Below are positions 1 through 57,504 of a DNA stretch of 57,504 nt, piece by piece. The notes below the pieces were generated by a model. That model was not told the DNA's origin. It saw only the letters and a list, made by a program, of their open reading frames with translations, and searched no databases. Position numbers and translations under genes: made by a program. The stretch is from an uncultured Acidobacteriia bacterium (lineage in GTDB: Bacteria > Acidobacteriota > Terriglobia > Bryobacterales > Bryobacteraceae): the NCBI GenBank assembly GCA_903875575.1, contig CAIQWJ010000014.1, positions 1 through 57,504 on the forward strand, read 5' to 3'. Numbering within the stretch: position 1 is the stretch's first letter; each line of letters opens with the position of its first letter.

Positions 1-23
1 AAGCGTTCGTCCGTATTCAGGAT

Positions 24-40
24 ACTTTGTATTGCAAAGT
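24..40. promoter_or_regulatory. inverted repeat ACTTTG-N5-CAAAGT, possible operator
   Basis: Two perfect 6-base arms (24-29 and 35-40) flank a 5-base spacer in AT-rich sequence at the left edge of the window. The geometry would suit an operator for a small dimeric regulator such as a PadR-type protein. The gene it would serve is outside the window, so function is a guess. Confidence 0.3.
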
Positions 41-149
41 CGCTTAGAACTCGGAATCCGGCCGCCGTTCACCAAGCCAGCCTGAAGGTCCGGCTACGGT
101 CGGTTTTTGCAAATTTGGGACTTCTGCCACGGGCTGCTAGCCCCCACGC

Positions 150-347
150 TCACAAATCGGCAATTCCGAGTGTGAGCACTTCCGCTTCGCTACAGGTGGC
201 GCAACTGCCCGTCCCGCCGCAATTCGGGCATTTGTCCTCGGCAGAATTGAGGGCGACGTTCTGTCCCTTGCCCAAACCAGAATCTGAGGATTCAGCGCGC
301 CCACAAGTACTTACTACTCTATCCGATTCAAACGGGAAAGAAGACAT
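150..347 (-). CDS. possible small protein with a Cys4 zinc-ribbon-like C-terminus
   Basis: A 65-residue frame reads from ATG at 347; an in-frame TTG lies two codons upstream. The only notable content is CPNCGGTGSCATC near the C-terminus, which has the spacing of a small zinc ribbon. I see no convincing ribosome site, and an overlapping plus-strand frame of similar size exists. It may equally be non-coding leader sequence. No function is proposed. Confidence 0.2.
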   Translation of the reverse strand: MSSFPFESDRVVSTCGRAESSDSGLGKGQNVALNSAEDKCPNCGGTGSCATCSEAEVLTLGIADL

Positions 348-368
348 GGTCAAAGCCCCAAAAAAGTC

Positions 369-423
369 TTCTTTGTGCTCTCTGTGAGGCCTCTGTGGCC
401 TCCGTGTGAAATCCGGAAGCCGT
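369..423 (+). repeat. dispersed CTCTGYG repeat, copy 1
   Basis: A CT/GTG-rich element made of roughly 10-base steps (CTCTGTG.., CTCTGTG.., CTCCGTG..) that ends in GTGAAATCCGG. The same element lies at about 1828-1873 on this strand and inverted at about 14218-14269. It is intergenic here. I recognise the general type as a small dispersed repeat, not as a known transposon. Confidence 0.65.
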
Positions 424-569
424 TATCGTCAATTTTGCTCAATAAAATCAACAACATGCGAATATCTCAGTCGCCCCCCATGTTAGATTCTCCATATATG
501 GCACTCTCCGTCAACCCAGCCCGCCCCACCGAGCGTTTCCCGGAGAAAAACCTTATTTCACCAAACGAT

Positions 570-694
570 CCCACTTATCTTTCTGAAAACAAACAACGTC
601 TAAACAAATGTGATCCCATTTTATCCCACTGTGAACCCATTATTATGGCCAGCAAACCCATTTCCAGGCCTTGCAAACCCATCTTTCCCACCCA
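570..694 (-). promoter_or_regulatory. cluster of helically phased TGGG/CCCA boxes (MraZ-like)
   Basis: CCCA occurs on the plus strand at 570, 615, 625, 636, 657, 678, 687 and 691, so TGGG on the minus strand. Intervals of 45, 10, 11, 21, 21, 9 and 4 place most boxes on one face of the helix. The core, TGGGA-N5-TGGGA, matches the known MraZ operator form (TGGGN repeats with 5-base spacers). There is no mraZ or dcw gene here, so the regulator and target are inferred only. Confidence 0.4.
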
Positions 695-830
695 TTCCAT
701 GCCTCCACACAGAAACGGAATCGGACCACGAAAAACGGACAACGAAAAGGGTATATACTGTTCCAGTTGAGCGCAAAAACCGCTTCCAGCCCCTATGCGC
801 CCCGGTAAACAAGAAGAGGTCCTGACCCAC

Positions 831-1784
831 ATGAATTTCACACGACGCGATTTCGGAAAACTGGCCCTGGCCGCCATTCCCGCCACCACCCTTCTGGCCG
901 CCAAGCCCAACTCCAAATGGGGCGGCGTCCAGGTCGGCGTCAACGCGCCCTACAGCTTCAATAAAATGTCCGGCACTGCCGACAAGATCCTCGAATACAT
1001 GACGCGCCTCAATCTGAGCGCCACCGAACTCCGCCTCCAGCCCGTCGAAGCCTACCTCGGTGCCCCCGGCGTCTACGCCTCTGGTAACGACTCCCCCAAG
1101 CCCGCTCCGGTCCTCACACCCGAGCAGAAAACTGCCGCCGCCGCCGACCTCACCAAGTGGCGCTCCGCCCTCTCTCTCGACAAACTCAAGGCCTTCCGCC
1201 AAAAGTACGAAGACGCCGGCGTGCTCATCCAGATCCTCAAGGTCGATAACATCGGTGCCTTCACTGACGACATGATCGACTACGCCTTCACCGCCGCCAA
1301 AGCCCTCGGTGCCAACGCTATCTCCACCGAAGGCAAGTTCAGCGAGACCAAACGCCTCGGAGCCTTCGCCGCGAAGCACAAACTGATGATCGGCTATCAC
1401 GGCCACACCGACGTCACCAGCAATGAAGCCTTCGGCAGTCCCGAAAGCTGGGAGCGCGCCATGGAGTTCTCCCCCTACAACGGCATCAATCTCGATATCG
1501 GCCACTTCGTCGCCGGCAACAGCAAATCGCCCATCGAGTTCATGAAGAAGCATCACGACAAAATCACCCACATCCACATCAAGGATAAAAAGATGCATGA
1601 GGGTCCCAACACCCCCTTCGGGCAGGGCGACACCCCCATCGTCGAAGTGCTCCAGCTCATGAAAAAAGAGAAATGGACGTTCCAGGGCACCATCGAATAC
1701 GAATACGCCACCCCCGCCGATTCCGACGTCCTCACCGAAATCGGCAAGTGCGTAGAATACTGCCGCAAAGCGCTGGAATCGTAA
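831..1784 (+). CDS. Tat-exported sugar phosphate isomerase/epimerase-like protein
   Basis: A 317-residue TIM-barrel protein of the xylose-isomerase-like/AP-endonuclease-2 superfamily. The N-terminus TRRDFGKLALAA is a Tat signal, so a folded metal-bound protein probably reaches the periplasm. Likely metal ligands are Glu167 (STEG), His190/192 (YHGH), Asp222 (LDIGH), His249 (HIHIKD) and Glu291 (IEYEY), all retained. I chose ATG 831 because the Tat motif follows at once and AGAGGT lies 10 bases upstream; an ATG at 795 only adds 12 unrelated residues. The gene heads an operon with a cytochrome c and two PQQ dehydrogenases, which suggests isomerisation or epimerisation of a sugar in periplasmic oxidation. 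The substrate is unknown. A paralogue is at 26681. Confidence 0.87.
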   Translation: MNFTRRDFGKLALAAIPATTLLAAKPNSKWGGVQVGVNAPYSFNKMSGTADKILEYMTRLNLSATELRLQPVEAYLGAPGVYASGNDSPKPAPVLTPEQKTAAAADLTKWRSALSLDKLKAFRQKYEDAGVLIQILKVDNIGAFTDDMIDYAFTAAKALGANAISTEGKFSETKRLGAFAAKHKLMIGYHGHTDVTSNEAFGSPESWERAMEFSPYNGINLDIGHFVAGNSKSPIEFMKKHHDKITHIHIKDKKMHEGPNTPFGQGDTPIVEVLQLMKKEKWTFQGTIEYEYATPADSDVLTEIGKCVEYCRKALES

Positions 1785-1796
1785 GGGAGACAAACA

Positions 1797-2714
1797 ATGC
1801 AAACGACCTCGCCAACCAATAACGGTTTTCTCTGCGTCCCTCTGAGGGCCTCTGCGCCTCTGCGTGAAATCCGTCTCCTCTCCTGCGTGTTCATAGCCGC
1901 CTTCACCCTGACCGCCCAAACCGGCTCCGGCGAAAAAGCCACCATCTCCGCCACCCCCGCCGCCGTCACGGCCTCTAAAGAAGATCCCGCCGCCGTAGAT
2001 CGCGGCAGCAAAATCTTCGCCGGCCACTGCGCATCCTGCCACGGAGCCACAGCCAAAGGCATCACCGGCAAAGGCGTCGATCTCGTCCGTTCCCTCTACG
2101 TCCTGGATGACGAAAAAGGCATCCTCCTCACCCCGCCCATCCGCGACGGCCGTCCCGATAAAGGCATGCCAAAATCCGGCCTCACCGACGCCGAAATTCT
2201 CGATGTCGCCGCCTGGCTCCGCGTCCAGTCCTACGGTGCGGGCCATCGCACCACCTACACCTTCCTCGATGTCCTCACAGGCGACGCGAAAAAAGGCGAA
2301 GCCTACTTCAACGGGGCAGGCAAGTGCAACACCTGCCACTCCCCCACAGGCGATCTGAAAGGCCTCGGCTCTCGCTACACGCCGCAGCAGCTTCAGGGAC
2401 GCTGGCTCTCTCCGACAGGCCGTGGCGGTGCAGGCGGACGCGGTGCAGCAGCCGCAACCGGCCCCTCGCGCAGTCAGAAAACCGTTGTCGTGACGCTGGC
2501 CAATGGCCAGACCGTTTCCGGCACGCTCGATCGCGTCGACGATTTCAACGTCACCCTCCACGATGCCTCCGGTGCCTTCCGCTCCTTCACGCGCGATAAC
2601 GGCATTCCCAAGGTCGCCGTCACCGACCCCCTGAAAATCCATATCGACATGCTCCGCACCTACACCGACGCGGACATGCACAACATGACCGCCTACCTGG
2701 TGACTCTGAAATGA
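1797..2714 (+). CDS. secreted dihaem c-type cytochrome
   Basis: A 305-residue protein with two haem-attachment motifs, CASCH (78-82) and CNTCH (177-181); Met124 in GMPKSG is a candidate axial ligand of the first haem. The C-terminal 90 residues are a small beta-rich segment shared with the cytochrome at 44299. GGGAG sits 7 bases before ATG 1797, supporting this start. Residues 11-25 (FLCVPLRASAPLREI) are encoded by a dispersed repeat and sit in front of the hydrophobic signal segment LLSCVFIAAFTLTA. It starts 12 bases after the isomerase and overlaps the next gene by 4 (ATGA). It is probably the electron acceptor for the downstream quinoproteins. Confidence 0.88.
   Translation: MQTTSPTNNGFLCVPLRASAPLREIRLLSCVFIAAFTLTAQTGSGEKATISATPAAVTASKEDPAAVDRGSKIFAGHCASCHGATAKGITGKGVDLVRSLYVLDDEKGILLTPPIRDGRPDKGMPKSGLTDAEILDVAAWLRVQSYGAGHRTTYTFLDVLTGDAKKGEAYFNGAGKCNTCHSPTGDLKGLGSRYTPQQLQGRWLSPTGRGGAGGRGAAAATGPSRSQKTVVVTLANGQTVSGTLDRVDDFNVTLHDASGAFRSFTRDNGIPKVAVTDPLKIHIDMLRTYTDADMHNMTAYLVTLK
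1828..1873 (+). repeat. dispersed CTCTGYG repeat, copy 2, inside a coding region
   Basis: This copy reads TCTGCGTCCC, TCTGAGGGCC, TCTGCGCC, TCTGCGTGAAATCCG in roughly 10-base steps, as do copies 1 and 3. It lies in frame within the 5' end of the cytochrome c gene and encodes residues 11-26 of the precursor, before the hydrophobic core of the signal peptide. Confidence 0.7.
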
Positions 2715-4339
2715 CCTTCCGCCACCTGACACTCGCGCTCTTCGCCACGGGCCTTCTCTGCGCCCAGGGTCTCGACCGCGCAACTCTGCTCAAGCAGCCC
2801 GTCGACGCGTGGCCCACCTACAACGGCGACTACTCCGCTCGCCGCTACAGCTCGCTCAAGGAGATCAATTCCACCAACGTTCACCAGCTCTCGCTCCTCT
2901 GGTCGACCCGCTTCACCGCACCCCCGAACACGCTCCCCGGTGCCGCTCCGGCAGGTGGCAGAGGTGGCGCACCAGGCGCAGCCCCGGCAGTCTCCATCAA
3001 AGCGACGCCCCTCATGGTCAACGGCGTACTCTATTTCTCCTCGCCCAACAACGCCTGGGCCGTCGATGCCCGCACCGGTCGCGAGATCTGGCACTACACG
3101 TATCCTCCGAACACCGGCAGCACGATTGGCAATCGCGGCCTCGGCATGTACGGCAACTGGCTCTACATGGAGACTCCCGATAGCCACCTGGTCAGCCTCG
3201 ATGCCACCACCGGCAAGGAACGCTGGAAGGTCCAGATCGCGGATCCCAAACTCGATTACACCTCCACCGCCGCGCCCATCGTAGTCGGCAATCACATCCT
3301 CGCCGGCATCGGTGGCGACCACATGGATAACCCCGGCTTCATCCAGTCTCTCGATCCCGAAACCGGTGCCGTGCAGTGGAAGTGGAACACCACCCCGCGC
3401 GCCGGCGAGCCCGGCATCGAAACCTGGCCCGATGAATACGCCTCCATGCATGGCACCGGCCAGACCTGGATTCCCGGCAGCTATGATCCCGAACTCAACC
3501 TCTATTACTTCGGCACCGGCAACCCGAATCCCGTCATGGCGGAGCAGAGCCGCAAGGGCGACAACCTCTATACCTGCACCATCGTCGCGCTCAATCCCGA
3601 TACCGGCAAGATGGCCTGGTATTACCAGCCTTCCCCGCATGACACGCACGATTGGGATGCCACCGAAGCGCCCGTCCTGATTGACGGCGTGATCGATGGC
3701 AAGCCCCGCAAACTTCTCGCGCAAGCCAATCGCAACGGCTACTTCTTCGTCGTGGACCGCACCAACGGCAAACACATTCTGACTACTCCTCTGATCGATA
3801 CCATCAACTGGACCAAAGGCCTCAACGCCAACGGCCAGCCGATTCCCGATCCCGCGAAATATCCCAAGCCCGATGGCGCTCTGGTTTCACCCGCTTCCGG
3901 CGGTGCCACCAACTGGCCCGCGCCCAGCTTCAACCCGGAAACCGGACTCTTCTACGTCGGCGTCACTCGCACCTGGAGCGTCTTCTACCAGACCGATACA
4001 GACGACCATCCCGAAGGTTACGGCGGCGTCGATAGCAGCGCCGGTGGCGATGGCGGTTCTCTTCTCGCCATCGACTACAAGACCGGCAAAGTGGCGTGGA
4101 AACACGATTGGCCCGCGGGTGGCGGTGCCGCCCACATGCTCAGCACGGCGGGGAAACTGCTGTTCACCGGCAACGGCTCGAACATTATCGCGTTCGATCC
4201 GGCCAATGGCAAAATCCTCTGGCACTCCAGCCTGTTCGGCAACCCCAGCGCGGGGCCGATTACTTACATGCTGGATGGCAAACAACACCTGCTGGTTATC
4301 GCCGGCGATAGTTTTTATACCTTTGTGGTGAATCACTGA
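2711..4339 (+). CDS. periplasmic PQQ-dependent dehydrogenase (quinoprotein), first of pair
   Basis: A 542-residue eight-bladed quinoprotein propeller with a signal peptide (TLALFATGLLCAQG). Repeated tryptophan-docking motifs (VDARTGREIW, LDATTGKERW, LDPETGAVQW, LNPDTGKMAW) define the blades. HDTHDWD (310-316) holds the expected catalytic aspartate, and GTGNPNPV is the typical blade before it. The vicinal Cys-Cys of methanol dehydrogenases is absent: the equivalent region reads IGNRGLGMYG. GGDHMDN replaces the usual Gly-Gly-Ala-Glu element. It overlaps the cytochrome gene by 4 bases and the next dehydrogenase by 1, so the set is translationally coupled. The substrate is unknown and is probably an alcohol or sugar. 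Confidence 0.88.
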   Translation: MTFRHLTLALFATGLLCAQGLDRATLLKQPVDAWPTYNGDYSARRYSSLKEINSTNVHQLSLLWSTRFTAPPNTLPGAAPAGGRGGAPGAAPAVSIKATPLMVNGVLYFSSPNNAWAVDARTGREIWHYTYPPNTGSTIGNRGLGMYGNWLYMETPDSHLVSLDATTGKERWKVQIADPKLDYTSTAAPIVVGNHILAGIGGDHMDNPGFIQSLDPETGAVQWKWNTTPRAGEPGIETWPDEYASMHGTGQTWIPGSYDPELNLYYFGTGNPNPVMAEQSRKGDNLYTCTIVALNPDTGKMAWYYQPSPHDTHDWDATEAPVLIDGVIDGKPRKLLAQANRNGYFFVVDRTNGKHILTTPLIDTINWTKGLNANGQPIPDPAKYPKPDGALVSPASGGATNWPAPSFNPETGLFYVGVTRTWSVFYQTDTDDHPEGYGGVDSSAGGDGGSLLAIDYKTGKVAWKHDWPAGGGAAHMLSTAGKLLFTGNGSNIIAFDPANGKILWHSSLFGNPSAGPITYMLDGKQHLLVIAGDSFYTFVVNH

Positions 4340-5949
4340 TGAATAAGCAAGCCTTCTCCTATGCCGCCGCAGCGGCCGCCATTCTTCTCTCTGTGAACGT
4401 GACCCCCGCCTCCGCGCAGGGCGTGACGAAAGAGATGCTGCTGCACCCGTCCAGCGATACCTGGCCATCCTTCTTTGGCGACTATTCCGGACGCCGTTTC
4501 AGCGCCCTCAAAGAGATCAATTCCACCAACGTGGGCAATCTCTCGCTCGAATGGGCTGCGCGCTACACGCCAGGTCCCGCCGGTACGGCGGTCAACATCA
4601 AGTCGCCCGCGCTCCTGGTCAACGGCATCCTGTACTTCACCTCGCCCAACAACGGCTGGGCTGCCGACGCCCGCACCGGCCGCGAAATCTGGCACTACGC
4701 GTACCCGCCCAACACCGGCAACACCAACGGCAACCGCGGCTTCGGTTACTACGGCAACTGGCTTTACATGGAGACGCCGGATGGCAATCTGGTCTGCCTC
4801 AATGCTGCCGATGGCAAGGAACGCTGGAAGATCCGCATCACAGATCCCAAGCTCGATTACACGACTACCGCGGCCCCCATCGTTGTCGGCAATCACATTC
4901 TGGTCGGCGTCGGTGGCGATCACCTGGATAACCCCGGCTTCATCGAATCCGTCGATCCCGAAACCGGCGCCACCCAGTGGAAGACCAACACCACGCCGCG
5001 CAAAGGCGAGCCCGGCATCGAAACCTGGCCCGATGAGTACGCCGCCGCCCACGCTACAGGGCAAACCTGGATTCCCGGCAGTTACGATCCGGACCTGAAT
5101 CTCTACTACCTCGGCACCGGCAACCCGAATCCCGTGATGGCGGAACAGAGTCGCAAGGGCGACAACCTCTTCACCTGCTCCATTCTCGCCATCAATCCGG
5201 ACACTGGCAAGATCGTCTGGTATTACCAGGCCACCCCGCATGACACGCACGATTGGGATTCCACCGAGTCCGTCATCATGATCGATGGCCAGATCGATGG
5301 CAAGCCGCGCAAGTTAGTCGCGCAGGCCAATCGCAATGGTTACTTCTACGTTCTCGACCGCACCAACGGCGAACACATCCTCACCACGCCGATGCTCGAA
5401 GGCATGAACTGGAACCTCGGTCTCAACGCCAAGGGCCAGCCGATTCCCGATCCGGCCAAGTACCCGAAGCCCGATGGCTCACTGGTCTTCCCGAATTCCG
5501 GCGGTGCCACAAATTGGGCTTCGGCCAGCTTCGACCCGGAAACCGATCTCTTCTACGTCGGTGTCGCGAAGGGCTGGTCAGTCTACTACCAGACCGATAC
5601 CGACGACCATCCGGAAGGTTACGGCGGTGTCGATAGCGGCGCAGGCAGCGAAGGCGGCTCACTTCTTGCCATCGACTACCGGACCGGCAAGATCACCTGG
5701 AAGCACGATTGGCCAGCCGGCGGCGGTGCCGCCCACATGCTGACAACGGCAGGCCATTTGCTCTTCACAGGCAACGGCAACAACATCATTGCGTTCGACC
5801 CTTCGAACGGCAAGATCCTCTGGCACTCCGGCCTGATGGGCACCCCAAGCAACGGCATGACGACCTACATGCTGGATGGCCGCCAGCACTTATTAGTAGG
5901 AGCCGGCGACAGCCTCTATTCATTCGCCCTCAACCACCCGGTCAAGTAG
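4339..5949 (+). CDS. periplasmic PQQ-dependent dehydrogenase (quinoprotein), second of pair
   Basis: A 536-residue tandem paralogue of the preceding gene, highly similar along its length (GYYGNWLYMETPD, GVGGDHLDN, GTGNPNPVMAEQSRKGDN, HDTHDWDST). The signal peptide is AFSYAAAAAAILLSVNVTPASAQ. The start codon overlaps the upstream stop (TGATG). Like its twin it lacks adjacent cysteines at the disulfide site, and it is shorter because it lacks the Gly/Ala/Pro insert near residues 75-93 of the first. Two near-identical dehydrogenases with one cytochrome suggest recent duplication, possibly giving a heterodimer or two substrate ranges. Confidence 0.88.
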   Translation: MNKQAFSYAAAAAAILLSVNVTPASAQGVTKEMLLHPSSDTWPSFFGDYSGRRFSALKEINSTNVGNLSLEWAARYTPGPAGTAVNIKSPALLVNGILYFTSPNNGWAADARTGREIWHYAYPPNTGNTNGNRGFGYYGNWLYMETPDGNLVCLNAADGKERWKIRITDPKLDYTTTAAPIVVGNHILVGVGGDHLDNPGFIESVDPETGATQWKTNTTPRKGEPGIETWPDEYAAAHATGQTWIPGSYDPDLNLYYLGTGNPNPVMAEQSRKGDNLFTCSILAINPDTGKIVWYYQATPHDTHDWDSTESVIMIDGQIDGKPRKLVAQANRNGYFYVLDRTNGEHILTTPMLEGMNWNLGLNAKGQPIPDPAKYPKPDGSLVFPNSGGATNWASASFDPETDLFYVGVAKGWSVYYQTDTDDHPEGYGGVDSGAGSEGGSLLAIDYRTGKITWKHDWPAGGGAAHMLTTAGHLLFTGNGNNIIAFDPSNGKILWHSGLMGTPSNGMTTYMLDGRQHLLVGAGDSLYSFALNHPVK

Positions 5950-5990
5950 GAGAGTGCGGGCCCGATAAGCGGGGTGGCCCCCGCCTGATT

Positions 5991-6045
5991 TTGGAGAGCC
6001 GCGACCGCAAGGGAGTGTTCGTCAGAGCACCGGCGAATCGTTGCC
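5991..6045. repeat. direct repeat, copy A
   Basis: This 55-base copy begins TTGGAGAGCCGCGACCGCAA and ends GCGAATCGTTGCC. It pairs with 6096-6147, with a few substitutions and a 3-base indel. The right half matches the last codons of the DUF885 gene, so copy A is a detached duplicate of that gene end plus its downstream element. Confidence 0.85.
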
Positions 6046-6060
6046 GGTGTTAGGTACCGC

Positions 6061-6086
6061 GCCGCGCTGGCTCACCCCGGCGCGGC
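6061..6086. terminator. GC-rich hairpin between the convergent genes
   Basis: Perfect 7-base arms GCCGCGC (6061-6067) and GCGCGGC (6080-6086) enclose a 12-base loop. It lies between the convergent quinoprotein and DUF885 genes, so a role in ending both transcripts is likely. There is no U-tract. Confidence 0.4.
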
Positions 6087-6095
6087 AGCGAGTTC

Positions 6096-6147
6096 TTGGA
6101 GAGCCGCGACCGCAAGGGAGCGTTTACAGCACCGGCGAATCGTTGCC
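6096..6147. repeat. direct repeat, copy B, overlapping the end of the DUF885 gene
   Basis: This 52-base copy of the element at 5991 includes the stop codon and last seven or so codons of the minus-strand DUF885 gene. The left portion, GAGCCGCGACCGCAAGGGAG, looks like a mobile-type short repeat and is identical in both copies. Confidence 0.85.
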
Positions 6148-7824
6148 CAGCATCTTCCGGCGCACGATCTTGATCGGCGGCATGCCCTGCTTGAGGAAGT
6201 TGTTGTGGAAGTCTTCCATCGTGAAGGCCGCCCCCTTCAGCTTCTTGTAGTCCTCGCGAAGCTTGAGAATCTCAAGCTTCCCGAGCGTGTAGTAAAGGTA
6301 AGTCGCATCGGAAGCGCCGCGCTTGGTTTCGCGCTGCCCCGTGATTTTGGTCTGGTAGCCTTCTTTGACGAAGAAGTCGGCCCCTTCGTCAAACGTCATC
6401 TGGCCGGTGTGGAGTTTGATGCCGACGATGAAACGCGCATCGCGCAGCAGCGCATCCTGGAGCTGTCCAAGGCGCAGCTTGAGGTCGCCCGCGCCGTAGC
6501 CTTCGTCGATCATCATCTGTTCGCAGTAATGCGCCCAGCCTTCGGTGTAGGTATTGGCTGAGATGAGTTTGCGGATCTTGGAGGGCGCAGTCGGCCCGTA
6601 GAGGAATTGAACGTAGTGGCCCGGAAATGCCTCGTGGATGGCGGTGCTGGCGATGGTGCCGCGGTTAAAGGATCGCAGCCAGTCTTCCGCCTGCGCGGGC
6701 TTCCACTTCGGGTCGACCAGTGTGACGTTGAAGTAGGCCTCTTTGGCGACCTGTTCGTAGGCACCGGGCGTATCCATGGACGCCGAAGTGAGCGCGCGCA
6801 TGAACGCGGGCGTCTCTTCGATGATGGGCATCACGGGGGAGGGAATCGTCATCAGCTTGTGCTGAACGATGAATTCCCGCAGCCCCGCGAGCGTGTCGCG
6901 GAAGGACTGGAGTAGCTTGTCGGCAGTCGGGTGATCCTTCTCGGCTTCTTCGAGGATCTGTTGGGGCGTCTTCTTCGGATCGATCTGTTTTGCGGTCTCG
7001 GTGAAGCGCTGCTGGTTGGCCTTGAGATCGGCGTAGCCGATCTCAAGCAGTTTGTCGAGAGGGATGTCGACCATCTCTTCGTAGTGGAGCTTCGTGCTGT
7101 AAGTATCGGCTCCGAGCTTGTAGTCGCCGTTGGAACGAGGCAGCACATCGGTCTGGAGCCATTTGAGCCAGGCTTCGAGCTCATTGATGACGGACGCGTT
7201 GGTCAGGCGGAAATCCGCCAGCAACGCAGGATCTTTGACATCTTTAAATGCCAGCGGAACGTCGTTCTTGAAGAAGCTGATGATGCCGGGCACCTGTTCA
7301 ATCGCCACCTCGGTGTAGAGCTTCGGCGGATTGACCAGATTCGCGCGACCAGCGAAGAAGAGCTTCGGCATCTGCTTCTCGCGGGCAATCAGCGCTCTCA
7401 GCCGGACGTCGGCCGGTGCGAAGGTACGGCTCATGATCACGAAAGCCGCGCTGCTCGCAGTGGACGCGTACTGGTCGGGATCTTTATCCCACATGCGTAC
7501 CGTTTCGAGGCCCAGCAGGTTGCCGCGAATGTTGCTGAGTACAAGCGTGCGATCTTCCAGTTGATCGGCAGTCAGTTTGGCAACCGGGAACTTCGCGAAC
7601 TCTGCTTCAAAGCGTCGCGCAGTCTCGATCTGTCTCTTGATGGCAGGCGCTGACAGGTCTTCCAGTTTCGCGTCGTACGCGTGGAAGCCTTCCTGCACCG
7701 CGGCCGTCGGATTGAAGGCGAAAACCGCCTCGTCGAAGTAGCGGTCGACCAGCTTGTCCCACTCTGGTGTCTGTGCGTGCATGGTTCCGGCTGCGAGCAG
7801 CACTGCGATGGCGATTCGTTTCAT
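6124..7824 (-). CDS. secreted DUF885 family metallopeptidase-like protein
   Basis: A 566-residue protein with a cleavable signal peptide (KRIAIAVLLAAGTMHAQ). The DUF885 hallmark IHEAFPGHYVQ (HEAFPGH at 397-403) resembles the zinc-binding HExxH of gluzincin peptidases, and a downstream EGWAHYCEQMM segment supplies a candidate third-ligand Glu. Members are putative periplasmic peptidases with poorly known substrates. GGAGGA inside the last codons of ligA is 7 bases before ATG 7824, and the two genes are one base apart, so ligA and this gene form an operon. The stop lies inside repeat copy B. Confidence 0.85.
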   Translation of the reverse strand: MKRIAIAVLLAAGTMHAQTPEWDKLVDRYFDEAVFAFNPTAAVQEGFHAYDAKLEDLSAPAIKRQIETARRFEAEFAKFPVAKLTADQLEDRTLVLSNIRGNLLGLETVRMWDKDPDQYASTASSAAFVIMSRTFAPADVRLRALIAREKQMPKLFFAGRANLVNPPKLYTEVAIEQVPGIISFFKNDVPLAFKDVKDPALLADFRLTNASVINELEAWLKWLQTDVLPRSNGDYKLGADTYSTKLHYEEMVDIPLDKLLEIGYADLKANQQRFTETAKQIDPKKTPQQILEEAEKDHPTADKLLQSFRDTLAGLREFIVQHKLMTIPSPVMPIIEETPAFMRALTSASMDTPGAYEQVAKEAYFNVTLVDPKWKPAQAEDWLRSFNRGTIASTAIHEAFPGHYVQFLYGPTAPSKIRKLISANTYTEGWAHYCEQMMIDEGYGAGDLKLRLGQLQDALLRDARFIVGIKLHTGQMTFDEGADFFVKEGYQTKITGQRETKRGASDATYLYYTLGKLEILKLREDYKKLKGAAFTMEDFHNNFLKQGMPPIKIVRRKMLGNDSPVL

Positions 7825-7825
7825 A

Positions 7826-10768
<2,943 letters not shown>

Positions 10769-10792
10769 GATTTCGGAATACTATGGAACAGT

Positions 10793-12277
10793 ATGCGTTT
10801 GCTGTGGGTCTTCCTGTTCGTCGCTGCTGTAGCCTTTGCACAGACTGACTGCGCTATTGACGGCACTGTCGTGAATTCGGTTACCGGGTTGCCGATTCAG
10901 CGGGCGCATGTTTCGGTGGTGTCTGCCGAAGATCGGGCAGTTGCCGATAGCGATGCTACCGGAAAGTGGGATGTGAGGCACATCTCCTGTGGCACGGTGA
11001 AAGTTGCGGCGGAGCGAGTCGGCTATTTTACTGGCGGGAAGGGAGCAGCGGTAACTTTGGTTGCCGGAACACCCGCGCACGATACGAAGCTGCAATTGGT
11101 GCCGCAGGCGGTGATCTCGGGAAGAGTGACGGACGATCAGGGCGATGCAATTGAGCGTGCCGATGTCACGGTCATCACATCGCGTGTTGTGAACGGCATC
11201 AGGAGTTACCAGGGTAAGATTTCGACGGCCGCGGACGACCGCGGTGAATATCGATTTTCTGGTCTGACCGCCGGGAGGTATCTGGTTTGTGCCGCTGGCC
11301 CGATTTCATTTTTCGGGGGTGCGGACGGTAGCCGGCAGTATGGCAACAAGTGTTTTCCCGGGCCGTTGGCGGCGGGTGCGTCGATTGCGATGAATGTTTC
11401 CCCGGGGTACGAGGGCAGGGTGGATTTCGCGCTCCCGTTGCTGGCGACCTTTCAGGTGCGGGGAACACTTACGGGTTTACCGGCGGGCGTTCAGGGGCAA
11501 GTGGTTCTCAAATTTGGGGACAGGTTTTTAAGCGGGACGGCACGAAAGGACAATACTTTTGTGTTTCACAATGTTCCACCAGGTGACTACATCTTAGCTG
11601 CCGAGGCCGACAATCAATCTTACGGGGCTCATATGCCATTGAGCGTAGGTGCCCGGGATGTGGAAGGAGTGCAGCTTCGGCTGGAACCCAACGTTTCGGT
11701 CACTGGCTCCGTGAAGGTCATCTCATCGACAGGCCGCAAGTTCAATGCGCCATTCACGAACGCATTTGTGAAGTCGGCTGACGGCGCTCAGCAGTCCTCC
11801 CAAGACGCAACTGGGCCTTCGTTCACATGGCCAAATATTGCGCCGGGCCGCTATCGTCTGGAGTTCTTCACGTCTGGCGGATTGTATGTGAAGAGCGTCA
11901 CTATGGGGGATCGGGATGTTATGCGGTCGGAGGTCGTCATCGGCCAGGGAAGTCCGCCGCTGGAGGTTGTACTCAGCGACGACGGAGGTGTTGTCGAGGG
12001 TGACATCAAGGTGGATGATGCGCTGGTACCGGGATGGGTGATGCTGCAGTCCGAGGGCAGGCCGCTCTATCAGGCCGATGTCGGTGAAACCGGGCATTTC
12101 AGAATCGACAATCTTCCTCCGGGCGACTACAAGGCCTACGCCTGGGACGATAAAGAAAACGTCGAATACGCCAACCCGGACTGGATGCAGCGCAACGCGA
12201 AAGGCAAGGCTTTGACTGTTCAGCCAGCGCAGACTCAGAAGATAACTTTGACGCGACAGGCCGTTACTGTAGAATGA
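10793..12277 (+). CDS. secreted protein with carboxypeptidase-regulatory-like (Ig-fold) repeats
   Basis: A 494-residue protein with signal peptide LLWVFLFVAAVAFAQ. It holds about four CarboxypepD_reg-type beta-sandwich units, seen as recurring G-V-x-D-x-x-G motifs and F-x-x-L-x-x-G-x-Y closers: ISGRVTDDQGDAIERADV then YRFSGLTAGRYLV, FHNVPPGDYIL, FRIDNLPPGDYKAYAW. No catalytic residues are visible. Such proteins are abundant in acidobacteria and probably bind carbohydrate or protein at the cell surface. It starts 24 bases after the lipid kinase. Confidence 0.8.
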   Translation: MRLLWVFLFVAAVAFAQTDCAIDGTVVNSVTGLPIQRAHVSVVSAEDRAVADSDATGKWDVRHISCGTVKVAAERVGYFTGGKGAAVTLVAGTPAHDTKLQLVPQAVISGRVTDDQGDAIERADVTVITSRVVNGIRSYQGKISTAADDRGEYRFSGLTAGRYLVCAAGPISFFGGADGSRQYGNKCFPGPLAAGASIAMNVSPGYEGRVDFALPLLATFQVRGTLTGLPAGVQGQVVLKFGDRFLSGTARKDNTFVFHNVPPGDYILAAEADNQSYGAHMPLSVGARDVEGVQLRLEPNVSVTGSVKVISSTGRKFNAPFTNAFVKSADGAQQSSQDATGPSFTWPNIAPGRYRLEFFTSGGLYVKSVTMGDRDVMRSEVVIGQGSPPLEVVLSDDGGVVEGDIKVDDALVPGWVMLQSEGRPLYQADVGETGHFRIDNLPPGDYKAYAWDDKENVEYANPDWMQRNAKGKALTVQPAQTQKITLTRQAVTVE

Positions 12278-12295
12278 CTCAGATCACATGAGTCA
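12275..12295. promoter_or_regulatory. inverted repeat over the DUF485 start codon
   Basis: TGACTC (12275-12280) and GAGTCA (12290-12295) are perfect arms around 9 bases. The left arm contains the TGA stop of the upstream gene, and the right arm overlaps the ATG of the DUF485 gene at 12288. It could be an operator or an RNA hairpin limiting initiation. No Shine-Dalgarno is visible here. Confidence 0.35.
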
Positions 12296-12611
12296 CAAGA
12301 GTCCACTGTTACAAAACAATGAATGGGAGCGCATCGCTCACCTGGATGCGTTCAAGGATCTGATGGCGGCAAAGGCGCGCTTTATCGTGCCAGCCACATT
12401 GTTCTTTCTGGTTTATTATTTTGCGCTGCCCATTCTGGTGGGCTACGCGCCGGAACTCATGCGGCGCGAGGTGATCGGTCCGCTGAATATCGCGTACCTG
12501 TTTGCGCTCTCGCAATTCTTCATGGCGTGGATTGTGGCGGGTCTGTATATGCGGGCGGCGAGCCGTTTCGACGCGATGGCTAAGAAGATGCTTGAGCGGG
12601 AGGTGAAGTAA
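12288..12611 (+). CDS. DUF485 membrane protein (YjcH-like)
   Basis: A 107-residue inner-membrane protein with two hydrophobic segments (about 36-56 and 70-90) and a charged C-terminus, matching the DUF485/YjcH family that is nearly always encoded next to ActP-type solute:sodium symporters. Its stop overlaps the next start by one base (TAATG), so it is translationally coupled to the symporter. It is probably a small accessory subunit. Confidence 0.88.
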   Translation: MSHKSPLLQNNEWERIAHLDAFKDLMAAKARFIVPATLFFLVYYFALPILVGYAPELMRREVIGPLNIAYLFALSQFFMAWIVAGLYMRAASRFDAMAKKMLEREVK

Positions 12612-14206
12612 TGTCAATTCCGCTCATCATGTTCGTGGCGTTTATCGCCGTCACGCTGGGAATCACGATGTGGGCTTCGCGGCAGTCTTCGGGTGCGAGT
12701 GCATTCTTCGCGGCCGGACGCCGCATTACGGGGTGGCAGAACGGAATCGCGGTGGCGGGCGACTATATGTCGGCGGCTTCGTTCCTGGGGATCGCGGGGA
12801 TCATTGCGTTTCAGGGCTACGACGGGTTCATGTATTCGGTCGGCTTCCTGGTGGCTTATCTGACGGTGCTGCTGATTGTGGCGGAACCGCTGCGCAATAC
12901 CGGTAAATACACCATGGCGGATGTCTTGGCTTATCGGCTTTCGCCGCGACCTGTGCGCGCGATGGCTGCGATCAGCACGCTGACCGTGAGCACGTTCTAC
13001 ATGATTGCGCAGATGGTGGGCGCAGGGACGCTGGTGGCACTGCTGCTGAAGGGTTCGGGGATCAGTTACAACTGGGCGGTCACGATGGTCGGGGTCCTGA
13101 TGGTTGCGTATGTGGTGTTTGGCGGCATGCTGGCGACGACCTGGGTGCAGATTGTGAAGGCGATTCTGCTGATGGGCGGGACGTTCCTGCTCAGCATTCT
13201 TGTGCTGGCGCATTTTCATTTCAGTCTGGGCGAGTTTTTCTATGCGGTCAGCCATGTACAGGATGGCGGGAAGGTGGTTAACTTTCTCACGCCGGGGCTG
13301 CGATACAAGCCTCCCTATGGCGCGCTTGATCTGATCTCGCTGGGTTTGGCTTTGATTCTGGGGACGGCCGGGCTGCCGCACATTCTGATCCGCTTCTACA
13401 CGGTGCCGGATGCGAAGACCGCGCGGGTGAGCGTGGTGTGGGCGATGGGGATCATCGGGGTGTTTTACATCATGACCACGTTCCTCGGATTTGGAGCGGC
13501 GACGATTGTGGGCAAGGGTTACATTGCGAAAAATGGCGGCATCAACATGAGCGCGCCGTTGCTTGCGAAGTACCTGGGCGGGGATATCTTCTTCGCATTT
13601 ATTTCGTCGATCGCTTTCGCCACGATTCTGGCGGTGGTGGCGGGGCTGACGATCAGCGCTTCGACATCGTTTGCACATGACGTTTACGAGAACATCATTC
13701 ATCACGGGCGAAAGCAGAGTTCGGAGAAGACTGTGCTGGTGGCGCGGGTGACGGCGTTCGTGGTGGGCGCAGTGTCGATCGTTGTTGCGATTGTGCTGGG
13801 GCCGACGTTCAACGTGGCATTCCTGGTCGGGTTAGCATTTGCGGTGGCGGCGTCGGCGAATCTGCCGGTGATTTTGCTTTCGATTTTCTGGAAGCGGTTT
13901 ACGACGGAAGGCGCGGTCTGGGGCCTGGCTACCGGGTTAGTCAGCTCATTGGGGCTGATTGTGGTGAGCCCGAGCATCATGGGGGTGGATGCGCCTACTG
14001 TGGCTGCGGCGGCCCGGCATTTGATCCAGATGCATCCGCTGTTTCCGCTGGAGAATCCCGGGATTGTGAGTATCCCGCTGGGGTTCGTCGGCGCATTTGT
14101 GGGGACCATGATGAGCCGGGTGGACGATCACTCCGAGGCGAAGTTTATGGAACTGGAAGTTCGCGCGAATACGGGACTGGGATCGGAACAGGCTTCGGCA
14201 CATTGA
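12611..14206 (+). CDS. sodium:solute symporter, acetate/monocarboxylate type (ActP-like)
   Basis: A 531-residue SSS-family transporter with about 13 hydrophobic segments. Recognisable parts are FFAAGRRITGWQNGIAVAGD (the sugar/acetate symporter signature near 33-52), SAASFLGIAGIIAFQGYDG and GTAGLPHILIRFYTVPDA. With DUF485 upstream, the best guess is uptake of acetate or another short carboxylate with sodium. GAGG lies at the end of the upstream gene, just before the ATG. The substrate is inferred from family and context only. Confidence 0.88.
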   Translation: MSIPLIMFVAFIAVTLGITMWASRQSSGASAFFAAGRRITGWQNGIAVAGDYMSAASFLGIAGIIAFQGYDGFMYSVGFLVAYLTVLLIVAEPLRNTGKYTMADVLAYRLSPRPVRAMAAISTLTVSTFYMIAQMVGAGTLVALLLKGSGISYNWAVTMVGVLMVAYVVFGGMLATTWVQIVKAILLMGGTFLLSILVLAHFHFSLGEFFYAVSHVQDGGKVVNFLTPGLRYKPPYGALDLISLGLALILGTAGLPHILIRFYTVPDAKTARVSVVWAMGIIGVFYIMTTFLGFGAATIVGKGYIAKNGGINMSAPLLAKYLGGDIFFAFISSIAFATILAVVAGLTISASTSFAHDVYENIIHHGRKQSSEKTVLVARVTAFVVGAVSIVVAIVLGPTFNVAFLVGLAFAVAASANLPVILLSIFWKRFTTEGAVWGLATGLVSSLGLIVVSPSIMGVDAPTVAAAARHLIQMHPLFPLENPGIVSIPLGFVGAFVGTMMSRVDDHSEAKFMELEVRANTGLGSEQASAH

Positions 14207-14217
14207 GGATTCGGGAA

Positions 14218-14269
14218 GCCGGATTTCACGCAGAGCACGCCGGAGGAAGACGCAGAGAGCGCAAAGAAC
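14218..14269 (-). repeat. dispersed CTCTGYG repeat, copy 3, inverted
   Basis: Read on the minus strand it ends GTGAAATCCGGCTTCC and begins TCTTTGCGCTCTCTGCG, matching copies 1 and 2. It fills the gap between the symporter stop and the stop of the truncated lectin-like gene. Confidence 0.65.
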
Positions 14270-14277
14270 ACATCCGA

Positions 14278-14793
14278 TCAATGCGACACGCGCAAGTCGG
14301 CGAAGTACGCTTCGGTGCCGACGCCAACCCACAGCGCGATTGCACCGGTGGTGTCGCCCAGTTTCAGATCGTTCACGATCAGCACGGGTTGTGCCGCGCC
14401 GTTCACGTAGAGCTGTGCCTTTGTGCCGTTGACTACGATTTTCAGCCTGGTCCGTTTACCGGGCACGAGATCCACATACGACTCATACTTTCCGGGCGTC
14501 TCCGTACGCAGCCGGTTCCATTCGTAATCAGGGAACGATATGTACTGAGTCGAATGATTCCGGCGTAACTGATCCTCGGCCCGCCCGTTGGTGGGCCGTA
14601 TGTAGAAGCATTCGTACTTCGAGCCATCGGCATTCGTCCGAAAGGCGGCGCCGACAAACCCGCGGGCGTCGGCCGTCGCCCCGGCGCTGGCCTTTGGTGG
14701 TTTTACGCAGCGTGATCGCCTGACCTGCGCGCTCAATGGGAGGAGAACACTCATGAGTCCCGCCGCAGCGGAAACGTAAAAGCCGGAGTTCAT
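14278..14793 (-). CDS. truncated secreted ConA-like/DUF1080-type domain protein
   Basis: A 171-residue product: a signal peptide (MNSGFYVSAAAGLMSVLLPLSAQ), a Lys/Arg-rich joint, and the C-terminal two thirds of a concanavalin-like sandwich (GFVGAAFRTNADGSKYECFY, RPTNGRAEDQ, RRNHSTQY, YESYVDLVPG, LIVNDLKLGD, GTEAYFADLRVS). As I recall the family, about 60 residues of beta strands normally precede ARGFVG and are missing here, so the gene looks internally deleted. An alternative start at 14865 adds 24 residues before the signal peptide. It ends against repeat copy 3. Confidence 0.55.
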   Translation of the reverse strand: MNSGFYVSAAAGLMSVLLPLSAQVRRSRCVKPPKASAGATADARGFVGAAFRTNADGSKYECFYIRPTNGRAEDQLRRNHSTQYISFPDYEWNRLRTETPGKYESYVDLVPGKRTRLKIVVNGTKAQLYVNGAAQPVLIVNDLKLGDTTGAIALWVGVGTEAYFADLRVSH

Positions 14794-14919
14794 AGTTCCA
14801 ATTGAATACGAGCGGAGGCGTCCGGTCTCGAGGGAGCCATCGATGCTGAGATGGAGGCGTTGCATCGGGCTCTTCCCTTCGGCGTTTGAGTCTGACGCGA
14901 AGTGTGTTAGGCTGTGGGC

Positions 14920-15210
14920 ATGATTGGCGTTAACAGGCTGCGGGCGCGGACGTGGTTACCCTGGTTGAGTCTTGTGACCGGCGTGATCTGGCTCTGGGTG
15001 GGGCTTCGCAATCTGGATCTGCCGGGGATATTGGGGATTTATCAGTTGCGCGACTATCGGATGTTTCAACACCGCGGGGGAGATGTTTTGCTGCCATGCG
15101 TGACGGGGTTTGTGTACCTCCTGTTGGCAGCGTTGGGTTTTATTAAGTTACGGCGGCAGCAGGGCGAAGGGCATGAGGCACAGCCGGTGGTAACGACGAT
15201 TTTGGGGTAG
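14920..15210 (+). CDS. small hypothetical membrane protein
   Basis: A 96-residue protein with two hydrophobic segments (WLSLVTGVIWLWVGL near 14-28 and PCVTGFVYLLLAALGFI near 60-76) and a polar C-terminal tail. I do not recognise a family. ATG 14920 is preferred over the in-frame GTG at 14914. A GC hairpin follows directly. Confidence 0.55.
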   Translation: MIGVNRLRARTWLPWLSLVTGVIWLWVGLRNLDLPGILGIYQLRDYRMFQHRGGDVLLPCVTGFVYLLLAALGFIKLRRQQGEGHEAQPVVTTILG

Positions 15211-15214
15211 GTCG

Positions 15215-15234
15215 CGCGGGGCCGATGCCCCGCG
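15215..15234. terminator. bidirectional hairpin
   Basis: An 8-base perfect stem CGCGGGGC / GCCCCGCG with a 4-base loop lies between the convergent small membrane protein and the toxin remnant. No U-tract is seen. Confidence 0.45.
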
Positions 15235-15298
15235 GCAGAGCCGAAGCTCTGGCCCTGCGTTGCCCCCCGCTATGGTTCGCGGAACTGCTAGCCGGAGT

Positions 15299-15633
15299 TC
15301 ACGGCCAGAGGATAATTTTCCCCGGCTCGGGGCGGATTGGGGAAGAGGACCATGCCAGCGCAAACGCCTCCAGATAACGGTGGATGGCAACTGCGGCAGG
15401 GTGACGATCACAACGCAGAGATCAGGAAACAGACGCCAGGCTCGGGCTGCGGAATCCGCAAACAGTCTGTCGCGCGTGACGAGGGTACTGAAGCCCGCGT
15501 TGACGGCGGCTGCGACGAGTTCGCCGTTGCGCAGGGCCTTCCAGCCGCGGCTTTCAGCAGTATCGCAGTCGGTTTGAAGACTGCGGAGCAGGTCGGCAAG
15601 ATGAATATCCAGGTTGGCGTCAAGCAGCCACAT
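15299..15633 (-). pseudogene. frameshifted DUF5615 PIN-like toxin
   Basis: The first about 80 codons read as a DUF5615 (PIN-like) toxin: MWLLDANLDIHLADLL, then GWKALRNGELVAAAVNAGF, TLVTRDRLFADSA and VVIVTLPQLP. After about 15387 the frame runs into unrelated sequence, but another frame reads IHRYLEAFALAW...SSPIRPEPGKIILWP and stops at 15299, which is the expected C-terminus. One base is missing near 15386, so the toxin is broken or the assembly has an error. The start (15633) overlaps the antitoxin gene by 14 bases, as in intact DUF433/DUF5615 modules. Confidence 0.75.
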
Positions 15634-15868
15634 GATATTCGCCAGCAAATTCGGCAGCCACTTTTAAGACCTCGTGGAGGGCATCGTGAGGGAACGCTTT
15701 ATGGAACGAGTCGTCGATGTCGTTCAGTGACATGCCGTTGGAAAGGCATTCGAGAATGAGTTCTACCGATAGACGCGTGCCACGAATCGCGAGTTTGCCG
15801 CCGAGAAGCTCGGGGTCAGCGACGATCCAGGCGTAGTCTTTGTAGCGGCGTGGTTGCCAATCCGACAT
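15620..15868 (-). CDS. DUF433 family antitoxin
   Basis: An 82-residue DUF433 protein with a compact winged/homeodomain-like fold: YKDYAWIVADPELLGGKLAIRGTR... then SVELILECLSNGMSLNDI and DALHEVLKVAAEF. DUF433 proteins are typically encoded upstream of DUF5615 PIN-like toxins and act as antitoxins and repressors, as here. ATG 15868 has GGAG and GAGAG upstream; a GTG at 15880 would add four residues. The reading frame is intact, unlike the toxin. Confidence 0.85.
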   Translation of the reverse strand: MSDWQPRRYKDYAWIVADPELLGGKLAIRGTRLSVELILECLSNGMSLNDIDDSFHKAFPHDALHEVLKVAAEFAGEYHVAA

Positions 15869-15944
15869 GATTGCTCTCACTCCAGTTTAAGCGATATTGT
15901 CGCCGTTGCCCGACCTGCCACGAATATTGGGTGGAAGAACCCCA

Positions 15945-16835
15945 TTACGGTTCGCGGACCGGGCGGAAGCCGATCATGCGGTGGCTTTGCAGTGACGGCC
16001 AGGCGGCGGACCTTGCGTAAGTGCGAAGATCGAACGGCTCCATGAAGAAGGTGCCTCCACGTAGTACCTTCCAGGCTCCAGTGGCCGGTCCCTTCGGGTT
16101 CTTCACCGGCGAAACGTGGTAGTAATTCTGGCTGTACCAGTCGGAACACCACTCCATCACGTTGCCTGCCATGTCCGCCGCGCCGTAGGGCGAGGCGCCG
16201 TCGTGGGTCATAAGATCGCCATGCTTGGTGCCGTCATAGGTGCCCACGATCATGCCGGTGTCGAAAGTCTGCGCGCCCACGTAGTTGGCGTAGGAGTGGT
16301 CGATCGTGTTGCCCCAGGGGTAGCGGCGCTGGTCTGTGCCGCGTGCGGCCTTCTCCCATTCTGCTTCCGTTGGCAGGCGATACTTCTTGCCGGTGGTGCG
16401 GCTGATCCAGTTGCAGTACGCCACCGCGCCATCCCAGTTCACTCCGAGGACAGGGAAGTTGTCCGTGTTTGGCGTGCCACCACCGTGGTTGTTGGCCTGC
16501 GTCCAGTAGGGGATCTGCGTTTTCGGCATGACGAGTTTGCCGGGCCAGAGGGACGTGTCGTCATAGGCGGGAGAGTCACGGAAGGCTTTCCATTCGGCGT
16601 TGGTGACTTCGAATTTGCCGATGTAGAAGGCATCGATATCCACCGTGTGGACGGGGCGTTCGCGGGGCATGCCGTCGCCGAAGTTGTCGCCCATTTTGAA
16701 GGGGCCGGCGGGGACGAAGACGTAGTCGCCATGGCCGTCATTGACGACTTTGACCGTGGTGGCTGAGGACGAGGGGCCTGCCAGGGCCGCCAGCAACGCG
16801 GCGGTGGCTGCGATGAGAGAAGCGGATTGACGCAT
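15945..16835 (-). CDS. secreted SUMF1/formylglycine-generating-enzyme-like protein, apparently non-catalytic
   Basis: A 296-residue protein with a signal peptide and a full FGE-sulfatase fold: FVPAGPFKMGDNF, FYIGKFEVTNAEW, PVLGVNWDGAVAYCNWIS, RLPTEAEWEKAARG, DMAGNVMEWCSDWY and VLRGGTFF. The segment after RGG that carries the active-site cysteines in true formylglycine-generating enzymes reads TFFMEPFDLRTYARSAAWPS here, without Cys. It is therefore probably a binding or structural member. Only 3 bases separate it from the upstream esterase gene on the same strand. Confidence 0.88.
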   Translation of the reverse strand: MRQSASLIAATAALLAALAGPSSSATTVKVVNDGHGDYVFVPAGPFKMGDNFGDGMPRERPVHTVDIDAFYIGKFEVTNAEWKAFRDSPAYDDTSLWPGKLVMPKTQIPYWTQANNHGGGTPNTDNFPVLGVNWDGAVAYCNWISRTTGKKYRLPTEAEWEKAARGTDQRRYPWGNTIDHSYANYVGAQTFDTGMIVGTYDGTKHGDLMTHDGASPYGAADMAGNVMEWCSDWYSQNYYHVSPVKNPKGPATGAWKVLRGGTFFMEPFDLRTYARSAAWPSLQSHRMIGFRPVREP

Positions 16836-16838
16836 TGC

Positions 16839-17732
16839 TTACTTCACCCCTGCGACGGTTGTTTTGGCGTGGGTGACGGGTTTGGGCGCGGCGGTGGGCA
16901 GGAAACCGGTCATCTTCAGGAAGTGTTCGAGGCGCGGCATCCAGTCCTCGAATTCGGGGGCTCCGTAGCCGCTGCCGAAACCGTGGTGACCCTTTTCATA
17001 GAGGTGCAGTTCCGCGGTTGCGCCGGCTTTGGTGAGGTCCATGAACATCTGAGCGGCGGGCAGGGACTGGGCTGTGTCCGATTGGGATGCGACCAGGAAG
17101 GTGGGCGGATAGTCTTTCAGTGGTTCGTTCGGTATGGGGCGGCCCGCGGCTCCGTAGACGAAGGCAAGGTAGTCGGGTTTCGAGCTGAAATGTGCGATGG
17201 GGTCGGTTGCCGCGGGGTCGCCGGGACCGGCGGTGGCCATGAAGGGGCGCATCAGGCCGCCACCTGCGGAGAAGCCGATGAAGCCGACTTTGGCGGGATC
17301 CAGCTTCATCGCCGCGGCTCGGGAGCGAACCATTTGCACGGCTCGCTGGCCATCGAGGCTGCGGGCGTCGGTGTTGTAGGTGGGCGCCATGCGGTAGGTC
17401 AGGACGAAGGCCGTTACGCCCCACTCGTTGTACTGTTCGGCGATATCCATGCCTTCGACGCCATACATCAGCATGATGTTGGAACCACCGGGCGCGATGA
17501 TGACGGACGCGCCGTTGCGCTTGCTTTCGGCCGGTTCGAAGACCGTGAGGAAGGGGTTATCGAGCGGACCGTTGCCTTTGGCGAGCGGGACAGTGCCCTC
17601 GGTCCAGAGGGGAATGTTGTAGTTGACGATCGGCTTTACCGCCGATTTGACGGGTGCGGGCGCGGTTTCGGCGGCGATCAGCGTGCTGGCCAGACAGAGG
17701 GCAGCGAGTACGGGGAGTCGTGAAAGGACCAT
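16839..17732 (-). CDS. secreted alpha/beta hydrolase (BD-FAE/acetylesterase type)
   Basis: A 297-residue protein with a signal peptide (LPVLAALCLASTLIAAE). The fold is supported by the oxyanion motif APGGSN (80-85), nucleophile Ser155 in GFSAGG, an Asp candidate in SQSDTAQS and His in GHHGFG near the C-terminus. Family members remove acetyl or other acyl groups from hemicellulose. It leads an apparent operon with the SUMF1-like gene and is divergent from the tetR gene. A paralogue is at 40690. Confidence 0.87.
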   Translation of the reverse strand: MVLSRLPVLAALCLASTLIAAETAPAPVKSAVKPIVNYNIPLWTEGTVPLAKGNGPLDNPFLTVFEPAESKRNGASVIIAPGGSNIMLMYGVEGMDIAEQYNEWGVTAFVLTYRMAPTYNTDARSLDGQRAVQMVRSRAAAMKLDPAKVGFIGFSAGGGLMRPFMATAGPGDPAATDPIAHFSSKPDYLAFVYGAAGRPIPNEPLKDYPPTFLVASQSDTAQSLPAAQMFMDLTKAGATAELHLYEKGHHGFGSGYGAPEFEDWMPRLEHFLKMTGFLPTAAPKPVTHAKTTVAGVK

Positions 17733-17784
17733 GGGAGAAATTATGACAGATTACGCGCTGCGGTGGCGTAGAAAGTCGGCCCCG

Positions 17785-17811
17785 TTGACAAATTCAAACA
17801 ACTGTTTTAAT
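17785..17811 (+). promoter_or_regulatory. efflux operon promoter with overlapping TetR-type operator
   Basis: A perfect TTGACA -35 (17785-17790) is followed by TTTAAT (17806-17811, spacer 15) or TAATCT (17808-17813, spacer 17). Between them lies the 18-base inverted repeat TTCAAACAACTGTTTTAA (17793-17810), symmetric except for one base pair. An operator there would block RNA polymerase, the usual arrangement for a self-regulating TetR protein. Confidence 0.55.
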
Positions 17812-17822
17812 CTGGTGTTTCA

Positions 17823-17834
17823 CTGTGATCACAG
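17823..17834. promoter_or_regulatory. 12-base perfect palindrome over the tetR start codon
   Basis: CTGTGATCACAG is a perfect palindrome and contains the GTG start of tetR (17825). It could be a second operator or chance. It is shorter than the repeat in the promoter spacer. Confidence 0.3.
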
Positions 17835-18496
17835 AACCACAATCCGCTGGGACCCCGGTCGAACAGTCCGATCCGACCCGGGCGCGTCTGATTGAGGCGG
17901 CTGGGCAGGTGTTTGCCGAGCATGGCTATCAGGCGGCAACGATCCGCGATATCTGCACACGTGCCGGGGCAAATGTGGCAGCCGTAAATTACCACTTTCG
18001 CGATAAGGCCGGGCTGTACGTGGCGGTGCTGAAGAACTCAATGAGCGCTTCGGGTCAGCCGGAGCCGAAGGACATCGCGGCGGCCGGGGGAACACCGGAG
18101 GCGTCGCTTCGGCTGATGATTGGCGCAATGCTGCGTCGCATGAACAGCAATGTGACAGGCCGAACGTGCCACATGCGGATTATGGTCCACGAGATGGCCC
18201 AGCCCACCGAGGCGTTCCCGCGGGTGGTGGAAGAAATCATCGGACCGAACTACCTGGCGATGCGGCACATCCTGTCGAAACTGCTCGATAAGCCCGCGGA
18301 CCACGATTTGACGCGGTTGTGCGCGCACAGCGTGATCGGCCAGGTGGTGCACTATGCGCATGCGGGGCCGGTGATTGCGCTGCTGTGGCCGGATCTGAAA
18401 ATGACCCCGGAGCGGCTGGACGCGGTAGCCGCGCACATATCCGAATTCTCTTTACAAGCAATTCAACATCTTAAGGAAACACATTCACATGAGTGA
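17825..18496 (+). CDS. TetR family repressor (CerR/DUF1956-like) of the efflux operon
   Basis: A 223-residue regulator. The N-terminal helix-turn-helix is clear: ARLIEAAGQVFAEHGYQAAT, IRDICTRAGANVAAVNYHF, RDKAGLYVAVL (about residues 18-68). The C-terminal ligand domain is of the CerR/YbiH type, the family that in enterobacteria controls the ybhGFSR exporter, which has the same gene order as here. GTG 17825 fits the frame and the leader. Its end overlaps the HlyD gene by 8 bases. The promoter repeat indicates autorepression relieved by a small molecule. Confidence 0.9.
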   Translation: MITEPQSAGTPVEQSDPTRARLIEAAGQVFAEHGYQAATIRDICTRAGANVAAVNYHFRDKAGLYVAVLKNSMSASGQPEPKDIAAAGGTPEASLRLMIGAMLRRMNSNVTGRTCHMRIMVHEMAQPTEAFPRVVEEIIGPNYLAMRHILSKLLDKPADHDLTRLCAHSVIGQVVHYAHAGPVIALLWPDLKMTPERLDAVAAHISEFSLQAIQHLKETHSHE

Positions 18497-19727
18497 AGCA
18501 GCGAAGATTGAAAACGCCGCGGGCGCGGCACCATTGCCGAAGAAGCGTGGCGGTCCGCCGAAGCCACTGATCATCCTTGTGATTCTGGCCGCCATCGGTT
18601 ACGGCGTCTGGAAGAAGTTCCTGCAGCCTGTGCCGGTACCGGAAGGCGTAGTGCAGTTGAGCGGACGCATGGAAGGCGACGATGCGGCCATTGCGCCGAA
18701 GGTTGCCGGGCGCATTGCGGAGATCCGTTTCCGTGAAGGCGATGTGGTGAAGGCCGGGGATGTGATCGCTGTGCTGGACGACATTCAGATGAAGTCGCGC
18801 GAGGATCAGGTGCGGTCGGCAATCGCGAGCGCGGAATCACGGATTGTACTGGCGCAGCAGCAGATTCCGGTGCTGGAATCGCAGCTTCGCGAGAATTCGC
18901 TGCAGGAAGAGCAAGCGAAAGTGGACGCGGATGGCCGCGTGCGGCAGGCAGAGGCGGATCTTGCGGGCACGCAGGCGCAGTTGGCGCAGCAGGAAGCATC
19001 GCTGAAAATCGCAGCCTGGGATAAAACGGCTTACACGAAACTGGCGAAAGACGGCGCGGTGCCGGAGCGGCAGGGGCAGCAGGCCGTATCGACTGCTGAT
19101 GCGCAGGAAGCGATGGTGGCGGCGGCGCGGCGCAAGGTAGAAGCGGCACAGGCTTCGGTCAACGTCGCGAAGGCGAGTTTGAGTAATCCGGGGATTCGCC
19201 AGGCGGCAGCGGCGACGATTCGCACGCAGATTGCACGGCAGCAGGCGGAGATTGCGGGGGCGCGGGATGAAGCGAATCGAATTCGCGAGCAACTGGTGGA
19301 GGCTCAGGCGAACCGCAACGATCTTGTAGTGGTGGCACCGTTCGATGGAACTGTTGTGACGCGTACGGCCGAGCCCGGAGAAGTGGTGCAGGCAGGGACG
19401 CCGATTGTCACGCTGCTGGATATGAGCAAGGTTTATCTGCGCGGGTTCGTGCCAGAGGGGAATATTGGCAAGGTGAAGCTGGGGCAGACGGCGAGGATCT
19501 TTCTGGATTCCGATCCGAGCAAACCGCTCGATGCGGTGGTTTCGCGGATTGATCCGCAGGCCACGTTTACGCCGGAGAATACGTATTTCCGTGATGATCG
19601 CGTGAAGCAGGTGGTGGGAGTCAAGCTCCAGTTGAAAACGGGCATCGGGTTTGCGAAGCCGGGAATGCCGGTGGATGGGGAAATTCTGGTTTCCGGCGAC
19701 ACATGGCCGGCGGAAGTTCGTAAATAA
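18489..19727 (+). CDS. HlyD-type membrane fusion (adaptor) protein
   Basis: A 412-residue periplasmic adaptor (YbhG-like) linking the ABC exporter to TolC. It has an N-terminal anchor (LIILVILAAIGYGVWKKFL, about 27-45), a biotinyl-lipoyl half (GDDAAIAPKVAGRIAEIRF), a long Gln/Ala-rich coiled-coil hairpin (about 100-270), the second lipoyl half (VVVAPFDGTVVTRTAEPGE) and a beta-barrel (VYLRGFVPEGNIGKVKLGQ). It is translationally coupled to tetR. A 14-base perfect palindrome AAATAACGTTATTT (19722-19735) covers its stop codon. Confidence 0.9.
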   Translation: MSEAAKIENAAGAAPLPKKRGGPPKPLIILVILAAIGYGVWKKFLQPVPVPEGVVQLSGRMEGDDAAIAPKVAGRIAEIRFREGDVVKAGDVIAVLDDIQMKSREDQVRSAIASAESRIVLAQQQIPVLESQLRENSLQEEQAKVDADGRVRQAEADLAGTQAQLAQQEASLKIAAWDKTAYTKLAKDGAVPERQGQQAVSTADAQEAMVAAARRKVEAAQASVNVAKASLSNPGIRQAAAATIRTQIARQQAEIAGARDEANRIREQLVEAQANRNDLVVVAPFDGTVVTRTAEPGEVVQAGTPIVTLLDMSKVYLRGFVPEGNIGKVKLGQTARIFLDSDPSKPLDAVVSRIDPQATFTPENTYFRDDRVKQVVGVKLQLKTGIGFAKPGMPVDGEILVSGDTWPAEVRK

Positions 19728-19746
19728 CGTTATTTGCTCCCATCCG

Positions 19747-21747
19747 ATGACCTCGACAACAAGTTTCGGAAGCAGTGCAGTTGCGCCTGTCGCGGGCGCG
19801 GCAGATGTCCCTGCCATTCATGTTGTCGGTCTGACGAAGACGTACGAGGGCAAGGTGGAGGCGGTGCGGGGGATCGACCTCTCGGTGGCGAAGGGCGAGA
19901 TCTTCGGGTTGATCGGGCCGGATGGCGCAGGCAAAACCACGACGTTTCAGATTATGGCCGGGGTCATGGAAGCGACCGCAGGGGCCGTCACGATTTATGG
20001 CGAGCCGGCGAGGGACGCGCGTTTTCATACCGGGTATCTGACGCAGGCGTTCAGTCTGTATCCGGATCTGACGGTTTGGGAGAACATTCGCTATATCGGC
20101 GATTTGCGGCGCGTACGGCCGGAGGAAATCGACGAGCGCGGGCACCGTTATCTGGCGATGTTCGACATGGACCGCTTTCAGGAACGTCTGGCGGGACGGC
20201 TGAGCGGTGGGATGAAACAGAAGCTGTCGCTGGTTTGCGCGTTAGTCGCGCAGCCGCAGGTGTTGTTGCTGGACGAGCCGACGACGGGCGTAGATCCGGT
20301 TTCGCGCCGCGAATTCTGGGATACGCTGGCGCACCTGGCGGCGGACGGGCTCACGATCATGATTGCAACGCCCTATCTGGATGAGGCGGAGCGGTGCCAT
20401 CGCGTGGCGCTGATGCATCTCGGGCAGATTCGCGAGATTGGGACGCCGGAAGAGTTACGGGAACGTTTGGGCGCGCGAAGGCTGGAAGTTCACACGAGCG
20501 ATCTGGGCAAGGCGGAAGAAGTGCTTTCGGCTGCTGCGGAGAGTAACCCGGAGGTGCGGCGCGAGATTATCGACGTGCAGCGGTTTGGCGATCGGCTGGA
20601 TGTGATTGCGCCAAATCCGAAACGCGGGCGGGTGGTGCTGGAAGAGACGCTGAAGGCTGCGGGCCTGACGTCTGACGTTTATCGGGAAGATTCACCGGCG
20701 CTGGAAAACGTGTTTGTTGCGACGCTGCGTGCGGCAGGGCAGGAGATGAAGGCTCCACCTTATCCCGGGGTGCACGGGCATGGAGACCTGAAGGGAAAGA
20801 TCGCGATTGGGGCGACGAACCTGACGAAGATGTTCGGAAATTTCGCGGCAGTTAGGAACGTGAGTCTGGACGTTCGATATGGCGAGATTTACGGGTTGCT
20901 GGGAGCGAACGGAGCGGGGAAGACGACCACGATCAAGATGCTTTGCGGGCTGCTGGATCCGACCACCGGGGACATGCAACTGACGGGGCAACGCGGCGCT
21001 TTGCGGACGCCGGAAGTGCGGGAGCGGATCGGCTACATGTCGCAGAAGTTTTCGCTGTATGACGATCTTTCGATTGGCGAAAATCTGGATTTTTTCGCGG
21101 GCGTGTACGGAGTGCCGGAGCGGGAGCGCGAAGACAAGAAGCGCTGGGTGATGGCGTTTGCCGGGTTGGAAGGCAAGCTGGATCTGATTACGGGAAGTTT
21201 GCCGGGCGGTTGGAAGCAGCGCGTTGCGTTCGGTGCGTCGATCATGCACGAGCCGGAGGTGCTGTTTCTGGATGAGCCGACTTCAGGCGTGGACCCGCTG
21301 GCGAGGCGCGCGTTCTGGCGAATGATCAACAAGCTGGCAGATCTGGGGACGGCGATCCTGGTGACGACGCACTATCTGGAGGAAGCGGAGCAGTGCAACC
21401 GTTTGGGGTTTATGGTGGCCGGGGAACTGGCGGCGGAAGGCACTCCGCGCGGGGTGAAGGCGCAACAGGGCGGGCATCTGCTGGAGTTCATTGTGGACCA
21501 GCCGCAGAAGGCTTCGGATCTTCTGCGACAGGGCACGGAGCGGTGGCGTGTGTCGCTGTTCGGCGATCGGTTACATGTGATTACTGACGACAACCTGGAA
21601 GCCGGACACGATGCGACGGTGGCGAAACTGGTGGCCGCGGGGATCGGAATTCAGTCCGTGGTGGAAGAGCAGTACTCGCTCGAAGACGTGTTCATCGCCG
21701 TGGTGGAGAAGGCGCGGCGGCAGGGCAAGGTTGGCAGTGAAGATTAA
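19747..21747 (+). CDS. ABC exporter ATPase with two fused nucleotide-binding domains (YbhF-like)
   Basis: A 666-residue protein with two ABC ATPase halves. Half 1: Walker A GPDGAGKTT (57-65), signature LSGGMKQK (about 152), Walker B LLLDEPTTGVD (about 173). Half 2: Walker A GANGAGKTT (about 388), a degenerate signature LPGGWKQR (about 483), Walker B LFLDEPTSGVD (about 505). Fusion is typical of YbhF-type drug exporters. ATG 19747 (MTSTTSFGSS) is chosen; the frame extends upstream only through the HlyD gene. The LSGG to LPGG change in half 2 may make one composite ATP site weaker. Confidence 0.92.
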   Translation: MTSTTSFGSSAVAPVAGAADVPAIHVVGLTKTYEGKVEAVRGIDLSVAKGEIFGLIGPDGAGKTTTFQIMAGVMEATAGAVTIYGEPARDARFHTGYLTQAFSLYPDLTVWENIRYIGDLRRVRPEEIDERGHRYLAMFDMDRFQERLAGRLSGGMKQKLSLVCALVAQPQVLLLDEPTTGVDPVSRREFWDTLAHLAADGLTIMIATPYLDEAERCHRVALMHLGQIREIGTPEELRERLGARRLEVHTSDLGKAEEVLSAAAESNPEVRREIIDVQRFGDRLDVIAPNPKRGRVVLEETLKAAGLTSDVYREDSPALENVFVATLRAAGQEMKAPPYPGVHGHGDLKGKIAIGATNLTKMFGNFAAVRNVSLDVRYGEIYGLLGANGAGKTTTIKMLCGLLDPTTGDMQLTGQRGALRTPEVRERIGYMSQKFSLYDDLSIGENLDFFAGVYGVPEREREDKKRWVMAFAGLEGKLDLITGSLPGGWKQRVAFGASIMHEPEVLFLDEPTSGVDPLARRAFWRMINKLADLGTAILVTTHYLEEAEQCNRLGFMVAGELAAEGTPRGVKAQQGGHLLEFIVDQPQKASDLLRQGTERWRVSLFGDRLHVITDDNLEAGHDATVAKLVAAGIGIQSVVEEQYSLEDVFIAVVEKARRQGKVGSED

Positions 21748-21781
21748 CTGGAAATGCGATGCCGGGAGGCGTCAGTAAGTC

Positions 21782-22888
21782 ATGCGTCGGATACTTGCTC
21801 AGGCTCAAAAAGAACTCACCCAGATTGCTCGCGACAAGCTGGCGCTGGCGCTGGCGCTGGTACTGCCGCTGGCGCTGCTGATGCTGATGAGTACCGCGAT
21901 ATCGCTGACGGTGACGGGAATTCCCATCATTGTGCAGGATCTGGATGGTTCGCCGGCTTCGCGGGATTTCATTGATGCATTCCGGGCTTCGAATACGTTT
22001 CACGTGGTGTCCTTTCCGGAGTCGCGGCAGCCATCCGAGGCCTTCCGGACGAACATCGCGCGCGCCGCGTTGATCATTCCTTCCCACTTCGGGCAGGATC
22101 TGGCGCGAGGCACGAATTCCGATGTTCAACTGCAGGTGGACGCGAGCGACGCGAACACGGCCAAGCTGGTGCAAGGGTATTCGGCGGAGATTGTGGCGGC
22201 GTATGTGGCTCGCAATGGCGGGTCCTCCCGTCCTGTGCCTGTGACGGCCGATGTGCGGCTCTGGTTTAATCCGGGGCGCGATTCGAAGAAATTTTACGGG
22301 CCAGGGATTTTCGTGCTGGGCATCTCGATGTTCCCGCCTTTGCTGGCGACGCTGGCTTCGGCGAAGGAAGGCGAACTGAAGACGATTCTTCAGGTGTATG
22401 TTTCCAATATTCCGGCGCATGAGTTTTTGCTGGGCAAGATACTGGCGTTCATGATCATCGCGCTGGTGGAGGCTGCGCTGGAGCTTGTCCTGCTGTTCAC
22501 GTATTTCGGCCTGCATTTTGCGGGGGATCCGACGCCGTTTCTTGTGGCGACGGTGCTGTATGCGTTTTGCGTGGCAACGTTCGGGACGCTGATCGGCTGC
22601 GCTGTGCCGAATCAGGCAGCGGCGATTCAGGCGGTGGCGATGGGTGGATTCCTGCTGGTATTCCTGCTCTCAGGCCTGTTGTTTCCGATTACGAATATTC
22701 CGATTCAGATCCGGTGGCTTTCGGGAATTGTCTGGGGTAAATATTACATCGAGATTGTGCGCGACGCGCTGCTGACGGGCGGCGGTTGGCCGGCGATGTG
22801 GACAAACGTGCTGGCGATCGGCGGCATTGGCGCGTTCTTCTTCGTGATGGCGTGGCGGAAGATGCGGAGGATGCAACTCGCGATATGA
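21782..22888 (+). CDS. ABC-2 type permease, first of pair (YbhS-like)
   Basis: A 368-residue inner-membrane protein of the ABC-2 family. It has one N-terminal segment (LALALALVLPLALLMLMSTA), a periplasmic domain of about 150 residues and a five-helix C-terminal block (ISMFPPLLATLASAKEGELK, then AVPNQAAAIQAVAMGGFLLV). It pairs with the next permease and the double ATPase to export hydrophobic compounds. It overlaps the next gene by 4 bases (ATGA). Confidence 0.9.
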   Translation: MRRILAQAQKELTQIARDKLALALALVLPLALLMLMSTAISLTVTGIPIIVQDLDGSPASRDFIDAFRASNTFHVVSFPESRQPSEAFRTNIARAALIIPSHFGQDLARGTNSDVQLQVDASDANTAKLVQGYSAEIVAAYVARNGGSSRPVPVTADVRLWFNPGRDSKKFYGPGIFVLGISMFPPLLATLASAKEGELKTILQVYVSNIPAHEFLLGKILAFMIIALVEAALELVLLFTYFGLHFAGDPTPFLVATVLYAFCVATFGTLIGCAVPNQAAAIQAVAMGGFLLVFLLSGLLFPITNIPIQIRWLSGIVWGKYYIEIVRDALLTGGGWPAMWTNVLAIGGIGAFFFVMAWRKMRRMQLAI

Positions 22889-24051
22889 ATATCCTCAGTA
22901 AACTCATGAACCCGCGGCTGGGGGCGCTGATCCGCAAGGAATTTGCGCAGATCCGGCGAGACCGGCGGCTGGCGATTTCGCTGGTGATCCCGCCGGTGAT
23001 GCAACTGGTGCTGTTCGGTTATGCCTTGAATGCGACGGTGAGCCATCTGCAACTGGGAGTGGTGGACGACAGCCACTCGGCGCAGAGCCGCGATCTGATT
23101 GCGACGATGACGCAGAGCGGCAGCTTTGAGTTAGCCCGCACCTATGGGTCAGTCCAGGAACTTGGCGAGGCGCTCTCGCGTGGCGAACTGGATGCCGGGC
23201 TGGCGGTGCCGATGGATTTCGAAAAAGATCTGCTGCGCGGCAGGCCGACTTCGGTGCAGGTGCTGCTGAATGCGATGAACGCAAATACGGCGGCGATTGG
23301 GCAGGGTTATGCGGAGGGCGTGATCCAGAACTGGAACCGGACGTTTGCGCAGGGCGGGCTGCACGCGCAGTTCAGGCAGATTCCCACAAATCCGGCAACG
23401 CGACGGGGGAAAATTCTGCTGCATCCGGCGTTTCTATTCAATCCGGGGTTGATCACTAACTGGTTTACTGTGACCGGGACGTTCGGGGTGCTGCTGATGC
23501 TGAACGGTTCGCTGGTTTCTTCGGGCTCGATGATTAAGGAGCGTGAGCGGGGGACCGTGGAGCAATTGCTGATGACTCCGGCTACGACGAGCGAAATTAT
23601 CATCGCGAAGATCCTGCCTTTGTTCCTGCTTTTGTGCATGCTGGTGCTGTTTGCGGCGGCACTGTTGAGATTGATCTTCGATGTTCCGTTCCGCGGCAAC
23701 CTGTTTCTGGTGCTTTCCGGCGGTGCGCTTTGCGTGCTGTGCGGGATTGGTGTGGGGACGTTTATCGCTACCTATACGAAGTCGGCGCAGCAGGCGCAGT
23801 TGATGGCGTTTTTCATCAACCCGCCGTTGTCGTCGCTCTCAGGGTCGTTATCTCCGGTGGAAGCGATGCCGCAGTGGCTGCAACCGGTGACGCTGCTGAA
23901 TCCGATCCGGCATTTCAGCATCATCACGCGGTCCTGCATGCTGAAGGGCAGCGGGATGGACACGTTGTGGCCAAATTATCTGGCGTTAATTGGATTTGCA
24001 ACCGTACTGCTGACGCTCAGCGTGCGGAGATTCAGAAAGCAATTGGGCTAA
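22885..24051 (+). CDS. ABC-2 type permease, second of pair (YbhR-like)
   Basis: A 388-residue partner permease with the same layout: N-terminal helix (LAISLVIPPVMQLVLFGYAL), periplasmic domain, and SSGSMIKERERGTVEQLLMT, the cytoplasmic coupling segment typical of ABC-2 exporters, followed by about five helices. ATG 22885 lies in the ATGA overlap with the first permease; the frame extends upstream only through that gene. The TolC gene starts 2 bases after its stop. Confidence 0.9.
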   Translation: MNILSKLMNPRLGALIRKEFAQIRRDRRLAISLVIPPVMQLVLFGYALNATVSHLQLGVVDDSHSAQSRDLIATMTQSGSFELARTYGSVQELGEALSRGELDAGLAVPMDFEKDLLRGRPTSVQVLLNAMNANTAAIGQGYAEGVIQNWNRTFAQGGLHAQFRQIPTNPATRRGKILLHPAFLFNPGLITNWFTVTGTFGVLLMLNGSLVSSGSMIKERERGTVEQLLMTPATTSEIIIAKILPLFLLLCMLVLFAAALLRLIFDVPFRGNLFLVLSGGALCVLCGIGVGTFIATYTKSAQQAQLMAFFINPPLSSLSGSLSPVEAMPQWLQPVTLLNPIRHFSIITRSCMLKGSGMDTLWPNYLALIGFATVLLTLSVRRFRKQLG

Positions 24052-24053
24052 GT

Positions 24054-25574
24054 ATGACGAACAGACTTCTTTCGATTCTTGTGGTGGGAATGGCTTTGTC
24101 AGCCGGAGTTGCGATGGCGCAGCAGGGCGCGGGCGGTGGCGGCGGAACGATGGCGGCGCAGTTGCCGCTTTCCGGGCGCACGTCGTCGGCGGGGTCTGTG
24201 ACCGCGACGCAGTCTTCGGTGGCCGGGACGAATTCGAGCGTGAACACGCTGAACAGCAGTGTGTCGGTGCAGGGAAATTACGGTGGGAGCACGAACAGCA
24301 CGGCTGCAATGCCGTTTTCGGGAAAGCTCGGGCTGCATGAGGCGATTCAGCGCGGTCTGGCGGCGAATCTGAGTGCCGTAGGGCTGGCGTCGGCATTGAA
24401 GCAGGCGGAGGGGCAGGCGATTGTGGCGCGGTCCGCGCTGTTGCCGAATATCAACGGCGGGTACAAAGAGAACGTTCTGGAAAACGATCTCCAGATCATG
24501 GGCATCAAGTTCCCGGGAGTGCCGAAAGTGGTAGGACCTCTGGCGTATTTCGATTTGCGGGCTTCTGTGACGCAGTCGGTTGCGGATCTGACGGCGATTA
24601 ACAACATGAAGGCCGCGAAGGAAGGTATCGCGGCGCAGCAGCAGCAGATTCAGGATACGCGCGATGTCATCGTGCTCGCAGTGGGCGGGGCTTACCTGCA
24701 GACGATCGCGGCGAAGGCGCGCGTGATTGCGGCGAAGTCTCAGGTGGAGACGGCGACGGCGCTGTATAAGCAGATACAGCAGAGCAGGGAATCGGGCGTG
24801 GCGGCGCAGATCGATGTGAATCGCAGCCGTGTTCAACTGGCGATGCAGCAGCAGCGGTTAGCGACTTTGCAGAATGACTTAGCCCGGCAGAAGATCAATC
24901 TGGCGCGGCTGACTGGGTTGCCGCCGAACGACAACTACGACATTACGGATGAAGTGCCGTTTGCTCCGGCACCAGTACTGGCCGTGGACGACGCGGTGAA
25001 GCAATCGATGACCGCGCGTTTTGATCTGAAGGCGGCGGAAACGCAGGTGCGGGCGGCGGAACGCGCGAGACTGGCGGCGAAGGATGAACGGCTGCCCACG
25101 CTGGCGATCAGCGGGGACTATGGCGTACTGGGGCCGCGCCTCAATGAAGGGGCCACGACGTTCACCTTCCAGGCGAGTCTGAAGGTGCCGATCTGGCAGG
25201 GCGGCAGAGCCGCGGGCGACCTGAAAATGGCGGATGCGACTCTGGAGCAGCGGCGGTCTGAGGTGGTGGATCTGCGGGGACGGATTGAGAGCGAGATTCG
25301 GAATTCGTTTCTGGATCTGGAGGCGGCGGCGAGTCAACTGGAACTGGCGAAATCGAACCAGGCCCTGGCGCGGGAGACGCTGAAACTGGCGCAGGAGAAG
25401 CTGGAAGTGGGAGTGGGGACGACGGTGGAAGTGACGCAGGCGGGGAATGATGTGGCATCGGCCGATCTGGACTACATCACCAGTTTGTTTGCTCATAACC
25501 TGGCGAAGCTGAGCCTGGCGCGGGAACTGGGGAACGCGGATAAGAAGCTGGACGAGTATTTGAAGGTGCAATAA
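24054..25574 (+). CDS. TolC-family outer membrane efflux protein
   Basis: A 506-residue outer-membrane channel with signal peptide LLSILVVGMALSAGVAMAQ. A Gly/Ser/Thr/Asn-rich stretch (about 20-85) precedes the first OEP repeat (GKLGLHEAIQRGLAANLSAV); long amphipathic helices and the second repeat (LKAAETQVRAAERARLAAKD) follow. The low-complexity N-terminal insert is unusual. Having the channel in the same operon as regulator, adaptor, ATPase and both permeases makes this a complete tripartite exporter. Confidence 0.9.
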   Translation: MTNRLLSILVVGMALSAGVAMAQQGAGGGGGTMAAQLPLSGRTSSAGSVTATQSSVAGTNSSVNTLNSSVSVQGNYGGSTNSTAAMPFSGKLGLHEAIQRGLAANLSAVGLASALKQAEGQAIVARSALLPNINGGYKENVLENDLQIMGIKFPGVPKVVGPLAYFDLRASVTQSVADLTAINNMKAAKEGIAAQQQQIQDTRDVIVLAVGGAYLQTIAAKARVIAAKSQVETATALYKQIQQSRESGVAAQIDVNRSRVQLAMQQQRLATLQNDLARQKINLARLTGLPPNDNYDITDEVPFAPAPVLAVDDAVKQSMTARFDLKAAETQVRAAERARLAAKDERLPTLAISGDYGVLGPRLNEGATTFTFQASLKVPIWQGGRAAGDLKMADATLEQRRSEVVDLRGRIESEIRNSFLDLEAAASQLELAKSNQALARETLKLAQEKLEVGVGTTVEVTQAGNDVASADLDYITSLFAHNLAKLSLARELGNADKKLDEYLKVQ

Positions 25575-25587
25575 ACGCGCAGGGGCT

Positions 25588-26595
25588 TTAATTGCTGAGC
25601 TGCGTGGCTGATCGCGTGGGCAGGATCATCACCTGGCGCGGGCAACTGCCTTCTTCGACGTGAACACTTCTGGAGATCAGGACGTTTCGGTTGGTCCGCG
25701 GGAAGCCGGCTTCGAGGAGTGATACCCGGTAGTCGCCCTCAGCCAGGCCATCGAAGAAGAAGCGGCCATCGGTGTCGGCCTGCGTGTATCTTCGCGAACT
25801 TCCTGAGTCCAGTTCCAAAATGGAGCCGACAGCGGGCGAGGTGATGCTGTTTTCGTAGCGCGGCAGATTTTGATCGGCGACGCTGGCGCTGACGAAGCCC
25901 TCCAGACGAGCCGATTCCATCGGTGAATTCTGCAGGAAATACAGATACGCCAGATCGCCTTTCTCTGACGACAAGCGGGTGGTTCGCATGCAGGCGCTGG
26001 TGTCGAGGCGTTCAGAACCTTCGTCCTGGGATGCGTAGACCAGGTACGTTTCTCCAACCTGGAAGTCGATGCCGCAATCGCCGGTGGGTGTGGCGATGTC
26101 GAGAAAGGCTGGTTGGGATTCCTTCTTGTCGTCGTCGGTCGGGTCGTCGTCCGAACTGTGCTTAAAGAACGTGCGGACGCGGAAGCGGGCGAGCCGGCCT
26201 TCGGCCTGCGCTTCTTCAAACGCGCTTTGCAGCGCGGTCCGGGTTTTGGCGTCGGCGAAGCGGGAGCGGACTGAGTCGGCGAGTCCGGCGAACATCTGCT
26301 GGTACACGCTCTTGAGTTTGGCGAAAGCTTCCGGTGAGTTGTCAGCCTTCAGGCGTTCGATTTCGGCGGCGGGAAGAGCGGATGCGGCGTCAGACCGTTT
26401 GAACGGATCAAGGAACGGCGGGTAGACGGCTTCCACGGTGCCGATGAAGATGACGTCAGACTGTTTGGCTTCGTCGCAGACGCCGAACTGCACCAAGCAG
26501 GGGCAGGCGGCGGCGAGTCTGACGGGGTTCGCAAAAGTCAGACATACGGTGGCGAGGGCAAGTGCCGGGGGCAAACTGGAGAAGGCGCGCCACAT
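25588..26595 (-). CDS. secreted protein with TIMP/netrin-like domain and C-terminal carboxypeptidase-regulatory-like domain
   Basis: A 335-residue protein. After the signal peptide the mature start CPCLVQFGVCDEAKQSDVIF, with CGIDFQVGETYLVYA and SACMRT later, matches the tissue-inhibitor-of-metalloprotease/NTR-like fold with paired cysteines. Residues about 225-310 form one Ig-like unit (LEGFVSASVADQNLPRYENS, FFFDGLAEGDYRVSLL). It is convergent with the efflux operon, 13 bases between stops. Function is unknown; protein binding at the cell surface is plausible. Confidence 0.7.
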   Translation of the reverse strand: MWRAFSSLPPALALATVCLTFANPVRLAAACPCLVQFGVCDEAKQSDVIFIGTVEAVYPPFLDPFKRSDAASALPAAEIERLKADNSPEAFAKLKSVYQQMFAGLADSVRSRFADAKTRTALQSAFEEAQAEGRLARFRVRTFFKHSSDDDPTDDDKKESQPAFLDIATPTGDCGIDFQVGETYLVYASQDEGSERLDTSACMRTTRLSSEKGDLAYLYFLQNSPMESARLEGFVSASVADQNLPRYENSITSPAVGSILELDSGSSRRYTQADTDGRFFFDGLAEGDYRVSLLEAGFPRTNRNVLISRSVHVEEGSCPRQVMILPTRSATQLSN

Positions 26596-26644
26596 GGCCT
26601 CATGCTAACAAGAGAAGCCGCGCGGGGTTTTGGTGAGCCTCCGG

Positions 26645-26650
26645 TATAAT
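26645..26650 (+). promoter_or_regulatory. TATAAT -10 element before the second isomerase
   Basis: A consensus TATAAT lies 31 bases upstream of the ATG at 26681, with GGAG at 26671. No clear -35 at the right distance was seen. Confidence 0.4.
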
Positions 26651-26680
26651 TGGCACGGGAACGTGGATCAGGAGCGTGGC

Positions 26681-27613
26681 ATGAACTATTCGAGAAGAGA
26701 TTTCGGGAAGATCGCGATGGCCGCGGTGCCAGCGGTTGCCGCGCTTTCGGTGCCGGCGCTTTCGGTTCCGGCGGAAGCCGCCGCCCCGAATTCCAAAATC
26801 ACGGGCGTTCAGATCGGCGTGATCAGCTATAGCTTCCGGCAGGGTGTGCCCAAGGCCGATCTTCCACGCGTCATCGCCGGCCTGGGCATCAACTCGGTGG
26901 AACTGATGTCCGGCGACGCGGAGGCGCTTGCGGGCGCTCCGGCGGCCACAGACAAGGCTGCTCTGGCGGCCTGGCGCGCGGCGGCGACTCCGACGACGTT
27001 TGAGGCGGTACGGAAAAAGTTCGACGATGTTGGCGTGGAACTGCAAATCCTTTGCTACAACATGGGCGTGGCCATCACGGACGATGAAATCGACTACGCA
27101 TTCCGCATGGCGCGTGCCACCGGCGTGAGGGGAATTTCCTCCAGTTCGACAATTTCCACGGCGAAGCGGGCATCCGTTTTTGCCGCCAAACACAAGCTGC
27201 TGTGGGCTGGACACGGGCATAACAACATTACGGACCCGGAGCAGCTATCGAATGAGGACTCATTCGATAAGATGCTGGCTTTCAATGACTACATGCGGGC
27301 GAATCTGGATCTGGGTCACTTCAACCAGACTGGTGAGGATCCGGTTGCGTTCATGCAGCGGCATTCCGACCGAATCCTGAATATTCACCTGAAGGACAGT
27401 ACGGCACCGAAGGTGTTCGGCACGGTTTCCAACACCCTCACTGTATGGGGAGATGGAAATGCCCCGATTCGCCAGGCGCTGATCATGATGCGACGGGAAC
27501 GCTGGCCATTCCTTGCCAATATCGAATTTGAATATGCGATACCGGCAGGGTCCGATGCGGTCACCGAAGTTGGAAAGTGTCTCGATTTTGTGAAGAACTG
27601 CCTGGCGACCTAG
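26681..27613 (+). CDS. Tat-exported sugar phosphate isomerase/epimerase-like protein lacking one metal ligand
   Basis: A 310-residue paralogue of the protein at 831. It has a Tat signal (SRRDFGKIAMAA) and the same barrel motifs: His178/180 (GHGH), Asp210 (NLDLGH), His236 (IHLKD) and Glu284 (IEFEY). Where the paralogue has Glu167 (ISTEGKFSE), this one has Ser155 (ISSSSTIST), so one expected metal ligand is missing. GGAG lies 6 bases before ATG 26681. The stop overlaps the stop of the convergent stress-protein gene in a shared CTAG. It may bind a sugar without catalysis, or use a different metal site. Confidence 0.85.
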   Translation: MNYSRRDFGKIAMAAVPAVAALSVPALSVPAEAAAPNSKITGVQIGVISYSFRQGVPKADLPRVIAGLGINSVELMSGDAEALAGAPAATDKAALAAWRAAATPTTFEAVRKKFDDVGVELQILCYNMGVAITDDEIDYAFRMARATGVRGISSSSTISTAKRASVFAAKHKLLWAGHGHNNITDPEQLSNEDSFDKMLAFNDYMRANLDLGHFNQTGEDPVAFMQRHSDRILNIHLKDSTAPKVFGTVSNTLTVWGDGNAPIRQALIMMRRERWPFLANIEFEYAIPAGSDAVTEVGKCLDFVKNCLAT

Positions 27614-28473
27614 ACGCTGAGCACAGGGCAGGGGGACTCGCGGATGATGGCGTAGCTGTTCGCCCGGAGCCTGCCGAGAATACCGTGAACGCTGCCGCGC
27701 CCGGCAACCACAAGGTCCGCGCGCTTTGCGATCGCGGCATCGCGGACCGCGTTGGCCGGGCCGCCGATCTTCACAATGACGCCGACGTTGGAGCCCGCCT
27801 CAAACTGGAGCTTGGCGAGCAGTTCCTTCGTTCCGGCGATCAGAAGATCTTCCAGATCCCTGTCGGCCATGCCGGGGGCGATAACGCCTTCCGTTACCGC
27901 ACTCACGATGTCGAGCGAGGCACCGGATTCCCTGGCGATGGCGAGGGCGGCATCGAGCGTCTGGCGGGCGTCCTTATCGGGGTCAATGGCGACAAGGATG
28001 TGACGCGGTTGCGGGTGAGCACGGTGCGAAGCTTCGGGCGCATGAGCACTGGTCCAAACCGGGACTTTGGCGTCATGCAGGATCTTGGCAGTCACGGAGC
28101 CCAGCAGGGCTCGCCGAAAGGCACCATAGCCGTGCGTGGGGATCGCAATCAGATCAATACCGTTGGCGTGGGCGTAATCGACAATCAGTGACGCCGGATC
28201 GCCAATATCGACCACGCAGCTGACTTCAATTTTGGGAAGTTCGGTGGCACCGAACTTATCCAGTTCCTGCCGCAGCACGTTGCTGTTTTCGGTGTAGTCG
28301 AAGGATTCCGGATAGACGGTGTCCATACCTCCATAAAGCGGGGGCGGAGGCTGGATCACGTTCATCAGGACGACAGCTGCTTTGTGGCGTTGTGCCATGG
28401 AGAGAACGAATGGCGCGATGGCGCGCGAACGTTCAGAAAAATCTACGGGGAAGAGAATTCGACGGATGGTCAT
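27610..28473 (-). CDS. tandem-domain universal stress protein
   Basis: A 287-residue cytoplasmic protein with two UspA domains. Domain 1 (about 1-145) starts IRRILFPVDFSERSR and ends with HGYGAFRRALLGS; domain 2 (about 150-287) starts HILVAIDPDKDARQTLDAAL and ends with AGRGSVHGILGR. Both glycine loops are altered relative to the ATP-binding G-2x-G-9x-G(S/T) motif, most clearly in domain 2, so nucleotide binding is uncertain. GAGG precedes the start. Confidence 0.88.
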   Translation of the reverse strand: MTIRRILFPVDFSERSRAIAPFVLSMAQRHKAAVVLMNVIQPPPPLYGGMDTVYPESFDYTENSNVLRQELDKFGATELPKIEVSCVVDIGDPASLIVDYAHANGIDLIAIPTHGYGAFRRALLGSVTAKILHDAKVPVWTSAHAPEASHRAHPQPRHILVAIDPDKDARQTLDAALAIARESGASLDIVSAVTEGVIAPGMADRDLEDLLIAGTKELLAKLQFEAGSNVGVIVKIGGPANAVRDAAIAKRADLVVAGRGSVHGILGRLRANSYAIIRESPCPVLSV

Positions 28474-28958
28474 GGTGATGCCTCCTGCGCACTACGATAT
28501 TCAACTGAGGTGGTTGCACGCGAGTGGCCAGAAAAACCGAATGGCCAACCGGTGGCAGTGCGAAGATCACTATATCGCGCGAGGGTCCAGTTCGGGCGAC
28601 TGCTAATCTTCGCAACTCGCGCCGTGCGGCGCGGGTGTCCTCTGCTCACCGGATGGCCGGGTTGGATTGCAAGGCGCACCCGCACTTGCTAATCCTGTCG
28701 CCGGTGGATGGAGGGGAGTAAATTCCACCGACTTTAGTTGTCCTTTCTATTGCAGCCGGGGCGCCAAACGATTGGGTTCGCTAAGTTATTGATTCTGCTT
28801 GCGCTGGCGGCCTGGGAGGTGGGTCAGGTTGCGTGTATCCACGCAGCGTGGGTGGCGGTTGCCGCAGTTGTGCGCCAAGGCGTGAGATGATCCCGGCCGC
28901 CCGGCCGGGGAATTGCGGCCCGGTACGGCGCTTGCTGATAATCTGGTGTGTTCCTCCT
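28474..28958. other. 485-base intergenic region with the purH promoter
   Basis: It separates the divergent stress-protein and purH genes. I see a GC-rich inverted repeat CCCGGCCG / CGGCCGGG (28892-28909) and, next to it, a likely promoter TTGCGG (28913-28918), 18-base spacer, GATAAT (28937-28942). The start point would be only about 10 bases before ATG 28959, so purH may be nearly leaderless. No known riboswitch fold was recognised. Confidence 0.4.
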
Positions 28959-30476
28959 ATGAGAGTTCTCCTAAGCGTCACCGACAAGACCGGTGTTGCC
29001 GATTTTGCGCGTGGTCTTCATGCGCTCGGCGCCGAATTGATTTCGACAGGTGGCACCGCGCGGCTGCTGCGCGATGCCGGGATTCCCGTGCGCGATGTTT
29101 CCGATGTGACCGGTTTTCCTGAAATGCTGGATGGCCGCGTGAAGACGATGCATCCGAAGATCACCGGGGCCATCCTCGCGATCCGCGCCAATGCCGGGCA
29201 TGTGGCCTCGCTCCAGGAGCACGGGATCGAACCGATCGATATGGTGGTGGTGAATCTCTATCAGTTTGAAAAGATCGCCGCGCGCACTGATGCCACGGTG
29301 GAAGAGCTGATTGAGAACATCGATATCGGCGGGCCGACCATGATCCGCTCGGCTGCGAAGAACTGGCAGGATGTGGCGATTGTGACTTCGGCGGCGGATT
29401 ACGGGCCGATTCTGGAAGAGTTGCAGCAGTTCGGGAAGCTCTCGAAGGAGACGAAATGGTGTCTCGCCTGTGACGCCTTCCGTGTCACGGCGGATTACGA
29501 CAGGGCGATCGCCGGGCGGTTGGCGCAGATTGGCAAAGAGGCGGAAGCGCTGCCCGCCGTGCTGGATGTGCGCGTTCCGCGCCGTATGGCGCTGCGGTAT
29601 GGTGAGAACCCGCACCAGCAGGCGGCATTGTACTCTGCGGGCACTACAGGAATTGCAGGCTGCGAACAACTGCACGGCAAAGAGCTCTCGTACAACAATC
29701 TGGTGGACCTGGATGCGTGCTGGCAGTTGGTTTCAGAGTTTTCGGGACCCGCCGTGGCGATCATCAAGCACACGAATCCGGCGGGTTGTGGGGAAAACGA
29801 GTCTCTGGCTGAGGCTTACCGGCTGGCCTTGGCGTGCGATCCAGTCTCAGCCTTCGGCGGCGTGATTGGCGTGAATCGCGAGGTGGACGAAGAGACGGCA
29901 AGTGAGATGGCGAAGCTGTTTGTGGAGGCCATTGCGGCTCCTGGTTTCTCCGACGCCGCGATGACGATCCTTCAGGCGAAGAAGAACCTGCGCCTTGTGC
30001 GGGTGAAGCAAGTGGTGGATCCGATCGTGGTGAAGAGCATTTCCGGGGGTTATCTGGCACAGACGGCGGATCTGCCAGGGTTTGACCGCGCGACCTGCGA
30101 AGTGAAGACGCAGCGGCAGCCCTCGGATGTGGAATGGAAGGCTCTGGAGTTCGCGTGGAAGGTCACAAAGCATGTGAAGTCAAACGCGATTGTCTACGCA
30201 CGCGCCGGGCAGACGGTGGCGGTGGGGGCGGGGCAGATGAGCCGGGTGGATTCCGTGAACATTGCGGCGATCAAGGCGCACTTGCCTCTGAAGGGCAGCG
30301 TGGTGGGGTCCGACGCGTTCTTCCCGTTTCCGGATGGGCTGGAGAAGGCGGTAGAGCACGGCGCGACGGCGTTTATCCAGCCGGGTGGCTCGGTGAATGA
30401 CGGCAAGGTGATTGAAGCGGCGGACCGGCTGGGAGTGGCGATGGTGTTTACCGGAGTGCGGCACTTCCGGCACTAA
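28959..30476 (+). CDS. purH: bifunctional AICAR transformylase/IMP cyclohydrolase
   Basis: A 505-residue enzyme for the last two steps of IMP synthesis. The N-terminal IMP cyclohydrolase (MGS-like) starts LLSVTDKTGVADFARGL with ISTGGTARLL and GRVKTMHPKI; the C-terminal transformylase has RYGENPHQQAALY, SYNNLVDLDACW, the KHTNPAGCG motif and the terminal SDAFFPFPDGLE...QPGGSVND. ATG 28959 fits the family start. No Shine-Dalgarno is seen; the bases just before the ATG read CCTCCT, an anti-Shine-Dalgarno-like run. Confidence 0.96.
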   Translation: MRVLLSVTDKTGVADFARGLHALGAELISTGGTARLLRDAGIPVRDVSDVTGFPEMLDGRVKTMHPKITGAILAIRANAGHVASLQEHGIEPIDMVVVNLYQFEKIAARTDATVEELIENIDIGGPTMIRSAAKNWQDVAIVTSAADYGPILEELQQFGKLSKETKWCLACDAFRVTADYDRAIAGRLAQIGKEAEALPAVLDVRVPRRMALRYGENPHQQAALYSAGTTGIAGCEQLHGKELSYNNLVDLDACWQLVSEFSGPAVAIIKHTNPAGCGENESLAEAYRLALACDPVSAFGGVIGVNREVDEETASEMAKLFVEAIAAPGFSDAAMTILQAKKNLRLVRVKQVVDPIVVKSISGGYLAQTADLPGFDRATCEVKTQRQPSDVEWKALEFAWKVTKHVKSNAIVYARAGQTVAVGAGQMSRVDSVNIAAIKAHLPLKGSVVGSDAFFPFPDGLEKAVEHGATAFIQPGGSVNDGKVIEAADRLGVAMVFTGVRHFRH

Positions 30477-30535
30477 CCTGCGTGCGTTGCGAATGCGGCT
30501 GATACAGTAAGCAGTCATAAAGTCTGGATATACCC

Positions 30536-32089
30536 ATGAAGCTTCCCTTTAGCTTTTTGCTTGCCGCCGCGCTGACGCCTCTGGCGATGTCAGGTGCTAC
30601 CTGTGACGATCTTGCCAACGTCATCGCACCTGACATGGCGGTGACGTCAGCCACCATGGTCGCCGCTGGCCCGGCTCCGGGCCGCGGTCGTGGACCTGCC
30701 GCGAATCTGCCGGCCTACTGCCGTGTGCAGGCCGTCTCGAGGCCCGTGGCCGATTCCGAGATTCACTTTGAAGTCTGGCTGCCCTCGCCCGAAACGTGGA
30801 ACGGCAAATTCGAAGGCACCGGCAATGGCGGTTATTCGAGCGCAATGACCACGGCCGACATGGTGCAGGGGTTGACCCGTGGTTTTGCTGTTGCGGGCTC
30901 CGACACCGGTCACAGCGGCGGGGACCTCAAGTTCGGTGCCGGCCATATCGAAAAGATCAACGACTGGGGTTATCGCGCGGTGCATGTGATGACCGACAAC
31001 GCGAAGCTTCTGGTGCGAGATTACTACGGGCGGTTCCCGAAGTATTCCTACTTCACCGGCTGTTCCACCGGCGGACATCAGGCGCTCAGCGAGGCGCAAC
31101 GCTACCCAGGTGATTACGACGGCATTGTGGCAGGCGACCCTGGCAATGATCGCGTGCACCTCAATGTGAATTTCCTTTGGGCGTACACCGCGCTCTACAA
31201 AGAAGCGGGTAACGATATTCCCGCCGCGAAGCTTCCGCTGATCACGAAGGCCGCCATGAAGTCATGCGATGCGGCGGACGGCATGGAAGACGGTATCATC
31301 GCGGATCCCCGGAGCTGCAAATTTGACCCCGCGACGCTGGTCTGCCATGGGGCCGACGATGGGTCGTGTCTCACGAAAGCGCAGGCTGACGCCGTGAAGA
31401 AGATATACGGCGGTCCCATGAATCCGCGCACCGGCAGGAATATCATGCCGGGTTTTCCTATTGGCAGTGAATCCGGCTGGACTGGCTACTTTGTGGGTCA
31501 GAAGGAGCCGGCGCGAGTCGATTTCTGGCGGCTGTGGGTGTTTGGCAATCCTCTGTGGGACTGGCGCAACTTCGATTTCGATCGCGATGTTGCCTTTGCG
31601 GATACGAAGTTGGCGGCCGTCAATTCCGTCGATGAGGATCTGCGGCCGTTCCAGAAGCTGGGCGGCAAGCTCCTGATGTATCAGGGCTGGGCGGATCCGG
31701 TGGTGCCGCCGGAGTCGACGATTCTTTATTACGACAAGGTACTGGAGAAGGCGGCTGGTTCGAAGTCAGCTGGGGATTTCGTGCGTCTTTTTATGGCACC
31801 TGGGATGGGGCACTGCGGCGGTGGCGTGGGTCCGAATACGTTTGATTCGCTGAGCGCGCTGGATCACTGGGTGGACGGCGGCGCGGTGCCGGCAAAGATC
31901 GTCGCGTCGCACGCGACTGCGGGGCAGGTGGACCGCACGCGTCCGCTGTGTCCTTATCCGCAGACCGCACGCTGGAACGGCACGGGCAGCAGGGATGATG
32001 AGGCGAACTTCTCATGTGTTGCGCCGGCCACTTCCGGAGCAGGGCGCGCAGGCAAGCCAACTGCCGCGGCAAAGGGTAAAACGAAGTAG
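30536..32089 (+). CDS. secreted tannase/feruloyl esterase family protein
   Basis: A 517-residue alpha/beta hydrolase with a signal peptide (FSFLLAAALTPLAMSGA). Nucleophile Ser177 is in GCSTGGHQAL, with the Asp in GWADPVVPP and the His in MAPGMGHCGGG. The Cys beside the Ser and the Cys after the His form the Cys-Ser-Asp-His-Cys arrangement of tannases and feruloyl esterases. It would cleave aromatic esters from plant phenolics outside the cytoplasm. The C-terminus ends in a basic low-complexity tail. Confidence 0.9.
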   Translation: MKLPFSFLLAAALTPLAMSGATCDDLANVIAPDMAVTSATMVAAGPAPGRGRGPAANLPAYCRVQAVSRPVADSEIHFEVWLPSPETWNGKFEGTGNGGYSSAMTTADMVQGLTRGFAVAGSDTGHSGGDLKFGAGHIEKINDWGYRAVHVMTDNAKLLVRDYYGRFPKYSYFTGCSTGGHQALSEAQRYPGDYDGIVAGDPGNDRVHLNVNFLWAYTALYKEAGNDIPAAKLPLITKAAMKSCDAADGMEDGIIADPRSCKFDPATLVCHGADDGSCLTKAQADAVKKIYGGPMNPRTGRNIMPGFPIGSESGWTGYFVGQKEPARVDFWRLWVFGNPLWDWRNFDFDRDVAFADTKLAAVNSVDEDLRPFQKLGGKLLMYQGWADPVVPPESTILYYDKVLEKAAGSKSAGDFVRLFMAPGMGHCGGGVGPNTFDSLSALDHWVDGGAVPAKIVASHATAGQVDRTRPLCPYPQTARWNGTGSRDDEANFSCVAPATSGAGRAGKPTAAAKGKTK

Positions 32090-32120
32090 TGCAGGGAGTT
32101 TTTGGGTTGCCGGGTGGGGC

Positions 32121-32207
32121 TGGTGCGGATGAGAGGACTTGAACCTCCACTCCCTCTCGGGAACCAGATCCTAAGTCTGGCGCGTCTGCCAATTTCGCCA
32201 CATCCGC
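32121..32207 (-). tRNA. tRNA-Leu (TAG)
   Basis: Read on the minus strand: acceptor arms GCGGATG and CATCCGC, anticodon stem CCAGA / TCTGG around loop CTTAGGA with anticodon TAG (plus strand 32171-32173), a long variable arm typical of leucine tRNA, T-loop TTCAAGT, then A and an encoded CCA (32121-32123). Confidence 0.96.
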
Positions 32208-32341
32208 CGATGGGTGAACACAGCGATTATAGCAATGGATTCAGTGGAACCGGATTTGCGGGTGTGGGGAAGTGTCCATGTTAACCTGAGGTTGCGGGAC
32301 AGGAAGTGTGTCCCGCGTCCTCAGTGTCATTCCTCAGCAGG

Positions 32342-32417
32342 GAGCCGGTAGCTCAGTTGGTAGAGCATCGCACTTTTAATGCGGTGGTCGCGGGTTCGAG
32401 CCCCGCCCGGCTCACCA
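32342..32417 (+). tRNA. tRNA-Lys (TTT)
   Basis: Acceptor arms GAGCCGG and CCGGCTC, D arm GCTC / GAGC, anticodon stem TCGCA / TGCGG with loop CTTTTAA and anticodon TTT, T arm GCGGG-TTCGAGC-CCCGC, discriminator A and encoded CCA. It lies on the strand opposite the tRNA-Leu, 134 bases away. Confidence 0.97.
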
Positions 32418-32550
32418 TTTCAACGACGTATTGATAAGGTTCTGAACCCGATCCGCGCGTCGTTTCGCCATCATCCACAGTTTCCCCCTCACCAAAACGC
32501 TACAATACCCAAGTCACCACTTCAACCCAAAACAGGGGGTACCAACGCCA

Positions 32551-33051
32551 ATGAGCACCATCACGCTCCGGGTGAACGGCAGTTCGCACACGCTGGATGT
32601 CGACCCGGCGACGCCGCTTCTCTACGTTCTTCGCAACGATCTGGGCCTTCAGGGCCCACGTTTCGGCTGTGGACTCGGCCAATGCGGCGCGTGCACCGTG
32701 ATCATCAACGGCCTGGCTGTGCGTTCCTGTGTCACGCCCGTCTCCTCCGTCAGAACCGAAGTCACCACGCTTGAAGGGATATCGCAAAACGGCAAGCTGC
32801 ACCCGCTCCAGCAGGCGTGGATCGATGAACAGGTTCCCCAATGCGGCTTCTGCCAGAACGGTCAAATCATGACGGCGAAGGCGATGCTGGACAAGACGCC
32901 GCATCCGACTGACACCCAGATCCGCGAAACGATGAACAATACCATCTGCCGCTGCTTCAGCCACTATCGGATTCAGACTGCCATCAAACGTGTGGTCAAT
33001 AAGGGCATTGCGGAAATCTTGCCAGCCGCGGAAAAGGAGACACTGGCATGA
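32551..33051 (+). CDS. [2Fe-2S] subunit of an aldehyde/isoquinoline oxidoreductase-type molybdenum hydroxylase
   Basis: A 166-residue small subunit of the xanthine dehydrogenase superfamily. It has plant-type ferredoxin cysteines CGLGQCGAC with a fourth Cys in RSCVTP, and a second cluster from QCGFCQNG and ICRCFSHY. It carries electrons from the molybdenum site to a cytochrome. There is no signal peptide, so it would leave the cell with the Tat-bearing large subunit. Its stop overlaps the next start by 4 bases (ATGA). Confidence 0.93.
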   Translation: MSTITLRVNGSSHTLDVDPATPLLYVLRNDLGLQGPRFGCGLGQCGACTVIINGLAVRSCVTPVSSVRTEVTTLEGISQNGKLHPLQQAWIDEQVPQCGFCQNGQIMTAKAMLDKTPHPTDTQIRETMNNTICRCFSHYRIQTAIKRVVNKGIAEILPAAEKETLA

Positions 33052-35429
33052 ACACGGTGCCCGGAATCCCGCAACAGATAGAGGAAGCACTGATCACCCA
33101 CAGGCGCGGCTTCCTCCGCAGCGCCGGCCTGTTTGCCGTCAGTGTTGGCGTGTACGGCACAGCCGGAATCGACGAAGCAGTTGCACAAAATGCCGCCGCG
33201 CCGCAGGGGCCAGGCCCGTATCCCATCCCCGATTTCCATCAGATCGACTCCTGGATCGTCATCCATGAGAACAACACCGCCACGTTCTATGTGGGCAAAA
33301 CCGACCCCGGCCAGGGCACCGGTACGGCCTTCCGCCAGTTGATGTCCGATGAACTGGATATTGCCTTCGATCAGACCGCTCTCATCATGGGAAGCACGGA
33401 CATCACGGTCGATCAGGTGGGCTCGGGCGGCTCAACGGCGATTGAGAGAGACTCGTTGCCCATGCGCCGCGTAGCAGCCGAAGCGCGTCGCGTTTTACTG
33501 GGGCTGGCATCGGCCAGGCTGGCGACGCCCGTGGAACAGCTTACCGTCAGCAATGCGGTGATCACCGCAAGAGCCGATCCCGCAAAGCGCGTCACATACC
33601 GCGAACTGATCGCCGGGAAGAAATTCAATGTCGCGCTGCCGGGCGGCAATATCAACGCCATCAACGGTCGGGCGACGCTGAAGCTGCGCCCCGATTTCAA
33701 ATACACGGGCCAGTCTCTGCAGCGTGACGATATTCCCGCCAAGGTGGATGGCTCCCTGAAATGGGCCGTCGACGTCAAGTTGCCCGGCATGGTTCACGCG
33801 CGTAACGTGAAGCCGCCATTCGCCTGCGCGAAACTGACCGGCATCGACGAAGCTTCGGTGAAGAGCCTGCCAGGCTTCATCAAAGTGATGAGCAAAGGCA
33901 ACTACGTCGCGGTTGTGTGTGAACGCGAAGAGCAGGCTATCACCGCCGCCCGCGCACTCAAAACCACGTGGGACAAGCCTGCGACAGCGCCGTTTCCCAC
34001 CTCGGAAAATCTGTTTGATTACATGCGCACGGCCGCACTCACCGCACCATACAGGCCCACGACCACCGGAGATCCAGCGGCTGCCTTCGCGGGCGCGGCA
34101 AAAACCATCGAAGCCGAATACCAGATCCCGTTCCAGGGCCACACCTCGTTCGCCGGAGCTCACGCGTTGGCCGATCCTTCGAACGATCAGATGACCATCT
34201 ACTCGAACGACATGAAGACCTACGGCATGCGTAGAGGGGTTGCGACATTCCTCGGCATGCCGCAGGACCGCGTCCGCGTGGTCTACATGCAGGGGCCCCA
34301 GGGCTTCGGTCGCACAGCGGCGGAAGACGCGGCGTGCGAAGCCGCATGGATCGCCCAGCAGCTCGGCAGGCCCGTTCGAATACAGTGGATGCGCGACGAG
34401 GAAACGGCTTGGGATACCAAGAGTCCGGCTTTTCTGGTGAAGATGCGCGGCGCGCTGGATGCCGGCGGGCGTCTGACCGGTTACGAATACGATGCCCGCG
34501 CCTGTGACGCCAACCACCTGGGCTATAACGACCCGCAGACCGTGCTGATCGCACAACTGATGGGTGTGACGACAGCCGGCCCAGGCGGCGGCAGTTCCTC
34601 GCTGCCGTCGGATAGTTACGCGATCCCCAGTCGGAAGATGTCCGCCGATGTGGTGGGTCTGCCAGCTTTGTGGGAGACGCCGCTGCGCACCGGCAATCTG
34701 CGCGATCCGAATGGACCGCAGTCCGCGTTTGCATCGGAGTCGTTTATCGACGAAGTGGCGGCGGCTGCGAAAGCGGACCCGCTGGAGTTTCGTCTGAAGC
34801 TGCTGACGGCCAGTTCGGAGGATGACGCGGCGTTCCATCGTGCGCGGTCGATTGCCGTTCTTAAGGCCGCGGCGAAGGCGTACGGCTGGGATACGCGGCC
34901 GTCGCCGAAGCCTCTCGGCACGGGGAATATCCTGACGGGGCGGGGAATTGCGTACACGTTCCGCGGCAACAGCATGGTGGCGCAAATTGCCGAAGTGGAA
35001 GTGAATCGCCAGAACGGTCACGTCCATGCGAAGCGTCTGGTGTGCGCCTATGACTGTGGTCTGGCGGTGAACCCGGACGGCCTCCGGCATGCTGCGGAGT
35101 GCGGGACGCTGCATGGTCTGAGCCGGGCTCTATATGAAGAGGTTCGGTTTGACAACGAGAAAGTAACGAGCCGGGATTGGTTTTCGCATCCGACCCTTCG
35201 CCATGTGGACATTCCGGAGCGGCTGGAAGTGGTGCTGGTGAACGGGGACCCGAATCCGGAACGTCCGGACCTGCCGTCATACGGGGCGGGTGAAGCGTCG
35301 CTGAAACCGATGCTGGCCGCGATTGCGAATGCAATCTATGATGCGACAGGAGTTCGCCTGCGCAGAGTCCCTTTCCGCGACGACCGGGTGCTGGCAGCCC
35401 TGAAGGCGGCGGGCGTGGCAAGGGCCTGA
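33048..35429 (+). CDS. molybdopterin-binding large subunit, isoquinoline 1-oxidoreductase (IorB)-like
   Basis: A 793-residue large subunit with a Tat signal (RRGFLRSAGLFAVSVG). Cofactor motifs include GQGTGTAFRQL, MQGPQGFGRTAAEDAACEAA near the middle, and GAGEASLKPMLAAIANA at the C-terminus with the catalytic Glu in GAGE. Length is slightly above the usual 720-750. There is no FAD subunit gene beside it, as in IorAB-type enzymes that pass electrons to a c-type cytochrome. The substrate is probably an aldehyde or N-heterocycle and cannot be set from sequence. Codon choice becomes markedly G-rich toward the 3' end. Confidence 0.9.
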   Translation: MNTVPGIPQQIEEALITHRRGFLRSAGLFAVSVGVYGTAGIDEAVAQNAAAPQGPGPYPIPDFHQIDSWIVIHENNTATFYVGKTDPGQGTGTAFRQLMSDELDIAFDQTALIMGSTDITVDQVGSGGSTAIERDSLPMRRVAAEARRVLLGLASARLATPVEQLTVSNAVITARADPAKRVTYRELIAGKKFNVALPGGNINAINGRATLKLRPDFKYTGQSLQRDDIPAKVDGSLKWAVDVKLPGMVHARNVKPPFACAKLTGIDEASVKSLPGFIKVMSKGNYVAVVCEREEQAITAARALKTTWDKPATAPFPTSENLFDYMRTAALTAPYRPTTTGDPAAAFAGAAKTIEAEYQIPFQGHTSFAGAHALADPSNDQMTIYSNDMKTYGMRRGVATFLGMPQDRVRVVYMQGPQGFGRTAAEDAACEAAWIAQQLGRPVRIQWMRDEETAWDTKSPAFLVKMRGALDAGGRLTGYEYDARACDANHLGYNDPQTVLIAQLMGVTTAGPGGGSSSLPSDSYAIPSRKMSADVVGLPALWETPLRTGNLRDPNGPQSAFASESFIDEVAAAAKADPLEFRLKLLTASSEDDAAFHRARSIAVLKAAAKAYGWDTRPSPKPLGTGNILTGRGIAYTFRGNSMVAQIAEVEVNRQNGHVHAKRLVCAYDCGLAVNPDGLRHAAECGTLHGLSRALYEEVRFDNEKVTSRDWFSHPTLRHVDIPERLEVVLVNGDPNPERPDLPSYGAGEASLKPMLAAIANAIYDATGVRLRRVPFRDDRVLAALKAAGVARA

Positions 35430-35444
35430 GAAACGGTATGAATA

Positions 35445-35481
35445 GCAAGCCGCCCCGCGTCAGTCCCGCGGGGCGGCTTGC
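35445..35481. terminator. strong bidirectional hairpin
   Basis: A 14-base perfect stem (35445-35458 with 35468-35481, arm GCAAGCCGCCCCGC) and a 9-base loop, between the convergent hydroxylase and PEP-CTERM genes. It has no U-tract on either strand but should stop or stabilise both transcripts. Confidence 0.7.
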
Positions 35482-35502
35482 GTCATGTTAGTCAAGGATC
35501 GT

Positions 35503-36351
35503 TCAGACGACTTTGCTGGCTCGCTTCCTGCGCTGGACAGCAAGGCAAAGGACAGCCAATCCCAATCCCATTGTGGCGGTGGTCGCGGGTTCCGGCGTGG
35601 CCGCCGGGACAGTGAGCACGCCGGAGATCCCATAAAGGTGGTTGCCCGCTGTCAGGTCGCCATAGTCGCTATAGGCTATCCAGTTCGCGCCTGACAATCC
35701 GGCGGTAGATCCTGAAAATCCGTCGATACAATAAATATGGGCTCCGGTGGTACCCAGGGCGTATCCGGCGGAAGACCCATCTGCGTTGCTTCCCGTCCAT
35801 ACGTAGCCGTCCGTCTTAACTCCGGATTCGTTATAGTCGATTGGGCTGAAAAGCGAAGTATAGGTGCTCTGACCAAACAGCCCCGTTGCATATGTCGTGG
35901 TCGCGTCGTCAGCCACTAATTGGCCGGCAAGGTTATAGATTGGTACCCCGGGGTCCTGGCCGACGTTGCTGATTGCGCTGACCGTGGCGGTGGAGCCAAT
36001 CACACTCCAGGTGGCGCCGAGCGCCTGAAGCGCGGCCACACTGTTTGCTTCAGTATTGACCTCCGTGTTGTAGTCCGCGATATTCGCACTGGTGGCGCTC
36101 CAGCCCCCGGCAGTGACAAACGCCAACCGATAGGTGCTTCCCGGTGCCAGCCCGACTGGCAACGTGACGGGGCCAGCCCATGAAGCGGGTGCCACGCACG
36201 CAAGAGCCATCGCCATGATTCCGAATAATCCCATTCCGCCCTTCAGCCTCCGATGGGATTGGGTCAGATAGAACGCCAGGCCGGGCTTCCGGTTGGTCGA
36301 AGCAGGCAGGATCTGTCTGTACCAGTGGTCGTCGTTTTGTTTGATTGTCAT
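35503..36351 (-). CDS. PEP-CTERM sorting domain protein
   Basis: A 282-residue exported protein. The C-terminus has the exosortase signal: TPEPATTATMGLGLAVLCLAV followed by QRRKRA, that is PEP, a hydrophobic helix and an Arg/Lys cluster. The body is Thr/Ser/Gly/Ala-rich without a recognised domain. ATG 36351 has GGAG 11 bases upstream but gives a 39-residue lead before the hydrophobic signal MGLFGIMAMALACVAPASWA; ATG 36234 starts exactly at that signal and is the alternative. It is likely a surface or matrix protein processed by exosortase; no exosortase gene is in the window. Confidence 0.82.
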   Translation of the reverse strand: MTIKQNDDHWYRQILPASTNRKPGLAFYLTQSHRRLKGGMGLFGIMAMALACVAPASWAGPVTLPVGLAPGSTYRLAFVTAGGWSATSANIADYNTEVNTEANSVAALQALGATWSVIGSTATVSAISNVGQDPGVPIYNLAGQLVADDATTTYATGLFGQSTYTSLFSPIDYNESGVKTDGYVWTGSNADGSSAGYALGTTGAHIYCIDGFSGSTAGLSGANWIAYSDYGDLTAGNHLYGISGVLTVPAATPEPATTATMGLGLAVLCLAVQRRKRASKVV

Positions 36352-36705
36352 CAGTCTTGTCTCCAGAGATAGGCCGTGCTTTTTGGTGCCTTGCATTTGC
36401 AACTGTGCAGTTGGACCGCAGCGACGCTTATCAAATATAGACGGGTATGGTCAGGCCCGCACCAATGGCTGCCTGATTTTTGTGTGATGTTTTTCTTATG
36501 TCGCTAACTGGCAGATTCAATTCATCCTGGGACTCAGTCAAGACGAAAAGTTGAGTCGGTGCTGCGTCACCGCAGCGCGCTCCGGAGCGGGACCGTTGCA
36601 TCAGGAAAACCTGCTGAAATTCAGTGCCCCGGCACCGATTCCCCGGATACTCTCGCAGCTCAGTAGTGGAAGTCGAGGTCCAGGTTGTGCTCGCGAAACT
36701 CTCGG
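36352..36705. other. 354-base intergenic region
   Basis: It lies between the stop of the ToxR/TolB gene and the preferred start of the PEP-CTERM gene, both on the minus strand. I see no gene, clear promoter or strong hairpin in it. It is more AT-rich than its neighbours near 36420-36540. Confidence 0.4.
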
Positions 36706-38820
36706 CTAGCGGAATCCATCCGCCACCATGATTCGTCGCACTGGCGGTTCCTGCGACGGCCACACGATCGACGAATCGTCAGGCGCTACGTCGAATCTCT
36801 GCCACCCGTTCGAGTAGCGGTTTCGTGTAGGTATTGCCGGACGCGTCTGCTTCGTGGCAAATTCGTAATACAGGATGTTGACTTCCGTTCCGGGGGTCCA
36901 GTGAAACCAGTAATACCCGCCTTTGGTCACTCTCCAGTTTGAGCCGCTTGTCAGCCCGGAGATCTCGCGAACCGGCTCTTCGTCTCCACCACCGATTAGC
37001 CTGCGGATGAGTTGGTGGCCCCCCGGCTTCGTGAGATACAGGTACCTTCCATCGGGCGAAGGCTGTGCCCGGTATCCCCCGTCGTGGGTTACCTGTTCCA
37101 GTGGTCCCGCAGGCCAGGGTTGCCGCCATATCTCCCTGTGACCGTTTCTGTCAGACGATAAATAGAGCCACTTCCCGTCGGGCGACCACTCGGGAAAATA
37201 ATACCGGCCATCGGCCGGGGTCATTCGCCTCGGAACGCCGCCCTGCGAGGGAACCGTCCACACCGCAATCTCATTCTCCACTCGCCGCCCGTATGCTATA
37301 TACGCTCCGTCGGGCGACCACGCCAGCGCATCTGGCGATGTGATCCCTCCCGAAGTCAGCGGGCGGGCAGCCGAACTATCCAGATTGGCCACCCAGACTT
37401 CATCAAAGCCGATTGCGTTCGCCACGAAGGCCAGCCTCTTTCCATCCGGAGAGAATCGGGGCTCCAGTCGGCGGAAACCAGGCAATGCCAGTTGCTGCCT
37501 GTCGTCGGTTCCGACGCTGTTACGCCAGAGGAGTTCGGAGCTATAGAAGACGTCGAAGGCCAGACGGTCGAGACCGCTCGCCAGGGAAGGTTCTTCGGCA
37601 TCCGGTCCGGTGGCAACCCTGACAGGCGGATTATTTCCGGAAACGGGAACCGAGTACAGGTATTTGGTCCCCGCCATATCCGAGGCGAAAATCAGGTCCG
37701 CTCCTCCATGCGTAAACGCGATGCCCTGAATGGTCGATCGGGTTGACACGACCCGCCGCGCGGTTCCTCCGCCGACCGGCGTCACATAGAGATCCCTGCT
37801 GCCTGGTGGATCGTCCGCCCTGAGAAACGCCACGAGCTTTCCATCGGGAGAAAACCGGGGATAGCTATCCTCAGCCCTGGGCGACGGCGTTGTCAGCCGG
37901 CGTTGCTGCCCGCTCTTCATGGAAAACAGGAAGATCCCACCGCCAGGCCGGACATTATCCGCAAAGGCCAACCACTCGCTGTCTGGCGACCAGCCTGTTG
38001 TCGGCACCTGTGGCGTGTTCAGGCGGACCAGCATTTCGTCCCCCCTGCCCAGCGGCGTCACGATGCGGACTTCGCCGTGATCGGAAAGCGCCTGGGAATA
38101 GGCGATGAGTTCCCCGTTCGGCGACCAGGCGGCCCGCATCGAATTGCTTTTCGAATGAGTGAGCCTGCTGGGCGGGGGGCCGCCGACGACTTTGACGTAA
38201 AGATCATAGACGTCTTCACCGGGTAATTTTCGCGAATAGGCCACCTGTGTGCCATCCGGGGATATCGAGGGCATCGACTCGTCGAAAGTCACGTCCGTCA
38301 AGGGATAGATATGAATTGTTGGGGAACCCGGGTACAACCAGCGCGCCCCGGTTACTACGAGCACGCTGGCGGCAATCAATCCGAGAGCCCAAGCCAGACG
38401 GGGAATGCGACGGGTCGCACTCCCGGAGGAATGCGGTACGTGTTGCCGACCAGCCTGGGTGGAAATCAACTGCGGTGGCCCGGAATCTGCGGCCACAACA
38501 GGCGAATCTGTCACCTGGATCGGCATAATCGCGAGCCGGTAGCCCCGTCTCGGCACGGTTTCGATGACTTCGGCGTCGCCGAATCCAGGTTTGAACGCTT
38601 TCCTGATTACGGACGCGATTTGGGTGATGCTGTTATCTTCGACGCTGATGTCCGGCCACACGCGGTCGCGTATTCCCGTCTTGGAAACCACTGCGCCATT
38701 TGCTTCCACCAGACATATCAGGAATTCGATTGCTTTCGGAGGAATACTGACGATTGTGGCGTCAAACCAGACTACCCGGCTTTTGACGTCCAACGTGTAA
38801 GGCCCGAGCAGATAATTCAT
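36706..38820 (-). CDS. ToxR-like winged-helix protein fused to a TolB/PD40 beta-propeller
   Basis: A 704-residue membrane regulator or sensor. Residues 1-105 form an OmpR/CadC-type winged helix (YLLGPYTLDVKSRVVWF, VLxxVWPDISVEDNSITQ-like recognition region, ETVPRRGYRL). One transmembrane helix follows (WALGLIAASVLVVTGARWLY, about 130-150). The periplasmic part has about eight PD40 repeats (SPDGTQVAYS, SPNGELIAYS, SPDSEWLAFA, SPDGKLVAFL, SPDGKRLAFV, SPDGAYIAYG, SPDGKWLYLS, SPDGRYLYLT). The DNA-binding domain would act from the membrane in response to a periplasmic signal. It starts 99 bases after the BMC gene on the same strand. Confidence 0.9.
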   Translation of the reverse strand: MNYLLGPYTLDVKSRVVWFDATIVSIPPKAIEFLICLVEANGAVVSKTGIRDRVWPDISVEDNSITQIASVIRKAFKPGFGDAEVIETVPRRGYRLAIMPIQVTDSPVVAADSGPPQLISTQAGRQHVPHSSGSATRRIPRLAWALGLIAASVLVVTGARWLYPGSPTIHIYPLTDVTFDESMPSISPDGTQVAYSRKLPGEDVYDLYVKVVGGPPPSRLTHSKSNSMRAAWSPNGELIAYSQALSDHGEVRIVTPLGRGDEMLVRLNTPQVPTTGWSPDSEWLAFADNVRPGGGIFLFSMKSGQQRRLTTPSPRAEDSYPRFSPDGKLVAFLRADDPPGSRDLYVTPVGGGTARRVVSTRSTIQGIAFTHGGADLIFASDMAGTKYLYSVPVSGNNPPVRVATGPDAEEPSLASGLDRLAFDVFYSSELLWRNSVGTDDRQQLALPGFRRLEPRFSPDGKRLAFVANAIGFDEVWVANLDSSAARPLTSGGITSPDALAWSPDGAYIAYGRRVENEIAVWTVPSQGGVPRRMTPADGRYYFPEWSPDGKWLYLSSDRNGHREIWRQPWPAGPLEQVTHDGGYRAQPSPDGRYLYLTKPGGHQLIRRLIGGGDEEPVREISGLTSGSNWRVTKGGYYWFHWTPGTEVNILYYEFATKQTRPAIPTRNRYSNGWQRFDVAPDDSSIVWPSQEPPVRRIMVADGFR

Positions 38821-38919
38821 TGATCCCGGTAGGTTATCACGCGATTCCGTTACTGATCCACCGCAGTTTTGTAAGGATTTGCGCGGCTTAGACAGTTGTG
38901 CGGAAAACTTCGGTGCCGC

Positions 38920-39528
38920 CTACAACTTCGGCAACAGCGCCAGCACGCCTTCACTCGGATTCGGAATCACGTGCGCGGCGACCAGTTTCCCCAGGCCTTC
39001 CACCCTGGCCTTGCCCGCATCCACCGCGGCACGCACCGCCGCCACATCGCCCCGGATCACCACGGTGATGAAGCCGCCGCCGAGTTTCTCCCGCGCGACC
39101 ACTTCCACCGCAGCGGTCTTGAGCGCCGTGTCGATAGCCTCAAAGACGGCCGTGTATCCCTGGGTTTCAATCAATCCCAGGGCCAATCCTTTGTGTTGCG
39201 TCATAACTTTCTCCGGATTAAAAACAGTTGGCTGCTCAATGAGCGGACTAAAATCGGGCACGGCCTGCCATGCAAGGTTTGAACCCGGCGCGGGTGCCGG
39301 TATGACATCGGTGACTATGGATGTCCCCATCCCCTGAGCCGCCGCACGCCCGGCATCCACTGCCGCAGCAAGGTCCGCGAGAGTGCCGCCCAGCTTGAGG
39401 CAGACACCCGGACCGTCGTTCAGTTCCAGTTGCAGCAAACGAACGCCGGAACATTTCTCCATGGCGTCGAGCAGCACCATGCCCACCGACCACGCGCCAG
39501 CTTCCACCAGTGCCAGGCCCTGGTTCAG
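38920..39528 (-). CDS. tandem-domain bacterial microcompartment shell protein (BMC-T, PduT-like)
   Basis: A 202-residue protein with two BMC domains. Domain 1 (about 3-80): GLALVEAGAWSVGMVLLDAM, a PduT-like pore region DGPGVCLKLGG with Cys43, and ADLAAAVDAG. Domain 2 (about 115-196) is canonical: LALGLIETQGYTAVFEAIDT, pore LGGGFITVVIRG, AAHVIPNPSEGV. Such trimers of tandem domains form pseudohexagonal shell tiles. The start is taken as CTG 39528: the frame is closed by TGA 15 codons earlier, no ATG or GTG precedes domain 1, GAGG lies 6 bases upstream, and CTG overlaps the aldolase TGA. GTG 39507 would cut the first strand. No other shell gene is nearby. Confidence 0.9.
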   Translation of the reverse strand: MNQGLALVEAGAWSVGMVLLDAMEKCSGVRLLQLELNDGPGVCLKLGGTLADLAAAVDAGRAAAQGMGTSIVTDVIPAPAPGSNLAWQAVPDFSPLIEQPTVFNPEKVMTQHKGLALGLIETQGYTAVFEAIDTALKTAAVEVVAREKLGGGFITVVIRGDVAAVRAAVDAGKARVEGLGKLVAAHVIPNPSEGVLALLPKL

Positions 39529-40571
39529 ACTACGCCTCGCTTGCTGAGCTCAATCATGATGCGGTCCACTAAAACCTTGGGATCCACGTCGATCGCGTCC
39601 GTGTTTGTATTGGTCTGACGCGGCCACACCGACATGGCTGGTCGCACCGGGCAGGAAGCGGGCTTGTCGATCAGTTCAAAATCCGAGATCAGGCAGCGAA
39701 CCATATTCGCCAGCTTGATCCGGTTCTGTTTCTGATCGGCAGTCTGCGGGATACGGGGCTGGCCAAAGTTGAAGCCGCGCGTTTCCGCGCCGGCACGGAA
39801 GCCATCTGGAAATTCGAAAACCTGGAGCATGGCGTCGAAAAGCTCCAGTACACGCTGCTGCCAGACCGAGGCTTCTTCCCATTTCCCCGCGCGGCAAAGC
39901 TCGTACAACCGGCGCGTGACTTCCGGCACCGCGTTGCTGGAAGCGTTGGTACCGCCGTTGGCACCGGCCAGCAGCATCGGGACCAGCACGCAGTCCCAGC
40001 CGGTCAGGAAGACAAAATCGGGTCGGGACGGTCGAATGGCCGCGATCATGCGCACCATTTGCGCCACGTCGCCGGAAGAATCCTTGATGCCAATCACGCG
40101 CGGAAAATCCATGGCCAGGCGCGTGATGGTGTTGACGTCGATCGGAGTCGCGAACAGCGGAATGTTGTAGAGTGTGAGATCAATCGGCGTGTTGCGCGCG
40201 ATTTCCGCGAAGTACGCGTAGGTGGAATCCGGCGAGAGCCGGTAATAAATGGGGGAAACAATGGCCACGGCACGGCAACCCATTTCCGCATAGGCTTCGC
40301 AGGCGGCGAGCGTCTCTTTGACGTTCGCCTCGGCGGCTCCGGCAAGGATGGGGACGCGGCCGCGGGTCTCGCTGACCACGATCTTCATGATCCGGCGTCG
40401 TTCTTCCACCGTGAAGCGCGTGAATTCGCCGGTGGAGCCGTTGGGGTACAGTCCGTGCACGCCCTTGTCGATCAGCCAGGAGATGAAACGCCGCAGTTCC
40501 GCTTCCTGAATTTCTCCGCGCTCATCGAGCGGTACCAGAGTGGGAGTGAAAATGCCTTCGATCGGAGCCAT
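39525..40571 (-). CDS. dihydrodipicolinate synthase/N-acetylneuraminate lyase family aldolase with putative BMC-targeting tail
   Basis: A 348-residue class I aldolase of the DapA/NanA family. Motifs: GSTGEF (45-50), Tyr135 in LYNIPL, Schiff-base Lys163 in GIKDSSGD. The fold normally ends near 300. Here a polar linker (about 302-329) and a terminal amphipathic helix, DPKVLVDRIMIELSKRGVV (330-348), follow. That layout matches encapsulation peptides of microcompartment enzymes, and the next gene, overlapping by 4 bases, is a BMC shell protein. It is unlikely to be the housekeeping DapA; a 2-keto-acid aldol or retro-aldol step is inferred. ATG 40571 has a TATACT -10 at 40586-40581, so the message would be almost leaderless. 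Confidence 0.88.
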   Translation of the reverse strand: MAPIEGIFTPTLVPLDERGEIQEAELRRFISWLIDKGVHGLYPNGSTGEFTRFTVEERRRIMKIVVSETRGRVPILAGAAEANVKETLAACEAYAEMGCRAVAIVSPIYYRLSPDSTYAYFAEIARNTPIDLTLYNIPLFATPIDVNTITRLAMDFPRVIGIKDSSGDVAQMVRMIAAIRPSRPDFVFLTGWDCVLVPMLLAGANGGTNASSNAVPEVTRRLYELCRAGKWEEASVWQQRVLELFDAMLQVFEFPDGFRAGAETRGFNFGQPRIPQTADQKQNRIKLANMVRCLISDFELIDKPASCPVRPAMSVWPRQTNTNTDAIDVDPKVLVDRIMIELSKRGVV

Positions 40572-40689
40572 TCTCAATCAAGTATATAGCAGGCGTGCGG
40601 CGTACCCCTGCGCGAACGGATGGTTCCGAATACCATTTCCATTGCGAATTCCTGTAAACTGGTCTGGCTGAAATGAGGGGAGGTTCATC

Positions 40690-41574
40690 TTGAAGTTTAC
40701 AGCTTTAATACTGCTGGCGATGTCGTCGGGTTACGCGGCAACGCCGGGAGCGCCTGTGCCGCTATGGCCGCATGGCGCGTCGGGGTCGGAAGCACTTGCT
40801 GCGAAGCCGGAGGTGACCGCGCCGCCTTCGGGCCCCTATGACTCGGTGAAGATTTCGAGTATCCACAATCCTTCCTTGCTTGTGTACCTGCCGCCGAAAG
40901 AGAAGGCCACCGGTGCCGCAATGGTGGTGGCTCCCGGCGGCGGGCACCGCTTCCTGTCTATCGACACGGAAGGCACCAATGTGGCGGAGTGGCTCAACAG
41001 TATTGGAGTGGCTGCCTTCGTCCTGAAATACCGGCTGGCGCGCGAGGAAGGGTCGCCTTACAAAGTGGAAGTGGAGGCCTATGCGGATACCCAGCGAGCG
41101 ATCCGGACCGTTCGCGCGCGTGCGCAGGATTGGAATGTGAATCCCTCTCAGGTGGGCATCATGGGGTTTTCGGCCGGAGGCGAACTCGCAGTCCTGGCTT
41201 CCACGAAATTTGACGCAGGCAGGGTGGATTCCGCCGATCCGGTAGAACGCCAGAGTTCACGGCCTGACTTCCAGATCCTGATCTATCCTGGGATTCGGGC
41301 GGAGACCGTGGACGTGCCGAAGGATGCTCCGCCGGCGTTCCTGCTCTGCGCGGATAATGACAAAGGCCCGTCCACGGCCATTCCGGCGGTTTACCTGGCA
41401 CTCAAGAAGGCCGGTATTCCGGCTGAACTGCATGTTTACGCCAGTGGTGGGCATGGGTTCGGTTATCAGCCAAACGATAAGCGGCCGAACGTGATTTATG
41501 CGACATGGGTAGCGCGCCTGCAGGACTGGATGGCGGATGTGGGGATGTCGCCAGTCAAGGTCCGTAAGAAATAG
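40690..41574 (+). CDS. secreted alpha/beta hydrolase (BD-FAE/acetylesterase type)
   Basis: A 294-residue esterase with signal peptide TALILLAMSSGYAAT. It has the oxyanion motif APGGGH (81-86), nucleophile Ser161 in GFSAGGE, Asp in CADNDKGPS and His in GGHGFGY. It starts with TTG 40690, supported by GGGGAGG about 7 bases upstream. It is a paralogue of the enzyme at 16839 and probably deacylates oligosaccharides. The PEBP gene follows after 27 bases. Confidence 0.88.
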   Translation: MKFTALILLAMSSGYAATPGAPVPLWPHGASGSEALAAKPEVTAPPSGPYDSVKISSIHNPSLLVYLPPKEKATGAAMVVAPGGGHRFLSIDTEGTNVAEWLNSIGVAAFVLKYRLAREEGSPYKVEVEAYADTQRAIRTVRARAQDWNVNPSQVGIMGFSAGGELAVLASTKFDAGRVDSADPVERQSSRPDFQILIYPGIRAETVDVPKDAPPAFLLCADNDKGPSTAIPAVYLALKKAGIPAELHVYASGGHGFGYQPNDKRPNVIYATWVARLQDWMADVGMSPVKVRKK

Positions 41575-41601
41575 TCGAGTGGGGTTAAGGAGAACATACA
41601 G

Positions 41602-42231
41602 ATGATGAAGATGCAACGGAGATTGATTTTGACGGCCGCAGTATTGTCGCTTGCTGCGCTGGCGATTGCCCAGGCGCCCCCGGCGGGCCGACAGGGCGGA
41701 GCTGCCCCACGTCCGGTATTGTGGGTCACCACGGATGCCTGGCCTGACGGCGGCGAGATCCCGCTCAGGAATGCCGGCCGCTTTGAAAACAAGTCCCCGG
41801 CCTTTGAGTTTCACTGGAACCTGGGGACGAATCCAGCTACGGCGCCGGATACCTTGCAGACTTATGCCGTGATCCTGCACGACGTGGAGAATTCCACGAA
41901 TAAGGGAACCACCGACACCCTGCATTGGTCGGCATTCAATATTCCCGGTGGGGCGAAAGGTCTACCGGAAGGGCTGGGTGCGGGCGAACTGCCGGATGGC
42001 ACCAAAAATGGGCCTGGCATTAACGCGCGAGGCGGGAATCCGGGTTCTTATTTTGGCCCTGGTGCCGGTGCCGGTCCGATCCACCACTACGTGTTTGAGT
42101 TTTACGCGCTCGATACGAAGCTGGATCTGCCTGCCACCGCGACGCGCGACGATCTGATGAAGGCGATGGAAGGCCATATCATCGGCAAAGCGGCGTGGTT
42201 CGGTCGCTTCCACGCGCCGCCTGCGCAGTAA
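41602..42231 (+). CDS. secreted YbhB/YbcL (PEBP/Raf-kinase-inhibitor-like) protein
   Basis: A 209-residue phosphatidylethanolamine-binding-protein family member with signal peptide LILTAAVLSLAALAIAQ. The ligand pocket is marked by YAVILHDVEN, LHWSAFNIPG, YFGPGAGAGPIHHYVFEFYA and the closing LDLPATATRDDLMKAMEGH. The usual DPD element is weakened to HDVEN. AAGGAG lies upstream of ATG 41602. Bacterial PEBP proteins have no settled role; ligand binding in the periplasm is likely. Confidence 0.88.
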   Translation: MMKMQRRLILTAAVLSLAALAIAQAPPAGRQGGAAPRPVLWVTTDAWPDGGEIPLRNAGRFENKSPAFEFHWNLGTNPATAPDTLQTYAVILHDVENSTNKGTTDTLHWSAFNIPGGAKGLPEGLGAGELPDGTKNGPGINARGGNPGSYFGPGAGAGPIHHYVFEFYALDTKLDLPATATRDDLMKAMEGHIIGKAAWFGRFHAPPAQ

Positions 42232-42685
42232 GCGGATGTCGAACCTGCTTTTGGTGACCGCAGAGGGTCGCTCGTGTCAGTGCAATCTGGCGCGTCCGGC
42301 CCTCTGGCGGGTCTAGTGAATTGTGGGACCCGGAGCCTCGGGCTCTTTGAGGTCCTTTACCAGCGGCTGCAACTGGCCGTCGATTGTTTGTGCGCGCAAG
42401 GAGCGCCCGTCCTTCTCTCCGAATGCCAATATCAGCGAATGGCATAACGTTGTCGAGGCCGTTCCCAAAGCTCGTGCAAGGGAGGAGATCCCGAGCCGCA
42501 GTCTGCTCCGGTTCGCTTGCGCCGCTTTGTTCGCCCTTGAAACCGGCGGCATACTGCACCTCATTTTCGTCGAAAATGAGCTTCTCAGAGTTTGGCGCTC
42601 AAGGACGACACCCATGGTGTGCACGTTCATTACCGTTCTGCGGGCGCGGATCGGAAAGGCAGCCAACGCTGGCCTTCCGAACCCC
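42232..42685. other. 454-base region between convergent genes, no intact gene
   Basis: Open frames here (for example 42323 onward, plus) run into the antisense of the quinoprotein gene and show no family signature. It holds a 21-base perfect palindrome (42560-42580) and an imperfect hairpin near 42653-42680 just after the quinoprotein stop that may end that transcript. It may be decayed coding sequence. Confidence 0.45.
42560..42580. promoter_or_regulatory. 21-base perfect palindrome
   Basis: Two 10-base arms CTCATTTTCG / CGAAAATGAG surround a single central T. It is far longer than expected by chance in a few hundred bases. It lies between two stop codons, so it is not a simple promoter operator for either neighbour. 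It may be an orphan operator or a structural element. Confidence 0.4.
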
Positions 42686-44302
42686 CTACTTCACGTTCGT
42701 TCCCTGAAGCGCAAACGCATAGAGGTTTTCACCCGCGCCCACCACCACGAATTGCCGTCCATCAAGCATATAGGTAATGGGGCCGTTGCTCGGGTTCGCG
42801 AGCAGGCCGGAATGCCAGAGCGGATCGCCCGTTTTCGCATCGTAAGCGATGAAGTTGTTATAGCCATCGCGACCGAAAAGCAAACCGCCAGCGGTACTCA
42901 TCAGGCTCTGCGCGCCCACGCCGGTCTTCCGCTTCCAGACGATGTTACCCGTCTTGTAGTCGATCGCGCGCAGCTCACTTGTCAGTGTGCCGCCGCCCCG
43001 TTCCGATGCTCCGTAGCCTTCCGGATGCGGGTCCGTATCGGTGAGATAGAAGATGGTGAAGTTCTGGCTCGTGCCCACGTAGAACAACCCGGTATCCGGG
43101 CTGAAAGTCGGGTTTGGCCACCCGGTCGCGCCGTTAGATGAAGGCGACACGAGCGAACCAGGAACTGTCGCATCCTTGTTCGGGTCGCGGATCGGCTGTC
43201 CGTTGGCGTTGATGCCCGTGTACCAGTTGAGATTCTCCACGTACGGCTTGGTGAGAATGTTCTTGCCGTTGGTCCGGTCCAGAACATAGAAAAGACCGCC
43301 GCGGTAAGCCTGCGCCAGCAGCTTGCGCGGTTGCCCGTTGATGGTGCCATTGATCAGCACCGGCGTCTGCGCCGCGTCCCAGTCGTGCGTGTCATGCGCG
43401 GAGTATTGGTAGTACCAGGCCATCTTGCCCGTGTCCGGATTGAGCGCCACCACGGAGCACGTATAGAGGTTGTCGCCCGCGCGGCTCTGTCCGGCCATCA
43501 CAGGGTTCACATTTCCGGTAACGACATAGAGAAGATTAAGGTCGGGGTCATAGGTCGGCGGATACCAGACGCCACCACCGCCGTGGGCTGCGGCTTCCTG
43601 GTCGGGCCATGTGTTGAAACCGGGGTCGCCCTTCTGTGCCGTAGTCCAGTAATGCCATTGCACTTCACCGGTTTCGGGGTCGCGGGCTTCCACGTAGCAG
43701 GGGATGTCGAGCAAGTCGCCGCCCACACCCACGATGACATGGTTTCCCACCACAACCGGTGCCATGGACGAGAAGTAGTCCATCTTGACGTCCGCGATTT
43801 CCTTGTTCCACCGCTCTTTGCCCGTCTTGATATCGAGCGAGACCAGATGGTTGTCGTACGTCTCGAAATAGAGCCAGTCACCATAGATGGCCGCACCCCG
43901 GTTTCCGAGGGCAACCGACGGCACGCCCTTCCACGTATAGTGCCAGAGATTCAGGCCGGTACGCGCATCGATTGCCCAGACGTTGTTATTCGCCGTGAGA
44001 TACAGGATACCTTTGACCATTAGCGGCGTGCCGGCAATGTTGGCCGTGGCCGTGGGCGAAGGGTCAGGCCCCGGTCCGCCGATGTTGGCACCGGGATTCA
44101 TGACGGCGCGATAGATCCACGCCAGCGACATGGAAGCCACATTCGTCGTGTTGATCTGTTTCAGCGGACTGAAGCGCTGGCCTGTATAGTCGCCATGGAA
44201 GGTAGGCCAGCTATCGGGCTTGGGCTTGAGAATATCGGCGGAGGGCAGGACCTGTGCCCAGGCTGTGGCCGCGATGAGTGGCAGCAGGCAGCGGATCTTC
44301 AT
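42686..44302 (-). CDS. periplasmic PQQ-dependent dehydrogenase (quinoprotein), third copy
   Basis: A 538-residue quinoprotein related to those at 2711 and 4339. It has signal peptide LLPLIAATAWAQ, propeller motifs IDARTGLNLWHY, LDIKTGKERW, RDPETGEVQW and LNPDTGKMAWYY, the active-site stretch HDTHDWDAAQ, and GVGGDLLDIPCY. It too lacks a Cys-Cys pair at the vicinal disulfide position (ALGNRGAAIYGDW). The start overlaps the cytochrome stop by 4 bases (ATGA). It is more divergent than the first two are from each other. Confidence 0.88.
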   Translation of the reverse strand: MKIRCLLPLIAATAWAQVLPSADILKPKPDSWPTFHGDYTGQRFSPLKQINTTNVASMSLAWIYRAVMNPGANIGGPGPDPSPTATANIAGTPLMVKGILYLTANNNVWAIDARTGLNLWHYTWKGVPSVALGNRGAAIYGDWLYFETYDNHLVSLDIKTGKERWNKEIADVKMDYFSSMAPVVVGNHVIVGVGGDLLDIPCYVEARDPETGEVQWHYWTTAQKGDPGFNTWPDQEAAAHGGGGVWYPPTYDPDLNLLYVVTGNVNPVMAGQSRAGDNLYTCSVVALNPDTGKMAWYYQYSAHDTHDWDAAQTPVLINGTINGQPRKLLAQAYRGGLFYVLDRTNGKNILTKPYVENLNWYTGINANGQPIRDPNKDATVPGSLVSPSSNGATGWPNPTFSPDTGLFYVGTSQNFTIFYLTDTDPHPEGYGASERGGGTLTSELRAIDYKTGNIVWKRKTGVGAQSLMSTAGGLLFGRDGYNNFIAYDAKTGDPLWHSGLLANPSNGPITYMLDGRQFVVVGAGENLYAFALQGTNVK

Positions 44303-45123
44303 TTCACACCTGCCAGATAAGCCGTGACGTTGTGCATGTCGGAGTCCTTCAGGGATTTCATGATGTCGTAGTGAATCTGCAGCGGATCGGTGGTGACAAC
44401 CTTCGGTACGCCCTTGCTGATTGTCCAGGATTGCAGCGAGCCATCGGCCAGGCGAAGGATCACGTCGAAATCCGTCTGTCGCATCAGTACGCCGGTAACG
44501 GGCGGGCCGGTGGCCGGAGTGACCGTTGCCTTGATGCTGTTGGCGGGGACGCCTTTGACTGCGTTACGGGGCGGCATTACGATGCGCTCCTGTAGCGAGG
44601 GCGCATCGAACCTGCCGCCGATTCCCTTCAGATCGCCGCTGACGGAGTGGCAGGTATTGCACTTGCCGGCACCATTGAAATAGGCTTCGCCGGCTTTGGT
44701 ATCGCCAACCAGAACGTCGGCAGTGTGCACCTGTCCGCGGCCTGAAGATTCGATCACCCGCGAGTGGACGTAGGCCGCAATGTCGTAAACCTGATTCGCT
44801 GGAAGGCTGAGCTTGACCGCGTTCTGGTGAACGGCGGACTGCAGCGTATTCCCAATCTGGACCCCATCAAGGTCATGCATGGTGACGGAGGAGCGGATGA
44901 GGTCCGGACCTGTCTTGCCCCCGCGCGCCGTCGCGCCATGGCAGGAGGCGCAATTCGTCGTGTAGGCAGGCAGTCCGCGCGAAATCGCCGCGGGTTCGTA
45001 AGTCTTGAAACGTCCGCCCCCCAGGCCGCCGCCTCCTCCTCCGCGCCCGCTGGCACCAGCGGGTACCTGTGCATTCGCCAGTACCGCGCACGAGAGGGTG
45101 AGCAAGAGAATTCTTTTGGACAT
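44299..45123 (-). CDS. secreted dihaem c-type cytochrome, partner of the third quinoprotein
   Basis: A 274-residue paralogue of the cytochrome at 1797. It has signal peptide ILLLTLSCAVLANAQ, a Gly-rich spacer, CASCH (58-62) and CNTCH (155-159), and the same C-terminal beta segment (VTGVLMRQTDFDVILRLADG). ATG 45123 fits the signal peptide; in-frame upstream starts exist to 45162. Unlike its paralogue, its N-terminus carries no dispersed repeat. It encodes the likely electron acceptor and precedes the dehydrogenase in one operon. Confidence 0.88.
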   Translation of the reverse strand: MSKRILLLTLSCAVLANAQVPAGASGRGGGGGGLGGGRFKTYEPAAISRGLPAYTTNCASCHGATARGGKTGPDLIRSSVTMHDLDGVQIGNTLQSAVHQNAVKLSLPANQVYDIAAYVHSRVIESSGRGQVHTADVLVGDTKAGEAYFNGAGKCNTCHSVSGDLKGIGGRFDAPSLQERIVMPPRNAVKGVPANSIKATVTPATGPPVTGVLMRQTDFDVILRLADGSLQSWTISKGVPKVVTTDPLQIHYDIMKSLKDSDMHNVTAYLAGVK

Positions 45124-45378
45124 AGTTCCGATCATTATCCTTTGCCAGAATGTAGTCAGCAACGGCTCCGGCAGCCAGCCGACTTACCGCAGCCTGTTAC
45201 TGTATCGCGATCCTCGCGACGCCGCCGCTTGCTGGGAGAAACATCCGTGTCACCAAATGATTTTATGTCCTGGAAGGAGGCAGTGCAAGCGATCACTCTG
45301 ATAATTCGCGAGCCCGGTTCGGCCAGGTGCGCGATACATCGATGCGGTGCCTGAGTGGTAACATCCGAGTGTTAAAAC

Positions 45379-45651
45379 ATGCCTGGTCCTAACGCCTCCC
45401 TGAACGACGAAAAGGCCCCTCAAGACTCGTCCATTGAGACAGAATTCAACCGTCAGGCAGTCCAGGAGGCGCTGGAGAGCATACTGGCGACACCTCTGTT
45501 CCGGAGCAGCCGGAATTACACCGCGTTTCTGCGGTTCGTCGTGGATCGCCGCCTGGAAGGGCGGACAGAGGATCTGAAGGAGCGCTCGCTGGGCGTGGAT
45601 GTATTCGGGCGGCGCTTCCGTGGCGAAACCCGGGCCGAAACTGATCTATAA
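45379..45651 (+). pseudogene. N-terminal relic of a winged-helix-adjacent TPR/TolB-type regulator
   Basis: A 90-codon frame. VQEALESILATPLFRSSRNY, TAFLRFVVDRRLEGR and LKERSLGVDVFGRR match the first domain of large acidobacterial membrane regulators, which normally continue with an ADPVVR-type segment and several hundred residues. Here the frame leaves the family after FGRR and stops at 45651. I treat it as a truncated relic; it starts a run of three fragments. Confidence 0.6.
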
Positions 45652-45838
45652 GCTGGCGCTGCCGAGCGTCTCACGGCAGATGAATTCGCTCTCGCAGCCA
45701 ATCCTGTTGCAGACGTCTAGCGGGCTGACGGGCTTCAAGTCGATGGGGTTTGTGGCCGGCAGCAGCGGGACCGCGTTTGGATTTGACTTCGACACAAGCC
45801 AGGTGCTCTGGAAGACTCCGCTGGGTGCCGGGGTTCGA
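45636..45838 (+). pseudogene. relic of a PQQ/beta-propeller repeat protein
   Basis: In the frame open from 45599, about 65 codons resemble propeller blades: YKLALPSVSRQ, QPILLQTSSGLTGFKSMGFV, AGSSGTAFGFDFDTSQVLWK. The rest of such a protein is absent on both sides. Sequence before and after belongs to other relics, so this is an internal fragment without a start. Confidence 0.5.
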
Positions 45839-45861
45839 CGAGAAAGCGATCAGCCTGCCTG

Positions 45862-46172
45862 GTGGTTCGGCAGCGCATCCTGCGCGGCGACCTGGCGGTG
45901 GGGCAGGCGATTTCGCGTCGAAAGCTGGCGGCCGAGCTGGGCATGAGTTTCCTGCCTGTGTCCGAAGCTCTCATGCGACTCGAATTCGAAGGCCTGCCCG
46001 AAAGCCGTCCCCGCGCCGACACCAGGGTACGCATCCCATCCGGGGAAGACGTTCGCGGGCACTACGCCGTGCGCGAGGCCCTGGAAGTGCAAGACCGCCT
46101 TTTTGCCGTGAGCGCCGCGCCGGAAGAGAAAGCCGAACTTATGCGCCTGGCCGTTCGCGTGGACTCGCTTTC
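45862..46172 (+). pseudogene. truncated GntR/FadR-family regulator
   Basis: About 100 codons encode a GntR winged helix (QRILRGDLAVGQAISRRKLA, AELGMSFLPVSEALMRLEFE, GLPESRPRADTRVRIPSGED) and the first helices of an FCD domain (VRGHYAVREALEVQDRLFAV). The ligand domain is cut at about 46170, where the 3' end of the convergent Aas-like gene begins. The usual Arg of the recognition helix (SRTPVREAL) is changed to SFLPVSEAL, which fits loss of function. Confidence 0.65.
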
Positions 46173-49100
46173 TCACTCACCCGAATCTGTGCGGACCTGC
46201 CCCGTGTGTCCCGCCAATTCCAGTACCCGCGCCTGCACACCCCGCAAATCCAACTTCCCGGTCCCCAACGTAGGAATCGATTCCACCGGATAGATATTCT
46301 CCCGCCTCGGCAGCCACAACTTCGGCAAGTCCGTCTCCGCCAATCGCCGCCACACCTCAGCCGGTTCCATCTCGCTGCCCGCATACAAAACCGCCAGCCG
46401 CTCGCCCCGTTGCTCGTCCGGAATCCCGGTCACCACGCACGCGCGGCTCCCCAGAATCTCGTCGATGTACTCTTCGAGCTTCAGATGCGGCACCATCTCA
46501 CCGGCAATCTTGCTGAACCGCGAAAGCCGGTCACCAATATGCAGAAAACCCTCGGTATCCATAAACGCAAGGTCGCCGGTAACGTAAAACCCGTCATGGC
46601 ATGCCATGGCCGTTCTCTCCGCATCCCCCAGATACCCCAGCATCCGCGCCGGACCGTTCACCAACAGCAACCCAGTCTCGCCAGCAGCAAGCGGCGCCAT
46701 GGTTTCAGGGTTCACAATTCGCAGCGAAACGCGAGGCAATGGCCGACCCACGCTGCCTGCCTTATAGCCCGACCGCTCCCCGTGAACCACATTCACAGAA
46801 ACCGCCGGCCCCATCTCCGTGCACCCATAACCCTCCAGCAGCGTAATCCCAAAGCGCTCTTCGAACGCGGCAGCCACCTTCGGGCGCAGCCGCTCCGCCC
46901 CCACCAGCAAATGCTTGATGCTCGCCAACTGCTCCCGTGTGCAGCGGCGAATGTAAGCCAGACAAAACGTCGGGGTGGAAAGAAACAACGTGGGCCGATG
47001 TTCCGCCGCCAGTTCCCCAATCGTCTTCGCATCCGTGGGATTCGCATGGAAAACAGCTTTGAAACCGTGAATCAGGGGAAACCACAGCCCGTATGTGTAC
47101 CCGAACGAATGAAAGAACGGCAGCACGCCCAGCATGCAGTCCGACCGGTCCACAGAATAGACTTCGCCGGATGACCGCGCATTCGAAAGTAAATTCCAGT
47201 GCGACAGCATCACACCCTTCGGCGTACCCGTGCTGCCACTGGAGAAAATGATCGCAGCCACCTGATCCGGCGCACTGGAACCCGCCAGCAGCCGCAGTGG
47301 CAGCAAACGAGCCTTTGCCGCCGTCAGCGCCTTGCGTACCGGAGTGAATCCCGGCAGCAAATCTTCCAGAAACACGGTCCCGGGCAGTTCCTTGAGTTGC
47401 GCTTTCTCAAGAAACACGCGCGAGGAGAGGACGGTCGTGATCCCGCACCTTGCGATCGCGTTCCGCATCTCACTCTCTCCCGCCGTGAAATTCAGATTCA
47501 CCGACGTCTTGCCCGCCAGCGTCACTCCCAGATTCGCCAGCGCGCCCCCCACTGACGAGGGCAACAGAAGGCCGATCATCTTCGCATCGCCACACTGTTC
47601 CAGCACCCAATCCCGGATCAGCAACGCGCCAGTCAGCGTCTCACCAAACGTGAGCTTTTTTCCGGTGGAATCCGCTACCGCCGTGAAAGACCAATTCCGC
47701 TTCGCCGCGCCAACGAAACGGTGCGCCAACGTGGCATCCGGAGTCTTGCCATACTCCGCCGCGGCGGTTCCCAGTTCCAAAACCCGCTCGTGCAACTGCG
47801 CAGCGGTCGTCCCGCCCGGCATCGCCTTGCCAATGCAAATCGTCACCGGATGCCGCAGACGCAGACGACCCGAACCAAACGGTCGTCCGCCCTTCAGACT
47901 CAACGCGTGCCCCCAAAGCCCGTCGAGGTACACCGGAATAATCGGGATCGATTCATCGCCCCGCGCGATCAGTTCCACGCCCCGTTCAAACGGCCGCACA
48001 TGTGACGTACGGGTGAGTTCGCCCTCGGGGAAAATGCAGACCAACTGCCCCTTGTCCATTTCCGCGCGCGCCGCACGCAGAGCCTTTAACGCATCTTTGG
48101 GCGAGCCCTGCGCCAGCGGGATGGCCTTGAAAAGCTTTACCACCGGGTGCAGCCATTTGTTTTCATAAAGCGGCTGCCACATCAGAAAGCTGATGAACCG
48201 AGGCGTCGCGCACGCGATGAGAATTGCATCCGCATACGAGACATGATTGGACACGATCAGCCCACGGCCCGAAGCCGGAATATTCTCCGCTCCCACAATT
48301 CGTATATTGAAGAAGATCTTCGCACTGCCCCAGATCACCAGCCGCAACAACGATTCCGGCACTACCCACGCAATGTAGACAGTCGCCAGCAGCGTGACAA
48401 TCCCAAGGCCAACCAGTATCCCGGAGGGAGTGAAGTGCAAAACATCATGCAGCAGGTACAGCACGCCGGAAGCCGTCACCACTCCGACCATATTGAAGAA
48501 GCTGTTCGTCGCCTGCAGTCGACCCTTCTCGGCCTGCCCCGCATGATCCTGCAGAAACGCGTTCAACGGCACGATGAACAGACCTGCCGCGAAACCGGCC
48601 AGCAGCAAACACACCGCCATTGTCGAAAACGAATGCGCCGAACCGGCCAGGATTGCCGAGAAGCCCAGCCCCGCCGCGCCGCACGGCACCAGTCCGATCT
48701 CGACATGATCGCCCGAAAGCCAGCCGGCCGCGATACTGCCCACCCCGATTCCGACCGCCAAAGCCGTCACCAGCAGGCCCGTGCGAATTTCCGAAAGATG
48801 CAGGGTTTCGCTGCCCACCAGGATGAGCGTCATCTGAAACAACGCGCCCAGAAACCAGAACCAGGAGATCCCGGCCACCGTCAGCCACAGCGCCCGCTCA
48901 CGCAATAGCCGCTTCGTGCCGGCCCACACGTCACCCAAAGGATTGAGGTTGAAAGGCTGATGGTTGCCGGAGGCCGCCACTTTGGGAATGAAGAGACTGG
49001 CCAGCGAACCCACCACAGCAATCCCCAGCAGCATCCCCCCCATAACCATCGGTTCGCCCTTCCAGCGGGCAAACAGTAAAGAGCCCACGCTCGTCCCGAA

Positions 49101-49613
49101 CACAATCGCAGCAAACGTGGATAATTCCAGCAGTCCATTCGCCTTCGTCAGCCGTGCCTCGTCCAGCATCTCCGGCAGGATTCCGTACTTTGCAGGACTG
49201 AAGAAGTTCGCCTGCGTCGCCAACATGAACAGGACAACCAGCAGCAGAGGCAGACTATGCGCCATCAGAGCGACGATGCCGAAAGCCATGGTCACCATTT
49301 CAAACGCCTTCGAGTATTGCAGTACGCGGGTCTTGCTGTAACGGTCCGCCAATTGCCCCGCATAGCCGGCAAAAAGCAGAAATGGGATCACGAAAACAGC
49401 ACCGGCAATCGCGAGGTAACGAGAACCCGCAATCTGATCGGCCGCCAGTTCCACGGCTGCTACCGACACGATCATCTTATACACGTTGTCGTTGAAGGCC
49501 CCCAGGAATTGGGTCCAGAGAAAGCACTGGAAGCCGTGGTCGCGAAGAAGGCTGCCGTAGCCTTCGCCCTGGTGAGTCCCCTCGGACTGCGGCTGAATGC
49601 TGTTGAGTGTCAT
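46173..49613 (-). CDS. fused LplT-type MFS transporter, acyltransferase and acyl-ACP synthetase (Aas-like)
   Basis: A 1146-residue fusion. Residues about 20-430 are an MFS lysophospholipid flippase (FLWTQFLGAFNDNVYKMIVS, GYAGQLADRYSKTRVLQYSK). About 440-630 is a PlsC-type acyltransferase (SNHVSYAD for NHxxxxD, and FPEGELTR). About 640-1140 is an AMP-binding acyl-activating enzyme (IIFSSGSTGTPKGVMLSHWN, GYGCTEMGPA, catalytic Lys in GTGKLDLR). In Enterobacteria LplT and Aas are separate proteins that import and re-acylate lysophosphatidylethanolamine; here one chain would do both. Its 3' end abuts the GntR relic. Confidence 0.92.
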   Translation of the reverse strand: MTLNSIQPQSEGTHQGEGYGSLLRDHGFQCFLWTQFLGAFNDNVYKMIVSVAAVELAADQIAGSRYLAIAGAVFVIPFLLFAGYAGQLADRYSKTRVLQYSKAFEMVTMAFGIVALMAHSLPLLLVVLFMLATQANFFSPAKYGILPEMLDEARLTKANGLLELSTFAAIVFGTSVGSLLFARWKGEPMVMGGMLLGIAVVGSLASLFIPKVAASGNHQPFNLNPLGDVWAGTKRLLRERALWLTVAGISWFWFLGALFQMTLILVGSETLHLSEIRTGLLVTALAVGIGVGSIAAGWLSGDHVEIGLVPCGAAGLGFSAILAGSAHSFSTMAVCLLLAGFAAGLFIVPLNAFLQDHAGQAEKGRLQATNSFFNMVGVVTASGVLYLLHDVLHFTPSGILVGLGIVTLLATVYIAWVVPESLLRLVIWGSAKIFFNIRIVGAENIPASGRGLIVSNHVSYADAILIACATPRFISFLMWQPLYENKWLHPVVKLFKAIPLAQGSPKDALKALRAARAEMDKGQLVCIFPEGELTRTSHVRPFERGVELIARGDESIPIIPVYLDGLWGHALSLKGGRPFGSGRLRLRHPVTICIGKAMPGGTTAAQLHERVLELGTAAAEYGKTPDATLAHRFVGAAKRNWSFTAVADSTGKKLTFGETLTGALLIRDWVLEQCGDAKMIGLLLPSSVGGALANLGVTLAGKTSVNLNFTAGESEMRNAIARCGITTVLSSRVFLEKAQLKELPGTVFLEDLLPGFTPVRKALTAAKARLLPLRLLAGSSAPDQVAAIIFSSGSTGTPKGVMLSHWNLLSNARSSGEVYSVDRSDCMLGVLPFFHSFGYTYGLWFPLIHGFKAVFHANPTDAKTIGELAAEHRPTLFLSTPTFCLAYIRRCTREQLASIKHLLVGAERLRPKVAAAFEERFGITLLEGYGCTEMGPAVSVNVVHGERSGYKAGSVGRPLPRVSLRIVNPETMAPLAAGETGLLLVNGPARMLGYLGDAERTAMACHDGFYVTGDLAFMDTEGFLHIGDRLSRFSKIAGEMVPHLKLEEYIDEILGSRACVVTGIPDEQRGERLAVLYAGSEMEPAEVWRRLAETDLPKLWLPRRENIYPVESIPTLGTGKLDLRGVQARVLELAGHTGQVRTDSGE

Positions 49614-49707
49614 GTGAATGGAGATAGCAAGTACGGCACCAGCGAGGCCCGCTCGCTAGGCTTATATATATCAATAACTTAGGGAAATATTTGAAGCCGT
49701 ACTTCGG

Positions 49708-50457
49708 CTATGACGTACATTTTTTGCTCTGGAAAGTACAATGAATGCCAAACAACACGCCAAGTGCGACCAGCAAGAGGCCGAATGTACCCGGCTCCGG
49801 AGTCTGGATCAATTGGAACCCCAGATTGTCCGCCGCGGCGTTCAGGATTGTCCCATTGAACCTGGTGAATAACAAGGCAACGTCCAGGGAACGCGTGCCG
49901 GCAGGAACAAGCCCCTGAGATACCGACAATTGAAAGTATCCCTGGCTCGTCACGGGAGAGCCCAGCGCAGTCAGTTCCGCCTGATCGAGCGAAGCGATGC
50001 CCGTGCCGCCAAGGTCATTCCCGAGGCCATCGACAAAACGAACGGAAAACGCCACTGAATCGATTGCACCGGTCGCCGTCTGCCGGGCCGACGACAGCCA
50101 GCCGCGCATATCGAAATTTACCCGCCCCGCGTCCACCAAAGCACTCTGATCACCGATGAAAATCGACTGCGTCAGTTCGCTGCTGGCCTGGTCGCCACCC
50201 AAAAAATAGCCGGCACCAAAGGCCTCGGTACCCGGATCCGTGACGTAGTGAAAACAGCAAAAATCCGGGTAATTCACATAGGATGCGTGCCCTGTCCGGG
50301 TCCAGTCGGTAAAGTCCGCAACACCAAAAGTAACCCCCGGGTTCACCAGTGTGTAGGACTCTGCGTCACCGTTCACGATCAGATTGGTGCCGAATGTCGT
50401 CGCGAAAGCCCCGACTCCTAATACCAACGTCAGTGTGCAAAGCCGCGTCAGCATCAT
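49708..50457 (-). CDS. PEP-CTERM protein, downstream copy of tandem pair
   Basis: A 249-residue exported protein. Signal peptide CTLTLVLGVGAFATTF, then GTNLIVNGDAESYTLVNPGV, typical of DUF642-like PEP-CTERM proteins, and the C-terminal sorting signal TPEPGTFGLLLVALGVLFG with a short basic tail (QSKK). It shares long stretches with the gene at 50454 (DPGTEAFG, GYFLGGDQASS, LTQSIFIGDQSALVDAG). The start overlaps the upstream stop by 4 bases. Confidence 0.85.
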   Translation of the reverse strand: MMLTRLCTLTLVLGVGAFATTFGTNLIVNGDAESYTLVNPGVTFGVADFTDWTRTGHASYVNYPDFCCFHYVTDPGTEAFGAGYFLGGDQASSELTQSIFIGDQSALVDAGRVNFDMRGWLSSARQTATGAIDSVAFSVRFVDGLGNDLGGTGIASLDQAELTALGSPVTSQGYFQLSVSQGLVPAGTRSLDVALLFTRFNGTILNAAADNLGFQLIQTPEPGTFGLLLVALGVLFGIHCTFQSKKCTS

Positions 50458-51092
50458 TGATGGTTCTCCAGGACTGCAAAATTCAACTCTCCCCGCCGAA
50501 CACCGGCCATTGATACATCCAGCGAGCGAGTACCTGTGGGCACAACACCCACCGAAACTCTCAAATCGGAATACTGCTGGGCAGTGACGGGAGATCCGGC
50601 TAAAGTCAGCGCCGCCTGATCGGGTGAAGCAATACCGGTCCCGCCCGGATTGTGCCCCAGACCATCGAGAAAACGGACGCCCAACGTCACCGTGTCGATC
50701 GCGCCGGTCGGGGACTGCCGGGCCGCCGTCATCCAGCCCCGCAATTGAAAATCCACCAGGCCCGAATCGATCAACACAGACTGATCGCCGATAAAAATGG
50801 ACTGTGTCAGTTGCGTCGAAGCCTGGTCGCCCCCCAGAAAGTATCCGCTTCCAAAGGCTTCGGTGCCCGGGTCCGTTATGTAGACAAAATTCCCATGGAG
50901 CATGTAGGTATTCCGAAAAACATCCCCTGTTCGGGTCCAGCCGGCAAAGTCGGCAATGCCGTCGGTCGTCAGAGGATCGACCATCGTGAAGGACTCCGCA
51001 TCGCCGTTCACTATCAGATTGGTGCCGAACGTCGTTCCGTGAACGGCACCAGCCAGCGTAATCGCCAGTATACAGATTCTGCTTGTCAGCAT
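50454..51092 (-). CDS. tandem paralogue of the PEP-CTERM protein, without the sorting signal
   Basis: A 212-residue protein closely related to its neighbour (FGTNLIVNGDAESFTMVDP, DPGTEAFGSGYFLGGDQAST, SIFIGDQSVLIDSG). It diverges after GTRSLDVSMAG and ends GELNFAVLENHQ, where the neighbour continues through a further strand to TPEPGT. It has a signal peptide but no PEP motif or helix, so it would be released rather than anchored. This is probably the product of unequal recombination within a tandem duplication. Confidence 0.82.
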   Translation of the reverse strand: MLTSRICILAITLAGAVHGTTFGTNLIVNGDAESFTMVDPLTTDGIADFAGWTRTGDVFRNTYMLHGNFVYITDPGTEAFGSGYFLGGDQASTQLTQSIFIGDQSVLIDSGLVDFQLRGWMTAARQSPTGAIDTVTLGVRFLDGLGHNPGGTGIASPDQAALTLAGSPVTAQQYSDLRVSVGVVPTGTRSLDVSMAGVRRGELNFAVLENHQ

Positions 51093-51259
51093 GCGTCCCG
51101 CAGCCCTCCCAATAGCAATACTTTAAGGTGTTCCCGGTATGGTATCAGGTTCAACAGTCGCGCTTCCGGCATTTTCAGTATTTTATGGGGGGTGCCTTCG
51201 TGCCAAAACGAACTGACCGCGCAGCACTGACGTTGCATCCAGTGATCGGGCAGCGCACA

Positions 51260-52129
51260 ATGCAATCAGAGGTCAACGTCATCCACCCACCAAAAGCATC
51301 ACCCACTCAGAGCGGAAACGGTCGGCGGACCCTTGCCATGTTGATCGTCTTCGGATTCGCGATAGCGCTCTCTGGCAACGCTCAAACCACTACTTCCACG
51401 CCCCATCCGGAATTCGAATCCGCGGCTGTAAAGGTGCACCCGATGACGCCCTTCACCTACCTGCTGAAGGACTTCAGCCACGCGCCTCCGTTCATGATTC
51501 CGAAAAGCAGCACGTTCGCTGATACTGCCCACGCACAGGACCTGATCATGGAGGCCTGGGGCCTGAGCGAATACCAGATCCTCTACCTGCCCTGGTGGGC
51601 GCTGTCCCAGCGAGGCACGGTGTTCGACATCGAGGCCAAGGCAAAGGGTAACGAAATCCCCACACCAACGGAAATGCAGTTAATGCTGCAGGCTTTCCTG
51701 GCAGACAAGTTTCATCTGAAGACGCACTGGGAGACAAAGCCCAGGTTTTCGGTGTACGCCCTGGTGGTCGATAAGGGCACCCCTAAGTTCAGGGAGTTCA
51801 ACCACGATTCAACCAGAACCCACCTGACCCCGGAGGGAGAACAGCCCTTTACCGGCACGACGCTCTTCGCGCTCGCACGGTTTCTGACGCAGAATCTTGA
51901 CCTCCCGGTAGTGGACCGGACAGGCCTCCCGGCAACCGCTTATGATTTCGACATCGACAAGCTTGTGAGTTACCGCGAGATCGACCGCGAAGAGTCGACT
52001 GATCCGCTGCAGGCCGAACAATACCTTCGGGAAGCCGTACAACACCAGTTGGGTCTACGGCTGGAGTCCCGGAAAGAGAGTACACAGATGCTGGTGATCG
52101 ACCATATCGAGGAGCCTGCGGGGAATTAA
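51260..52129 (+). CDS. TIGR03435 family secreted protein
   Basis: About 289 residues. The family pattern is clear: PEFESAAVKVHPMTP near the mature start, LIMEAWGLSEYQIL and GTVFDIEAKAKGNE, LMLQAFLADKFHLKTHWETK, YALVVDKGTPKF, VVDRTGLPATAYDFDID and the terminal HQLGLRLESRKEST, MLVIDHIEEPAGN. The family is greatly expanded in Solibacter-like acidobacteria and its function is unknown. The start is uncertain: ATG 51260 gives a 25-residue lead before the hydrophobic signal MLIVFGFAIALSGNAQ; ATG 51185 and ATG 51338 are alternatives. No strong ribosome site is seen at any. Confidence 0.85.
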   Translation: MQSEVNVIHPPKASPTQSGNGRRTLAMLIVFGFAIALSGNAQTTTSTPHPEFESAAVKVHPMTPFTYLLKDFSHAPPFMIPKSSTFADTAHAQDLIMEAWGLSEYQILYLPWWALSQRGTVFDIEAKAKGNEIPTPTEMQLMLQAFLADKFHLKTHWETKPRFSVYALVVDKGTPKFREFNHDSTRTHLTPEGEQPFTGTTLFALARFLTQNLDLPVVDRTGLPATAYDFDIDKLVSYREIDREESTDPLQAEQYLREAVQHQLGLRLESRKESTQMLVIDHIEEPAGN

Positions 52130-52585
52130 TCACCTGTGGAGGAGGGATGAAAGGCCCTGGTGCAGTTCATTCCAGCTGCGTGCATTGCATATCGTCCTGG
52201 AGGTCAGCGAAACATTCGCCGCATACCCACTGCCTCGACGAACCCTGCCTGTAATCCTCGGTCGTCGTATACCCATCGCGCAGAATCCCCGGAGCATCCC
52301 ACTCGGCGAATTTAGCCCGGCAGCAGGCGCAATGGCCGTGATCCCACGGATCCTCTGCTTATATGATGGCACGAAACCATTGTCCCCCCGGTTCGAACCG
52401 GACGCGCCCCTGAAAACCTCCCCAAAACCCATAGTTGCCTGCTCGAAAATTTCGAAAAGCCGTTTTCCCCGCCGCAGCCGATCTCGGGACCTGTTTCCTG
52501 CCCGCTATAGTCGACGTCATTCTCAAAAATAACCAATCGATCCCGCCTTTTGCGCTGCCATTTTTGCGGTATTATGACAATTTCC
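52130..52585. other. 456-base intergenic region containing a decayed galU leader and 5' end
   Basis: No intact gene. It includes the 14-base palindrome CCGGTTCGAACCGG (52388-52401), which has a near-copy upstream of galU (54447-54460), and the galU-like fragment at 52435. A TATTAT element at 52570-52575 may be the -10 for the metallopeptidase gene. Confidence 0.55.
52435..52507 (+). pseudogene. decayed 5' fragment of galU
   Basis: From TTG 52435 the frame reads MPARKFRKAVFPAAADLGTC then FLPA, against MPAAKVRKAVFPAAGLGTRF then LPA in the intact galU at 54521. Similarity extends upstream through ATAGTTGCC and the CCGGTTCGAACCGG element, so leader and first about 24 codons were duplicated together. 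It ends before the catalytic Lys region, and Arg of the GLGTR signature is Cys here. It is a fragment, not a functional gene. Confidence 0.75.
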
Positions 52586-54406
52586 ATGCGCCTGACACCA
52601 CAGTTCCTGCTGGGGCCAATCCTTCTCGCCATCTCCCTCCCCGCCCTCGCCGCCGACGAATGGGTCCACCTGGTCACACCCCACTTCGAAATCTTTACCA
52701 ACGCCGGAGAAAAGAAAGGCCGCGAGGCCATACTTTATTTCGAAGAGGTCCGCAGCTTCGTAAGTTCCCAGACCGACTCGACGTGGGACCAGGCCGTTCC
52801 CGTTCGCATCATCGCCTTTCGCTCCGAAAAACAATTCCGGCCGTACGCCCCCAACGGTGCCGCCGCGGCTTTCTATGCAGCCACCCAGAGCCGCGACTAC
52901 ATCGTCATGCAGGATTTCGATCGGGAAAGTTACCCCGTCGCCGTCCATGAATACATGCACCTCGTCGTTCGCCATTCCGGTCTCAAACTACCCACGTGGC
53001 TCAACGAAGGCTGGGCCGACGTCTTCTCCACCCTGCGCCCCGACGGCAAGAACGCCATCATCGGCGAAGTCCTCCCCGGCCGCCTCCAGGTCCTCAATAA
53101 CGAAAAATGGCTGGATTTCCAGTCCCTCACTTCCGTCACCCAGAAAAACCCCGTCTACAACGAGAAAAGCCGCGCCGGCATTTTCTACGCCGAAAGCTGG
53201 GCACTCACCCACATGCTTTATCTCGGTCCCACTTATCATGCCAACTTCGGAAAACTCATCGCCGCGCTCAATGCCGGTAAAAGCGCCGCCGAAGCTGTCC
53301 AGTTTGCCTATGACCGGCCTCCTGCCAGAATTTATGCCGATCTCCAGAGCTACCTGCACCAGGGTTCCATCAACGCCGGCGTTTTTCCGGCCAAACTCGA
53401 GAAATCCGCCGAAGAGGCTGTGTTGCTGCCTGTCTCCGTCATGGAATCCGAATTGGTCCTTGCTGACCTCCTCGCTTCGGGCAAACCCGAGGAAGCCAAA
53501 ACCACCTACGAGGGTCTTGCCAGACAATATCCAGGCAACCCGGAAATTGCCAAATCCCTCGGCTATCTCGCATGGCGAAGCGGGGACAATGAAGGTGCCC
53601 GCAAGTACTTCGAGGAGGCCCTGCCCGGTGCCACCGACCCGCAGATGTGTTATCACCTCGCCTCGCTGTATCACGACAGCACTCAAAACGACAAGGTGAT
53701 TGCCGCCCTGAAGAAGGCGCTCAGCCTGAAGGCTGATTACACTGGCGCTCGCATGCTGCTCGGGGTCACGCAAATGAATATGCAGAATTTCCAGGCGGCG
53801 ATCGATACGTTTTCCGGCATTCGCAAGGTCACAGCGGAACATGCCGCGGGCTTGTTCAATGCCCTCGCCTATGCTTACCTGCAGACAGGGGCTCTGGAAC
53901 CCGCCCGGACCAGCCTGCAGAGCGCGCGCAAGTGGCTGAAATCCGACGCCGAGATCCAGCAGGCCGATCAACTACAACGCTATATCGACGCCCGGGAGGC
54001 GGCAAAATCGCCCGGAGGTGCTGCGCGCCCGTCTGCACCACCCATTTCAGCCGAGGCTCTGGCAACGGGCCGCCCCACGCTCCGACGCGGCGACGGTGCG
54101 GTCACCCCGTCCGACTCCGCCATCGAGACGAACCCAATGCCGCGGGAAAGACTCGACCGCGCGGAGGGTGAATTCCAGGCGCTCGAATGTGCCGGTTCCC
54201 GTGCCACTCTCGTCGTTCTGGTGGGCAGAGAGACCATGCGCTTCGTCATTACTGACCCGAATAGCATTACGATCAGACACGAAGGGGCCAACACCTTTCA
54301 GTTCGAGTGCGGACCGCAGAAAAAATCCCACGTAGCCGTCGACTACGTTGTGGACGGTACAGTCACGCCCGGCATCACCGGCGTCGTTCGCCGCCTCGAG
54401 TTTTAA
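52586..54406 (+). CDS. secreted TPR metallopeptidase-like protein (DUF1570/gluzincin type)
   Basis: A 606-residue protein with signal peptide FLLGPILLAISLPALAAD. The zinc site is HEYMH (121-125) with Glu141 in LNEGWAD as third ligand, a gluzincin arrangement. From about 280 to 460 there are tetratricopeptide repeats (AKSLGYLAWRSGDNEGARKYF, YHLASLYHDSTQNDKVIAAL, LFNALAYAYLQTGALEPART). The last about 100 residues are a small beta domain. ATG 52586 starts the signal peptide; upstream ATG 52574 is possible. The substrate is unknown. Confidence 0.83.
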   Translation: MRLTPQFLLGPILLAISLPALAADEWVHLVTPHFEIFTNAGEKKGREAILYFEEVRSFVSSQTDSTWDQAVPVRIIAFRSEKQFRPYAPNGAAAAFYAATQSRDYIVMQDFDRESYPVAVHEYMHLVVRHSGLKLPTWLNEGWADVFSTLRPDGKNAIIGEVLPGRLQVLNNEKWLDFQSLTSVTQKNPVYNEKSRAGIFYAESWALTHMLYLGPTYHANFGKLIAALNAGKSAAEAVQFAYDRPPARIYADLQSYLHQGSINAGVFPAKLEKSAEEAVLLPVSVMESELVLADLLASGKPEEAKTTYEGLARQYPGNPEIAKSLGYLAWRSGDNEGARKYFEEALPGATDPQMCYHLASLYHDSTQNDKVIAALKKALSLKADYTGARMLLGVTQMNMQNFQAAIDTFSGIRKVTAEHAAGLFNALAYAYLQTGALEPARTSLQSARKWLKSDAEIQQADQLQRYIDAREAAKSPGGAARPSAPPISAEALATGRPTLRRGDGAVTPSDSAIETNPMPRERLDRAEGEFQALECAGSRATLVVLVGRETMRFVITDPNSITIRHEGANTFQFECGPQKKSHVAVDYVVDGTVTPGITGVVRRLEF

Positions 54407-54520
54407 GGACGAGCAGCCGCCACATGTAGCCCCACTCCGGCGCTCCCCGGTCCGAACCGGACGCCCCATTATCTATCCATAGTTGCCAAATCCCCAGCCA
54501 CCCATCAAGATAGAAAGCGA

Positions 54521-55408
54521 ATGCCTGCTGCCAAAGTTCGTAAAGCCGTTTTCCCTGCCGCCGGTCTCGGGACCCGCTTTCTCCCCGCCACCAAAGCCCA
54601 GCCCAAAGAAATGCTGCCCCTGGTCGACAAGCCCATCATCCAATATGGCGTCGAAGAGGCCATCCAGTCCGGTATCACCAACATCATTATGGTGACAGGC
54701 CGCGGCAAGACCGCTATCGAAGACCATTTCGACGTTAGCTTCGAGCTCGAACATATGCTCGAATCGCGCAAGAAAAAGGACCTTCTCGCCCTGGTCCGAC
54801 AGGTTTCCGACCTCATCAACATCTCCTACACTCGTCAGAAGGAAGCGCGCGGCCTTGGCCACGCCGTCCTCTGCGCCCGCGAACTCGTGGGCGGCGAGCC
54901 CTTCGCCACCGTTCTGGCCGATGACGTGATCGACGCCGAAACGCCCTGCATTCGTCAATTGCTCGACATCTACGAGTTCTTTGCCGCCCCGGTCCTTGCC
55001 GTCATGGAGGTACCGAAGGAATCCATCTCCTCCTACGGCTGCATCGATGCAGAACCCGTCGCCCACAATGGCAGCAAGAATCGCGTCTACCGGATTCGCG
55101 ACCTCGTCGAAAAGCCGAAACCCAGTGAAGCTCCGTCCAATCTCGCCATCATCGGCCGCTATATTCTGACGCCGGACGTGTTTGAATCCATCGACCGCAT
55201 TGAGGCCGGTGCCGGCGGCGAAATCCAGTTGACCGATGCGCTTCGCCACCTGCTTCGCAGCCGCCCCATCTACGCCTTCAAGTTCGAAGGCAATCGATAT
55301 GACGCGGGAGACAAACTCGGATTTCTCAAAGCCACAGTCGAGTTCGCCCTGCGCCGCCACGACCTCGGCGGCCCGTTCCGTGACTATCTCAAGACGCTGA
55401 CGCTCTGA
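54521..55408 (+). CDS. galU: UTP-glucose-1-phosphate uridylyltransferase
   Basis: A 295-residue nucleotidyltransferase making UDP-glucose for polysaccharide and glycolipid synthesis. It has the signature AVFPAAGLGTRFLPATKAQP (9-28), KEMLPLVDKPIIQYGVEEAI, the LADDVID metal/uridine region, LVEKPKPSEAPSNLAIIGRY and AGGEIQLTDAL. Length is normal. A near-palindrome (54447-54460) lies in the leader, and the whole leader plus 5' end has a decayed copy at 52388-52507. Confidence 0.95.
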   Translation: MPAAKVRKAVFPAAGLGTRFLPATKAQPKEMLPLVDKPIIQYGVEEAIQSGITNIIMVTGRGKTAIEDHFDVSFELEHMLESRKKKDLLALVRQVSDLINISYTRQKEARGLGHAVLCARELVGGEPFATVLADDVIDAETPCIRQLLDIYEFFAAPVLAVMEVPKESISSYGCIDAEPVAHNGSKNRVYRIRDLVEKPKPSEAPSNLAIIGRYILTPDVFESIDRIEAGAGGEIQLTDALRHLLRSRPIYAFKFEGNRYDAGDKLGFLKATVEFALRRHDLGGPFRDYLKTLTL

Positions 55409-55441
55409 ACTAACTGCCTGGCCGCCCGGTATCCCCGGCTT

Positions 55442-55457
55442 TGGCATTATTCTTGCT
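55442..55457 (+). promoter_or_regulatory. sigma-54 (RpoN) type promoter
   Basis: TGGCAT (55442-55447), five bases, then TTGCT (55453-55457) fits TGGCAY-N5-TTGCW, with GG and GC 12 bases apart as required. The start point would be near 55468. An inverted repeat GTTAC-GGTA-GTAAC (55466-55479) covers that point. Downstream is the FecR/DUF6600 gene. Confidence 0.6.
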
Positions 55458-55520
55458 TCATCTTTGTTACGGTAGTAACGTTGGGAGGCTGTATGCCATC
55501 CAACACACTGGAGACAAACG

Positions 55521-57500
55521 ATGCAACGATTCATTCTCGCAATGGTCCTCAGCGGCGCGGCTCTTTGGGCTCAGCCCCAATATTCGCAGGCGCAGGGCGG
55601 GCAAGACGGGCCGATAGACCCGCCCTCCCGCGTCGCCAGGCTCAACTGGATTTCCGGAGATGTCGCCTTCCAGCCAGCCACCGTTGACACCTGGACCAAC
55701 GCCACAGTCAACTATCCACTGACCACGGGCGATCATCTTTTCGTGAATGACCGCGCCCGTGCCGAACTCCACATCGGGGCCACCGCCATCCGGATCAATT
55801 CGATTTCCAGCTTCGGCTTCCTGAATCTCAGTGACGATACCATCCAGATGAGCCTCAACCAGGGTTCCATGGAGATCCGCCTTCGCCAGCTGGATCGCGA
55901 CGATATCTTCGAGATCGATACCCCGAATGGTGCCGTCACTTTACTGCGCGCCGGGGACTACCGGATCGATACCGATCCCGCCCGTAACGCCACTATGGTC
56001 ACCGTCCGAACCGGACAGGCCGAAGTTTACCAGGAAGGCAACAGCATGCTCGTGACAGCCCGCCAGACGGCGTGGTTCCACGATGGCAGCGGACCTGAAA
56101 TCAATCCTGAGAATCCGCGCGACGAATTCGACCGCTTCATCGCCATGCGCAATAACGCCGAAGATGCGCTGCCTCGCGGCGAGTATGTTCCCGAGACAAT
56201 GGTTGGCTACCAGGATTTGTACGCTTATGGTCGCTGGGTGAACGATCCCGTTTACGGTTCCGTCTGGGTTCCGCCGGTCGATACCGGCTGGGCTCCGTAT
56301 ACGCTGGGCCGCTGGGCCTTCGTCGAACCGTGGGGCTGGACCTGGATCGATGAAGAGCCCTGGGGTTTCGCACCCTTCCACTACGGTCGCTGGGCCATGT
56401 TGCGCGGCGGGTGGGGAGGCGGCTGGGCGTGGATTCCCGGCGAGCGTTCTTACCGTCCCGTCTATGCGCCGGCTCTGGTGGGTTTCATCGGCGGTGGCGG
56501 CTTTGGCGTCTCGATCGGCTGGTTTCCGCTGGGACCGCGCGAACCGTGGATTCCCGCGTGGGGCGCGTCGGGAGCGTATGTCAATCGAGTGAATGTGATG
56601 CACGTGACCAACGTCAACGTGGTCAATGTCACGTACGTGAACCGGCAGAATGCGGTGGTGGTTTCGCAGGCCGATTTCGCTGGTGCGCGGTCCGTCAGAG
56701 GCGCGATGCGTCCGGTGACACCCGGCGAGTGGCAGGGTGCCCGCGTCCTGGGCACGAGCCCACAGATTGTTCCGGGACGGGCGAGCGTGGCGTTCGGTCC
56801 GCAGAGAGCGGCTCCGCCGCTCTCTGCGCGAGTTGTCGTGGCGAAGACCCCGCCGCCGGCGGCACCGGTTTCATTTGAAGCGCGGCAGCGCGTGTTGACC
56901 CAGAATCAGGGTCTTCCACTCAGCGCGAACCAGGTGGGACAACTTCGCAGCCAGCAGCCAGGCGCAGTGGTGAATCGGCAGCCGGTCCGTGCCATCGGTG
57001 GACAGCAGGGTGGCCCTGCCATGAATCGGCCTGCTAATCCTGGTTTCACGCCGAACTCGGCACCGGCAATTCAGCAGCCGGCAAACCCGAACCGGCTGCC
57101 GGATCGCATGAATTCGCGTCCCCCGAATGCGCTACCGCCCCCGGCAAACACGCAGCCGGGCCAGTACTCGCCGCGCGGACAGCAACCGCAGACAACTGCT
57201 CCTCCTGCGGTTCAGGCAGCACCGCAGAATTCGGCACCTGCCAACCAGCAACCCGGGCGGTTCCCGCAGCGGGATCAGCCGCCTCAGCAGGTACCGCAAT
57301 CTGCACCGCCGGCGCAACGAGTGCAGCCGGCACCGCAACCTGCCGCACCGCCGGCGGCTCCGCCCGCACCGCGCGTCCAGCAGCCGGCAACTCCGCCGCC
57401 TGCCGCACAACCGGCTGCGCCGCCTGCCGCGCAACCGGCACCGCAGAATCGGCCCATCCCCAGAATGCGGCAGGTTCCGCCGAAAGACGAGCCGAAGTAA
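55521..57500 (+). CDS. secreted FecR-domain/DUF6600 protein with Pro/Gln/Ala-rich tail
   Basis: A 659-residue protein with signal peptide FILAMVLSGAALWAQ. Residues about 37-175 are a FecR-like beta domain (ARLNWISGDVAFQPA, GDHLFVNDRARAELHIG, FEIDTPNGAVTLLRAGDYRI). About 225-330 is the Trp-rich DUF6600 region (YGRWVNDPVYGSVWVPPVD, YTLGRWAFVEPWGWTWIDEE, FHYGRWAMLRGGWG). From about 440 to the end the chain is low-complexity Pro, Gln, Ala and Asn. GGAG lies 7 bases before ATG 55521. It is likely surface-exposed; a sigma-54-type promoter suggests control by an enhancer-binding protein. The stop is complete just inside the window edge. Confidence 0.85.
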   Translation: MQRFILAMVLSGAALWAQPQYSQAQGGQDGPIDPPSRVARLNWISGDVAFQPATVDTWTNATVNYPLTTGDHLFVNDRARAELHIGATAIRINSISSFGFLNLSDDTIQMSLNQGSMEIRLRQLDRDDIFEIDTPNGAVTLLRAGDYRIDTDPARNATMVTVRTGQAEVYQEGNSMLVTARQTAWFHDGSGPEINPENPRDEFDRFIAMRNNAEDALPRGEYVPETMVGYQDLYAYGRWVNDPVYGSVWVPPVDTGWAPYTLGRWAFVEPWGWTWIDEEPWGFAPFHYGRWAMLRGGWGGGWAWIPGERSYRPVYAPALVGFIGGGGFGVSIGWFPLGPREPWIPAWGASGAYVNRVNVMHVTNVNVVNVTYVNRQNAVVVSQADFAGARSVRGAMRPVTPGEWQGARVLGTSPQIVPGRASVAFGPQRAAPPLSARVVVAKTPPPAAPVSFEARQRVLTQNQGLPLSANQVGQLRSQQPGAVVNRQPVRAIGGQQGGPAMNRPANPGFTPNSAPAIQQPANPNRLPDRMNSRPPNALPPPANTQPGQYSPRGQQPQTTAPPAVQAAPQNSAPANQQPGRFPQRDQPPQQVPQSAPPAQRVQPAPQPAAPPAAPPAPRVQQPATPPPAAQPAAPPAAQPAPQNRPIPRMRQVPPKDEPK

Positions 57501-57504
57501 ACGC

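Follow-up and report, generated by a model that had tools for sequence, protein, structure and literature searches.

A tailed Schiff-base aldolase and a tandem-domain shell gene with a conserved internal start signal as a likely satellite module of an acidobacterial metabolosome

On the minus strand of the 57,504-nucleotide stretch of acidobacterial DNA analyzed here (the window), a gene for a class I aldolase of the PF00701 (DapA/NanA-type) family overlaps a gene for a shell protein with two microcompartment (BMC) domains. We consider it likely that the two genes form a satellite module of a PVM-like metabolosome (ACI-like in relatives), composed of a tail-loaded aldolase and a shell gene that specifies two different tiles. 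An initial annotation of this DNA had interpreted the aldolase as cargo of a compartment whose other shell genes lie elsewhere, and the core of this interpretation is supported by the analyses below. The probable dual-start nature of the shell gene, absent from that annotation, is judging by sequence the pair's most novel feature.

RESULTS

Organization of the gene pair

The positions of the two genes and of their functional elements are listed in Table 1. The four-base overlap noted in the initial annotation is real given a CTG start of the shell gene, with CTG (39528–39526) lying over the aldolase stop codon TGA (39527–39525) to form CTGA. At the equivalent place, 37 of 39 parsed loci show an NTGA overlap (19 CTG, 8 GTG, 7 ATG and 3 TTG; five further loci were not parsed), while of the two exceptions one has TAATG (L038) and the other is probably misparsed (L086). 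Pairing with the anti-Shine-Dalgarno (anti-SD) sequence was found upstream of the overlap start in the parsed loci. From this conservation, the CTG reads as the true, probably weak, start of the shell gene. The start given in the list of open reading frames (ORFs), a GTG at 39507, was rejected because this position falls within the first strand of domain 1.

Table 1. Features of the aldolase/shell gene pair (window coordinates)
Feature	Position	Strand	Details or basis
PF00701 (DapA/NanA-type) class I aldolase gene	39525..40571	-	348 aa, start ATG at 40571
Aldolase fold, codons 1–308	39648..40571	-	AlphaFold2 model and sequence
Aldolase linker, codons 309–329, hypervariable, disordered in model	39585..39647	-	Alignment and model
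Aldolase C-terminal helix, putative encapsulation peptide, codons 330–348	39528..39584	-	Helix 331–344 in model
GAGG, candidate Shine-Dalgarno of shell gene, inside aldolase tail codons	39535..39538	-	Sequence
Tandem-BMC shell gene (BMC-T, 202 aa), CTG start overlapping aldolase TGA	38920..39528	-	
GGAG, candidate Shine-Dalgarno of internal start	39211..39214	-	Family-wide pairing beats synonymous null
Proposed second product, BMC-H of 94 aa from internal ATG 39204–39202	38920..39204	-	

The neighbors of the pair in the window are unrelated, and its flanks differ between most genera, with some relatives sharing a few flanking genes. That the pair is kept while its flanks differ counts in favor of a satellite module. 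No sugar-acid pathway gene was recognized among the 20 ORFs scanned of the 90 in the window with 150 aa or more. Elsewhere in the window, the region 49708–50457 carries a PEP-CTERM motif (PF07589), a similar PEP-type end is seen by eye in 35503–36402, and 46173–49613 encodes a three-domain fusion of an MFS transporter, an acyltransferase and an AMP-binding enzyme.

A PF00701 aldolase below the NCBIfam subfamily cut-offs

Schiff-base aldolases of the PF00701 family are marked by a catalytic Lys, a catalytic Tyr and a G-S/T-T-G-E motif. The window enzyme matches PF00701 over residues 5–291 (profile search, E 3e-58), carries K163, Y135 and GSTGE, and yields an AlphaFold2 model with a mean pLDDT of 88.3. 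Tyr135, Lys163, G45, S46, G48 and E49 are invariant in a 41-row alignment, in which T47 is conserved at 90% or more, bearing out the DapA/NanA-type assignment that the initial annotation had based on these residues. All NCBIfam matches of the aldolase fall below cut-off, including dapA (150 bits vs 206), nanA (136 bits vs 382), KdgD and the archaeal KDG aldolase. In DHDPS (DapA) proper, the YN(I/V)P motif is followed by an Arg with a role in that enzyme; the window protein has Phe140 at this position, which is occupied by Arg in the three PDB relatives aligned, each of them named DHDPS. By its NCBIfam scores the enzyme is neither DapA proper, against which Phe140 in the place of the Arg also speaks, nor N-acetylneuraminate lyase (NanA).

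A conserved C-terminal helix on a hypervariable linker

Beyond the normal end of the fold, the initial annotation had described a linker and an amphipathic terminal helix. The disordered linker and the helix are borne out by the model, in which residues 316–325 have a pLDDT below 50 and a helix spans residues 331–344, while the amphipathicity proved weak in the window copy. Across 40 acidobacterial homologues, column conservation (mean majority fraction) is 0.83 for the fold, 0.23 for the linker (with 51% gaps) and 0.64 for the helix, and a helix-like end is also recognizable in planctomycete homologues. A strict helix pattern of spaced hydrophobic residues, scored at termini, is present at the C-terminus in 33 of 40 aldolases from acidobacteria and in 20 of 21 from planctomycetes. 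Among control frames of these loci the corresponding numbers are 4 of 469 and 5 of 291; the control frames were taken from our own ORF picker and may include some that are not real genes. The window aldolase is one of the seven acidobacterial enzymes that miss this pattern. The 14-residue helical moment exceeds the shuffle mean in all 40 acidobacterial tails and does so by more than 1 sd in 37 of them; it exceeds the mean by 0.39 sd in the window copy, whose 18-residue moment is below the shuffle mean. By these calculated measures, amphipathicity is strong for the family and weak for the window's own copy, for which we do not claim it.

The strict pattern also occurs on core enzymes of the main BMC locus of the source genome (contig C74, see below), namely at the C-terminus of a class II aldolase and at the N-termini of an aldehyde dehydrogenase (AldDH) and PduL, in line with the similar tails on pathway enzymes that the initial annotation had proposed to look for. 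In four planctomycete main loci, it is found on the class II aldolase and AldDH, not on PduL or acetate kinase (AckA). The three other PF00701 frames of the source genome encode only 296–313 aa, and the two inspected have no such tail. Part of the conserved Lys-Arg-Gly end of the tail may reflect the ribosome-binding site of the shell gene, as this site sits in those codons.

Encapsulation peptides (EPs) are described as binding a groove between shell tiles (PMC11157265). The features by which they are recognized, an amphipathic helix of 15–20 residues attached to a terminus by a flexible linker, are present in the aldolase, weakly so in the window copy. We infer that the tail is a putative EP, resembling the terminal helices of the compartment's core enzymes.

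A PVM-like main locus on another contig

The source genome contains seven PF00936 matches, two of which lie in the window gene, and three PF03319 matches; the remaining five PF00936 and all PF03319 matches are on contig C74. The shell protein, called lone in the initial annotation, is therefore lone only locally, and other shell genes do lie elsewhere, as that annotation had anticipated; it had named a genome with no other BMC gene as evidence against its reading. C74 encodes, in this order, a DeoR-type regulator, a class II aldolase, two BMC-P, an AldDH, a further BMC-P, a BMC-H, a tandem BMC protein, PduL and AckA, with RnfC-like and PduT-like proteins (both below NCBIfam cut-offs) following the acetate kinase on the opposite strand. 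The AldDH is of the EutE/PduP kind (best NCBIfam match NF011927, above cut-off), which is CoA-acylating.

Judging by gene content, the C74 locus resembles a PVM-like metabolosome: a DeoR-type regulator, class II aldolase, AldDH, PduL, AckA, BMC-H and three BMC-P all fit the PVM/PVM-like type (Axen et al. 2014; Sutter et al. 2021). Axen et al. (2014, PMC4207490) assign a PVM-like locus to Candidatus Solibacter usitatus; all loci of this kind include a class II aldolase, and most of them a DeoR regulator. Because the main locus with its BMC-H and BMC-P genes is on another contig, the window pair, which lies distal from it and comprises a shell protein plus an enzyme, is a satellite locus by the definition of Sutter et al. 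(2021).

Fifteen stretches around BMC genes of other Bryobacteraceae (L061–L075) were inspected for the same genes. A class II aldolase, BMC-H and three BMC-P occur together in four of them (L064, L068, L070 and L075, the last from a genome without the aldolase pair); others hold partial sets and L073 none of these genes. The AldDH gene adjoins BMC-H in L069, L071, L075 and L066, and in G027 and G007, two of the genomes with the joint set, AldDH lies with BMC-H on a different contig from that set.

Two further observations concern these loci. The C74 class II aldolase (L011, 8899–10017) has about 100 residues ahead of its PF00596 domain, and a similar sequence (FVCE-DVR-AIAAKKKI...TPSARDLG) is found at the C-terminus of AldDH in L069, L071 and L075, possibly representing a movable BMC-associated domain. 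The BMC-H and AldDH genes of L075, L069 and L071 are followed by a gene (8523–9017 in L075) for a protein of about 165 aa that has no Pfam match and ends in PMGG...S(R/K)N in all three.

Co-occurrence in Bryobacteraceae

The aldolase was detected in 42 of 150 Bryobacteraceae genomes (E 1e-40 or better) and the shell orthologue in the same 42 (E about 1e-39 or better, with no match stronger than 1.6e-23 in the genomes lacking the aldolase). By coordinates, the two genes are adjacent in 41 of the 42, and in G019 they lie on separate contigs. A PF00936 match is present in 113 of the 150 genomes, and none of the 37 genomes without one has the aldolase (Fisher p 1e-6; as the genomes are related, Fisher values and codon counts, here and below, overstate independence). 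Since the pair itself carries PF00936, matches were counted outside the pair; all 42 genomes have them, 41 with four or more and G120 with two, one of which is on another contig. A BMC match lies directly downstream of the aldolase in all 45 fetched acidobacterial loci (40 distinct aldolases), although the L046 sequence can be read only over part of domain 1. The aldolase of L050, a record titled Arcobacter sp., is identical to that of L040 (Bryobacteraceae), and this record is probably a mislabeled bin. Neither gene is present in four congeners sampled, and in a wider sample of the phylum (396 genomes, few of them Bryobacteraceae) only the source genome matched at E 1e-60. The co-occurrence of the two genes is not due to chance.

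Separate genes in planctomycetes

Aldolase–BMC co-occurrence among planctomycetes was assessed in a single family, that of the L058 genome (labeled Rubripirellula; 60 genomes). Fifty of these genomes have the aldolase and 56 have PF00936, with all 50 among the 56 and the aldolase in none of the four BMC-free genomes. The shell orthologue (E 1e-30) is present in 33 genomes, 32 of which also have the aldolase, G582 being the exception (Fisher p 0.003). As the genomes with the shell protein are nested among those with the aldolase, the tile seems to serve the enzyme and not the reverse; as 18 of the 50 holders are without the shell protein, the tile is not needed for the enzyme.

No BMC genes were found near the planctomycete aldolase in 20 loci of 16 kb or in the L058 locus, and no aldolase near the shell gene in 12 shell-gene loci. 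In a phylum-wide planctomycete sample, the aldolase occurs in 22 of 294 genomes, 21 of the 22 show the tail pattern, and none has a BMC domain within about 1.5 kb of the aldolase (one, L163, having no readable frame). The aldolase flanks revealed no pathway in these organisms, the two families scanned being glycosyltransferase-like and membrane pyrophosphatase. Planctomycete homologues share the tail without neighboring BMC genes. This situation is literally the one that the initial annotation had named as speaking against its reading, yet it does not refute the status of the aldolase as cargo, because all 50 family holders have BMC genes elsewhere. Rather, tails without neighboring BMC genes in BMC-positive genomes suggest that the tail goes with the compartment, not with an adjacent shell gene.

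In FastTree phylogenies, acidobacterial and planctomycete sequences form separate groups, with supports of 0.73 and 0.42 for the aldolase (outgroup-rooted) and of 0.995 and 0.988 for the shell protein (midpoint-rooted).

A conserved internal start signal in the shell gene

The two BMC domains of the shell protein, as seen in the initial annotation, were recovered both by profile search (two PF00936 stretches, E 3e-36) and in a structural model (two BMC-like folds, mean pLDDT 89.2); with two tandem PF00936 domains, the full-length product classifies as a BMC-T. Every one of 55 distinct orthologues carrying the domain-2 motif (44 acidobacterial and 11 planctomycete; L046, not fully readable, was left out) has an in-frame ATG or GTG in the linker between the two domains, 9–16 codons ahead of this motif, while four other 8-codon windows hold ATG/GTG in 4, 17, 21 and 22 of the 55. 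L130, the sole intact orthologue missed by the motif, carries an ATG at an identical distance. Column -12, taken as a fixed position, holds Met (ATG) in 26 orthologues, Val, encoded by GTG in all cases, in 17, and another residue in 12, the start codon being displaced by one to three codons in these. As GTG accounts for 473 of 980 Val codons elsewhere in the genes, the p-value for all-GTG at column -12 is 5e-6. Seven parsimony changes of the start residue were counted on the tree (49 rows, one of them unlabeled).

The candidate internal starts are also preceded by sequences with the capacity to pair with the anti-SD. Mean pairing over the upstream 14 bases is -6.45 kcal/mol at the internal starts, with a small bias because the better-pairing of two start candidates was taken where there were two, compared to -3.18 kcal/mol at 582 other in-frame ATG/GTG and -6.73 kcal/mol at 14 ordinary BMC-H starts. 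A synonymous-codon null gave -3.81 (sd 0.28), and 0 of 300 replicates were as low as observed. Pairing of -5 kcal/mol or better is found at 43 of 55 internal sites. This level is by itself not uncommon, as 158 of the 582 other in-frame ATG/GTG also reach it, along with 24% of all 9112 codon positions, the all-codon background being compared by the share that reaches -5; 12 of the 55 internal sites pair more weakly, and L032 has no clear motif. In the window copy, a GGAG precedes the ATG that would initiate a 94-residue BMC-H (Table 1).

Conservation of domain 2 is 0.88 (42 of 87 positions invariant) vs 0.63 for domain 1 (8 of 83), as expected if domain 2 serves in two proteins. In addition, domain 2 is near-canonical for a BMC-H, sharing 45–53% identity with frames as long as an ordinary BMC-H. 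The control scan caught only two further distinct tandem BMC proteins; both lack such an internal codon, too small a number to carry weight. A short product with a single PF00936 domain and its own start thus has a strong conservation signal, and on this basis we suggest that the shell gene probably makes both a BMC-T and, via the internal start, a 94-residue BMC-H.

DISCUSSION

Based on these results, we propose that the C-terminal helix would load a pyruvate-type aldolase into the compartment, where a 2-keto-3-deoxy sugar acid would be split into pyruvate and a short aldehyde that the resident AldDH would then take onward. The shell gene would supply BMC-T from a weak codon at the aldolase stop (CTG in the window) and, as a second tile, a BMC-H made from domain 2 by initiation at an internal codon that has a Shine-Dalgarno-like site of its own, and the proportions of cargo, trimers and hexamers would be set by one transcript. 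The trimeric or hexameric tile may also have a part in passing substrate or product. An aldol or retro-aldol step on a 2-keto acid, as suggested in the initial annotation, is what we infer for the enzyme, and a retro-aldol split to pyruvate and an aldehyde fits the presence of an EutE/PduP-kind AldDH in the compartment. Our best guess for the aldehyde would be L-lactaldehyde, derived from 2-keto-3-deoxy-L-fuconate or -rhamnonate; it may be favored because lactaldehyde is described as handled in PVM-type compartments (PMC8857213) and because a DapA-named enzyme of Campylobacter is assigned to a route that converts L-fucose to pyruvate and lactaldehyde (PMC9100392). Taken to its full extent, the proposal is that one gene gives rise, by internal translation initiation, to trimeric BMC-T and hexameric BMC-H tiles, that this gene is coupled to a Schiff-base aldolase residing in the compartment, and that a single transcript thereby sets the stoichiometry of a plug-in entry module whose two parts occur in both phyla, opening a second sugar-acid route into a fucose/rhamnose-type metabolosome; to this combined reading we give an even chance.

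The reaction is the part of the proposal with the strongest competitor. The PF00701 superfamily covers many aldol additions and cleavages, and the aldolase could be cargo and still catalyze an addition, or a cleavage yielding glycolaldehyde, glyceraldehyde or glyoxylate, unrelated to lactaldehyde. With Phe140 in place of the DHDPS Arg and no NCBIfam subfamily cut-off reached, such chemistry is a serious possibility, if somewhat short of an even one, the lactaldehyde handling of PVM-type compartments and the Campylobacter L-fucose enzyme cited above speaking against it. Much less probable is that the helix serves oligomerization or regulation of a cytosolic aldolase, with the shell gene coupled to it by a chance operon formation. 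Retention of the tail in planctomycetes away from any BMC gene and the weak amphipathicity of the window copy would agree with such a role, but in both family samples the aldolase is confined to BMC-positive genomes, the helix is conserved behind a hypervariable linker and its pattern recurs on core BMC enzymes, and the other PF00701 frames of the source genome are shorter, without a tail in the two inspected.

As to the shell gene, the internal ATG/GTG and its purine-rich leader might be an unused relic of a fusion of two BMC-H, with BMC-T as the only product. A near-canonical domain 2 is what a tandem fusion would be expected to leave; however, retention of the codon in a variable linker across all 55 orthologues, which come from two phyla, the exchange of ATG for GTG and pairing beyond the synonymous null make a relic unlikely, while the codon's absence from two other tandem BMC proteins, too few to weigh, adds little. 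Another route to the long shell protein, frameshifting from the aldolase to give an aldolase–BMC-T fusion in place of initiation at CTG, draws on the unusual CTG at the overlap in 19 of 39 parsed loci. We regard it as very improbable, as ATG, GTG or TTG replace the CTG at the exact place, with anti-SD pairing upstream, and as the planctomycete shell gene is not beside the aldolase.

Returning to the preferred reading, a tail-loaded aldolase with a two-tile shell gene, the pair shares features with several known systems. The main locus is PVM-like, but the satellite aldolase is a Schiff-base enzyme and unrelated in type. The ACI type, described mainly from Acidobacteria subdivisions 4 and 6 (PMC8217296), is resembled in relatives by the four stretches with a class II aldolase, BMC-H and three BMC-P together and by the AldDH and BMC-H on a separate contig in G027 and G007, an arrangement that is part of its description (Sutter et al. 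2021, PMC8217296), whereas a satellite of a DapA-type aldolase and a BMC-T is not part of that description as available (PMC8217296). Satellite "EUT modules" comprise EutA/B/C and an EutL-type BMC-T and are read as a functional extension (PMC8217296); like the present pair, they join a signature enzyme to its own trimeric shell protein at a distal locus, but the enzyme class differs, and in the present pair the gene for the shell protein overlaps that for the enzyme and apparently specifies two tiles. A precedent is PduB/PduB', in which a single reading frame with two starts gives two shell proteins (PMC9132943). PduB', however, lacks only a 37-residue N-terminal extension (PMC9132943), while the short form proposed here would lose a whole BMC domain, turning a trimeric into a hexameric tile.

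The term pfam00701 does not occur in the main texts of PMC4207490 and PMC8217296, and we found no earlier description of a PF00701 enzyme in a BMC or of a dual-start shell gene in the open-access literature covered. We place the pair as a new satellite form among the known metabolosomes. In planctomycetes the enzyme and the tile are encoded away from one another as well as from the main locus, which suggests why such cargo could be missed. If our proposal is correct, it would add an enzyme class to the metabolosome cargo found in planctomycetes and soil acidobacteria, and would show that a single gene with two starts can set shell composition, which would bear on the balance between BMC-T and BMC-H.
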